This document shows positions 1 to 40,068 of a stretch of DNA of 40,068 nt, one piece after another. This DNA is from an uncultured bacterium. GTDB taxonomy: Bacteria > Bacillota_I > Bacilli_A > RFN20 > CAG-826. A model generated the notes under the pieces. It was not told the DNA's origin. It saw only the letters and a program-made list of their open reading frames with translations, and did not search any database. A program made the translations under genes and the position numbers. The stretch is from positions 1-40,068 of the forward strand of contig CASEVI010000002.1 of assembly GCA_949291375.1 (NCBI GenBank). The letters run 5' to 3'. Position 1 is the first letter of the stretch, and the number at the start of each line of letters is the position of its first letter.

Positions 1-79
1 TTATATTCTAGTTCATTATTATTCTGGTTTTGTTTTTAAAATCTTAAATTAATTGACGTTGTGTTGTTTGTACATCTGT

Positions 80-93
80 CTAGTTTTCAAAGA
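80..93 (-). promoter_or_regulatory. boxA-like antitermination element in an rRNA operon leader
   Basis: On the minus strand this reads TCTTTGAAAACTAG. It resembles the TCTTTGAAAACT element found ahead of 16S and 23S genes in Bacilli, where Nus factors bind. It lies about 75 nt downstream of a strong minus-strand promoter and points out of the left edge. A 9-bp inverted repeat with a 1-nt spacer (121-139) sits between promoter and boxA. The 16S gene itself is not in the window; its presence just beyond position 1 is inferred. Confidence 0.65.
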
Positions 94-163
94 TCTCTTC
101 TGCACGTTAATCTCTTAAAATCAATTCTTAAAGAATTGAACCGCTTTTTAACGCGTGCATAGT

Positions 164-193
164 AATATACTATAAGCAAACGAAGTTTGTCAA
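164..193 (-). promoter_or_regulatory. Strong promoter, probably for an rRNA operon
   Basis: The minus strand has a perfect -35 TTGACA (188-193) and a -10 TATATT (164-169) with an 18-bp spacer. No protein gene follows on this strand before the edge, only the boxA-like leader. This supports a stable-RNA promoter. Confidence 0.65.
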
Positions 194-321
194 TAGTATT
201 TTTTTAAAACTTTATAACATCTGCTATGAAGTTTTATGTGTTTTTAGTATCTTTTTCCTTTCCTAAAAACGCAGTGTCTAAATATTAATATAATCTTAAT
301 TTTTTGTAAAGATATAAATTT

Positions 322-348
322 TAAAAAACCATGAATTTTTATTCATGG
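322..348 (-). terminator. Rho-independent terminator after the Bax-inhibitor-like gene
   Basis: Perfect 8-bp stem (CCATGAAT / ATTCATGG) with a 4-nt loop. On the minus strand it is followed by a T-run. It lies 25 nt past the stop of the gene ending at 373 and insulates it from the rRNA promoter. Confidence 0.85.
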
Positions 349-372
349 CCTTAATTAATCATTTAAATATAT

Positions 373-1137
373 TTAATTGTTTCTAGCTCTACTTTTTAAT
401 ATTATAGATAAAACTTTTAATAAAATTAAAATAAAGTCTGAATAAAGTGAGATAGAAAAATATAATGCTAAAGAATTTGAATTATTTCCTTCGCTTGACA
501 TCTTTTTAATTTTAAATACATCAATAACTGTAATAATACAGGCATAAATTAAAATTAACCATTCAGCAACATAAATATTATTTACAACAGTATTAACTAG
601 TCCACTATTTCCAAATAAAATAGGGAAAAGCATAAACGTATTAATTAAATAAATGATTCCAGCACTTATCATTAATCCAAATGCAATTGCTATGAGCCAT
701 CCAATTCTTTTTTTAATTAAAAGACCAAAAATTGCCATAATAAAAAATAAACATGATGTAATTAAAACAGCGGTGCCAACAATTTCTTTATATCCAATAT
801 AAAAAGAAATTGAAGAAAGTAAAAAAGACATAAAAAAGCAATATAAAAAAGCCGCAATAAATCCACCTTTACTATTAAATATCGCATTTTTACTAACAAC
901 AAATGAAGTAATTAAAAGACCGATTGAAGAAATAACACTAAGAACTATATAAACAGTCATATTAGCAGCTTCACTAATTGGAAAAATATAATCAAAAAGA
1001 TATGAAAAAGCAAAAGTTAAAACAGCAGTAATTAAAAGTTCAATTCCAAAAAACGCAAAACTTTTAAACATCAGAGAAGAAAATACGCTTTGACTAACTT
1101 CCCCACTTTGGTATTGAGAATATTTATTTTCACTCAT
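373..1137 (-). CDS. Bax inhibitor-1 (UPF0005/YbhL-like) family membrane protein
   Basis: A 254-residue protein with a short polar N-terminus (about 25 residues) and then about seven hydrophobic segments spread evenly to the end. The C-terminal part, with ALYFSISLYSDFILIL followed by a last hydrophobic helix, resembles the conserved end of Bax inhibitor-1/YccA-type proteins, where an acidic residue sits in the last membrane helices. Members are proposed calcium-leak or stress-related membrane proteins; the exact role here is unknown. The start is supported by GGAGAA about 10 nt upstream of the ATG. It is a single gene, with its own terminator at 322-348 and the tpiA terminator behind it. Family assignment is by overall pattern and so moderate. 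Confidence 0.6.
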   Translation of the reverse strand: MSENKYSQYQSGEVSQSVFSSLMFKSFAFFGIELLITAVLTFAFSYLFDYIFPISEAANMTVYIVLSVISSIGLLITSFVVSKNAIFNSKGGFIAAFLYCFFMSFLLSSISFYIGYKEIVGTAVLITSCLFFIMAIFGLLIKKRIGWLIAIAFGLMISAGIIYLINTFMLFPILFGNSGLVNTVVNNIYVAEWLILIYACIITVIDVFKIKKMSSEGNNSNSLALYFSISLYSDFILILLKVLSIILKSRARNN

Positions 1138-1225
1138 TTTTTCTTTTCTCCTTTTTTAAAAAATATAAACATTAAAATAATGCCTACGATTAATATAATA
1201 CTTATAAAATATTTTTTTACAAAAT

Positions 1226-1253
1226 AAAAAAGTGGATAAGTTAACTTATCCAC
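1226..1253 (-). terminator. Terminator after tpiA
   Basis: A perfect 22-bp palindrome (1232-1253, centred on GTTAAC), followed on the minus strand by a run of T. It lies 30 nt downstream of the tpiA stop and ends the gapA-pgk-tpiA run. Confidence 0.85.
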
Positions 1254-1282
1254 GATTTTTAGAAACATATTTAATAAAATAA

Positions 1283-2041
1283 CTATTCAATATTTCTTAA
1301 AAGTTCAGTAAATGAATCAACCTTTAATGAAGCTCCGCCAACAAGTGCTCCATCAACGTCTTTTTCACTTAAATAATCTTTAATATTGTTAGGTTTAACA
1401 CTTCCCCCATAAAGAATTCTAACTTTATTAGCAGTTTTTGTATCGTAAAGTTCTCTTAAGATCTTTCTAATAAATTTACAAACATCTTCAGCAATTTCTT
1501 TAGAAGCGTTTTTACCTGTTCCAATTGACCAAATTGGTTCATAAGCAATAACAAGTTTACTAACATCTTCTTTAGCAACATCTTTTAAACCGACAATAAT
1601 TTGTTCTTTAACAAATTCTTTTGTTTTGTTAGCTTCAAATGTTTCTAAAGATTCTCCAACACAATAAACTGGAACCATATTATTTCTAAGTAAAGCTAAA
1701 ATTTTGGCATTGCATTTTTCGTTAGTTTCATTATCATATTGTCTTCTTTCGGAGTGACCAACTAAAGAAAGAGCAATATTAATATCTTTAAGCATTGGGA
1801 TAGAAACTTCACCAGTATATGCTCCGCTTTCTAAAAAGTGAACATTTTCTGCTCCAACGATCATTGAATTTTTTAAAATCTTTTTAACAGGTTCAAGATC
1901 TAAATATGGAACACAAACACCAATATCAATTTTATGTGATCTTGCTTCTTTAGCAAGAGGTTTAATTTCTTTAGCAAATTCTTTTGATTCGGAAACTGTT
2001 TTATTCATTTTCCAGTTTCCAAGTAATAATTTTCTTCTCAT
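1283..2041 (-). CDS. tpiA: Triosephosphate isomerase
   Basis: Interconverts dihydroxyacetone phosphate and glyceraldehyde 3-phosphate in cytosolic glycolysis. The 252-residue length is normal for the family. Visible catalytic residues are N9 and K11 (GNWKMNK), H96 (VGHSERR) and the glutamate of AYEPIWSIGTGK near residue 168, whose following loop is the flexible lid. The phosphate-binding YGGSV and GALVGGASL segments are present near the C-terminus. It starts 9 nt after the pgk stop with no convincing Shine-Dalgarno sequence, so it is probably translated by coupling to pgk. It is the last gene of the gapA-pgk-tpiA run and is followed by a palindromic terminator. The stop codon is TAG. Confidence 0.98.
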   Translation of the reverse strand: MRRKLLLGNWKMNKTVSESKEFAKEIKPLAKEARSHKIDIGVCVPYLDLEPVKKILKNSMIVGAENVHFLESGAYTGEVSIPMLKDINIALSLVGHSERRQYDNETNEKCNAKILALLRNNMVPVYCVGESLETFEANKTKEFVKEQIIVGLKDVAKEDVSKLVIAYEPIWSIGTGKNASKEIAEDVCKFIRKILRELYDTKTANKVRILYGGSVKPNNIKDYLSEKDVDGALVGGASLKVDSFTELLRNIE

Positions 2042-2050
2042 AAATAACTA

Positions 2051-3277
2051 CTATCCAATAATATCAATTCCTGGGAGGTGACCATCATTTTCAATCATTT
2101 CAAGTGAAGCTCCTCCACCAGTTGAAACGTGTGAGAATTTATCTGCATAACCAAATTCTTTAGCAGCTGCAGCACTATCGCCACCACCAATAACTGAGAA
2201 TGCATCTGTATTTAAAGTAATTGCTTTACAAATTTCAATCGTACCTTTTTGGAATTCTTCTTTTTCAAAAACACCAACCGGACCATTCCAGAAAATTAAT
2301 TTAGCTTTTCTAATAATATCTGAATATAAAGCAACAGTTCTAGGACCGACATCTAATCCCTCTAATCCTTCAGGGATACCTGCAGAATGTTTTTCAATAT
2401 CAGTTTCAACTGTAACAATTTTTGTTGGATTATCAATTGAATCAGCGCAAACACCATCAACAGGAAGTAAAACTTTACCACTTGCATAGCATTTTCTTGC
2501 ATAGTCTAATTGATCATCTTCACATGGAGATGTACCAATTCCAACGCCTAAAGCTTTATAGAATGTATAAGCCATAGCGCCACCAATTAAAATCTTATCG
2601 CATTTTCTAAGTAATGAATCGATAACTTTAATTTTGTCAGAAACTTTAAATCCGCCTAAAATTGCAACATATGGATGAATATCACCTTTAACACAAGCAC
2701 CTAAATTTTGAACTTCTTTTTCCATTAAGTAACCTAAAGCGACTTGTTTTCCTTCTTCTTTTAAGATTTCAGGAACACCATATGTAGAAGCATGGGCTCT
2801 ATGAGCGCTTCCGAAAGCATCCATAACGAATACATCGAAATTGCTTGCCCAATCTTTTGCTAATTCAGGATCATTTTTACTTTCGCCTTTTTCATATCTT
2901 GTATTTTGAACAAGTAAAACTTCACCATCATGTAAAGCATTAATATGCTCAGTTAATTTTTCTCCTCTTGTTTCTTTAGAAAAACTAACTTTAACACCTG
3001 GAAGATATTTTTCTAATACTGGAAGAACATATTCCATATTATTTTTTTCTTTTTCTTTTGCGATTTCTTCATCATCAACTTTGCCCCATTTAATTTTTCC
3101 TAAGTGAGACATAAGGACAACTCTAGCACCTTCGCTTAATAATTTTTTAATTGTTGGTAAAGCTTGGACAACTCTATTATCATCTCTAACTTCACTACCT
3201 TTTAAAGGGACGTTAAAGTCAACTCTAACTAAGACTTTTTTCCCTTTTAAATCATGTAATTTGTCAATTGTGTTCAT
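2051..3277 (-). CDS. pgk: Phosphoglycerate kinase
   Basis: Transfers phosphate from 1,3-bisphosphoglycerate to ADP in glycolysis. The 408 residues cover the full two-domain fold. The N-terminal substrate domain begins with KVLVRVDFNVPL and has the MSHLGK and DAFGSAHRAHAST segments. The C-terminal nucleotide domain has FWNGPVGVFE and the GGGDSAAA loop near residue 366. It is slightly longer than the usual 394-400 residues because of an insert around KIKWGKVDDEE. The start is fixed by AAGAGGAAA about 6 nt before the ATG. It lies between gapA and tpiA, and a GC-rich hairpin separates it from gapA. Confidence 0.98.
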   Translation of the reverse strand: MNTIDKLHDLKGKKVLVRVDFNVPLKGSEVRDDNRVVQALPTIKKLLSEGARVVLMSHLGKIKWGKVDDEEIAKEKEKNNMEYVLPVLEKYLPGVKVSFSKETRGEKLTEHINALHDGEVLLVQNTRYEKGESKNDPELAKDWASNFDVFVMDAFGSAHRAHASTYGVPEILKEEGKQVALGYLMEKEVQNLGACVKGDIHPYVAILGGFKVSDKIKVIDSLLRKCDKILIGGAMAYTFYKALGVGIGTSPCEDDQLDYARKCYASGKVLLPVDGVCADSIDNPTKIVTVETDIEKHSAGIPEGLEGLDVGPRTVALYSDIIRKAKLIFWNGPVGVFEKEEFQKGTIEICKAITLNTDAFSVIGGGDSAAAAKEFGYADKFSHVSTGGGASLEMIENDGHLPGIDIIG

Positions 3278-3300
3278 TATAATTTCCTCTTATTTTTAAT

Positions 3301-3337
3301 TTAAAAGGGGCTTTGCCTCATAGTAAAACCCCTTTAA
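3301..3337 (-). terminator. Hairpin between gapA and pgk (attenuator or processing stem)
   Basis: On the minus strand a stem of about 13 bp contains four G:C pairs (GGGG at one side, CCCC at the other) flanked by A:T pairs, with a loop of about 10 nt. It is followed by only four T residues. It could be a leaky terminator that makes gapA more abundant than pgk-tpiA, or an RNA processing or stability element. Confidence 0.55.
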
Positions 3338-3353
3338 TTGCTAAATTATTATA

Positions 3354-4370
3354 TTATTTTAATTCTGCAAAGTATTTAATTGTCCTAACCATTTGGCTAG
3401 TGTAGGAATTTTCATTATCGTACCATGAGACGACTTGAACTTGATAAGTATCATCATCAAGTTTAGCAACCATTGTTTGTGTTGCATCGAATAATGAACC
3501 GTATGTCATACCGATAACATCACTAGAGACGATTGGGTCTTCATTATAACCATATGTTACAGAGGTATGATTTTTCATCCATTCATTAATATTTTCTTTT
3601 GTTAAATCATGTGCTTTAACAACTGCAACGAGGATTGTGGTTGAACCTGTACAAACTGGTACTCTTTGAGCTGAACCAATGAGTTTGCCATTTAATTCAG
3701 GAATAACTAATCCGATAGCTTTAGCAGCACCTGTTGAGTTAGGAACAATATTAATAGCTGCGGCTCTTGCTCTTCTTAAATCGCCTTTTCTATGTGGTCC
3801 ATCTAATACCATTTGATCACCAGTATAAGCGTGAACAGTTGTCATAATACCACTTTGAATTGGGCAAAGTTTATTTAAAGCATCTGCCATAGGAGCTAAA
3901 CAGTTTGTTGTACAGCTAGCTGCTGAGATAATTTGATCATCAGCTGTTAATGTATGTTCATTAACACCGAAGACGATTGTTTTTAAATCATTTCCTGCTG
4001 GAGCTGAAATAATAACTTTTTTAGCACCTGCATTGATGTGAGCCATAGCTTTTTCTTTCTTTGTATAGAAACCTGTACATTCTAAGACGACATCAACACC
4101 AAGATCTTTCCAAGGAAGTTTTGAAGCATCTGCTTCTTTATAAATTTCAATTTCGTGTCCATCAACAACGATTGATGATTCTTTAGCTTCAACTTTATCA
4201 GCTAATGCATATCTGCCTTGAGCTGAATCATATTTTAAAAGATGAGCTAACATCTTTGGGTCTGTTAAATCGTTAATAGCAACGATTTCATAACCTGGAG
4301 CTTGGAACATTTGTCTAAATGCAAGTCTTCCGATTCTTCCGAATCCATTAATTGCAACTTTAATTGCCAT
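3354..4370 (-). CDS. gap: Glyceraldehyde-3-phosphate dehydrogenase, type I
   Basis: NAD-dependent oxidation and phosphorylation of glyceraldehyde 3-phosphate in cytosolic glycolysis. The 338-residue length is typical. It starts with the Rossmann motif NGFGRIGR (residues 8-15). The catalytic cysteine is C153 in [12 protein letters not shown], and the histidine of TVHAYTGDQ lies about 25 residues later. [20 protein letters not shown] and WYDNE near the end complete the family signature. A strong AAGGAGG lies upstream of the ATG, with a promoter at 4410-4438. It is the first gene of the gap-pgk-tpiA run. Codon choice looks cleaner than in its neighbours, as expected for a highly expressed gene. 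Confidence 0.98.
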
Positions 4371-4409
4371 ATTTTTTAAATTCCTCCTTAAGAATTTTAT
4401 AACGTCATT

Positions 4410-4438
4410 ATTATAAAAAAATTCAATTCAAAATTAAA
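4410..4438 (-). promoter_or_regulatory. Promoter of gap-pgk-tpiA
   Basis: On the minus strand: -35 TTTAAT (4433-4438), 17-bp spacer and a perfect -10 TATAAT (4410-4415). This predicts a leader of about 33 nt that carries AAGGAGG, so gap is a Shine-Dalgarno gene, unlike many other first genes here. Confidence 0.65.
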
Positions 4439-4514
4439 GATAGAAACTATTTTTTTTAATACTTTCGAACAATTTTTATTATCTAAATGCCTAATTTTCC
4501 AGCTTTTTCATCTT

Positions 4515-5147
4515 TTATAAATTTTTATACATAATTATTTGAATTTGTTTAATTATGTCACGACATTTATCAGTAACATATTCAAAATATGAATAGACTT
4601 TTTCACTCATTACAATATCCATATAGGAAATATCGTGTTCTTTATATAAATCACGTACATTTACTTCATAAAGTTGGTCAACTTCTTCTTCAATTTCAAT
4701 AACTTTGTTTAAAAGTGGATCCATAATTTTTTTATTAGAAATTTTATCCATATTATCTAAAACTAAAAGCATCGAATAAATTGCTTCTTTAGTTTTATTC
4801 ATAAAAATAGAAGCATTAGCTGGAATTTTATGATAATTTCTAATATAAAGTTTATAAGAAATTTCATCGATTGAATCAGTTAAATCATCAATTTTATCGA
4901 GTAGTAAAAAGATATCTTCACGGTCGATTGGAGTAATAAATTCTTTTGCAAGTCTTTCTTCAATTTCATGCTTTTTTAAATCAGCACGATGTTCAATTTC
5001 ATGAACGCTATTTTTTAAAACTACTAAGTTTGAAGAATCAAAACTTTTTAATCCTTTTTCAAGTTCTTCAATAGCTTCTTTAGAATATTTTGCTAATTCA
5101 GCAAATGATTCATAAAAATAATCTTTTTTCTTTTTAAAAAGTGCCAT
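4515..5147 (-). CDS. DUF47 / PhoU-like Pit accessory protein
   Basis: A 210-residue, mostly helical, charged protein starting MALFKKKKDYFYESFAELA. It has the pattern of the DUF47 (TIGR00153, PhoU-like) family, which is usually encoded beside Pit phosphate transporters and thought to modulate them. Signature-like stretches are EHRADLKKHEIEERLAKEFITPIDREDI and the DDLTDSIDEISY helix. The reading frame stays open further upstream, but the start chosen here (5147) has GGAG close in front and gives the canonical N-terminus. The extra upstream residues would lie inside pit. It follows pit by 17 nt, so the two form an operon. Confidence 0.85.
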   Translation of the reverse strand: MALFKKKKDYFYESFAELAKYSKEAIEELEKGLKSFDSSNLVVLKNSVHEIEHRADLKKHEIEERLAKEFITPIDREDIFLLLDKIDDLTDSIDEISYKLYIRNYHKIPANASIFMNKTKEAIYSMLLVLDNMDKISNKKIMDPLLNKVIEIEEEVDQLYEVNVRDLYKEHDISYMDIVMSEKVYSYFEYVTDKCRDIIKQIQIIMYKNL

Positions 5148-5164
5148 AATTTTTCTCCTATTTT

Positions 5165-6259
5165 TTAAAATATAGCTATAAAAATAAGCGCAAATATATA
5201 TCCAATAATTCCGCAACCTGGGAAAGTAAATAGCCACGTTAAAACCATCTCTTTTGCTGTTGACCAATTAACTTTTTTAATAGATTTTGTACATCCAACA
5301 CCGAGTATAGAAACCGATTTTACTTGAGTAGTTGAAACCGGAATCCCTAAATAGGTTGAAGCAAAAATTCCTATCGCACTTGTAAAATCTGTTACAAATC
5401 CTTGATATGGTTCAAGATTTACCATTCCCATACCTACTTTTTTAATAATTCTATATCCACCAATTGAAGTTCCTAATCCCATAATTAAAGCGACAATTAC
5501 CGCTAAATACCATAACGATATATCCCCAGAAAATTCTGTTTGCATTATTGAAGTATTAAAATCTAAATTATATTGTTTCCCAGCTAGTGAAAGAGCTAAA
5601 AACATAACACCGATAAATTTTAAGCCATCTTGAGCGCCATGAACATAAGCCATTCCTGCTCCAGAAACAATTTGCGCATATTTAAAAAATGGCCTTGTTT
5701 TATTTCGATTTGCATTTTTAAAAATAACTTCAAAAAGTTTAGTTAATCCATAACCAACAACAAAACCAAAAATACAAGATAAAATTAATCCATATATCGT
5801 TTTTGCCCACGATGATTCCCATCCAAAAGGAATAAAGGCATCTTTCCCCATTGTCATCGCTGCAAGTCCAGCTCCCGTGATTCCAGCAATTAACGCATGA
5901 GATTCACTTGAAGGTATTCCAAAAGCCCAAGCAATAATTCCCCAAGTAATTACTCCAATCATTCCAGCACTTAATGCATTTAAAGCCATTTCATAATCAC
6001 TACCAAAATCTACCATATTTGAAATTGTATCTGCAGTGGCGGTAGTTAAAAAATACATTGTAAAAACGCCTAAAAAATTAAATATTGCAGCCATTATAAT
6101 TGCATTTCTTGGTTTTATTGCCTTAGTTGAAATACAAGTAGCTATTGCATTGGGAGCATCAGTCCAACCGTTTATAAAAATTACCCCAAAAACTAAAAGA
6201 AGGCTAACCCCTAACATAGGATAAGTTTTAATAAGTTCGAATACCTGATTAAAATCCAT
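5165..6259 (-). CDS. pit: Inorganic phosphate transporter, Pit family
   Basis: A proton- or cation-coupled phosphate permease of 364 residues with about ten hydrophobic segments. The N-terminal half carries the PiT signature around GWTDAPNAIATCISTKAI. The repeat in the C-terminal half is seen at GIPVSTTQVKSVSILGVG, and an internal loop has AYVHGAQDGLKFIG, all typical of Firmicute Pit proteins. The ATG at 6259 is preferred over a TTG two codons upstream. No Shine-Dalgarno sequence precedes it. Instead a -35/-10 pair ends 7 nt before the ATG, which suggests a leaderless transcript. It is followed directly by its DUF47 partner. Confidence 0.93.
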   Translation of the reverse strand: MDFNQVFELIKTYPMLGVSLLLVFGVIFINGWTDAPNAIATCISTKAIKPRNAIIMAAIFNFLGVFTMYFLTTATADTISNMVDFGSDYEMALNALSAGMIGVITWGIIAWAFGIPSSESHALIAGITGAGLAAMTMGKDAFIPFGWESSWAKTIYGLILSCIFGFVVGYGLTKLFEVIFKNANRNKTRPFFKYAQIVSGAGMAYVHGAQDGLKFIGVMFLALSLAGKQYNLDFNTSIMQTEFSGDISLWYLAVIVALIMGLGTSIGGYRIIKKVGMGMVNLEPYQGFVTDFTSAIGIFASTYLGIPVSTTQVKSVSILGVGCTKSIKKVNWSTAKEMVLTWLFTFPGCGIIGYIFALIFIAIF

Positions 6260-6266
6260 CTTCAAA

Positions 6267-6295
6267 ATTTTAAATAAATTGAAAATTTTTTACAA
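6267..6295 (-). promoter_or_regulatory. Promoter of pit, predicted leaderless
   Basis: On the minus strand: TTGTAA (6290-6295), 17-bp spacer, TAAAAT (6267-6272), then 7 nt to the ATG at 6259. With the usual distance from -10 to transcription start, the mRNA would begin at or within a base or two of the start codon. Confidence 0.6.
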
Positions 6296-6337
6296 TTGTT
6301 TAATAATCTTTAATATTATTTAAAAATTTGGAAAGAT

Positions 6338-6376
6338 AAAAAATAGCCGAGAAATATCGTCATTTTCTCGACTATT
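6338..6376 (-). terminator. Terminator after clpB
   Basis: A 13-bp stem (6342-6354 with 6364-6376, one G:T wobble) and about 9-nt loop, followed on the minus strand by six T residues. It lies 20 nt past the clpB stop. Confidence 0.88.
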
Positions 6377-6396
6377 AAATTGTTATTAAAAATAAA

Positions 6397-8496
6397 TTAT
6401 TTTAAAATTAATTCATTTTTGTCTTTACTATATTCAAGTGTATAGTGTTTATTTGGCTTCATTGTTTCATCAATAATATCTTTTGCTAAATAAGTTTCTA
6501 TATTATGTTGAATAAATCTTTTTAATGGACGAGCACCAAACTCTTCACTAAATGAATTATCAACAGTATAAGAAATGAGTGAATCATCAAAATCAACATA
6601 ATAATATTCATTTTGAAGTCTCGTTTTAAGTTCATTTAACATTTTTCTAGCAATCTTATATTGAACATCTTTACTTAATGGATTGAATGTAACAATTTCA
6701 TCAATTCTATTTAAGAATTCTGGTTTAAAATGAGCTTGTAATAAATATTTTAATCCATCATTATGTCCTTTTAAGATTTCTTCACTACCAATATTAGAAG
6801 TCATAATAATAACAGTATTTCTAAAATCACAAAGTCTACCTTGAGCATCTGTTAATCTACCTTCATCCATAATAGAAAGTAAAAGGTTTAAAACATCAAG
6901 GGAAGCTTTTTCGATTTCATCAAAAAGAACAATTGAATAAGGATTATGTCTTACTGGTTCAGTTAATTGGCCACCTTCTTCATAACCAATATATCCTGGG
7001 GCAGCACCAATAAGTCTAGAAACTGAGTATTTTTCTTGATATTCTGCCATATCTAAACGAATAACATGTGAAGAAGAATCAAATAAAGCATCAGCTAAAG
7101 CTCTAGCGACCTCAGTTTTACCTACACCTGTAGGACCCATAAAGAGGAAAGAACCGATTGGTCTAGAAGAATCATTAATACCTGCTCTTTGCCTTAAAAT
7201 AGCATTAGAAACAAGTTCAATTGCTTTATCCTGACCAATAACTCTCTTTTTTAACATCTCTTCAAGGTGCAAAACTCTTTCCTTCTCACCTTTTTTAATA
7301 CGTGAAACTGGAATATGAGTCATTTTTGCTACGATTTCAGCGATGTTATTTTCATCAATCATTTCAGAAATTATATGATGATCTTTTTCTTTTTCTTCGA
7401 TTTCTTCTATTCTTTTTTTAACTTGAGGAATTTCCTTATAATTAATTTCACTAGCTTTTTTAAAATCGCCATTATTATAAGCAGTTTGTAAATCGAAATT
7501 TAAATCATCAAGTTTTTTCTTTAAATCCTTGCTTTCTTTTATTTCTTCTTTTTCTTTAGTCCACTCTTTCATCAAATCATCTTTTTGAGCTTGAAGAGAA
7601 GTTAATTCTTTAACTAAATTAGCAAGTCTTACTTTAGATTGTTCATCTTTTTCTTGCTCTAAAGCTAATTTTTCCATTTGAATTTGATTAATTTTTCTAT
7701 TTACTTCATCAAGTTCATATGGCATTGATTCAATTTCAACTCTTGTTTCAGCACAAGCTTCATCAAGTAAATCGATAGCCTTATCAGGTAAAAATCTATT
7801 AGGAATATATCTAACAGAATAATTTACTGCAGCAACAAGTGCATTATCAGAAATATGAACACCATGATGAGCTTCAAATTTAGATTTTAAACCTCTTAAA
7901 ATTGATAAAGTATCTTCTTTTGTTGGTTCATCAACCATAATAGGTTGGAATCTTCTTTCAAGAGCTCTATCTTTTTCAATATATTCTTGATATTCCTTTA
8001 AAGTAGTTGCACCAATGCAATCAATATCTCCTCTAGCAAGCATTGGCTTTAACATATTTGATGCATCAAGTGCACCACTTGTTCTTCCAGCACCAACGAT
8101 TAAATGGATTTCATCGATAAAAAGAATAATTTTATGATCACTTTCTTTAATTTTATTTAAAACGGCTTTTAATCTTTCCTCGAATTCACCTTGATATTTA
8201 GCACCTGCCAAAAGTGCGCCCATATCAAGTTCAAAAATCTCTTTGTTTTTTAAAGATTGAGGAACATCGTTTTTAACAATTCTTTGGGCAAGCCCCTCAA
8301 TAATTGCAGTTTTACCTACACCTGGTTCACCAAGTAAAATAACATTGTTTTTAGTTTTTCTAGCTAAAACAGTGATAATATCTCTAATTTCTTGATCTCT
8401 TCCAATAACTGGGTCGACTTTATTAGATTTAACTTCATCGGTAATATTTCTACCAAATTTCTTTAATATATCTTGATCTTTTGAATAATCTTCCAT
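6397..8496 (-). CDS. clpB: ClpB-type AAA+ disaggregase lacking the N-terminal domain
   Basis: An ATP-driven protein disaggregase that works with DnaK to rescue aggregates after heat stress. It has two AAA+ modules: Walker A GEPGVGKT at about 56-63 with Walker B LFIDEIH, and Walker A GPTGVGKT near 433 with [10 protein letters not shown] charged coiled-coil of about 110 residues (roughly 270-380) between them is the ClpB M-domain, which separates it from ClpA and ClpC. At 699 residues it is about 150 shorter than full ClpB; the double-Clp-N domain is missing. AAGGAGG and a CIRCE-controlled promoter lie directly upstream, so the short form is a real start and not a truncation. Confidence 0.96.
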
Positions 8497-8529
8497 ATCT
8501 ATAGACCCTCCTTAATTTTTACACTGATT

Positions 8530-8557
8530 ATTATATAAAAAAATTAGCACTTGTCAA
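8530..8557 (-). promoter_or_regulatory. Sigma-A type promoter of clpB
   Basis: On the minus strand: perfect TTGACA (8552-8557), 16-bp spacer, perfect TATAAT (8530-8535). The -35 lies inside the CIRCE operator, so repressor binding would block RNA polymerase. Confidence 0.85.
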
Positions 8558-8570
8558 TTATGAGTGCTAA
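8544..8570. promoter_or_regulatory. CIRCE operator for HrcA
   Basis: Matches TTAGCACTC-N9-GAGTGCTAA with one change: the plus strand has TTAGCACTT, 9 nt, GAGTGCTAA. CIRCE is the binding site of the heat-shock repressor HrcA. It predicts heat-induced clpB and an hrcA gene elsewhere in the genome. Confidence 0.95.
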
Positions 8571-8591
8571 TTTCTTTAATAGTGTCGATTA

Positions 8592-9242
8592 TTATTTTTC
8601 AAATTCAGCGATATTATCCGTATTTCCAATAACAACTATCGCATCAGTGTCTTTAAAAACATAGGAAGGAGAAATATTGATATCGATTTCATCATCTTTT
8701 TCAATTGCGACAATATTTAAGTTATATTTTTTTCTAATATCGCTATCTTGAAGCTTTACTCCAACATATCTTTTAGGAATATTAATTTCAACAATTTCAA
8801 TATTTTCACTTAAAGAAATAAAATCAAGGATATTATGAGATAAAATTCTTTTTGCTAAACGATCAGCGCTATCTTTATCTGGATAAATTACTTCGGCTCC
8901 TAATCTTTCTAATACTCTTCCTTGTTCTTCACTTCCAGCTTTAGCAATAACTTTTTTAACCCCCAATGAAATAACATTTAACGTAGTTAAAATTGAAACA
9001 TCAATTTTTTCGCCAATACATACGACAACTGTATCACATTCTTTAAAGCCGAGTTCTTCTAATGTTTCTTTTGTTAAATCTTCGCTTATATATGCGTAAT
9101 CGGTGTAATTTAAAACTTCTTTAACTTTCTTTTCTTCTTTATCTATACAAATGACGCTTTTACCTTTAGAGGCAAGTTCAATAGCTAAAGACATTCCAAA
9201 TCTTCCTAAACCAATAATCCCAATACTAGCTTTATCACTCAT
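8592..9242 (-). CDS. ktrA: KtrA/TrkA-type potassium channel regulatory subunit (RCK)
   Basis: A cytosolic gating subunit of the Ktr potassium uptake system. Of its 216 residues the first ~130 form the RCK Rossmann domain, with GIIGLGRFGMSLA (GxGxxG) and an acidic CIDKE at the end of strand 2, which favours NAD(H) or adenine-nucleotide binding. Residues ~140-216 form the TrkA-C ligand domain. It follows the membrane subunit gene by 12 nt. AAAGGAGA in the gap gives it a clear Shine-Dalgarno start. Length and architecture fit KtrA and not the duplicated TrkA of proteobacteria. Confidence 0.92.
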   Translation of the reverse strand: MSDKASIGIIGLGRFGMSLAIELASKGKSVICIDKEEKKVKEVLNYTDYAYISEDLTKETLEELGFKECDTVVVCIGEKIDVSILTTLNVISLGVKKVIAKAGSEEQGRVLERLGAEVIYPDKDSADRLAKRILSHNILDFISLSENIEIVEINIPKRYVGVKLQDSDIRKKYNLNIVAIEKDDEIDINISPSYVFKDTDAIVVIGNTDNIAEFEK

Positions 9243-9254
9243 AAATTTTCTCCT

Positions 9255-10652
9255 TTAACCAATAGGTAATTCTTCATCAACATATTTCCATTTAATATTT
9301 TTCTTAATTTTAAATAACGACAAGGATATTGACATAGGCCCAATACGACCAATATACATCAATAAAATTAAACAAATCTTACTTCCAATTGAGAAAAATG
9401 GAGTAACTCCAACTGATAATCCAACAGTCGCAAATGCACTAAAAGCATCGAAAACATAATCTAAAGAATCATAAGTATTTCCATTTCCTTCAATACTTCC
9501 GCCTTCAAAGCAGAAAATTAATAAAATAAAGAAGCATAAGAAAAGCGTTGAAAGGAAAAATAATGTAAATGCTTTTTGAATTGTATCTTTTGCAATACTT
9601 CTTTTAAATGCATGAGGATATTTTCCATCAAAACCGCTTCTTATTCTCATAAATAAAGCAAATGCGGTTGTAGTTTTAATACCACCACCAGTACCACCAG
9701 GAGAAGCTCCAATAAACATTAAAATATTCATTAATAATATCGAAGCAATTCTTGCATCATATAAATTATAAGTTGTAAATCCAGCGGTTCTTGTTGAAAC
9801 ACTTAAAAAATAGGATTCGAGTAAATTCATTCCTGCTGGTTCACTATTATTTATAAAATGAGCGGTATTTTCACTTAAATATATAGTTAAAGTACCAGCA
9901 ATAATTAAAAATAAAGTCATTGAAAGTACAATTTTAGAATGTAAATTCAATTTTTTAAAATTACATTTTTTACTAATCACATCAATTATTACTAAATATC
10001 CTAAACCACCGAAAATAATTAAAAGCGAAATAATAATATTTAAAAAGACATCACCGGAAAAATTAATAAGCGATGTATTTCCAAAAATATCAAAACCAGC
10101 ATTATTAAATGCACTAACTGATAAAAAGAAAGCATGTCCAAAAGCATCATCTACACCCTTAATTACATCTCCATGAAAAAAATATAGATCAAAGAAAAGT
10201 AAAATAGCTCCTAGAAATTCGGCAATAAAAGTAATAAGAAAATTTAGATAAAATATTCTTTTTAATCCTTTAAATGAAGAAATATTCCAACTTTCTTTAA
10301 TTAAAGTTTGTTGATTCATCGTTAATGAATTAGAAACAATTAATATAAAAGACATTGCCAAAGTTGCAGCTCCTAACCCGCCGATTTGAATTAAAGCAGC
10401 AACAACAAATCTTCCAAAAAGATTATAAGTATCACCTACAGAACCATTAGGTAAAGAGATTAATCCTGTAACGCATGTAGCAGATGTAGAAGTAAATAAA
10501 GCATCAATATAATCAACACTAATCCCTTCATTTAAAGAAAAAGGGGCCCATAAAAGCAATGAGCCGATAAATATGACTAATAAAAATGCTAAACAGATAA
10601 AAGCAATAGGTCTAATTTCAAATTTCTTTTTTCTTTTTAACAACGCGTCCAT
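9255..10652 (-). CDS. ktrB: KtrB/TrkH family potassium uptake membrane subunit
   Basis: The potassium-translocating subunit, 465 residues, with four M1-P-M2 repeats. The four pore loops are visible as SATCVTGL (near 57), SVSAFNNAGFDI, SVSTRTAGFTTY and AFATVGLSVG, each with the selectivity-filter glycine. The positively charged GGGIKTTTAFAL stretch after the third repeat is typical. It is encoded upstream of its regulatory partner with 12 nt between them. No Shine-Dalgarno sequence precedes the ATG; a TGTTATATC extended -10-like sequence lies about 20 nt upstream. It is 52 nt downstream of the degV-type gene, so it may also be reached by read-through. Confidence 0.94.
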   Translation of the reverse strand: MDALLKRKKKFEIRPIAFICLAFLLVIFIGSLLLWAPFSLNEGISVDYIDALFTSTSATCVTGLISLPNGSVGDTYNLFGRFVVAALIQIGGLGAATLAMSFILIVSNSLTMNQQTLIKESWNISSFKGLKRIFYLNFLITFIAEFLGAILLFFDLYFFHGDVIKGVDDAFGHAFFLSVSAFNNAGFDIFGNTSLINFSGDVFLNIIISLLIIFGGLGYLVIIDVISKKCNFKKLNLHSKIVLSMTLFLIIAGTLTIYLSENTAHFINNSEPAGMNLLESYFLSVSTRTAGFTTYNLYDARIASILLMNILMFIGASPGGTGGGIKTTTAFALFMRIRSGFDGKYPHAFKRSIAKDTIQKAFTLFFLSTLFLCFFILLIFCFEGGSIEGNGNTYDSLDYVFDAFSAFATVGLSVGVTPFFSIGSKICLILLMYIGRIGPMSISLSLFKIKKNIKWKYVDEELPIG

Positions 10653-10704
10653 AAATTCTATGGTATATATGATATAACACTCGCTAAATATTTAAAATGA
10701 AATT

Positions 10705-11538
10705 TTAGAAACAACAAATTATTCCACCTTCTAAAGAATAGAAAGCAGCAAGTCCACGATTAGGAACAACTTTAACTTCTTTGAAATTGTATTCTTTTTT
10801 AATCATATCTTTTAAAGATAAAGCAACATCTTCACATTCAGTATAAGAAATAATACAAATTCTTGAAGAAATATCATCACACATTTTTCCAATATTAAAG
10901 ACTAACCTTTTTAAAGCTCCGCCAACAGTTCTAATTTTTTCTTTAATTTTAATTTCGCCTTCATCTCCATAACATAAAGGCTTAATATTAGCTAAATTTG
11001 CAACAAAGGCGACAACTTTTGACATTCTTCCATTTTTAACAAGATTATCAAATTTATTTAAGATAAATAAAAGATTCATTGAATCTCTAAATTTAACCAT
11101 TTTTTCTTGAATTTCATTAAAAGATAAACCTTGTTTGATTAAATTAACAGTCTCAATAACCATTTGTTCAATACTTCCACAAACAAGTTTTGAGTCTAAA
11201 ACAAAAACATTCTCCTTATGTTCATAGCTATCTTTAGCAATCAAAGCACTATTATAAGAGCCAGACAATTTTGAGGAAATAGTATAAATAAAATAATATG
11301 TTGCTCCTTCTAAATGATTTAAAAAATCTTGTGGAGAAGGGCACGAAGATTTGGCATTATCTTTACTTTTTGAAAGATCGACGAGCATTTGATGTACATC
11401 TAATTTTTCATCGTCAACATATTCTTTCCCATCAAATCTTATAGTTAATGGTGCGACAGCAAAACCAATATCATTTTCATTTTTAAGGTAATCGTTTGTA
11501 AGATTTGATGAAGAATCTACGATAATTTTAAAATTCAT
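10705..11538 (-). CDS. DegV family fatty-acid-binding protein
   Basis: A two-domain DegV-fold protein of 277 residues. It starts MNFKIIVDSSSNLTNDYL, which matches the family N-terminus with its SSSNL loop. KSSCPSPQDFLNHL and the YTISSKLSGSYNSALIA stretch form the fatty-acid pocket seen in DegV/FakB proteins. FakB members present fatty acids to the kinase FakA for phospholipid synthesis; no FakA is visible here. An ATG four codons upstream (11550) directly abuts GAAAGG. The internal ATG gives the standard N-terminus with an 11-nt Shine-Dalgarno spacing, so I chose that; the other start cannot be excluded. Confidence 0.9.
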   Translation of the reverse strand: MNFKIIVDSSSNLTNDYLKNENDIGFAVAPLTIRFDGKEYVDDEKLDVHQMLVDLSKSKDNAKSSCPSPQDFLNHLEGATYYFIYTISSKLSGSYNSALIAKDSYEHKENVFVLDSKLVCGSIEQMVIETVNLIKQGLSFNEIQEKMVKFRDSMNLLFILNKFDNLVKNGRMSKVVAFVANLANIKPLCYGDEGEIKIKEKIRTVGGALKRLVFNIGKMCDDISSRICIISYTECEDVALSLKDMIKKEYNFKEVKVVPNRGLAAFYSLEGGIICCF

Positions 11539-11661
11539 AAATTTAAACATCCTTTCATTACTTACAATATTCTCTCATTAATAAAATATAAAGAAAACAA
11601 AAATTAAAAATATCTACTTTATTTAGACAAAAAATAATAGAATAAGGAAGGGCAACAAAAA

Positions 11662-12285
11662 ATGGCAAAATTAATTTTAGTTGGCGGAGGAACCGCAAGT
11701 GGCAAAACTTATGTCATTGATGAAGTTATAAAAATAATTGGAAAGGAAAACGTCGTTCATTTTTCAATTGATGATTACTATAAAGATTTAAGTGATTTAA
11801 CTCTTGAAGAAAGAAAAAAACAAAATTTCGATCATCCAAAAGCATTTGATTGGAAATATATGCTTGTTCAATTAACAGATTTAAAAAATGATAAAGCTAT
11901 TGATAAACCACTTTATGATTATAAAGAACATAATCGTAGTAAAAAAACAGAACATATTGAACCTAAAAAATTAGTAATCGTCGAAGGAATTATGGGTTTA
12001 GTTAATAAAAAAGTTAGAGATTTAGGTGATTTAAAGGTTTTTATTAACGCCTCTAGAGAAAGAAGACTTATTAGAAGAATGGATCGAGATATAATTGAAA
12101 GAGGAAGAGATAGAGAGAATATCTTAAATCAATATTTCTCAACCGTTCAACCAATGTATGAAGAAATTATTGGACCATCCCAATATTATGCCGACTTAAT
12201 TATTAATAATGACGGTTATGATAATAAATCAATTGAAGTTTTAGGAGCTGTATTAAAAGCTATATTAAATAACGAAATACATTAA
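11662..12285 (+). CDS. udk: Uridine kinase
   Basis: Phosphorylates uridine and cytidine in pyrimidine salvage. The 207-residue length matches Udk. The P-loop GGGTASGKT is at residues 8-16. SIDDYYKDL (about 35-43) carries the acidic nucleoside-binding residues. YDYKEHNRS and the VIVEGIMGL strand follow, and a basic lid has RRMDRDIIERGRDRENI. The start is supported by AAGGAAGGG about 10 nt upstream. It lies alone on the plus strand, diverging from the DegV gene and converging with the XRE regulator, with a shared bidirectional terminator at 12291-12325. Confidence 0.95.
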   Translation: MAKLILVGGGTASGKTYVIDEVIKIIGKENVVHFSIDDYYKDLSDLTLEERKKQNFDHPKAFDWKYMLVQLTDLKNDKAIDKPLYDYKEHNRSKKTEHIEPKKLVIVEGIMGLVNKKVRDLGDLKVFINASRERRLIRRMDRDIIERGRDRENILNQYFSTVQPMYEEIIGPSQYYADLIINNDGYDNKSIEVLGAVLKAILNNEIH

Positions 12286-12290
12286 AAAAC

Positions 12291-12325
12291 AAAAAATTCG
12301 AGACCATTAAGACTCGAATTTTTTT
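12291..12325. terminator. Bidirectional terminator between udk and the XRE gene
   Basis: The stem AAATTCGAG / CTCGAATTT with a 10-nt loop is flanked by A-runs on the left and T-runs on the right, so it can serve both converging genes. Confidence 0.9.
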
Positions 12326-12343
12326 ATATTTTATATTTTTTAC

Positions 12344-13180
12344 TTAATCTTTTTTATCTTCTTTATCAATGTCAACTTTAATATTATTATCACTTAAAAA
12401 GATATTTTTCTTTTTTTCTCTTCTAATTGATTTAATCGAATTAACTAAAGAATAATAAATTGGGATTGCAAAGAAAATAACCCAATAAGGATGCCAACCA
12501 CTATTATTAGGGAGCCACATGCCTAAAAAACAATAAATTGCCGCAACAATAAAAACAATTGGAAATTCATTAGGTTTTTTTAATCCAAACGTTCTAACCA
12601 ATGCTCCAGGGACTAAAAATGTGAAGAATAAAGGCCACATTTTAGCCCATAAAGAATCATCTAAACAACCTAATAAAATATAAATTCCACAAATAATTAA
12701 AGCCATGATTCCATCAATTAAACTGGAAGTTTTTTTAATAATTTTTCTATTTTTTGCCTTCTCATTATATACAACTTTCCATGTTCCATCATCATTAACA
12801 AAATCATATTGTTCATCATCTTTTTTCCGGCCATTTTTCTTTCCGTTTATATTTAGACCATTTTCATCAATCGAAATAAAGTCTCCATCTTCTTTATCAT
12901 TGATAAAGATTCCATTTTTAGAAACATGAACAAATGAACCGTTTTCTTCTTTTTTCTTGTAACAATCATCAATTGACTTATTAACATTAATTAAATCATC
13001 GATTGATACACTATATAATTTTGCTAAATCTTGAATGTAATCGATTGAGGGCGAAGAATCGCCACTTTCCCAATTACAAATACTTTGTCGAGAGACTTTT
13101 AATTTATTAGCAAGTTCTTCTTGTGACAAATTATTTCTTTTTCTGAATTCTGTTAATCTTTTTCCTAATTCTAAACTCAT
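12344..13180 (-). CDS. XRE-family regulator with C-terminal membrane segments
   Basis: A 278-residue protein. Residues 1-60 are an XRE/Cro-type helix-turn-helix, with LTEFRKRNNLSQEELANKLK and the recognition helix in VSRQSICNWESG. A linker of about 85 residues contains repeated short FI-x-(D/E)-x-(N/D)-G units (GIFINDKEDGDFISIDENGLNING). Residues ~150-255 hold three or four membrane segments (IMALIICGIYILLGC, FPIVFIVAAIYCFLGMW, WVIFFAIPIYYS). This suggests a membrane-tethered repressor sensing an envelope or cell state. Shine-Dalgarno AAGGTAGG lies 8 nt before the start. The upstream region is rich in TTTACA half-sites and may be its own operator. The ligand is unknown. Confidence 0.85.
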   Translation of the reverse strand: MSLELGKRLTEFRKRNNLSQEELANKLKVSRQSICNWESGDSSPSIDYIQDLAKLYSVSIDDLINVNKSIDDCYKKKEENGSFVHVSKNGIFINDKEDGDFISIDENGLNINGKKNGRKKDDEQYDFVNDDGTWKVVYNEKAKNRKIIKKTSSLIDGIMALIICGIYILLGCLDDSLWAKMWPLFFTFLVPGALVRTFGLKKPNEFPIVFIVAAIYCFLGMWLPNNSGWHPYWVIFFAIPIYYSLVNSIKSIRREKKKNIFLSDNNIKVDIDKEDKKD

Positions 13181-13203
13181 ATTTATACCTACCTTATTTA
13201 TTT

Positions 13204-13392
13204 TTTACAATGAGTCGGCCCTAATCTCGATTGCTATACTTAAAGTTTATGCGATAAAAGAAAAAAATAAAGAAAATATATCTTTACATTAAACTTTACA
13301 GATTTGTAAACAAATTTTTACATTATGAATATAATCGATAGTTATCATATTTTTTTATAACTATTTATAAATATAACAAATTTTGATGTAAA
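13204..13392. promoter_or_regulatory. Cluster of TTTACA/TGTAAA half-sites between the XRE and PAP2 genes
   Basis: TTTACA occurs at 13204, 13283, 13295 and 13317. The reverse TGTAAA occurs at 13305 and 13387. The copies at 13295 and 13305 form an inverted repeat with a 4-nt spacer. A second inverted repeat (ATAGTTAT / ATAACTAT) spans 13338-13364. The region lies between divergent genes, one encoding a DNA-binding protein, so it may hold operators. The binding partner is inferred, not shown. Confidence 0.45.
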
Positions 13393-13409
13393 AAATATTT
13401 GAATAAAAA

Positions 13410-13415
13410 TATAAT
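13410..13415 (+). promoter_or_regulatory. -10 box of the PAP2 gene, predicted leaderless
   Basis: A perfect TATAAT ends exactly 6 nt before the ATG at 13422, and there is no Shine-Dalgarno sequence. No good -35 is seen at 17 bp. Confidence 0.5.
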
Positions 13416-13421
13416 ATTCTT

Positions 13422-14027
13422 ATGAATATTTTATTATCAATGAAGAATTCTTTCGACGATTCTATTTCAAACTTTTTTAAACAATTTATTGAAAATGAAA
13501 GTTGGGTAAATTGGATGACAATCTTTTCTTGCTTTTTTATTTTCTTTTTTGTCATCGCCTTTATGTTCTTATTTAAAAAAGAAAATAGAAATGTTGGAAT
13601 ATTAATGCTTATAACATTAATCGCTTGTTATTTATTAAATGATTTAGCATTAAAAAATCTTTTTACAAGAGATAGACCATTTGTACAAATGGGTATTGAA
13701 CCAGTTGGCTTTTATATTGATGGTTATTCTTTTCCTAGTGGTCATTCAACAATTGTTTCGGCTGGAACTTTTTCTTTTATTTTCTATTTTATTTTTATTG
13801 AAAAAGGAAAAAATAAAACACATCTTGCATATTCAATTATTTTTGGAGTAATTTCTCTTCTTGTCATGCTTTCAAGAATTGCGCTTTTGCATCATTATTT
13901 CACCGATTGTTTAATGGGAATGTTTGATGGTGCTTTAGTTTCTTTAATAGTTATTTTAATTTATAAGTATTTGATTCTTAAAAAATTGAAGAAATCACAT
14001 CCTCAAAATGGTTATATTGAAAACTAA
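13422..14027 (+). CDS. PAP2-family membrane phosphatase
   Basis: A 201-residue membrane protein with about five hydrophobic segments and the three PAP2 motifs in order: KNLFTRDRP (KxxxxxxRP, about residues 78-86), PSGHS (about 106-110) and SRIALLHHYFTD (SRx5Hx3D, about 148-159). These form the active site of phosphatidate or undecaprenyl-pyrophosphate phosphatases. The substrate cannot be told; a role in lipid-carrier recycling or glycolipid synthesis is plausible. The ATG follows a TATAAT by 6 nt. The 3' end overlaps the converging HAD gene by 50 bp, and no terminator lies between them. Confidence 0.9.
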   Translation: MNILLSMKNSFDDSISNFFKQFIENESWVNWMTIFSCFFIFFFVIAFMFLFKKENRNVGILMLITLIACYLLNDLALKNLFTRDRPFVQMGIEPVGFYIDGYSFPSGHSTIVSAGTFSFIFYFIFIEKGKNKTHLAYSIIFGVISLLVMLSRIALLHHYFTDCLMGMFDGALVSLIVILIYKYLILKKLKKSHPQNGYIEN

Positions 14028-14763
14028 CTATTTTTTTAACTTTATCTAATGCATCTTTAGGACAATAACTATTTTTGGTTAGTTTTAACATTGATATATC
14101 ATTTTCTCCATCTCCAAAAACATATAAAGGTAGAGATGAAATATTAAATTTTTCTAAAACAAATTTTAAAGCATCACCTTTATTTCCGTGTAAAGGAGAA
14201 ACATCAATCCACTTGTTATTAGCGTCAAAAACTTCAATATCTTTATAATTTTTAGTTAATAAATCATAAATTCCATAAAATCTCTTATCCATATTTTCTT
14301 TAAAAATAGAAATTTTAATAATATCTTTATCTTTGAGAAAAGAAATTAAACCGTTTAAATCAATATTTTTATATCTAGGTGATTCTTCTTCATCGATATA
14401 AACATTTTTGTCTTCATAATAAATTGCTTCGTAAGGCGTTGAAATTAATATTGCGATAAGTTCATCTTTTATCGAATATAAATATTCAATAATATCTAAA
14501 GCTTTTTGATATTCAAATTTGTTAATTTTTAAAAATTTATTATTAAAAACAATTTGATTTCCATTTTCAGCAACATAAATAACATCATTATTTTTATCAA
14601 AAATTTTATATAAATTTCGATAAGTTCTTCCGCTAGCTACTATTAAATATGATTTTTCATTTAAAATCTTATTAAATGCATCTTTTACTTCTTTTTTAAA
14701 AATGTTTTCTCCAGCTTCTAATGTTGTACCATCAACATCACAAACAATAATTTTTCTTTCCAT
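13978..14763 (-). CDS. HAD superfamily hydrolase, Cof subfamily (IIB)
   Basis: A sugar-phosphate or nucleotide phosphatase of 261 residues. Motif I is CDVDGTT (residues 8-14), with catalytic aspartates D9 and D11. ASGRTYRN is motif II, a lysine near HGNKGDAL is motif III, and FGDGENDISML (about residue 217) is motif IV. The cap between residues ~80 and ~190 is of the C2B type typical of Cof/YidA proteins. The substrate is unknown. There is no Shine-Dalgarno sequence; an extended -10 (TGCTAAAAT) ends 11 nt before the ATG. The last 50 bp overlap the converging PAP2 gene, so antisense interference between the two transcripts is possible. Confidence 0.92.
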   Translation of the reverse strand: MERKIIVCDVDGTTLEAGENIFKKEVKDAFNKILNEKSYLIVASGRTYRNLYKIFDKNNDVIYVAENGNQIVFNNKFLKINKFEYQKALDIIEYLYSIKDELIAILISTPYEAIYYEDKNVYIDEEESPRYKNIDLNGLISFLKDKDIIKISIFKENMDKRFYGIYDLLTKNYKDIEVFDANNKWIDVSPLHGNKGDALKFVLEKFNISSLPLYVFGDGENDISMLKLTKNSYCPKDALDKVKKIVSFQYNHFEDVISSIF

Positions 14764-14774
14764 ACCCGAAAACT

Positions 14775-14783
14775 ATTTTAGCA
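14775..14783 (-). promoter_or_regulatory. Extended -10 promoter of the HAD gene
   Basis: The minus strand has TGCTAAAAT (14783 down to 14775), 11 nt before the ATG at 14763. It predicts a leader of only about 4-5 nt. No Shine-Dalgarno sequence is present. Confidence 0.5.
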
Positions 14784-14818
14784 TGTTTTATTAACGCTTT
14801 CTTTATCAATTTAATTTT

Positions 14819-14826
14819 TATAAAAT
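14819..14826 (+). promoter_or_regulatory. -10 region of the phosphofructokinase gene, predicted leaderless
   Basis: TATAAAAT covers two overlapping -10 registers (TATAAA and TAAAAT). The second ends 7 nt before the ATG at 14834. No Shine-Dalgarno sequence is present. Confidence 0.5.
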
Positions 14827-14833
14827 AATAAAG

Positions 14834-16045
14834 ATGTTTAACGAAAAAGCCAATATTTTATATGGTCAAAGTGGCGGGCCAACTAGTGCAATTAACTCTT
14901 CTTTTTTAGGATTAATTAAAGAAGCAAGTAAACATAAAAATAAAATCGATAAAATAATTTGTATGCATTATGGAATCGAAGGATTATTAAATGAAGATTT
15001 ATTTATAATTGATCCTAACAATTATAAAAAATACGCAAAATTAGAAAATACTAGTGGAGCCTATTTTGGAAGCAATCGTTATAAATTAAAGAAAATTAAT
15101 GAAGATGAAACAGACTATAAAAAAATTTTAGATATTTTTAAAAAATATAATATTCATTACTTCTTTTATAATGGTGGAAATGATTCAATGGACACCATTA
15201 ATAAAATTGATGCTTATTTAAAATTAAATAACTATAAATGCGATACAATCGGAATCCCCAAAACAATTGATAACGATTTAATTGGTACTGATTTTTCATT
15301 TGGATTTCCTTCTAGCGCTAAATTTGTTATTAATTCCGTTTTAAATGTTTATAACGACGATATGTCTTATAAAAAAGGAAGAGTAAATATCATTGAAGTT
15401 ATGGGAAGAAATGCTGGATGGTTAACTGCCTCTTCCATCATTTTAAAAGATTATAATGTTGATATTGATTTAATTTATCTTCCGGAATTCACATTTAATA
15501 TTGATAAATTTTTAACTAAAGTTGACGAGATATACTCAAAAAAAGGCCATTGCCTTGTAGTTGTTAGTGAAGGAATTAAAAATAACAATAATAAATTAAT
15601 CTATCAAGCTAATATTAAAAAAGACGAATTTAATCATCATTCTTTAGGTGGAGTCTCTTCTTTTTTGGCTTCTTTAGTTGAAGAAAAATTAAATTTTAAA
15701 GTTAGAGCAATTGAACTTTCTCTTTTACAAAGAGCAAATTCCTTTTCTCCTTCAAAAACTGATTTAACTTTAGCTAAAAAAGCTTCCTCATTTGCGCTTA
15801 AAAAAGTGTTAAAAAAAGATATTAATAATAAAATGATTAAAATTACTTATAAAAATAATAGATATATATTCTCATTTATTGATATCTCTAAAGTTGCAAA
15901 TAAAGAAAGAAAAATGGATGAAAATTATTTAGATTACACGACTAAAACTATTAAAGAGGAATATAAAAATTATATAAAAAGACTAATCAAAGGCCAGATT
16001 AATACATTTTCTAAAGATGGAATTATTGATTATTTAAAAAAATAG
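14834..16045 (+). CDS. pfp: Phosphofructokinase, probably pyrophosphate-dependent
   Basis: Converts fructose 6-phosphate to the 1,6-bisphosphate. At 403 residues it is longer than the ~320 of bacterial ATP-PFK. Motifs are YGQSGGPTSAINSS (nucleotide loop, residues 10-23), YNGGNDSMDT (~115-124), PKTIDNDLIGTD (~141-152) and EVMGRNAGWL (~188-197). A lysine in PKTIDND, where ATP enzymes have glycine, and NDS in place of GDGS are the residues used to tell pyrophosphate-dependent enzymes. The same GGNDSMDT pattern occurs in clostridial PPi-PFK. It has no Shine-Dalgarno sequence and a -10 just upstream. A strong hairpin overlaps the TAG stop. Confidence 0.9.
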   Translation: MFNEKANILYGQSGGPTSAINSSFLGLIKEASKHKNKIDKIICMHYGIEGLLNEDLFIIDPNNYKKYAKLENTSGAYFGSNRYKLKKINEDETDYKKILDIFKKYNIHYFFYNGGNDSMDTINKIDAYLKLNNYKCDTIGIPKTIDNDLIGTDFSFGFPSSAKFVINSVLNVYNDDMSYKKGRVNIIEVMGRNAGWLTASSIILKDYNVDIDLIYLPEFTFNIDKFLTKVDEIYSKKGHCLVVVSEGIKNNNNKLIYQANIKKDEFNHHSLGGVSSFLASLVEEKLNFKVRAIELSLLQRANSFSPSKTDLTLAKKASSFALKKVLKKDINNKMIKITYKNNRYIFSFIDISKVANKERKMDENYLDYTTKTIKEEYKNYIKRLIKGQINTFSKDGIIDYLKK

Positions 16046-16074
16046 ATAACTTTGCTAAAGTTATCTATTTTTTT
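16036..16074. terminator. Bidirectional terminator between phosphofructokinase and endonuclease genes
   Basis: A perfect inverted repeat with 18-bp arms (16036-16053 and 16057-16074) and a 3-nt loop, ending in T-runs on both strands. It includes the TAG stop of the phosphofructokinase gene and nearly touches the endonuclease stop. Confidence 0.93.
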
Positions 16075-16075
16075 A

Positions 16076-17221
16076 TTACATAAATAATAAATTTGCTAAA
16101 TTAGGATAATCAACAAATGGATTTCGATTACCTTGAAGATTATAAACAATATTATTTCTTATCATTTCATTTTCATTTACGGGATCTTCTTCATTCCATT
16201 TTAAAAGAGTTGATAACTTCCCAAATTCAATAGGTTTATCTTTAGTATCACTAGGAATTACTGTTGAATCAATTTTTATAGCGCTATCAGTTAATCTAAT
16301 AGCTGGCCCTTCAGTTAAAACTTCATTACCTTCTTCATAATAACGATATTTTAACGCCATATAAAATACTGCTCTAGCAATATCTCCTTTATCTTCACTT
16401 GGTGGTTCAAAGTATGAGTCATTATAATAAGAAACTGATTTATTATCTGGATCATAAACTTCATTAATATTATCTAAAGAAGAAATATCATCATAAAGTC
16501 GGTTATTATGAGCGGTAGAATTCCCTTTATGATCTGCCGCTTTTAAATTATGTAAATCACAACCCGCATCTAATTTTTGATAACCAGTCCCTTCATTATT
16601 AAAGCCATATGATTTAGGTAAAATATGTTCTCTATCTAAAAGTCCTTTGCTTCCTAATGAAGAATCGAAAATTATATTGTCTTTACGATATAAAATATCT
16701 AAATAAACATCTTTATTCCATGCGTTTTTATTTACTTCGTCTTGAGTTAATGGAGAAAGTGAAAAATCTCGATCAGCAATTACATAATTTGCCCAAGTAA
16801 AATTCGTTCCTTCATAAGAAGAATTTTTTCCATCATAATTGAGTTTATTAAAATCATTAGATAATAAATTATAAAGTGAAGTAAAAACTTCCTCTTTTGT
16901 TGAAACATCTTTTGCTAAATTAAAATCAATTTTTGAATAATAATTTTCGATTTCATCTTGGTTATATTGATAAAAAACACTTTCTTTAGGAATATTAAAT
17001 TCTTCATTCCAAGAAACTTTACTTGTCGCATTAACATCACCTAATTCAGTTGGATATGTTGGTTTATTATCATCATTATCATCAGGATTTATTATTTCAT
17101 CTTCCTTAATAAATCGTTCATAAATAAAATAACCGCATACTCCAATTAAAATAACTCCAATTAAAACAAATGTTGAAACAACTAAATTTTTCTTACTTTT
17201 CTTTCTTCTTTTTCTTGCCAT
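16076..17221 (-). CDS. Membrane-anchored endonuclease I family nuclease
   Basis: A 381-residue protein. After a basic start (MARKRRKKSKK), one hydrophobic segment (NLVVSTFVLIGVILIGVCGYF, about 12-32) anchors it or acts as a signal, so the bulk is outside the cell. The endonuclease I (EndA/Dns, His-Me finger) core is clear: DREHILPKSYGF with the catalytic histidine, then GCDLHNLKAADHKGNSTAHNNR with the metal-binding asparagine, and ARAVFYMALKYRY. Such enzymes degrade extracellular DNA non-specifically for nucleotides and phosphate. Only weak AGAGAG precedes the start. It is 29 nt downstream of the EFR1-type gene, so it could be the third gene of an SDR-EFR1 operon. Confidence 0.9.
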   Translation of the reverse strand: MARKRRKKSKKNLVVSTFVLIGVILIGVCGYFIYERFIKEDEIINPDDNDDNKPTYPTELGDVNATSKVSWNEEFNIPKESVFYQYNQDEIENYYSKIDFNLAKDVSTKEEVFTSLYNLLSNDFNKLNYDGKNSSYEGTNFTWANYVIADRDFSLSPLTQDEVNKNAWNKDVYLDILYRKDNIIFDSSLGSKGLLDREHILPKSYGFNNEGTGYQKLDAGCDLHNLKAADHKGNSTAHNNRLYDDISSLDNINEVYDPDNKSVSYYNDSYFEPPSEDKGDIARAVFYMALKYRYYEEGNEVLTEGPAIRLTDSAIKIDSTVIPSDTKDKPIEFGKLSTLLKWNEEDPVNENEMIRNNIVYNLQGNRNPFVDYPNLANLLFM

Positions 17222-17249
17222 ATTTAACTCTCTTTTTTTATTAAACTAT

Positions 17250-18152
17250 TTATTTAAAATATTTATCATATTTTTCATTTAAATTTTTAAAATATTTTTT
17301 AAAGAACCTATAAAATCCTTTTTGGTGATTCTTTAAAAAATCACCTATAATCTTATTATCACTAATAATTTTCTCATAATTATATGCTCCATTAACTTTC
17401 CATTTTTCTAACATTCCAATATTAATTGCATCTTTCGGACAAAAAAATGAACATCTCATACACATAATACATTTATTATTAAATTTATATTTATCATTAA
17501 CCTTAACAATATTATTTGTCGGACAATCATTCATACATTTATTACAGTGAATACACTTTGAATAATCAATTTTATAAAAATATGAATTAACTGGTCCACC
17601 TAATCTTTGAATTTTAAAAATTAAAGCATTTAAATAAATAAAAGGATTAGATTTTATTTTTGATACTTTACTATTTTTTAAATCATAAATAAAAATATCT
17701 AATAATTTCAAAGTTGAATTATATAATTCTTTAACAAATTCATCACTATAACGAAAATGAATGTTATACGGGAATAAAAAATGATATTCACCATTTAATT
17801 TAATTTCATTTTTCCTTAATTTTCTTTTAATAAATGCTGAAGATGAATTATTTAAAGATAAAGGTTCTCCGCTTTGTTTTAAAATATAATACTTTTTATT
17901 TTTGATAAATTTTAATTTTTTTAAATATTTATCAAAAATAATTGGTGAATTAAAGGCGTAAATAGGATAAGAAAATATAATTAAATCATATGAAGATAAA
18001 TCAATAACTTCTTTTTTATAATCAATTGAACATATATTCGTTAAATAAAGATTTTCTCTTTCTAATCTTTCTTTAATTAAAGAGGCTAAAAAAGAAGTAT
18101 TTCCAGTCCCACTAAAATATATAATTACCGCTTTATTTATTTTATTTTCCAT
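17250..18152 (-). CDS. EFR1 family ferrodoxin (flavodoxin-like plus two 4Fe-4S clusters)
   Basis: A 300-residue redox protein. Residues ~8-160 have a flavodoxin-like fold, with the FMN phosphate loop in YFSGTGNTSFLA. Residues ~200-245 carry two ferredoxin clusters, CIHCNKCMNDCP and CIMCMRCSFFCP. The combination is the EFR1 type, common in gut Firmicutes; the partner reaction is unknown. It starts 16 nt inside the end of the upstream SDR gene with no Shine-Dalgarno sequence, so it is probably translated by coupling. Asn, Lys and Ile content is very high even for this window. Confidence 0.87.
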   Translation of the reverse strand: MENKINKAVIIYFSGTGNTSFLASLIKERLERENLYLTNICSIDYKKEVIDLSSYDLIIFSYPIYAFNSPIIFDKYLKKLKFIKNKKYYILKQSGEPLSLNNSSSAFIKRKLRKNEIKLNGEYHFLFPYNIHFRYSDEFVKELYNSTLKLLDIFIYDLKNSKVSKIKSNPFIYLNALIFKIQRLGGPVNSYFYKIDYSKCIHCNKCMNDCPTNNIVKVNDKYKFNNKCIMCMRCSFFCPKDAINIGMLEKWKVNGAYNYEKIISDNKIIGDFLKNHQKGFYRFFKKYFKNLNEKYDKYFK

Positions 18153-19063
18153 AAATCAAATAATTCATTAGTTAATAAATAAATTCTATCAATAATTTCT
18201 TTATTCATTAAATCTTTTCTTAATTTATATATTTTAGGATATCCCCAAAATTTAAATAATCCTCTAGGACCAATCCATAGATTATTATTAATCTTAGAAA
18301 TATCAGCCCCTTTTAATAAAGATAAACATGCTTTTGATGGTTTCATAAATATAGTATTCATTAAAAATGGAACAAAATAATAAAACCATTTACCATAAGC
18401 ATTATTCTTTTTATCAAAAAGATTAGTTTTACTTACTCCAGGATGAACAAAAATAATATTTTTATTTTCTTTTACTTTTAAATAAAGTAAATATTCCATT
18501 ATTAATCTTTTACTTAATCCATAGCGTAAAGTCTTATTTTTAATTTTCTTTAAATAATTTATAAAAGATTCTGTATTCTCAAAAACACTTATATTTTTAA
18601 TAGTTTTAATTGAATAAGTAACACTACTTACATCAACAACTTTTATTAATGGAAAGATATTAAATAAATGTGAGATAAAATAAGAAGGGGCTAAATAATT
18701 TACAATAAAAGTTTTTTCAATATCATTAATATATTCTTCCTTTTGATGATAAATACCGCTAACATTTATAAAAACATCGATCTTTTTATATGATTTTAAA
18801 ATATTTAAACAATCATTAAGGCTATTTATATTTAAATAATCGAAAAATATAATAAATATTTTAGTATTATATTTTTCGATTATTTCACTTTTAATTATTT
18901 CAGAAAATTTTATATTCCTGACCAAAAAAATTAATTCATTATTTAAAGATGCTAAATAATTAGCAGTTTCTTTCCCAATTCCTCCGGTAATACCATTAAT
19001 TAAAATGGTTTTATTTTTTAAACCTTTAATATTTTTATTTATCCATTTATCATAACTTTTCAT
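18137..19063 (-). CDS. Short-chain dehydrogenase/reductase
   Basis: A 308-residue NAD(P)-dependent oxidoreductase of the classical SDR type. The glycine motif is INGITGGIGKETANYLA (residues ~22-38), NVSGIY stands for NNAG, and the catalytic pair is YGLSK (YxxxK, about 157-161) preceded by the VSSVTYS serine. HPGVSKTNLF follows. The overall form resembles retinol-dehydrogenase-like SDRs; the substrate is unknown. It overlaps the EFR1-type gene, so the two may pass electrons or act on one substrate. No Shine-Dalgarno sequence; a promoter ends 6 nt before the ATG. Confidence 0.9.
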   Translation of the reverse strand: MKSYDKWINKNIKGLKNKTILINGITGGIGKETANYLASLNNELIFLVRNIKFSEIIKSEIIEKYNTKIFIIFFDYLNINSLNDCLNILKSYKKIDVFINVSGIYHQKEEYINDIEKTFIVNYLAPSYFISHLFNIFPLIKVVDVSSVTYSIKTIKNISVFENTESFINYLKKIKNKTLRYGLSKRLIMEYLLYLKVKENKNIIFVHPGVSKTNLFDKKNNAYGKWFYYFVPFLMNTIFMKPSKACLSLLKGADISKINNNLWIGPRGLFKFWGYPKIYKLRKDLMNKEIIDRIYLLTNELFDLWKIK

Positions 19064-19069
19064 AAAACT

Positions 19070-19098
19070 TTATTAAAATAATATTAATTTTGCTTCAA
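19070..19098 (-). promoter_or_regulatory. Promoter of the SDR-EFR1 pair, predicted leaderless
   Basis: On the minus strand: TTGAAG (19093-19098), 17-bp spacer, TAATAA (19070-19075), then 6 nt to the ATG at 19063. Confidence 0.5.
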
Positions 19099-19117
19099 AA
19101 GTGAATATTATTTTTCT

Positions 19118-19201
19118 TTTTAGCATTCTTGTACTACGTACGGGGTGGTTGAACCTTTTATATAAGAACCCCGTTCTTATATTATATATATGTATATAAT
19201 A
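19118..19201. other. Structured GC-rich element beside tRNA-Ser, function unknown
   Basis: The 19064-19287 gap holds, besides the SDR promoter and the tRNA terminator, a GC-rich patch in very AT-rich DNA. It has GTAC-TAC-GTAC at about 19130, a 10-bp arm repeat with a CCC loop (19160-19182), a 9-bp arm AT repeat (19180-19201), and ACGGGGT (19139) that can pair with ACCCCGT (19168), excluding the CCC-loop hairpin. No open frame and no tRNA fold was found in it. It could be a small RNA or a remnant of a lost element. Confidence 0.4.
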
Positions 19202-19250
19202 AATTATATAAATAAGATAATCCATTATAATTTATTACTAAAAGGTCAAC

Positions 19251-19273
19251 AAAAAAATGCGATATTCATCGCA
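19251..19273 (-). terminator. Terminator of tRNA-Ser(GCU)
   Basis: The stem TGCGAT / ATCGCA with a 4-nt loop is followed by seven T on the minus strand, 15 nt past the tRNA 3' end. Confidence 0.88.
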
Positions 19274-19287
19274 CATTTTTCCTAATA

Positions 19288-19377
19288 TGGCGGAGTAAGA
19301 GAGGATCGAACTCTCGCACCGGTTGCCCGATCTACTTCCTTAGCAGGGAAGCCCCTTCACCACTTGGGTATTACTCC
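19288..19377 (-). tRNA. tRNA-Ser (anticodon GCU)
   Basis: 90 nt on the minus strand with CCA encoded. The 7-bp acceptor stem GGAGTAA / TTACTCC, discriminator G, anticodon stem CTTCC/GGAAG with loop CTGCTAA (anticodon GCT, reads AGC/AGU), a long class II variable arm and the TTCGATC T-loop are all visible. Confidence 0.97.
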
Positions 19378-19398
19378 ACTGTCAATTCAGGCTAAATT

Positions 19399-19404
19399 AT
19401 TATA
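19399..19404 (-). promoter_or_regulatory. -10 box of tRNA-Ser(GCU)
   Basis: A perfect TATAAT on the minus strand, 21 nt before the mature tRNA 5' end. The -35 region is weak (TAGTAA at 17 bp). Confidence 0.5.
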
Positions 19405-19441
19405 TCAAAGGAAATATTAAATTACTACTAGAATTTTTGTT

Positions 19442-19468
19442 TAGAAAAGCCTTAAAACTAAAGCTTTT
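19442..19468 (-). terminator. Terminator overlapping the lipoprotein stop codon
   Basis: A 10-bp stem with one G:T pair (19445-19454 and 19459-19468) and a 4-nt loop. On the minus strand the stem ends in CTTTTCT. It includes the TAG stop. Confidence 0.6.
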
Positions 19469-20291
19469 TTAAACGATTAAACTCATTTTTATAATCGATT
19501 TTTTGATTAATTGTTTGCTCGGTAATTGTTTTTATATTTAATGATTCAATTACTGATTCATTTTTAAATATTGGAACATCAAAACTAATAATATATCCAT
19601 CTTGATCATATTTTAAAATAATTTCATCAATGATTATTGAACTTCTTAAAGATGAAGTTAAAGAAGAGAAAGGAAGATCTAATAAATTTATTTTTTTAAT
19701 CTCAATCGTTAATTCATTATTAGAGTCATTGAATAAATAAGTGATTTCACTAGATTTATTATTAAAAATATCTAAAGTTTGATAATTAAGTCTATTTTCA
19801 TATTCAAAAGTCTGAATAGAAGGATCTAACATTTCTTTAAAGGAGTCTTCATCAATATTAAAAACTTGACTTGTAGCATCAAGATTTTCACCTAACTTTT
19901 GGTAAGAATAAAGTTTATCATCCTTTATATAATTTAAAACTTCAAGCTTACTATTTTGAGTATAATTTAAAGCGCCTTTATAAATGTGTTCTTCATCCGT
20001 CAAAGAATAGACATAATAAGAAGAATATGAAGATAAATCGACTTGCTGAATTGTTTTTATTTTTACTTCTTCTTCAATAGTTAAATCATCATTGGTAAAA
20101 GACTTTGAATTTATTTTGGATTCAATGCGAGAATTAACAACTAACTTTTGTATATTAAAATCATAAGAAGAAATAACATTTTTTACTTCATCATATAAAA
20201 TTGTTTTTTCACTGTTTAAAGATTGATTGCAACTAACAATTGTTAACAAAAAGCTTAAAATAGTTAATTTTATAAAATTATTTATTTTCAT
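19458..20291 (-). CDS. Putative lipoprotein of unknown function
   Basis: A 277-residue protein with a lipoprotein signal peptide: a basic start MKINNFIK, a hydrophobic stretch LTILSFLLTIVS and a cysteine at 21 (TIVSCNQ lipobox). The mature part is polar, with no membrane segment and no cysteine, and is probably beta-rich with many Ser, Asn and Glu. I recognise no domain; it recalls lipoproteins that bind or deliver polymers in the envelope, but this is not evidence. The chosen ATG (20291) has GAGGAAA upstream; a TTG four codons earlier would place that Shine-Dalgarno inside the gene. It overlaps the end of the GT4 gene by 14 bp, so they are cotranscribed. Confidence 0.75.
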   Translation of the reverse strand: MKINNFIKLTILSFLLTIVSCNQSLNSEKTILYDEVKNVISSYDFNIQKLVVNSRIESKINSKSFTNDDLTIEEEVKIKTIQQVDLSSYSSYYVYSLTDEEHIYKGALNYTQNSKLEVLNYIKDDKLYSYQKLGENLDATSQVFNIDEDSFKEMLDPSIQTFEYENRLNYQTLDIFNNKSSEITYLFNDSNNELTIEIKKINLLDLPFSSLTSSLRSSIIIDEIILKYDQDGYIISFDVPIFKNESVIESLNIKTITEQTINQKIDYKNEFNRLKKL

Positions 20292-21294
20292 TTTTTTCCT
20301 CAAAAAGTTTTAAATAAATTGCTTTCATTTTTATACCAATATTTTTTAAATCTCTTTCTTGGGCAGTTTTATATCCTTCTTCAGTAATATTTGAATTATC
20401 AGATGAAATAATTTTAGAAATTAATGATGAAAATTCTTCATTATTTTTGCCCATATAGCAATTTTTATTATTAAAAAGCCACCCTTCATAAACACCAATA
20501 TCTCTTACAAGTAAAGGTGTCCTACTTGCTAAAGCTTCTAATGCAACAATACCTTCTGTTTCTTCATAAGATGGGAAAAACACTAATGAGGCATATTGAT
20601 AGGCACCTTTTATAATGTTCCCGGCAATATATCCAGGCATAATAACATTGCTTGGTCTATTTTTAATACATTTTAAAATAAAAGGCTGAACAAGAATTCT
20701 TGCTAAATGACCAAACCAAATAAATTTTATATCGGGATGTTTTCTAGCTACTTCTATAAAATCTTGAATTCCTTTTCTTCTAAATGGAAGGCCTACTCCA
20801 ATAACAACTTTTTCTCCATCTTTAATTTTAAAATGTTCTTTAAACGATTCAATAGATTCTTCATTATGCCCGTATTCTTTTAAATCAATTCCATTGGATA
20901 AATCGATAACATTTTTGTTATATCCATAGGAAAGAATAAGTTTTTTTGAATAAGGAGTTGGAGTAATGATTAAATCTGCTAAAGTATACATTTTTTTAAG
21001 TTGTGGATAAAAATAGAGTTTCATTACTTTCCATAATCTAAAAGAATTTTTAAAATCTTCTCTTGTTGAATGACCATGAACAATTAAAGGTATGCCTTTT
21101 TTCTTACATTTTTTTGCTAAATAATAAGATTTTGTAAAATAAGTATTAATATGGGCGATATCAAAATTATCTTTAGGATCTAAAGTGTATTCAATACCAT
21201 TTTCTTCACACGCTTTAATCTGATGTTTTAAAGCTCTACCAATTCCACTTTTTTTAATAGTATTTTCATTTTCAAAATATAATAAAACTTTCAT
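20278..21294 (-). CDS. Glycosyltransferase family 4, probably glycolipid-forming
   Basis: A retaining GT-B glycosyltransferase of 338 residues. The N-terminal domain begins MKVLLYFENENTIKKSGIGRALKHQ, with a glycine-rich acceptor loop. The C-terminal donor domain has GVGLPFRRKGIQDFIEVA, a UDP-sugar-contacting region, and the E-x7-E motif in EETEGIVALEALA. In low-GC Gram-positives the close GT4 relatives transfer glucose to diacylglycerol or glucosyl-diacylglycerol; that substrate is inferred from resemblance and is not certain. The start has GAGGGA upstream. It is the first gene of a pair with the lipoprotein, preceded by a 349-bp non-coding region with a possible promoter at 21411-21438. Confidence 0.85.
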   Translation of the reverse strand: MKVLLYFENENTIKKSGIGRALKHQIKACEENGIEYTLDPKDNFDIAHINTYFTKSYYLAKKCKKKGIPLIVHGHSTREDFKNSFRLWKVMKLYFYPQLKKMYTLADLIITPTPYSKKLILSYGYNKNVIDLSNGIDLKEYGHNEESIESFKEHFKIKDGEKVVIGVGLPFRRKGIQDFIEVARKHPDIKFIWFGHLARILVQPFILKCIKNRPSNVIMPGYIAGNIIKGAYQYASLVFFPSYEETEGIVALEALASRTPLLVRDIGVYEGWLFNNKNCYMGKNNEEFSSLISKIISSDNSNITEEGYKTAQERDLKNIGIKMKAIYLKLFEEKNENK

Positions 21295-21410
21295 ATTTAA
21301 AATCCCTCATTTAGTTACTATTCGTATTCTTAATTTATAATATCATTTCTAATACTTATTATCTAAATAATCGATATTTCAACTTCTTAATCTATATTGT
21401 CTTTATTTTA

Positions 21411-21438
21411 ATTTTACTTATCTTATTTTTTCTTTCAA
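21411..21438 (-). promoter_or_regulatory. Possible promoter of the GT4-lipoprotein pair
   Basis: On the minus strand: TTGAAA (21433-21438), 16-bp spacer, TAAAAT (21411-21416). It predicts a leader of about 110 nt. The -35 lies in one of three copies of TCTTTCAAAA. Confidence 0.4.
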
Positions 21439-21580
21439 AAAATATTGTAATTAATTCTTATCTTTTATCATCTTTCAAAACGAATTATTAATTCGACTAG
21501 GATAATATTAAACGATTGTAACTGTTTAAAACGATATTGAGATGAATTTATTGTAAAAATATTATAAATATCTTTCAAAA
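21431..21580. repeat. Three direct copies of TCTTTCAAAA in a 349-bp intergenic region
   Basis: Exact 10-mers at 21431, 21471 and 21571; ATTGTAA also occurs three times nearby (about 21445, 21516 and 21561). A 15-bp palindrome (CGAATT-ATT-AATTCG) is at 21481-21495. The rest of 21295-21643 is AT-rich and I see no gene in it. The copies could be protein-binding sites or repeated -35-like TTGAAA elements. Confidence 0.45.
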
Positions 21581-21643
21581 ATAATGACCTTATAAGTAAA
21601 AAAGATAAATATTGATTTTTAAAAACTACTAAATCGCATGCTA

Positions 21644-23170
21644 CTATTCATATTCAATTGTTGATGGTGGTTTTGAAGTTACATCATATAATATACGATT
21701 AATTCCTTGGACTTCGTTAACGATTCTATTTGCAATTTTTCCTAAAACTTCATAATTCATTTTATAAAAATCTGCAGTCATCCCATCAATTGAAGTAACG
21801 CAACGAATTGCTAATGCATAAGAATAAGTTCTATTATCACCCATAACTCCTACACTTTTAAGATTAGTTAAAACGCAAAAATATTGCCAAATATCATTTG
21901 TTAAATGATTATTTTTAACTTCGCTTCTTAAAATAAAATCTGCATCTCTTAATATATCTAATTTTTCTTTTGTTATTTCGCCGATTACTCGAATCCCTAA
22001 TCCTGGACCTGGAAATGGCTGACGATATAAAAATTCTTCATCTAATCCTAAAATTTTCCCAACTTCTCTTACTTGATCTTTATATAAGGTTTTTAAAGGT
22101 TCAATAAGCTTAAAATTTAATTCTTTTGGCAAACCACCAACATTATGATGAGATTTTATAACTTTTGAAATTCCTCCCTTCCCGGATTCAACAATATCAG
22201 TATATAAAGTTCCTTGAGCTAAAAATTTAACATCATTATATTCTTCGCTAACTTTTTTAAAACAATCAATAAAAGTTTTTCCAATTATTTTTCGTTTTGT
22301 TTCTGGGTCAGTTACGCCACTTAGTCTTTCTAAAAATAATTCGCCAAAATCTTTGATAACGACATTTAAATGTAATTTTTTTACAAATCTTTCTTCTAAC
22401 TCCTCTTTTTCATATTTCCTATTTAAACCATGATCAATAAAAACAGGAATTAAATTGTTTCCAATAGCTTTATGGAGTAAAAGTGCGCAAACCGCACTAT
22501 CAACTCCACCACTAAGCCCTAAAATAACTTTTTTATCTTTTACTTCTTCTTTTATTTCTTTAATTTTTGTTTCAACAAAGTTATCCATGATAAAGTCTTT
22601 TTTTGCGCCACAAATATCAATGAAATTTAAAAAAATTTCTTTTGAATAATCAGTGTTATTTACTTCTGGGTGAAATAATAATCCAAATAAAGAATCTTTA
22701 TAAGAAAAACCAACTACTTCATTATTTTCGTTTGTAGCAATAATTTTAACATCACTATTATTTTCAAATGAAACACTATCAGAATGTGACATCCAAGTAT
22801 TAAAAGAAGATGGTAAATTTTTAAAAATTGGGGAATTATTATTTACTTTTGTTAAACTTCTACCATATTCGCTATTTTTAGCTTTATTAATTTTTCCATT
22901 TAAAAAATATGAAAGAAGTTCCATACCATAACAAATTCCTAAAATTGGTATATTTAATTTTAAAAGATCCTTATTAAAATCAAGAGAAGATGATGAAACG
23001 GAGTCAAATCCTCCACTTAAGATAATGCCTTTTAAATCATTAATTTTTAAAGCGTCTTCAAAAGAAAATGTAGAAGGATATAGATAAGATTCAACATTTA
23101 AATCTCTCAATCTTCTAACTATAAGTTCGTTATATTGGCTTCCATAATCTATCACAATAATTTTGTCCAT
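21644..23170 (-). CDS. guaA: GMP synthase (glutamine-hydrolysing)
   Basis: Makes GMP from XMP, ATP and glutamine. The 508 residues are full length. The N-terminal class I glutamine amidotransferase has nucleophile C80 in LGICYGMEL and the His-Glu pair in LFHPEVN (about 168-170). The ATP pyrophosphatase domain has the PP-loop LSGGVDSAV (about 219-227). The C-terminal dimerisation domain contains RQPFPGPGLGIRV and ends with the KPPSTIEYE signature. GGAGG precedes the ATG. It is 27 nt downstream of the PfkB-family kinase gene, so the two probably share a transcript. No purine riboswitch was seen in the short gap. The stop is TAG. Confidence 0.98.
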   Translation of the reverse strand: MDKIIVIDYGSQYNELIVRRLRDLNVESYLYPSTFSFEDALKINDLKGIILSGGFDSVSSSSLDFNKDLLKLNIPILGICYGMELLSYFLNGKINKAKNSEYGRSLTKVNNNSPIFKNLPSSFNTWMSHSDSVSFENNSDVKIIATNENNEVVGFSYKDSLFGLLFHPEVNNTDYSKEIFLNFIDICGAKKDFIMDNFVETKIKEIKEEVKDKKVILGLSGGVDSAVCALLLHKAIGNNLIPVFIDHGLNRKYEKEELEERFVKKLHLNVVIKDFGELFLERLSGVTDPETKRKIIGKTFIDCFKKVSEEYNDVKFLAQGTLYTDIVESGKGGISKVIKSHHNVGGLPKELNFKLIEPLKTLYKDQVREVGKILGLDEEFLYRQPFPGPGLGIRVIGEITKEKLDILRDADFILRSEVKNNHLTNDIWQYFCVLTNLKSVGVMGDNRTYSYALAIRCVTSIDGMTADFYKMNYEVLGKIANRIVNEVQGINRILYDVTSKPPSTIEYE

Positions 23171-23197
23171 ATAATTAACAATCCTCCATTTTAAAAA

Positions 23198-24082
23198 TTA
23201 TTTAATTAAATTTTTAATCTCTAAAGAAACAGCACTATTGCTTAAAAGTGTTAGGTAGGCCATTTTTGTTCCTAATAAAATACCTTCATCTAAAGTCTTA
23301 TCATTAATTAAAGCGTGAAGAACGCCACTAAATAACGCATCGCCACAACCGGTTGTATTTTTAATATTTTTAATAACATTTACTTCTTTAGATTTTTTAA
23401 TTCCATTATCTAAATATAAAATATCATTGCTACCTTGAGAAATGACTAAATTTTGAACACCCTTATTTAAAAACTTTTCTAAAATATCTAAATCATTATT
23501 ATCTTCTTCATTTAACAAAGTTTTTGCTTCATAATTATTGCATTTCAATAAATAAATCTTGTTTAAATATGGTAAAAATTTTTTAGCCTTTAAATTCGAA
23601 ACAGCTTCAGCAATTATTCTTTTATTATTAAATCTATTAAAAATATATTCGATACAATCTTCTTTTAAATTTCCATCAATAACTAAAAAATCTGCCGATG
23701 ATAAAATTGACTCATTTTCTTTTAAGAAAGATAAATTCAAAGATTCAAAAATTTCATTATCAGTTAAACCGCAAATCATATCATTATCATTATCGTTTAA
23801 ACATAAATATATAGCACTATTTTTATCAGTTTTTGGAGAAATAACTCTAATATTATTATTTTCTAATTCTTCTTTATTTTTTATTCCATATAAATCATTA
23901 CCAATTGGTGTTAAAAAAATACACTTATCATTTAATAACCCTAAAGAATATGCAACGTTTCTCATCACTCCTCCAAAAGAAATTTTTATATTACCAGCAT
24001 TTTTATTTTTTAAGATAAAACGATCTTTTGAAGTTGCGATATAATCTACAGTACTAGCGCCAATTAAACATACATTTTTCAT
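23198..24082 (-). CDS. PfkB-family carbohydrate or nucleoside kinase
   Basis: A ribokinase-fold sugar kinase of 294 residues. The N-terminal signature FGGVMRNVAYSLGLL (about 36-50) most resembles the GGV-RN-A pattern of pseudouridine kinases. The C-terminal signature NTTGCGDALFSGVLHAL holds the anion hole and catalytic aspartate (about 245-261). Pseudouridine or another nucleoside is the most likely substrate, which would fit the guaA neighbour, but no pseudouridine-5'-phosphate glycosidase gene is nearby. No Shine-Dalgarno sequence; a TATAAA ends 5 nt before the ATG. It shares an 83-bp divergent promoter region with the MFS gene. Confidence 0.85.
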   Translation of the reverse strand: MKNVCLIGASTVDYIATSKDRFILKNKNAGNIKISFGGVMRNVAYSLGLLNDKCIFLTPIGNDLYGIKNKEELENNNIRVISPKTDKNSAIYLCLNDNDNDMICGLTDNEIFESLNLSFLKENESILSSADFLVIDGNLKEDCIEYIFNRFNNKRIIAEAVSNLKAKKFLPYLNKIYLLKCNNYEAKTLLNEEDNNDLDILEKFLNKGVQNLVISQGSNDILYLDNGIKKSKEVNVIKNIKNTTGCGDALFSGVLHALINDKTLDEGILLGTKMAYLTLLSNSAVSLEIKNLIK

Positions 24083-24087
24083 AAATT

Positions 24088-24093
24088 TTTATA
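24088..24093 (-). promoter_or_regulatory. -10-like box of the PfkB-family gene
   Basis: TATAAA on the minus strand ends 5 nt before the ATG at 24082. A second candidate, TATAAT, lies further upstream and would give a short leader, also without a Shine-Dalgarno sequence. Confidence 0.4.
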
Positions 24094-24152
24094 ACGAAAA
24101 AATTATATGAAAAAATATATAACAATTCTATATAAATTAACTTCATATGCGT

Positions 24153-24158
24153 TATAAT
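24153..24158 (+). promoter_or_regulatory. -10 box of the MFS gene, predicted leaderless
   Basis: A perfect TATAAT ends 7 nt before the ATG at 24166. There is no Shine-Dalgarno sequence and the -35 is weak. Confidence 0.5.
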
Positions 24159-24165
24159 TTTAAAG

Positions 24166-25704
24166 ATGGAAAAATTTATGTTATTTAGAACATTTAATGG
24201 CGATTTAGCTCCCAAATCAACTAGATTCGCTTATTCTTTTGTTTCTACTTTTAGAGACGCACTATTGCAATTTGTTTCTTTATTTTTACTTTTATATGTT
24301 CAATTTGCTTCTCCTTTAGGAAAAGAAAATGTAACAACATATGAGACAATGTATTTAATAATCACCATAGGAATTGCATTAATCAAAGTAATTTCTGGTT
24401 TACTTGCTCCATTTACTTCTTTTTTAATCGAAAAATCTAATTTTAAAATTGGAAAATATCGCCCTTTTATTCTCTTTGGAGCAATTATTACATCAGTTTT
24501 TTATTTTCTAATGTTCTTCACTCCAGGCGATGGTTATTTATATGTTGCCTTATTTTTACTTTTTGTTTTATTCCAAGAAATTACTTATCAATTAAATGAC
24601 GTTGCTTTTTGGGGTTATTTGCCTTCATTAGCTAGAGACGAAGTAAAAAGAGCAAAAGTATTGTCTCTAATGAATTTTTTCATTGCTATTGGTACTTATA
24701 CAGTGTGTGCAATTTCTCCACTTTTAACAACAGGAGATGCTAAAAATAATTTAACAATCGTCGCAATATTTGTTGGTGTTTTATATCTTATTTCACAAAT
24801 CGTTTTTTCTCTTTTCTTCATGAAAGAAAAAGAAGGCAGCATTGATGTAAAATCCGATTTTAAATTAAAAGATAGTTATATCCCACTTTTTAAAGATAAG
24901 CAAATATTACTTGTAATGGTTGCTTTCCTTTTACAATTTGCCGCCCAATTTTCTATTATAGGAAATAGTGCTAATTATTTTTATTATAACTATGGATATG
25001 GTTCTTTTTCTTCAACTCCACTAGAAGGGGCTTTACTTAGTGGTGGAGTAATGTCTTTTATTTTTTCACTTGTTTATGGAGTTGGTTTTACATTAGCAAT
25101 GGTTTTGTACCCATTTATCGCTAAAAAGATTAATAAAAAGGGGATGCTAATTATTTCTTCAATCGTTTTAATCATTGGTTATTTGTATATGTTCTTCTTT
25201 GGATTAAATAAAGGATTTGAAATCTCTTTATTTATTGTTGGACTTTTTACCTTTTTCTTCCAAGGAATTGTTTATATTATTTTTACAATGAATTGCACTA
25301 ATATTGTCGAATATCATGAATATTATTATAAAAAGAGAATCGCATCTAGTGTTGCTTCATTTAAATTTTTATCAGTAAAATTTGCTAATGGTATTCAAAC
25401 AATTCTTCTTTATATTTTTCTTCTTTTTTCATCTTTATTTGGTTTAAATAATTCTATTTCAAATACAGAGGCTTTATATAACACTCATCAAATTGATGAA
25501 GCTACAAAAAATCAAATGATTTTGGAAAATATATTATCTACACCGAATTTATCAACTTCTTTAATAATTTATCGTAGTGGATTTATTTTAATTCCGTTAC
25601 TTTTTCTAATTACTAGTATTGTATTGACTTTAAAATTTGTAAAAATTTTAGATGAAAAAACATACGAAAATATAAAAAATGAACTTGAAAAAAACCCTTA
25701 TTAA
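24166..25704 (+). CDS. MFS transporter resembling GPH sugar:cation symporters
   Basis: A 512-residue integral membrane protein with about 12 hydrophobic segments. KIGKYRPFILFGAI after the second or third helix is the basic loop typical of the GPH (LacS/MelB/GusB) family. NDVAFWGYLPSLARDEVKRAKVLSLMNFF continues the family pattern, and a long cytoplasmic loop lies near the middle. The likely role is import of a sugar or glycoside with a cation; the substrate is not predictable. A second ATG three codons in (24178) is possible, but the first matches the promoter spacing. It diverges from the PfkB-family kinase gene, a layout compatible with uptake and phosphorylation of one compound. Confidence 0.82.
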   Translation: MEKFMLFRTFNGDLAPKSTRFAYSFVSTFRDALLQFVSLFLLLYVQFASPLGKENVTTYETMYLIITIGIALIKVISGLLAPFTSFLIEKSNFKIGKYRPFILFGAIITSVFYFLMFFTPGDGYLYVALFLLFVLFQEITYQLNDVAFWGYLPSLARDEVKRAKVLSLMNFFIAIGTYTVCAISPLLTTGDAKNNLTIVAIFVGVLYLISQIVFSLFFMKEKEGSIDVKSDFKLKDSYIPLFKDKQILLVMVAFLLQFAAQFSIIGNSANYFYYNYGYGSFSSTPLEGALLSGGVMSFIFSLVYGVGFTLAMVLYPFIAKKINKKGMLIISSIVLIIGYLYMFFFGLNKGFEISLFIVGLFTFFFQGIVYIIFTMNCTNIVEYHEYYYKKRIASSVASFKFLSVKFANGIQTILLYIFLLFSSLFGLNNSISNTEALYNTHQIDEATKNQMILENILSTPNLSTSLIIYRSGFILIPLLFLITSIVLTLKFVKILDEKTYENIKNELEKNPY

Positions 25705-25725
25705 TATCAATAATCAAGGCTTTTT
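25690..25725. terminator. Terminator between the MFS gene and proS
   Basis: An A-rich arm with CCCTTATTA pairs with TAATCAAGG, with one mismatch and one bulge, and is followed by CTTTTT. It overlaps the end of the MFS gene and probably serves both converging genes. Confidence 0.65.
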
Positions 25726-25731
25726 ATTAAA

Positions 25732-27159
25732 TTAATATGCTTTAGCAAAATAAATTACATATTTTGCCTTTTTGCCACAAACTGGGCAAACATCATCGAA
25801 TGGTGTTTGATCAAAAGGCATACATCTTGAAGTTGCGTTAGTATCTTCTTTAATTTTATTTTCACACTCTTCATCGCCACACCACATCATCTTAGCATAA
25901 CCACCTTTATTAACCACTTCTTTTAACTCTTCATAAGAGTGGACTTCTTTAATGTTAGTAAGTAAATTTTTAAATGCAGCTTGATACATTTCTTCATGCA
26001 TTTTCTTTAACAATCTATTTACTTCGCTAGTTACATTATCAATTGAAATTTGTTCTTTAATACCATCATTTCTCTTAACGATTGTTAAAACATTATTTTG
26101 AATGTCGCGTGGCCCGATTTCAATTCTTAATGGAACTCCTTTAACTTCATACTCAGCAAATTTCCATCCAGGTGTTTTGTCGCTATCGTCAAGTTTGACT
26201 CTAATGCCATTTTGTTTTAGTTCATCAAATACTTCGTGGCATTTTTTCATAACACCTTCTTTAGCCATTTGAATAGGAACAATAACTGCTTGTGTTGGAG
26301 CAACAAATGGAGGTAAAACAAGTCCATTATCATCGCCATGAACCATAATAATTGCGCCTAATAAACGAGTTGATACACCCCAAGACGTTTGAAATGGATT
26401 TTTAATCTTACCATCTTTATCCAAATATTGAACTCCAAAAGCTTTAGCAAAGCCATCTCCAAAATAATGAGTTGTTCCGCTTTGAAGAGCTTTTCCATCG
26501 TGCATTAAAGCTTCAATTGAATAAGTTTCTAAAGCACCAGCAAATTTTTCTTTTTCAGTTTTTCTACCTTTTACAAAAGGTATAGCTAATAAATCTTTCC
26601 CCAAATTATCATAAATTTCGAGCATTTTTAATGTTTCTTCTTTAGCTTCAACTTCGCTAGCATGCATTGTATGTCCTTCCTGCCAAAGGAATTCACTTCC
26701 TCTTAAAAATGGACGAGTTGTTTTTTCCCATCTAACAACTGAACACCGTTGGTTATATTTTTTTGGCAAATCACGATAAGAAGAAATAATATGAGCGTAG
26801 TGATCAGTAAAAACGCATTCGCTAGTTGGTCTAATAATTAAAGGATCAGGAATTTCATTTCCTCCACCTAAAGTAGCAACTAAACATTCTGGAGCAAATC
26901 CTTCAATATGATCTTTTTCTTTTTGGAATAATGATTGAGGGATTACTAAAGGCATATAAACATTTTCATGTCCAGTTTCCTTGAATTCTTTATCTAAATA
27001 ATTACGAATATTTTCCCAAATTGCATAACCATAAGGTCTATATATAATAAAACCTTTTGTTGATGTATAATCCATCAATTCTGCTTTTTTGCAAACATCC
27101 GTATACCATTGAGCAAAATCTACATCTCTTGGAGTAATACTTTTATTTTTAATATCCAT
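25732..27159 (-). CDS. proS: Prolyl-tRNA synthetase, eukaryote/archaeon-like type
   Basis: Charges tRNA-Pro. At 475 residues it lacks the editing insertion of the ~570-residue bacterial-type enzyme. Class II motif 2 is in VVRWEKTTRPFLRGSEFLWQEGHT and motif 3 near TSWGVSTRLLGAIIM. A C-terminal zinc-like domain has CGDEECENK and CPVCGKK, and the chain ends in a tyrosine (AKAY). These mark the archaeal/eukaryotic (ProS type 3) form, also found in some Firmicutes and mycoplasmas. The start at 27159 has AAAGGA upstream; the frame is open ten codons further, but only from a TTG. It follows the EAL-like gene by 19 nt. No T-box leader is visible. Confidence 0.96.
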   Translation of the reverse strand: MDIKNKSITPRDVDFAQWYTDVCKKAELMDYTSTKGFIIYRPYGYAIWENIRNYLDKEFKETGHENVYMPLVIPQSLFQKEKDHIEGFAPECLVATLGGGNEIPDPLIIRPTSECVFTDHYAHIISSYRDLPKKYNQRCSVVRWEKTTRPFLRGSEFLWQEGHTMHASEVEAKEETLKMLEIYDNLGKDLLAIPFVKGRKTEKEKFAGALETYSIEALMHDGKALQSGTTHYFGDGFAKAFGVQYLDKDGKIKNPFQTSWGVSTRLLGAIIMVHGDDNGLVLPPFVAPTQAVIVPIQMAKEGVMKKCHEVFDELKQNGIRVKLDDSDKTPGWKFAEYEVKGVPLRIEIGPRDIQNNVLTIVKRNDGIKEQISIDNVTSEVNRLLKKMHEEMYQAAFKNLLTNIKEVHSYEELKEVVNKGGYAKMMWCGDEECENKIKEDTNATSRCMPFDQTPFDDVCPVCGKKAKYVIYFAKAY

Positions 27160-27178
27160 ATATAACAATTCCTTTCTT

Positions 27179-28930
27179 TTATTTAGCAATATTAATTAAC
27201 TTTTTAACAGTTTTCTTATCAAGTGGAATAATCATTGGTGAAAAGTTTTGAACTATATCACTTGAAAAATATTGAATGCCCGAACGATATAATAATTCAA
27301 TTTCAGAAAAAGAACGAGCGTTTATTTCAATAATTGGCTTTTTATAAGAAACTAACTTTTCTAATAAAGCATGAGCATTAATAAAACTCTTAGAGTCAGC
27401 CTTAACATTTTCTTCTAATTCACAATCAACGAAGAACATATCAATAGTTTCATATAATTCCTTTTTAACTTGGAATTCACCTTCACGAATTAATAAGCCA
27501 ACTTCATATCCTTTAAGCTGAACTTTTTTAATTGTTTGATAAGCAATATTTAAATCTTCAATATCTAAGAATTCATTAATATCAAGCAAAAATACAATGT
27601 GTGATTCATTTAAATGAGTGATTCTTGTTGCTTGATCAAGAGTAGCATCAAGTTCATCATAATTAATCGGGATAACAAGCTTAGAGAAATAATTTTCTCT
27701 TGCATTGTAATAAGGTGGGACACATTCTTTCATACATAAAGATAAAATACCTTTACATTGATTAAATTGTTTTCCAGCTTTTTTAAGCATTTCAATATTT
27801 TTAAATGTGTTGCTTTTAACTTTAAAATTAACAAAATATCCATAATTTAGCACTCTATCTTCCCTAATTTGAATAATTGAACGATAATTTGCTTCAATTC
27901 CTCTTCTTGAAATAACAGAATGAAATTCATTTTTAACATTGTCTAAAGCATTATTTAAATTTTCTTCTTTTCTATATAAGGTGCATTCTAAATTTTTATC
28001 AAAATTATCACTAATATATTGATAAAGTGAGTTATGCATTGTATCAAAAGAGTGTGAAAAATCAGAAACAACTCCTCCAACAACAGTATATCTATAAAAG
28101 TTTAATAAGCCATATCCTTCCATTGTTTCATTAATTTTTTTATAAATTTTTCTTAAATTTGCTTTAGTTTGAGCGATAGTAACAAAACTTTTATCTAAAA
28201 GACCAATCTCAAATTTTGATGAATTTTTAAAATAAAAGGAAACATTATTTTTATCTAAAATACTATAAAGACCATCTAAAATTAATAGTTTAACAAAAGA
28301 TTCATTATAAATTGTCTCAACACTCTCTTTCTTTTGAAAAGAAATAATATAGGAAGATCCTTTTGCGAAAAAACCATCTTCATAGCTCTTTTTTATTTCA
28401 CCTAAATCATAACTAATTTTTTTAACTCTTTTTTTAAATTTATAATCATTAGTAGGAAAATTAGCAAGTTTTTGAGTTTCTAAAAAAATAAGTTCATCAT
28501 CTTGTTCAACATCAATGATTTTTAAAGCAATTTTTTTATATAAAGTATTTAGTTTAACATCAGCAAAAGTAAATAATCCGACTGCATAAGAATCAAATTT
28601 ATCAAAATTATCACGATTTAAATTTTCAATTAACCAACTTTTAACATTATTTTGTTCATCACTAGAAAATTGTGATAAAAAATCAACAAATGTCTCCTCT
28701 TTATAAAGACCTAAATCACGTGAATTATATTTTAAAACTTTTTGATTTCTTAAATTGATAACATAATAAAAAGCGGAATTATGTTCTTCTAAATATCTCT
28801 TTTTATTACGTTTAATTGAAAACTTAAATGAAAAAATAGTTATAAAAAGTCCAGAAATTAATAAAATTTCCAAAACAATAAAAAATACAGTAAATGAAGA
28901 TACATCGATTGCAAATAATTGATCGTTCAT
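27179..28930 (-). CDS. Membrane protein with degenerate GGDEF/EAL-like domains
   Basis: A 583-residue protein with one N-terminal membrane helix (about 12-36) and a large cytoplasmic part. Residues ~190-330 may be a decayed GGDEF-like domain (SSKFEIGLLDKS where GGDEF proteins have G-x-DEF). Residues ~340-583 resemble an EAL fold: alternating strand-helix units with FLLDINEFLDIEDLN, KGYEVGLLIREGEF, MFFVDCEL, and the final SGIQYFSSDIVQNF in place of the GxxxxQGY-type end. The EAL signature and metal ligands are absent, so enzymatic c-di-GMP turnover is unlikely; a binding or structural role is possible. It precedes proS by 19 nt. No Shine-Dalgarno sequence; a TATAAT within a 21-bp inverted repeat lies 10 nt upstream. 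Confidence 0.55.
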   Translation of the reverse strand: MNDQLFAIDVSSFTVFFIVLEILLISGLFITIFSFKFSIKRNKKRYLEEHNSAFYYVINLRNQKVLKYNSRDLGLYKEETFVDFLSQFSSDEQNNVKSWLIENLNRDNFDKFDSYAVGLFTFADVKLNTLYKKIALKIIDVEQDDELIFLETQKLANFPTNDYKFKKRVKKISYDLGEIKKSYEDGFFAKGSSYIISFQKKESVETIYNESFVKLLILDGLYSILDKNNVSFYFKNSSKFEIGLLDKSFVTIAQTKANLRKIYKKINETMEGYGLLNFYRYTVVGGVVSDFSHSFDTMHNSLYQYISDNFDKNLECTLYRKEENLNNALDNVKNEFHSVISRRGIEANYRSIIQIREDRVLNYGYFVNFKVKSNTFKNIEMLKKAGKQFNQCKGILSLCMKECVPPYYNARENYFSKLVIPINYDELDATLDQATRITHLNESHIVFLLDINEFLDIEDLNIAYQTIKKVQLKGYEVGLLIREGEFQVKKELYETIDMFFVDCELEENVKADSKSFINAHALLEKLVSYKKPIIEINARSFSEIELLYRSGIQYFSSDIVQNFSPMIIPLDKKTVKKLINIAK

Positions 28931-28933
28931 ACA

Positions 28934-28954
28934 ATTTAGTATTATATACTAAAT
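28934..28954. promoter_or_regulatory. Inverted repeat over the -10 of the EAL-like gene
   Basis: ATTTAGTAT-TAT-ATACTAAAT, perfect 9-bp arms with a 3-nt spacer. It contains the minus-strand TATAAT (28941-28946), 10 nt before the ATG at 28930. It could be an operator or coincidental symmetry in AT-rich DNA. Confidence 0.45.
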
Positions 28955-29038
28955 TCATACCTTTTGAAAATAATGCTAGAAAATTTAAAGTTAAAAATAA
29001 GTTAAATTTAATGTAATATAATATATGCAAGAAAAAAA

Positions 29039-29126
29039 GGAGAAATACCCAAGAGGCTGAAGGGGTTGGTTTCGAAAACCAATAGGAGGAATACTCGCAG
29101 GGGTTCAAATCCCCTTTTCTCCGCCA
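29039..29126 (+). tRNA. tRNA-Ser (anticodon CGA)
   Basis: 88 nt with CCA encoded. Acceptor stem GGAGAAA / TTTCTCC (the 3' strand read with an extra T before it), discriminator G, anticodon stem TTGGT/ACCAA with loop TTCGAAA (anticodon CGA, reads UCG), class II variable arm and GTTCAAAT T-loop. A TATAAT lies at 29017-29022, 16 nt before the 5' end. Confidence 0.97.
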
Positions 29127-29140
29127 TTAAAGTTTATATA

Positions 29141-29167
29141 AAAAAGTCCGAAATAATCGGACTTTTT
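29141..29167. terminator. Bidirectional terminator between tRNA-Ser(CGA) and the YitT gene
   Basis: Perfect 11-bp arms (AAAAAGTCCGA / TCGGACTTTTT) with a 5-nt loop and T-runs on both strands. It sits 14 nt past the tRNA and abuts the YitT stop codon. Confidence 0.93.
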
Positions 29168-30244
29168 TTATTTAATAGGTTTTCTAAAGAATTTACCATA
29201 AACTTGTTCAGTATTTAATACATTTATAAAGCAAGAAGGGTCGGCTTGTTTTGCAATACGAATAACTTTTTTACGTTCATTTTTTCTAATAGTTACCATA
29301 ATAATAAATACTTCATTTCCAGTATAGCCACCTTTTCCTTCAATAACTGTACATCCGTGAGGAATATTAGCCATAATTACTTGAGATAAATTAGAATCCT
29401 TAGAAATAATTTGTAAAGATAATTTTTTATTTGAAATATTAATTGTATCAACAACGACTGTTGTAATAATCATATAAACAAAAGTATACATGAAAATAAT
29501 TGCTTGATGAGAAATAGGAACTGCAGAAAAATGAACTCCATCAACAACTCCTCCACTTAAGCAAGATAAAATTGAAAATAAAGAAACAATAAAGAAATTA
29601 ATTATTGCACTATAAATTCCTACTGCTGAAGATTTCTTTTCGCTAATATAATAAGCAATAATGTCAATTCCTCCACAAGTAGATTCAATTAAATAACTTA
29701 AAGCAGTTGCTGTTCCAGTACATAAACCAGCAAAAAGAATTCTTGCAACTGGTTGATTAAATACCGCTTCAGAAATTTGAGTAATAAAATCACCGGCGTT
29801 ATTTGGTAAAATAATACCAAAAACAGTAACAAAAATAACATTAAGTAAACTTAAAAAAGCAAATTTCTTTCCAATTTTAAAATAAGCTAAAAGTAAAAGT
29901 GGAATATTTACAATAAAATAAGAAACAAAGTTAGTAACATAAAGATTAAATGGATCAATAATAAACTCAAAGCCAAGTAATTTACAAATTTCAACGACAG
30001 ATTGAGAAATTCCACTAGCTCCCGAAGAGGCAAGTGTTAAAAATACACCATTCTCAGTAATTAAAGTTGGATCAGAAAATGCATGATAATTTGGTTGAAT
30101 AAAACATTTAAAACCGAATGAAAAACAAATTGCACTTATTGCTGTAACAATAATTGCATAAGCATAATTAACAGTTCCTTTTTGAAAAGGATGATCATAA
30201 AAATAGTTATTTACTTTTTTCTTAAATCGATTCCAGTAATACAT
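29168..30244 (-). CDS. YitT family membrane protein (DUF161 plus DUF2179)
   Basis: A 358-residue protein: about 20 polar residues, five or six membrane helices (residues ~25-270, the YitT/DUF161 part), then a soluble C-terminal DUF2179 domain (about 280-358) with GCTVIEGKGGYTGNEVFIIMVTIRK, its hallmark. The family is widespread in Firmicutes and its function is not settled; DUF2179 is sometimes proposed to bind a small ligand. ATG 30244 is preferred because the reading frame further upstream relies on a TTG that coincides with the -35. The promoter's -10 ends 7 nt before this ATG and there is no Shine-Dalgarno sequence. Confidence 0.9.
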   Translation of the reverse strand: MYYWNRFKKKVNNYFYDHPFQKGTVNYAYAIIVTAISAICFSFGFKCFIQPNYHAFSDPTLITENGVFLTLASSGASGISQSVVEICKLLGFEFIIDPFNLYVTNFVSYFIVNIPLLLLAYFKIGKKFAFLSLLNVIFVTVFGIILPNNAGDFITQISEAVFNQPVARILFAGLCTGTATALSYLIESTCGGIDIIAYYISEKKSSAVGIYSAIINFFIVSLFSILSCLSGGVVDGVHFSAVPISHQAIIFMYTFVYMIITTVVVDTINISNKKLSLQIISKDSNLSQVIMANIPHGCTVIEGKGGYTGNEVFIIMVTIRKNERKKVIRIAKQADPSCFINVLNTEQVYGKFFRKPIK

Positions 30245-30251
30245 CGCCAAT

Positions 30252-30280
30252 AATATACTCAAAAAGTTATATAAAAACAA
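30252..30280 (-). promoter_or_regulatory. Promoter of the YitT gene, predicted leaderless
   Basis: On the minus strand: TTGTTT (30275-30280), 17-bp spacer, TATATT (30252-30257), then 7 nt (ATTGGCG) to the ATG. This is one of the clearest leaderless arrangements in the window. Confidence 0.6.
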
Positions 30281-30350
30281 TAAGAATTTAGCGAAAATTT
30301 AAAAACCTCATATCATTATAAAAATACTATATTTTTTTGTTCCTATAGTT

Positions 30351-30437
30351 TATAATTTACAAGAAATTTGATGCCCTTATACCATAGGTATAAAGAAGTA
30401 TTTTATACTTGTTTATAAGCCAAGATAATGGTATCTT
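30351..30437 (+). promoter_or_regulatory. Promoter and structured leader of the thioredoxin-like gene
   Basis: A TATAAT (30351-30356) is followed by three consecutive short inverted repeats: TTATACC-ATA-GGTATAA (30377-30393), AAGTAT-TTT-ATACTT (30396-30410) and AAGATA-ATGG-TATCTT (30422-30437). Start is at 30485, so a leader of about 120 nt could fold into three hairpins. It matches no riboswitch class I know. Confidence 0.4.
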
Positions 30438-30484
30438 ATTATTTGCGTTAAAAATTAATTTAGATATATTTGAGGATTTTAGAA

Positions 30485-31360
30485 ATGAATATTTTAAAGA
30501 AAATTGGAACTCCATTTGTTGCAATATGGAGATGGATAAAAGAAACCGCTTGGGTTCAACCACTTCTTATTGTTGGTATTATATTTGCAATTATTTTCTC
30601 CATTCCTTCAATTACAAAAGGTATTCAAGGATTAATGGACCGAAAAGAAAGTGATATTGTTTATTTTGAAGATCATCAACTTTCATTAGAAGGTTCAAAA
30701 AGAGGTGAAGAAAATAGTCAAGCTAACATCTTTTTTGATAAATTTGTTGAGGCTCAAAATTTATGGGAAAACGGAGATAAAGAAGGAGCAAGAGAAACAT
30801 TATCTTCGTATTCAAATAATGGTAATAAATTCTTCCTCTTCTTCGTTCAAGAAGAATGTGCAGGTTGTAGTTCATTAAAAGAAGGTTGTGAATATCTTGA
30901 AGATAACTGGTCAACATATGTTACTGATAGCGAAGAACCTTCCTTCTATTTCCAATCAATTATCGTTGATCAAGAAATTGATGATGATTATTATGAAGAT
31001 GAAGATAAACATCCTATTGATGATTTAGTTACTTATCAATCTTATCTTGAATTCTACCGTATTGTTATGGGTAATATTCAAAATCAAAGATATTATATAA
31101 ATGTTGGTATTAGAGATGGTTCAAGTGGACAAAACACAATTTATTCAAATACTGAAGCATTAATAAATACAAGTGATTTACAAACTCCAACTATCATGTT
31201 ACTTGATTTAACTGATACAAATACTACTTCTTATATTGTTAGTGAAGTATTCTATACAAGCGATGCAACATTTAGTGCAGCTAGTGATGTTTATGGAAAA
31301 GCTTCATTTATTGCAGATGCTTGGACATATGATGGAGTATTTGGTAAAGACTATCATTAA
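30485..31360 (+). CDS. Membrane-anchored protein with thioredoxin-like CxxC motif
   Basis: A 291-residue protein. A basic, aromatic start (MNILKKIGTPFVAIWRWIKETAW) precedes one hydrophobic segment (PLLIVGIIFAIIFSI, about 26-40); the rest is acidic and probably outside the cell. KFFLFFVQEECAGCSSLKEGCEYL, near residue 120, looks like the beta-strand and CxxC active site of a thioredoxin fold, with a third cysteine a few residues later. A thiol-redox role is likely but the partner is unknown. GAGGA lies 9 nt before the chosen ATG; a TTG five codons earlier would overlap that site. It is monocistronic with its own terminator. Confidence 0.6.
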   Translation: MNILKKIGTPFVAIWRWIKETAWVQPLLIVGIIFAIIFSIPSITKGIQGLMDRKESDIVYFEDHQLSLEGSKRGEENSQANIFFDKFVEAQNLWENGDKEGARETLSSYSNNGNKFFLFFVQEECAGCSSLKEGCEYLEDNWSTYVTDSEEPSFYFQSIIVDQEIDDDYYEDEDKHPIDDLVTYQSYLEFYRIVMGNIQNQRYYINVGIRDGSSGQNTIYSNTEALINTSDLQTPTIMLLDLTDTNTTSYIVSEVFYTSDATFSAASDVYGKASFIADAWTYDGVFGKDYH

Positions 31361-31381
31361 TTTAAAATAGTAATTAAAAAT

Positions 31382-31410
31382 AAAGAGGATCCAAAGTCCT
31401 CTTTTTTCTT
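31382..31410. terminator. Terminator after the thioredoxin-like gene
   Basis: An 8-bp stem AAAGAGGA / TCCTCTTT with a 7-nt loop, then TTTCTTT. It lies 21 nt past the stop and may also stop coaD transcripts arriving from the other side. Confidence 0.9.
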
Positions 31411-31439
31411 TATAAAGTATTATAGAAAATAGCTTAAAA

Positions 31440-31937
31440 TTACTTAGATTTTTTATTCTTATTTAATAAATATTCATTTACTTTAGGTGGAACAAGTTTA
31501 GAAACATCAACTCCCATTAAAGAAAGTTCGAGAATATTCGAAGAAGAGATAAATGTATTTTCTTTTTTAGCCATTAAAAAGACCATTTCAATATCATGAT
31601 CAATAAATTCATTAGATGCAGCTAAACTCCATTCATAATCAAAATCGGAAACAACTCTTAAACCTCTAATTAAAAAATTAGCATGATTCTTTTTTGCAAA
31701 ACTTATCGTTAACCCTTCATAAGCTTCACATCTAACATTTTTTAAACCTTTAATCGCATCATTAATCATTTCAACTCTTTCTTTAACAGTAAAACGATTA
31801 TTAGCTTTCGAAGAATTATAAGCGACTAAAACAATTACTTCATCAAATAATTTAGTTGCTCTTTTGATAATATCTAAATGTCCATTAGTTATTGGATCAA
31901 AACTTCCTGGATATACTCCAATTCTTTTATTAGCCAT
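31440..31937 (-). CDS. coaD: Phosphopantetheine adenylyltransferase
   Basis: Adenylates 4'-phosphopantetheine in coenzyme A synthesis. The 165-residue length is standard. The nucleotidyltransferase motif YPGSFDPITNGHLDII is at residues 9-24. LIRGLRVVSDFDYE (~90-103) and the ATP-contacting ISSSNILE near residue 130 match the family. It is the last gene of ylbF-rsmD-coaD. Its start is 1 nt after the rsmD stop, with GAGGAG inside the end of rsmD serving as Shine-Dalgarno. Confidence 0.97.
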   Translation of the reverse strand: MANKRIGVYPGSFDPITNGHLDIIKRATKLFDEVIVLVAYNSSKANNRFTVKERVEMINDAIKGLKNVRCEAYEGLTISFAKKNHANFLIRGLRVVSDFDYEWSLAASNEFIDHDIEMVFLMAKKENTFISSSNILELSLMGVDVSKLVPPKVNEYLLNKNKKSK

Positions 31938-31938
31938 G

Positions 31939-32532
31939 TTATTTTTTCTCCTCTTCTTCTTTTATCTTCAAAGTTAATAAAAATAATAAACTACGACCAT
32001 ATTTATATTGCTTAATATTATAATCATTATTAAGTAAAGAATCTAATTCACTATCTTTTTCAATAAATATTAAGCTTTTTTCATTAATTAAATGATTTTT
32101 ATATAATAACGAAACTATTTCTTTTTCGTTATTATATAAATATGGCGGATCTAAAAAGATAATATCAAAGAAATTATCTTTATTTTTATTAATAAACTCT
32201 AAATCAGTTAAATTTAAAATAGTTAATTTATTAAAATCAGTTAAATTATCACTTACTTTTGATTTTAAAGTTATATCGCGATTTTCTAAAATAACCTTAT
32301 AAGCTTTTAAAGAAGAATCATTAATTACTACTTTTTTAGCTCCTTTAGATAAAGCTTCAAGTCCAATTTGTCCACTTCCTCCATAAAGATCTAAAAAAGA
32401 AGAATTAATAATTCTTTTTCCAATAATATTAAATAATCCTAATTTAAGAACATCTTTACTAGGACGTGTAATTAAAGGATCAACTTCTTTTAATCTTTTA
32501 TTTTTATATTTCCCACTTCTAATAATTAACAT
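31939..32532 (-). CDS. rsmD: 16S rRNA (guanine966-N2)-methyltransferase
   Basis: A SAM-dependent methyltransferase of 197 residues that modifies G966 of 16S rRNA. The N-terminal IRSGKYKNKRLKEVDPLITRPSKDVLK is the RsmD signature. SFLDLYGGSGQIGLEAL (about 43-59) binds SAM, and LDPPY near residue 128 is the amino-methyltransferase active motif. It starts 2 nt after the YlbF stop with no Shine-Dalgarno sequence and is probably coupled to it. The order ylbF, rsmD, coaD matches Bacillus, but ylbG is missing between the first two. Confidence 0.95.
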   Translation of the reverse strand: MLIIRSGKYKNKRLKEVDPLITRPSKDVLKLGLFNIIGKRIINSSFLDLYGGSGQIGLEALSKGAKKVVINDSSLKAYKVILENRDITLKSKVSDNLTDFNKLTILNLTDLEFINKNKDNFFDIIFLDPPYLYNNEKEIVSLLYKNHLINEKSLIFIEKDSELDSLLNNDYNIKQYKYGRSLLFLLTLKIKEEEEKK

Positions 32533-32534
32533 AA

Positions 32535-32867
32535 TTAAATTTCAAATAAATTTTTATTTATTAAATCGATTAACTTATTATATTCTTTTTCTTTTTTCTT
32601 ATATTCTTTAACTGTAGTTAAAGAATCAATTTCTTCTTTTATATTTTTTATATTTTTTAATAACTCTAATTCTTTTTTTATATTATTCTTATCATATTTT
32701 CTTAAAGAAGTTAATTCATCAATTAACTTTTCTTTTTTTATAACAAGTTTAATTAAAGTTTCATCATTTTCAATTAAATTTTTATATAAAATATAATCTT
32801 TATAACGTTTATCTTTTTTAATTAAATTAACAAGGTTTTCTATTTCATCAAGTAATTTTAAATTCAT
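32535..32867 (-). CDS. YlbF/YmcA family regulator-like protein
   Basis: A small, highly charged, all-helical protein of 110 residues (MNLKLLDEIENLVNLIKKDKRYKDY). The pattern is that of the Com_YlbF/YmcA family, whose Bacillus members form the Y-complex that adjusts RNase Y-dependent mRNA maturation, competence and biofilm formation. The sequence is repetitive in Lys and Glu, so the call rests as much on its position before rsmD and coaD as on the sequence. There is only a weak GAG Shine-Dalgarno; a TATAAT lies 17 nt upstream. It diverges from def. Confidence 0.72.
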   Translation of the reverse strand: MNLKLLDEIENLVNLIKKDKRYKDYILYKNLIENDETLIKLVIKKEKLIDELTSLRKYDKNNIKKELELLKNIKNIKEEIDSLTTVKEYKKKEKEYNKLIDLINKNLFEI

Positions 32868-32898
32868 AAATAAAACTCAAAAATATTATACAGTTTTA

Positions 32899-32928
32899 TT
32901 GTATTTATTTAAAAAATTTTTATATAAT
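32899..32928 (+). promoter_or_regulatory. Promoter of def
   Basis: TTGTAT (32899-32904), 18-bp spacer, TATAAT (32923-32928), then 10 nt to the ATG at 32939. It predicts a leader of only 3-4 nt and there is no Shine-Dalgarno sequence. Confidence 0.5.
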
Positions 32929-32938
32929 TTTACTCGTT

Positions 32939-33490
32939 ATGAAAGAATTTAAAATCGTTAAAGATAATAAGAAAAGTTTAAGAGAAAGAAGTATTGATAT
33001 AGCACTTCCTTTAAGTAATGAAATTAAAGAATTAGGAAATGAAATGCTAAAATATTTAATTCTTTCTCAAGACGAAGAATATTTAGCAAAACATAAAAAT
33101 ATTCGTAGTGGTGTTGGACTTGCCGCTCCACAAATTGGAAAAAATATTAATTTAATCGCTATTTATTTTCTTGATGAAAATGAAAAAGAAACTAAATATG
33201 TTTTAGTTAATCCAAAAATTATTAGCGAATCAACTAAACAATGTTATTTAAAAAATGGCGAAGGATGTTTGAGTGTTGATAAAGAACATCCTGGTTATAT
33301 TTATCGTCCTTATAAAATAAAAGTTAAAGCATTTGATTTATTAAATGAAAAAGAAATTATTTTAGATTTAAAAGGATATAGTGCAATTGTTATTCAACAT
33401 GAAATAGATCATTTAAAAGGGATTTTATTTTATGATCATATTAATAAACTAGATCCTTTCAAAGAAGAAATCGGTGCTATTGCGATATAA
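32939..33490 (+). CDS. def: Peptide deformylase
   Basis: Removes the formyl group from nascent proteins; an Fe/Zn metalloenzyme. The 183 residues are typical of the type 2 form of Gram-positives. The three motifs are present: GVGLAAPQIG (~58-67), EGCLSV (~107-112) with the metal-binding cysteine, and QHEIDHLKGILF (~153-164) with the HExxH-type metal site. An insertion between motifs 1 and 2 fits type 2. It lies upstream of the RNase J gene with a 95-bp gap and no terminator, an order also seen around rnjA and def in Bacilli. Confidence 0.97.
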   Translation: MKEFKIVKDNKKSLRERSIDIALPLSNEIKELGNEMLKYLILSQDEEYLAKHKNIRSGVGLAAPQIGKNINLIAIYFLDENEKETKYVLVNPKIISESTKQCYLKNGEGCLSVDKEHPGYIYRPYKIKVKAFDLLNEKEIILDLKGYSAIVIQHEIDHLKGILFYDHINKLDPFKEEIGAIAI

Positions 33491-33585
33491 TTGAGAATTT
33501 TATATAATAAAAATTGTTAAAATTATTGCTAATATTCAAATAATTTTTTCTTAATTAGAGATTGTTTTTTAAAGGTGTAAATGAA

Positions 33586-35286
33586 ATGTATATTAAAAGA
33601 AATCCAATTTTAATTTATGCTTTAGGTGGTTTAGGAGAAGTTGGTAAAAATACCTATTGTTTAGAAAGCGACAAAGACTTAATTATCATTGACGCTGGGG
33701 TTAGATTCCCAGAAGATGATTTAGTTGGAGTTGACTATGTTATCCCTTCTTATAATCACTTAAAAGATGTAAACCAAAAAATAAGAGCTTTAATTATTAC
33801 CCACGGGCACGAAGACCATATTGGTGCTGTACCTTTTTTAATTAAAACTGTTAACGTGCCTATTATTTATGCTCCTAAACTTGCTTGTGCTCTTATTAGA
33901 CAAAAAATCGAAGACCAAAAAATTAAAACAAGCGTAAAAATTGTCGAATATAATCATGATTCTAAGTTAAAAATAGGTTGTTTTGATGTTTCTTTCTTTA
34001 GAGTTACTCACTCGATTCCTGATTCTTATGGAATTTGTGTTGACACTAGCGAGGGAAGAATTGTTACAACTGGTGACTTTAAAATTGATTTAACTCCTGT
34101 TGGACCTGACATTGAACTTCATAAAATTTCAAAACTTGGTGAAGAAGGCGTTGATCTTTTATTAGCTGATTCAACTAATGCTGAAAAAGAAGGCCGGACT
34201 CCTTCAGAAAAAAATGTTTTAAATGCAATTAATGATATTTTTGATCGAGCTATGGGTAGATTAATTATTTCTACCTTCTCAAGTAACGTTTCTCGTATTC
34301 AACAAGTTTTAGATTGTGCTTTAAAACATAACCGTAAATGTGTAATTGTTGGAAGAAGCATGATTACAGCTGTAGAATGTGCTAGAAAATTTGGTTATAT
34401 CAAATTCCCAGATTCTTATTTTAAAGAAGTTGCTGATTTACCAAGCATGAAAGATAATGAAACACTTATTTTATGTACAGGTTCTCAAGGCGAAGCAATG
34501 GCTGCTTTAAATAGAATTGCTAATGGAACATTTAAAGGAATTAGAATAACTCCAGGTGATACTGTTGTTTTCTCTTCTTCTGCTATTCCTGGAAATGGTG
34601 TTTCAATTTCTAAAGTTGTTAATCAATTAACTAGACTTGGAGCGGATGTTATCACTAATAATATTGTTCATGATATCCATTCATCTGGACACCCATCAAG
34701 ATTAGAATTAAAGATGAATTTAAAGCTTTTTAAACCTAAATATTTTATGCCAGTACATGGAGAATATCATATGTTAAAACTTCATGGCGATATTGCTAAA
34801 GAATTAGGAATGAATAGTGAAAATGTCTTTATTTGTGCTAATGGTGATACTTTAGTTTTAGAAAATCATACGATTAAAGAAGGCGATAGATTACAAGCTG
34901 AAGATGTTTATATCGATGGATATGATATTAATGGTGTTTCCACCGCTGTTATTCGTGATAGAAAGATTCTTCATGATGATGGAATGGTTTCAGTACTTGT
35001 TTTCTTAGATAGTAAAAATTCTTGTTTAATTGCTCCTCCTAGAGTAAATACTGTAGGATTCGTATCATATGGAAAATATGAAGATCATTTAACTCGCCAT
35101 GCTTCAATGATGGTTGAAGAAGGATTAAATCAACTTTTTACTTCTAAACACGTAACATTTAATGATATTAAAAATACAGTTAGAAGCGTTGTTTCAAAAT
35201 ATTATTTTAGAAAAACTCAACGTAATCCAATGATTATTCCTCTTATTTTAGATAAGAAAACTAACTTAAAAAATATTAATTTTTAA
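33586..35286 (+). CDS. rnj: Ribonuclease J
   Basis: A beta-lactamase-fold nuclease with 5'-3' exo- and endoribonuclease activity in RNA decay and maturation. It has 566 residues. After the strand with ALGGLGEVGKNTY come THGHEDHIGAVPF (the metal-binding HxHxDH), TGDFKID and DSTNAEKEGRTPSE. The beta-CASP domain includes IISTFSSNVSRIQQ, and VHDIHSSGHPSRLELK and MPVHGEYHML follow; a C-terminal domain comes after. The ATG at 33586 follows AAAGGTG by about 9 nt; the frame extends eight codons further only from a TTG. The call could be rnjA or rnjB; position near def favours rnjA. Confidence 0.96.
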   Translation: MYIKRNPILIYALGGLGEVGKNTYCLESDKDLIIIDAGVRFPEDDLVGVDYVIPSYNHLKDVNQKIRALIITHGHEDHIGAVPFLIKTVNVPIIYAPKLACALIRQKIEDQKIKTSVKIVEYNHDSKLKIGCFDVSFFRVTHSIPDSYGICVDTSEGRIVTTGDFKIDLTPVGPDIELHKISKLGEEGVDLLLADSTNAEKEGRTPSEKNVLNAINDIFDRAMGRLIISTFSSNVSRIQQVLDCALKHNRKCVIVGRSMITAVECARKFGYIKFPDSYFKEVADLPSMKDNETLILCTGSQGEAMAALNRIANGTFKGIRITPGDTVVFSSSAIPGNGVSISKVVNQLTRLGADVITNNIVHDIHSSGHPSRLELKMNLKLFKPKYFMPVHGEYHMLKLHGDIAKELGMNSENVFICANGDTLVLENHTIKEGDRLQAEDVYIDGYDINGVSTAVIRDRKILHDDGMVSVLVFLDSKNSCLIAPPRVNTVGFVSYGKYEDHLTRHASMMVEEGLNQLFTSKHVTFNDIKNTVRSVVSKYYFRKTQRNPMIIPLILDKKTNLKNINF

Positions 35287-35331
35287 ATTAATACTTATTA
35301 AAATTTTTCTATTCTTTTTTAATTTAATCAT

Positions 35332-35375
35332 AACTCCTTATTACCTTAACCACTAAAAATTTAAGGAGTTTTTAT
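35332..35375 (+). terminator. Terminator after RNase J
   Basis: Arms AACTCCTTA and TAAGGAGTT, with an alternative inner stem CCTTAA/TTAAGG, followed by TTTTATTTTTT. It lies 45 nt past the stop. Confidence 0.75.
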
Positions 35376-35440
35376 TTTTTTAAATATTAAAAAGGGGATG
35401 ACTGTTTTTTAAGTCATTAAGTTTAAAAAGATAATTTATT

Positions 35441-35470
35441 AAAAACTGCCGATTTTAACGGCAGTTTTTT
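35441..35470. terminator. Terminator after the flavin reductase-like gene
   Basis: A perfect stem of 11-12 bp (AAAACTGCCG / CGGCAGTTTT core) with a 7-nt loop and T-runs on both strands. It serves the minus-strand gene ending at 35474 and could back up the RNase J terminator. Confidence 0.92.
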
Positions 35471-35473
35471 ATA

Positions 35474-36406
35474 TTATTTCCTTTCTTTTTTACGTTTATC
35501 ATTAATATCTTTCATAATCTTTTCATCAATATATGTAATATTATGTTCTTTAGCATATTTTACACAACCATTTAAAACAGTTTTTAAAAATACGCGAGGA
35601 ACTTTAACAAGCATCTCACAAGCTTCTTTACTAAATTTTATTGTTGGATCAGTCCTATTAGCTGCATACATTACTCCATCAATCGAATTTTGTTCAACAT
35701 TAGGAATAGGTGCTTTTAAAGGTTTTTTAAAACGAGAATACCAAAAGTTTGTTGAATCTCGATATCCATAATCAACTGGTACATTAGGGAATCCACTTGC
35801 TTTAACACCATTAATAATCGTGTTATAAAATCTTTCTTTCATTAAAATCTTATCGATTTTTAAAATAAAATGACAACCAAATTTCGAAGTAATCCCATTA
35901 AAATTACGATAAGGAGGTTCAACTCCATCCAATAAATTAACTCTAGTTTTATCTTCATAAGCATTTTCAAGTGTATCATCCCAGCTACATTCAAAAACTT
36001 GAAAGGCTGAAGAAATAATTAAAGGACGATCATTTCCTTCAGCCATTCCTTTTTCTAATTTAAAAGGACAATTCTTCATCTTTTCTTTCGATGTTTCTCC
36101 TGGAAAACCTAATCTAACCGTTTCTTTAAAGTCTTTATAATTATCTTCTAAAAAATTTAAAGCACATTTACCTCTTTTTAGTAAATTTTGAGCAGTATTA
36201 GATGAATTTCGACATTCTAAAATCATCGCGTAATAATCTTTCCCAGCAATATAATAAGGAAAACAAAGAGAATAAGCTCCTAAAGTTGTTCTTCCTTCAT
36301 CATCTATGGTCGAAATTAAAATTGTTGGCATTGGAAAAAATGCACTTGTTTGGTAAAAATTATCAACGATTCTTAAATCTTTAAATTTACCATTATTTCT
36401 TTTCAT
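35474..36406 (-). CDS. Flavin reductase-like FMN-binding domain protein
   Basis: A 310-residue protein. Residues ~15-200 show the split-barrel flavin reductase/flavoredoxin pattern: FFPMPTILISTIDDEGRTTLGAYSLCFP at the start of the barrel, then ECRNSSNTAQNLLKRGKCALNFL, where FMN phosphate contacts usually lie, and a later GCHFILKIDKIL. The remaining ~100 residues are an extension with a proline-rich segment (RFKKPLKAPIPNVEQ) and a charged helical end. It probably binds FMN and reduces it or a thiol-linked substrate; the partner is unknown. It is monocistronic, with its own terminator on the 3' side. Confidence 0.8.
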   Translation of the reverse strand: MKRNNGKFKDLRIVDNFYQTSAFFPMPTILISTIDDEGRTTLGAYSLCFPYYIAGKDYYAMILECRNSSNTAQNLLKRGKCALNFLEDNYKDFKETVRLGFPGETSKEKMKNCPFKLEKGMAEGNDRPLIISSAFQVFECSWDDTLENAYEDKTRVNLLDGVEPPYRNFNGITSKFGCHFILKIDKILMKERFYNTIINGVKASGFPNVPVDYGYRDSTNFWYSRFKKPLKAPIPNVEQNSIDGVMYAANRTDPTIKFSKEACEMLVKVPRVFLKTVLNGCVKYAKEHNITYIDEKIMKDINDKRKKERK

Positions 36407-36487
36407 TTTTTTAACTACCTCTTACTCTAATTAATTATTATTTTACTCTTACTTTAGCTAACTTTAATGTATAATCTTAAAAGAATT

Positions 36488-36493
36488 TATTAT
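36488..36493 (+). promoter_or_regulatory. -10-like box of maf, predicted leaderless
   Basis: TATTAT ends 7 nt before the ATG at 36501. A better hexamer, TATAAT, lies further upstream and would give a short leader, also without a Shine-Dalgarno sequence. Confidence 0.35.
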
Positions 36494-36500
36494 TTATCCT

Positions 36501-37112
36501 ATGAATAAAAATGATGTTTTAATTATATTAGGTTCTTCTTCTCCTAGAAGAAAAGAGTTAATAAAAAAATTAAATATTCCTTATCGAATAATTATTCCTC
36601 ATATTGATGAAAGATTATTAGATGATTATTTTTTTATTAATAAAGATAATTTAAATATAAAAGAGTATCCTTTAAAAGAAGCTATTTTAAAAGCTAACTC
36701 AATTTTAAGTAACTATAAACTTAAAGATAATGAAATTTTATTAACTTTAGATACTGCAATTATCTTTAATAATAAAATTTATAATAAACCAAAAGATAAA
36801 GAAGAAGCGATTAATACATTAAAAGAATTTTCTTCTTCTTTTCATGAATGTATTAGTGGATATCAACTAATCTATCAAAATAAAATTATTAAAAGAAGCG
36901 TTATTACTAAAGTTTATTTTAATAAATTATCTACTTCTTTAATCAATAAATATATAAACGAAATAAATGTTTATGATAAAGCTGGGAGTTATGCTATTCA
37001 GGATGATAAAAAATATCATTTAATTAATAAAATTGAAGGAAGCTATTATAATGTTATTGGTTTTCCTTTAGAAGATATTAAAAAAGATATTAATTCGATA
37101 ATTAACGAATAA
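36501..37112 (+). CDS. maf: Maf-like nucleotide pyrophosphatase
   Basis: A house-cleaning enzyme that hydrolyses non-canonical or methylated nucleoside triphosphates such as dTTP, UTP or m5UTP. The 203 residues are typical. ILGSSSPRRKELIKKL near the N-terminus is the Maf signature. LTLDTAIIFNNKIYNKPKD (about 80-98) carries the catalytic aspartate, and YDKAGSYAIQ (about 153-162) is the conserved late motif. NVIGFPLE ends the fold. It runs into the converging nadK gene, sharing the last 11 bp with it and leaving no room for a terminator. Confidence 0.93.
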   Translation: MNKNDVLIILGSSSPRRKELIKKLNIPYRIIIPHIDERLLDDYFFINKDNLNIKEYPLKEAILKANSILSNYKLKDNEILLTLDTAIIFNNKIYNKPKDKEEAINTLKEFSSSFHECISGYQLIYQNKIIKRSVITKVYFNKLSTSLINKYINEINVYDKAGSYAIQDDKKYHLINKIEGSYYNVIGFPLEDIKKDINSIINE

Positions 37113-37935
37113 ACATATAAGAAGTTCTTTCAATATAATTCTTTTCTTTATTATGTAATAATCTTATCTTTTTATTAGATAAATAGATTTTAATAAAATC
37201 ATTTTTATTAAAATCTTTAATTTCAATCGCTTCACTATCATAATAAATATTAAATGAAGAAGACGAAAAATTACTAAAGACGAATATTTTTTCTTTACTT
37301 AAAACAAAAGGAGAAGATAAAGAAGTATATCCATTATTCGAAATAGGAGCGTTTTCAATAAATTCAAGTAATTCTATTTCATTATCAATTAACGCTCCTT
37401 TAAGTGATTTAGCAATTCCACTGCTCCCAATTGAAGAAGCAATTAAACATCCATCTCCTTTTAAAGTTTCAAAAAATGTATCATCAATTGAGATATCAAA
37501 TTTTAAAGTCGAACCATTAGAAGAATGAATTCTAAATTCGTTAACTGCATAATATTCATCTATTTTATAATTATTATTATCTAAATATTTATTAACTTCA
37601 CATTTTAAAAGTGAAACTAGTTTATAATTTATATCTCTTTTTTTTAAATCAGTTAAACTTTTTAAATAATCTTCTTTTTTATATTCACATAAATATCCAA
37701 AATTACCTGTATTTATCGTAATAAATAAAGGATTATATTCATAAAAAGATTGAACACTTCTTAAAAATGTTCCATCTCCTCCAATTGAAAAAACATAATC
37801 TAAATTAATATCTTTGTTTGCTTTTTTTATATCGTCTTCAACATTTTTAAATCCTAGAAGATTTAATCTAGAAATTAAATCTTCTTTTACTTTATTAGAG
37901 TAAATATCACCTCGACTAATCAATATATAATTCAT
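37102..37935 (-). CDS. nadK: NAD kinase
   Basis: Phosphorylates NAD to NADP in the cytosol. The 277-residue length is typical of Firmicute enzymes. IGGDGTFLRSVQSF (about 53-66) holds the GGDG motif, INTGNFGYL follows, AVNEFRIHSS gives the NE-motif that binds the diphosphate, and GDGCLIASSIGSSGIAKSLKGA is the TPTGSTAY-type region, here with SSIGSSG. It diverges from the CYTH gene across 91 bp that include an imperfect inverted repeat; nadK and a CYTH gene are also close in Bacillus. The stop lies within the end of maf. Confidence 0.94.
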   Translation of the reverse strand: MNYILISRGDIYSNKVKEDLISRLNLLGFKNVEDDIKKANKDINLDYVFSIGGDGTFLRSVQSFYEYNPLFITINTGNFGYLCEYKKEDYLKSLTDLKKRDINYKLVSLLKCEVNKYLDNNNYKIDEYYAVNEFRIHSSNGSTLKFDISIDDTFFETLKGDGCLIASSIGSSGIAKSLKGALIDNEIELLEFIENAPISNNGYTSLSSPFVLSKEKIFVFSNFSSSSFNIYYDSEAIEIKDFNKNDFIKIYLSNKKIRLLHNKEKNYIERTSYMFIR

Positions 37936-37967
37936 ATATTTTTACCCATAATTTAATTTATTATTTA

Positions 37968-37992
37968 CTTAAAATATTGTATCATATTTAAG
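37968..37992. promoter_or_regulatory. Imperfect inverted repeat between nadK and the CYTH gene
   Basis: CTTAAAATAT, 6 nt, ATATTTAAG: arms match with one extra A. It is centred in the divergent promoter region. Role not known; it may be an operator or chance. Confidence 0.3.
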
Positions 37993-38026
37993 AATTAAGT
38001 TTTTAAAAAAAGGAAGGAAAATCACT

Positions 38027-38614
38027 ATGGCAACAAATATTGAAATTGAAGCTAAAGTACTTATTAGTGAAAAAGAATATCATAATGTCTTAAATCATTT
38101 TAAAGATAGAGTTATTAAAGAATATGATCAAATCAATCATTATATTGATAGTGACGATTTATCACTTAAAAAATTAGGTATTGGATGTCGAATTAGAGAA
38201 AAAGATAATACTTATACTCTTACTTTAAAAGCTCCAATGGCTGAAGGATTACTTGAAAAAGATGAAACTTTAAATAAAGAACAATTTAATGCTTTTGTTA
38301 AAAGAAATGTTTTCCCAGAATGTAATATTGAAGATTTTATTAGAATGCTTGGGGTAGATCCAACTACGTTAAAAGTTCAAGTCGCTTTAACTACTCACCG
38401 TGTTGAAGTAGCTTATGAAGATAATACTTATGAATTTTCAATTGATAAAAATACTTACAACAATCAAGTTGATTACGAGCTTGAAATGGCAGGAGCATCT
38501 TTATCAAAAGCTAAAGAAAAATTAAAATCTATTTGTTTATCAACTAATACTTTCTATAAAGATAACTTAAAAAGTAAAGAAACTAGAGCATTAGAATCTT
38601 TAGATAAAAAATAA
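38027..38614 (+). CDS. CYTH domain protein (triphosphate-binding)
   Basis: A 195-residue single-domain protein of the CYTH/triphosphate tunnel metalloenzyme superfamily. The N-terminal IEIEAKVLISEKEY gives the ExExK signature (E6, E8, K10), followed by the repeated acidic and basic strand pattern with HYIDSDDLSL, GCRIREKDNTYTLTLKAP and YELEMAG. Members hydrolyse inorganic triphosphate or thiamine triphosphate; the substrate here is not clear. The Bacillus relative YjbK also lies near nadK and spx. AAGGAAGG about 9 nt before the ATG makes it a Shine-Dalgarno gene. Confidence 0.9.
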   Translation: MATNIEIEAKVLISEKEYHNVLNHFKDRVIKEYDQINHYIDSDDLSLKKLGIGCRIREKDNTYTLTLKAPMAEGLLEKDETLNKEQFNAFVKRNVFPECNIEDFIRMLGVDPTTLKVQVALTTHRVEVAYEDNTYEFSIDKNTYNNQVDYELEMAGASLSKAKEKLKSICLSTNTFYKDNLKSKETRALESLDKK

Positions 38615-38655
38615 TTATTTTATAAAAAATTATATAAATAATTGAAAAAGAAAAC

Positions 38656-38690
38656 AAAAACCGTAGAAACTAATTACTTCTACGGTTTTT
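38656..38690. terminator. Bidirectional terminator between the CYTH gene and spx
   Basis: Perfect 13-bp arms (AAAAACCGTAGAA / TTCTACGGTTTTT) with a 9-nt loop and T-runs on both sides. It abuts the spx stop codon. Confidence 0.95.
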
Positions 38691-39135
38691 ATTCTTTTTT
38701 ATTATTTATAGAAGAAGTTAAAGAGATAATCGAAGGATCACAATCAATACAATCTTTACAAATATTTTCACGTAAATATCTTCTTGCTCGAGGGATAAAA
38801 GCTGAAATTTCATCTTCACTATATCCAACTTGCATCTTATGATCATCGACCATAATCGGTCTTTTTAATACTGATGGATTTTCTTTTATGAACTTAATTA
38901 GTTCATTAATTGACATTTCATCAATATTAACATTACCTTCTTTAATTACTTTACTTCTAGTAGAAATAATATCTTCAGTGCCATTTTCACTTTTAAGTAA
39001 TAATTCTTTTAATTCTTCATCTTTTAAAGGTTGGGCTAAAATATTTTTTTCTTTATAAGGAATTTTATTTTCTTCAAAATATTTTTTAACCTTACGACAT
39101 GAAGAACAAGATGGCGATGTATATATAGTAATCAT
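38689..39135 (-). CDS. spx: Spx/ArsC-family regulator with an extra C-terminal cysteine motif
   Basis: A 148-residue protein starting MITIYTSPSCSSCRKVKKYFEENKIPY, with the CxxC redox switch at C10 and C13. RPIMVDDHKMQVGYSEDEISAFIPR near residues 91-115 is the Spx/ArsC core signature. Spx binds the RNA polymerase alpha subunit and steers transcription under disulfide stress. Unlike Bacillus Spx, the C-terminus contains CKDCIDCD (about 125-132), a second cluster of three cysteines. The start at 39135 gives the normal N-terminus; a longer frame upstream would add nine residues with no support. An extended -10 ends 6 nt before the ATG, within a large inverted repeat. Confidence 0.9.
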   Translation of the reverse strand: MITIYTSPSCSSCRKVKKYFEENKIPYKEKNILAQPLKDEELKELLLKSENGTEDIISTRSKVIKEGNVNIDEMSINELIKFIKENPSVLKRPIMVDDHKMQVGYSEDEISAFIPRARRYLRENICKDCIDCDPSIISLTSSINNKKE

Positions 39136-39141
39136 GTTTAT

Positions 39142-39184
39142 ATTATAACATAAACTAACCATTAAAATAAGGTTAGTTTATGTT
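39142..39184 (-). promoter_or_regulatory. spx promoter overlapped by a perfect 14-bp inverted repeat
   Basis: On the minus strand an extended -10 (TGT plus TATAAT at 39142-39147) ends 6 nt before the ATG. A perfect inverted repeat with 14-bp arms (39147-39160 and 39171-39184; core GGTTAGTTTATG) and a 10-nt spacer covers the region from the -10 to beyond the -35 position. It looks like an operator for a dimeric repressor. It could also fold as a weak terminator for the gene ending at 39239, but no T-run follows. Confidence 0.6.
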
Positions 39185-39238
39185 TCATTTAACATGAAAA
39201 AAATAGAATTTATCAATCTTTATTAATTAATTTATTTA

Positions 39239-39565
39239 TTAATTAGAAGATAATAAAAATAATAAATAAGGGAATGCTTTAGAAATTAAATCATAAATAT
39301 AAGAAAGATTAATATTATCTTCTTTTAAACATCTTTCATAAATCAAAGATAATTCATTAAAATTAACATTTTTATATTTATCTTTAATTTCATCAATATC
39401 TTTTATTTTAGAAGCAATTTCACTAATTACTAAAATTGAATAACATGTAGCATCAAAACTTTTTTCATCTTTAAAAAAATCATCTTCTTTTCTAGAAGCC
39501 AAATAATCAATTGCTTTTTTAATCCGTCTTTTAAGTCCAAAAATAAGTTCTTCATTATAAGTCAT
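39239..39565 (-). CDS. Small helical protein resembling HepT/DUF86, catalytic motif not seen
   Basis: A 108-residue, all-helical protein. DDFFKDEKSFDATCYSILVISEIASKI (residues ~29-55) resembles the central DUF86/HepT stretch (xDFxxDxxxxxAxxxxLxxIxEAAxxL). HepT RNase toxins then carry an R-x4-H-x-Y active site; here that position reads YERCLKEDNINLSYIY, with no histidine. No MntA-type nucleotidyltransferase gene adjoins it. If the family is right, this is a decayed or repurposed member. It follows the HAD hydrolase gene by 11 nt, so they are probably cotranscribed. Only weak AAGAAAA precedes the start. Confidence 0.5.
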   Translation of the reverse strand: MTYNEELIFGLKRRIKKAIDYLASRKEDDFFKDEKSFDATCYSILVISEIASKIKDIDEIKDKYKNVNFNELSLIYERCLKEDNINLSYIYDLISKAFPYLLFLLSSN

Positions 39566-39576
39566 AATATATTTTC

Positions 39577-40068
39577 TTAGTTTATTTTATAAACTATCCT
39601 TTCAACATCTTTAAAATCATCAATATAATAATCAGGTTTATTTTCCTCTATTTCTTTTTTATTTCCATAACCATAACTTACAATAATTGATTTAATATCT
39701 AAGTTTCTAGCAGCTAAGATATCAACAATTGAATCACCACAATAAAAACCATTTTCTTTATTTAAATCTAATTTTTCTATTAAAGAATTTAAATATGTTG
39801 GATCAGGTTTTCTTTTTACTTCTTTTCTTTCACCCTTAATATCAATAAATAACTCTTTTTCTAATCCATTAAATTTATTTTTAACTAATTTTTGTAATAT
39901 TTCATTAGGTTTATTAGAATTTAACACTAAAATAAAACCTTCTTTTTTTAAAAGTTTTAATGTATCTAATACGTTTTTAAAAAAAGGAGAAATATATTGA
40001 GTTTTTTCATAGTTTTTTAAATAAAGATTATATTCTTCTTCATTAAATTCCCTCTTTAAAGCTTTTTT
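39577..40068 (-). CDS. HAD hydrolase, phosphoglycolate phosphatase-like, cut by the right edge
   Basis: The frame is open to the last base of the window, so the N-terminus with motif I (DxDGT) lies outside. The visible 163 residues hold part of the cap domain, then VLDTLKLLKKEGFILVLNSNKP (motif II region), the lysine of KRKPDPTYL (motif III) and GFYCGDSIVDILAARNLD (motif IV, GDSxxD). This order matches Gph/PGP-type HAD phosphatases, which act on 2-phosphoglycolate or similar small substrates. A GTG at 39927 is internal to the protein and is not the start. Confidence 0.88.
   Translation of the reverse strand, partial: KKALKREFNEEEYNLYLKNYEKTQYISPFFKNVLDTLKLLKKEGFILVLNSNKPNEILQKLVKNKFNGLEKELFIDIKGERKEVKRKPDPTYLNSLIEKLDLNKENGFYCGDSIVDILAARNLDIKSIIVSYGYGNKKEIEENKPDYYIDDFKDVERIVYKIN

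Follow-up and report, generated by a model that had tools for sequence, protein, structure and literature searches.

The stretch of DNA analysed here, called the window throughout, comprises 40,068 nucleotides from an uncultured bacterium of the Bacilli_A, and the patch of interest (19118–19201) lies between a short-chain dehydrogenase gene (18137–19063, minus strand; PF00106), from which it diverges, and a gene for tRNA-Ser(GCU) (19288–19377, minus strand), which converges on it and lies outside the element. The inverted repeats named for this patch in the initial annotation were all found in place by direct sequence reading: a 10-bp stem, ATATAAGAAC/GTTCTTATAT, with a CCC loop (P1, 19160–19182; loop 19170–19172), a GTAC/GTAC pair (19131–19134 and 19138–19141), the sequences ACGGGGT (19140–19146) and ACCCCGT (19168–19174), the latter overlapping the P1 stem, and a 9-bp AT stem (19180–19188/19193–19201, in a fold of 19137–19202), which may be low-complexity sequence. 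The same annotation held that the patch codes for nothing and is not a tRNA, and this agrees with our searches, as no ORF of at least 60 aa overlaps the patch and ARAGORN detects just the neighbouring tRNA-Ser. A search of the whole window against Rfam 15 at the gathering cut-off returned two tRNAs only, leaving the patch unmatched, and a permissive Rfam search of 19000–19420 gave the tRNA and two sub-threshold matches outside the patch. The folding energy is unexceptional on both the plus strand (z = −1.17, with 27/200 shuffles equally good) and the minus strand (z = −1.67, 10/200 shuffles).

The patch is predicted to be expressed from the plus strand, and all features in this paragraph are on that strand unless stated otherwise. 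An A-tract with a −35-like box, (G)TGAATA (19097–19107), and a −10-like box, GCATTCTTG (19123–19131), form the pattern TGAATA-N15/16-GCATTCTTG, the second box being common to the leaders of comEA, a comFA-like gene and recA. Downstream lie P2, a short inverted repeat (GTAC-TAC-GTAC, 19131–19141) that spans the predicted start and was assessed by stem statistics on 35 segments (see below), the 5′ G-run CGGGG (19141–19145), which is complementary to the CCCCG of the P1 loop and is part of a Shine-Dalgarno (SD)-like 5′ arm, and the P1 hairpin, which covaries in 30 copies and has its place taken in genome G005 by other stems around the C-run. A terminator-like hairpin followed by a T-run (19258–19273) gives the window copy a same-strand terminator-like site downstream; the orthologous loci L010 and L011 have a similar hairpin, and a minus-strand terminator-like site for tRNA-Ser overlaps it. 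Such sites are not a general feature: under a loose rule, a terminator-like site was found 70–260 bases downstream in 34 of 66 entries, coding and chance entries included. Membership of the covariance model (CM) family, promoter geometry and the terminator together predict a small RNA at 19138–19281, which would start at about 19138 and run to the terminator; there may also be a shorter form that stops near 19190. We also observed that GTTGAACCTTTT (19148–19159) can pair with AAAAGGTCAAC (19240–19250) just 5′ of the terminator, closing the whole RNA, and that L010 and L011 seem by eye to have such complements as well.

The own genome of the window (G000; 1.29 Mb in 12 contigs) was searched with positions 19100–19220, which gave seven matches with E < 1e-10, self included, and many others covering only the first ~34 bases; the longest copies are alike over ~90–120 bases. 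Family copies start with the promoter-like motif GTGAATA-N15/16-GCATTCTTG, and on our own reading the dispersed copies fall into three types: type A, that of the window, has G-runs followed by a hairpin that has a C-run at its loop; type B is as type A minus that hairpin; and type C consists of ACGTCGACGT, G-runs, and GGGAATAA..TTATTCCC. This gives nine type A, four type B and seven type C non-coding loci in G000, about 20 in total, and the patch is very probably one of about 20 related small-RNA genes in this genome. What the three sub-types have in common is mainly the promoter and the G-run/C-run plan, and inspection of tiny ORFs by eye found none that is consistent across the copies.

We expanded the search to 96 genomes, in which the type A/B family proved narrow: its model matches in 6/96 genomes (G000 12, G003 10, G021 9, G005 4, G022 1 and G023 1) and has no match in the other 90 at E 0.01. 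The type C model matches in G000 (7), G003 (7) and G021 (6), and its single matches in G077, G033 and G083 look like chance on reading. A DNA search with 227 bases matched in 85/96 genomes at E 0.1, many of the matches being short, AT-rich and chance-like, and only the strong matches in G000, G003, G021 and G022 were used. In another comparison, the row for G028 represents a wrong ORF. A 20-base pattern from the start of type A had eight matches among named species genomes, all in the assemblies CALVYH01 (an uncultured Bacilli bacterium MAG) and CASEKC01 ('uncultured bacterium'), with records of the own genome possibly excluded, and it had no exact match in viral contigs. With regard to genomic position, the window copy adjoins the dehydrogenase gene and tRNA-Ser in each of G000, G003 and G021 (L001, L010 and L011), and about nine further positions are syntenic between two or three of these genomes, as judged from genes compared and named by eye. 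No tRNA lies within the fetched locus (~1.5 kb or less per side) in 18 of the 20 G000 copies; there is a tRNA-Gln ~1.3 kb from copy L005, and the window copy is the only one of the 20 to adjoin a tRNA.

The motif at the start of the copies is not confined to them. TGAATA-N13-19-GCATTCTTG has 19 exact sites in G000 against none for reversed-pattern controls, and the boxes are 15 or 16 bases apart at all 19. Among the 96 genomes it was further found in G003 (17 sites), G021 (12) and G022 (3), and as single, chance-like sites in G060 and G088, with zero sites in the other 90. A separate pattern search matched in 47/96 genomes with controls firing in several genera, and only hits in genus g1 were used from it. 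In a profile of 64 sites, which were themselves defined by the boxes, A/T tracts lie immediately 5′ of GTGAATA and a purine is found at the seventh base past CTTG in 93%. We read GTGAATA as the probable −35 box, GCATTCTTG as the −10 box and the purine as the start, a reading favoured by the nearly fixed spacing (15–16) and the A/T tracts. We also considered GTGAATA as the −10 box with CATTCTTG transcribed, for which we presume a −10 of the ComX/SigH-like kind; P2 straddles the predicted start, for which a plain promoter offers no explanation, and if P2 were inside the RNA, transcription would have to start further upstream. GTGAATA as a −10 box would explain both P2 and the inverted repeat at comEA described below.

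By our reading of the 19 G000 sites, 12 lead to non-coding family copies, six to ORFs and one is ambiguous. The six ORFs are comFA-like, recA, comEA, an ABC transporter, a 60-aa peptide and an ORF without a Pfam match, and in G000 rpsF-ssb, too, is preceded by a form of the motif that has the variant box GGCATA. RecA scores above its family cut-off; ComEA matches the helix-hairpin-helix family TIGR00426 above the cut-off and the comEA subfamily TIGR01259 below it, and the ORF next to comEA has a weak ComEC-like match, also below cut-off. The comFA-like gene has helicase domains and a CPLCG motif, with a weak ComF match next door, and its identity as comFA is suggested by these general domains and its neighbours. 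The promoter-like motif of the patch is the motif that precedes DNA-uptake genes, which by motif would place the patch in the competence regulon.

Several observations on these loci deserve separate mention. The ABC transporter ORF (L088, L124, L313) begins ~8–9 bases past the −10-like box, and its mRNA would thus be nearly leaderless. In the comEA leader, inspection by eye revealed a long inverted repeat that hides the SD sequence and has the −10-like box in its loop (L133–L140 and L142, from G000, G003, G021, G022, G005, G015, G010, G002 and G023), with arms that co-change between species (AACCTCCTTTATA/TATAAAGGAGGTT, AACCTCCATC/GATGGAGGTT); transcripts begun within the loop would be translatable and read-through ones would not. 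The 60-aa peptide gene is conserved with its competence motif (L093, L109, L110, L111, L294, L295, L298), and the product shows a weak likeness to class IIb bacteriocins (TIGR03949, below cut-off) and, in those read to the end, a C-terminus of PGG plus six residues; it is possibly a pheromone or bacteriocin. Finally, at L255 (G000:C2:227447-227470) a run of 10 G lies shortly 3′ of TTGAC and upstream of an ATG, and similar runs of at least seven G after TTGAC occur in G066, G069, G074, G083, G093 and G094, which looks like a phase-variable promoter.

In related species the first box is changed. Thirty comEA leaders were sought, of which 19 were extracted (from the own and other species) while the script failed to locate the other 11; the boxes are altered in near relatives, and several more distant ones have no clear motif. 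The pattern RTAAA-N13-16-ACATTCTTG occurs 11 times in G005, 10 times in G002 and 12 times in G023, its controls giving no hit in these three genomes, and the first box is GTAAA (one ATAAA) in G005 and ATAAA in G002 and G023. The other 23 genomes of the genus have none (15 genomes) or one or two sites (eight genomes), several of them chance-like, and the control gives one or two hits in seven of these 23. Genes behind the RTAAA sites are comEA, a comFA-like gene, DprA (in G002, TIGR00732, above cut-off) and a protein with a C39-peptidase domain; the latter has the same competence motif in G002 and, by likeness, in G023. The changed box precedes comEA, comFA-like genes and several small RNAs of the patch family in G005, competence genes and one small RNA (model E 0.0078) in G023, and was seen before genes only in G002. 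That protein-coding genes and small RNAs have the same box changed in front of them is the strongest indication that both belong to one regulon.

The motif may be read as a promoter by a divergent sigma factor. G000 has two RpoD-like and two ECF-like sigma genes, and in addition a divergent sigma-like ORF of 195 aa between rlmB and nusG (G000:C1:350640-351224), which falls below its NCBIfam cut-off (25.3 vs 42.9 bits). This ORF was found in 16/56 genomes, flanked by rlmB at 16/16 and by nusG at 13/16 loci. The sigma-like gene is present in each of the seven species that carry some form of the motif, and also in species where the motif or the RNAs were not seen. The boxes differ from those that we take to be recognised by SigH of B. 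subtilis.

The check proposed in the initial annotation, a covariance search for compensatory changes, was carried out on the P1 stem. From 45 matches, 30 type A matches at 30 of 44 loci were retained, leaving out 14 loci (type B and poor matches, including L180, L247 and L249). Changes on both sides with pairing kept were found in 6/8 modelled pairs among these 30 copies, a result reached by 0/500 shuffles, and compensatory cells numbered 27 against 7.2 in shuffles and 1–3 in slid controls; because 19 of the 30 copies had been used to build the model to which the alignment was fitted, this test leans towards pairing. Similarly, the best P2 stem averages 3.37 over 35 segments, a set that includes about four chance sites, two leaders of coding genes and hardly any type C copies, compared with 2.37 in shuffles (0/2000 reach the observed mean). 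A stem of four or more is present in 19/35 segments and absent in 16/35, with GTAC/GTAC swapped for other complementary arms in some other copies, and the window's own P2 segment alone is not significant (0.062).

Of the two-state folding suggested by the initial annotation, the plausibility stands, and the evidence for it is indirect, consisting of an association between loop class and G-run class among paralogues that are not phylogenetically independent. Copies with a CCCCG loop have CGGGG as first G-run in 7/8 cases, against 3/16 for those with a TCCCA loop (Fisher p 0.002), and a second G-run of at least three is present in 2/8 and 16/16, respectively (p 0.0002), with 6/30 copies outside both classes. 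CCC is present in 30/30 type A copies and UCCC in 17/30, the window copy having CCCC. An exposed CCC is not universal, since by eye one C sits in the closing pair in three G005 type A copies, and CCC lies within a stem in type C copies.

Our preferred reading, to which we give a probability of roughly 0.6, is that the patch is a plus-strand small-RNA gene with about 20 paralogues, which shares a regulon with competence genes and acts on translation initiation. The small-RNA option raised in the initial annotation is well supported by the competence-gene motif, the syntenic paralogues, the compensatory changes and the plus-strand terminator-like hairpin, and we consider it highly probable that a competence-linked small RNA exists. 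In the proposed mechanism, the divergent sigma factor would read the motif as a promoter with transcription starting at ~19138, and the RNA would act at translation initiation through pairing of the C-run at the P1 loop with G-rich SD sequences of target mRNAs. The RNA's own SD-like 5′ G-run could mask the P1 loop, so that the two folds would represent an off form and an on form. This part, control of translation through a C-rich loop masked by the 5′ arm, is put forward tentatively, at somewhat less than an even chance. A rather unlikely extension is that during competence the ~20 RNAs, with their SD-like arm and anti-SD-like C-run, retune translation initiation cell-wide, and that the start-site palindromes silence read-through; by that reading the palindromes would be built like the inverted repeat that hides the SD sequence around the comEA promoter.

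Several other explanations were weighed. It is possible, if unlikely, that the 5′ arm is a ribosome decoy that pairs through its SD-like stretch (e.g. AAGGGTGGGTGATCC in some copies) with the 16S rRNA 3′ end, the role of the C-rich loop being limited to regulating it. With the 16S tail presumed to be the standard Firmicutes end, the pairing is matched by at most 7.5% of 200 shuffles (mononucleotide, not dinucleotide) in 26/30 type A copies, by none in seven and by 3.5% for the window copy, but four copies score poorly (0.295, 0.25, 0.235 and 0.095), and the SD likeness may be inherited from a competence leader, because such mRNA leaders also carry SDs. We think it improbable that the copies function as DNA only, as spare sites titrating the competence sigma factor or RNA polymerase with functionless transcripts: conservation is highest in the promoter boxes (although they also defined the sites) and P2 surrounds the predicted start, yet the compensatory changes of P1 lie well 3′ of the promoter and the C-run is kept in 30/30 type A copies. 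The many dispersed copies with their long stretches of likeness would also suit a non-functional, MITE-like mobile repeat with a chance promoter, a very unlikely explanation given copies at identical positions in two or three species, which disfavour recent movement, the limited plan common to the three sub-types, and the lack of exact matches in viral contigs for the one 20-base pattern. Some copies point towards a same-strand gene, as would be expected of a leader or attenuator belonging to an adjacent gene, but the window element is convergent with tRNA-Ser and divergent from the dehydrogenase gene, and downstream of several other copies there is either a gene in the opposite orientation or no gene nearby, making this reading highly improbable. 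The scar of an element integrated at a tRNA, the other option of the initial annotation, is rejected with near certainty even though tRNA-Ser adjoins the copy, in L010 and L011 as in the window, because the same copy has the same neighbours in three species, the other copies lack a tRNA in their locus (18/20), and the 20-base start pattern has no exact match in viral contigs. Separately, a minus-strand leader or riboswitch of the dehydrogenase gene was ruled out, the common part of the copies being a plus-strand promoter-like motif, and the end of an IS200/IS605-type element, considered from the hairpins only, was dropped.

Since the switch-like sequence in front of the copies also precedes the DNA-uptake genes, the patch looks like a member of a regulatory RNA family tied to natural transformation, for which no description was found in the open-access literature searched. 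It would be an apparently undescribed many-copy RNA family linked to the DNA-uptake genes of an uncultured Bacilli lineage, and a sequence signature of the regulon is now available for several species, which allows metatranscriptomes to be checked immediately. Were the RNAs to work in the suggested way, competence in these bacteria would alter translation broadly, beyond transcription.

The sigma-like gene resembles SigH-type factors of the Firmicutes in lying near nusG, as sigH is found at a related locus, cysS-nusG, in L. sakei and also in other Firmicutes (PMC3364868), whereas its sequence in the patch genome is very divergent. Pneumococcal competence includes non-coding transcripts (srf-01, srf-29 and others), of which two are linked to starts or genes under ComX control; srf-01 is judged unlikely to be functional and srf-29 to be of unsettled function (PMC6560143). 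These are likewise non-coding transcripts of a competence response, but represent individual loci rather than a ~20-copy family. The csRNAs of S. pneumoniae are five highly similar copies that are CiaR-controlled, competence-linked and target comC (PMC4507080). Both cases have several similar small RNAs per genome tied to competence, and differ in that the family described here carries the motif of DNA-uptake genes, has ~20 copies in three sub-types and lacks an Rfam match. With regard to mechanism, LhrC of Listeria binds lapB mRNA at the SD region with a C-rich hairpin-loop motif (PMC4132741), and by analogy the patch RNA may pair with SD regions of its targets. Like LhrC and other UCCC-motif sRNAs of low-GC bacteria, the family is multicopy and has a C-rich motif in hairpin loops, whereas it differs from LhrC in sequence and promoter, has one C-run per RNA, and carries a 5′ G-run able to mask that C-run.
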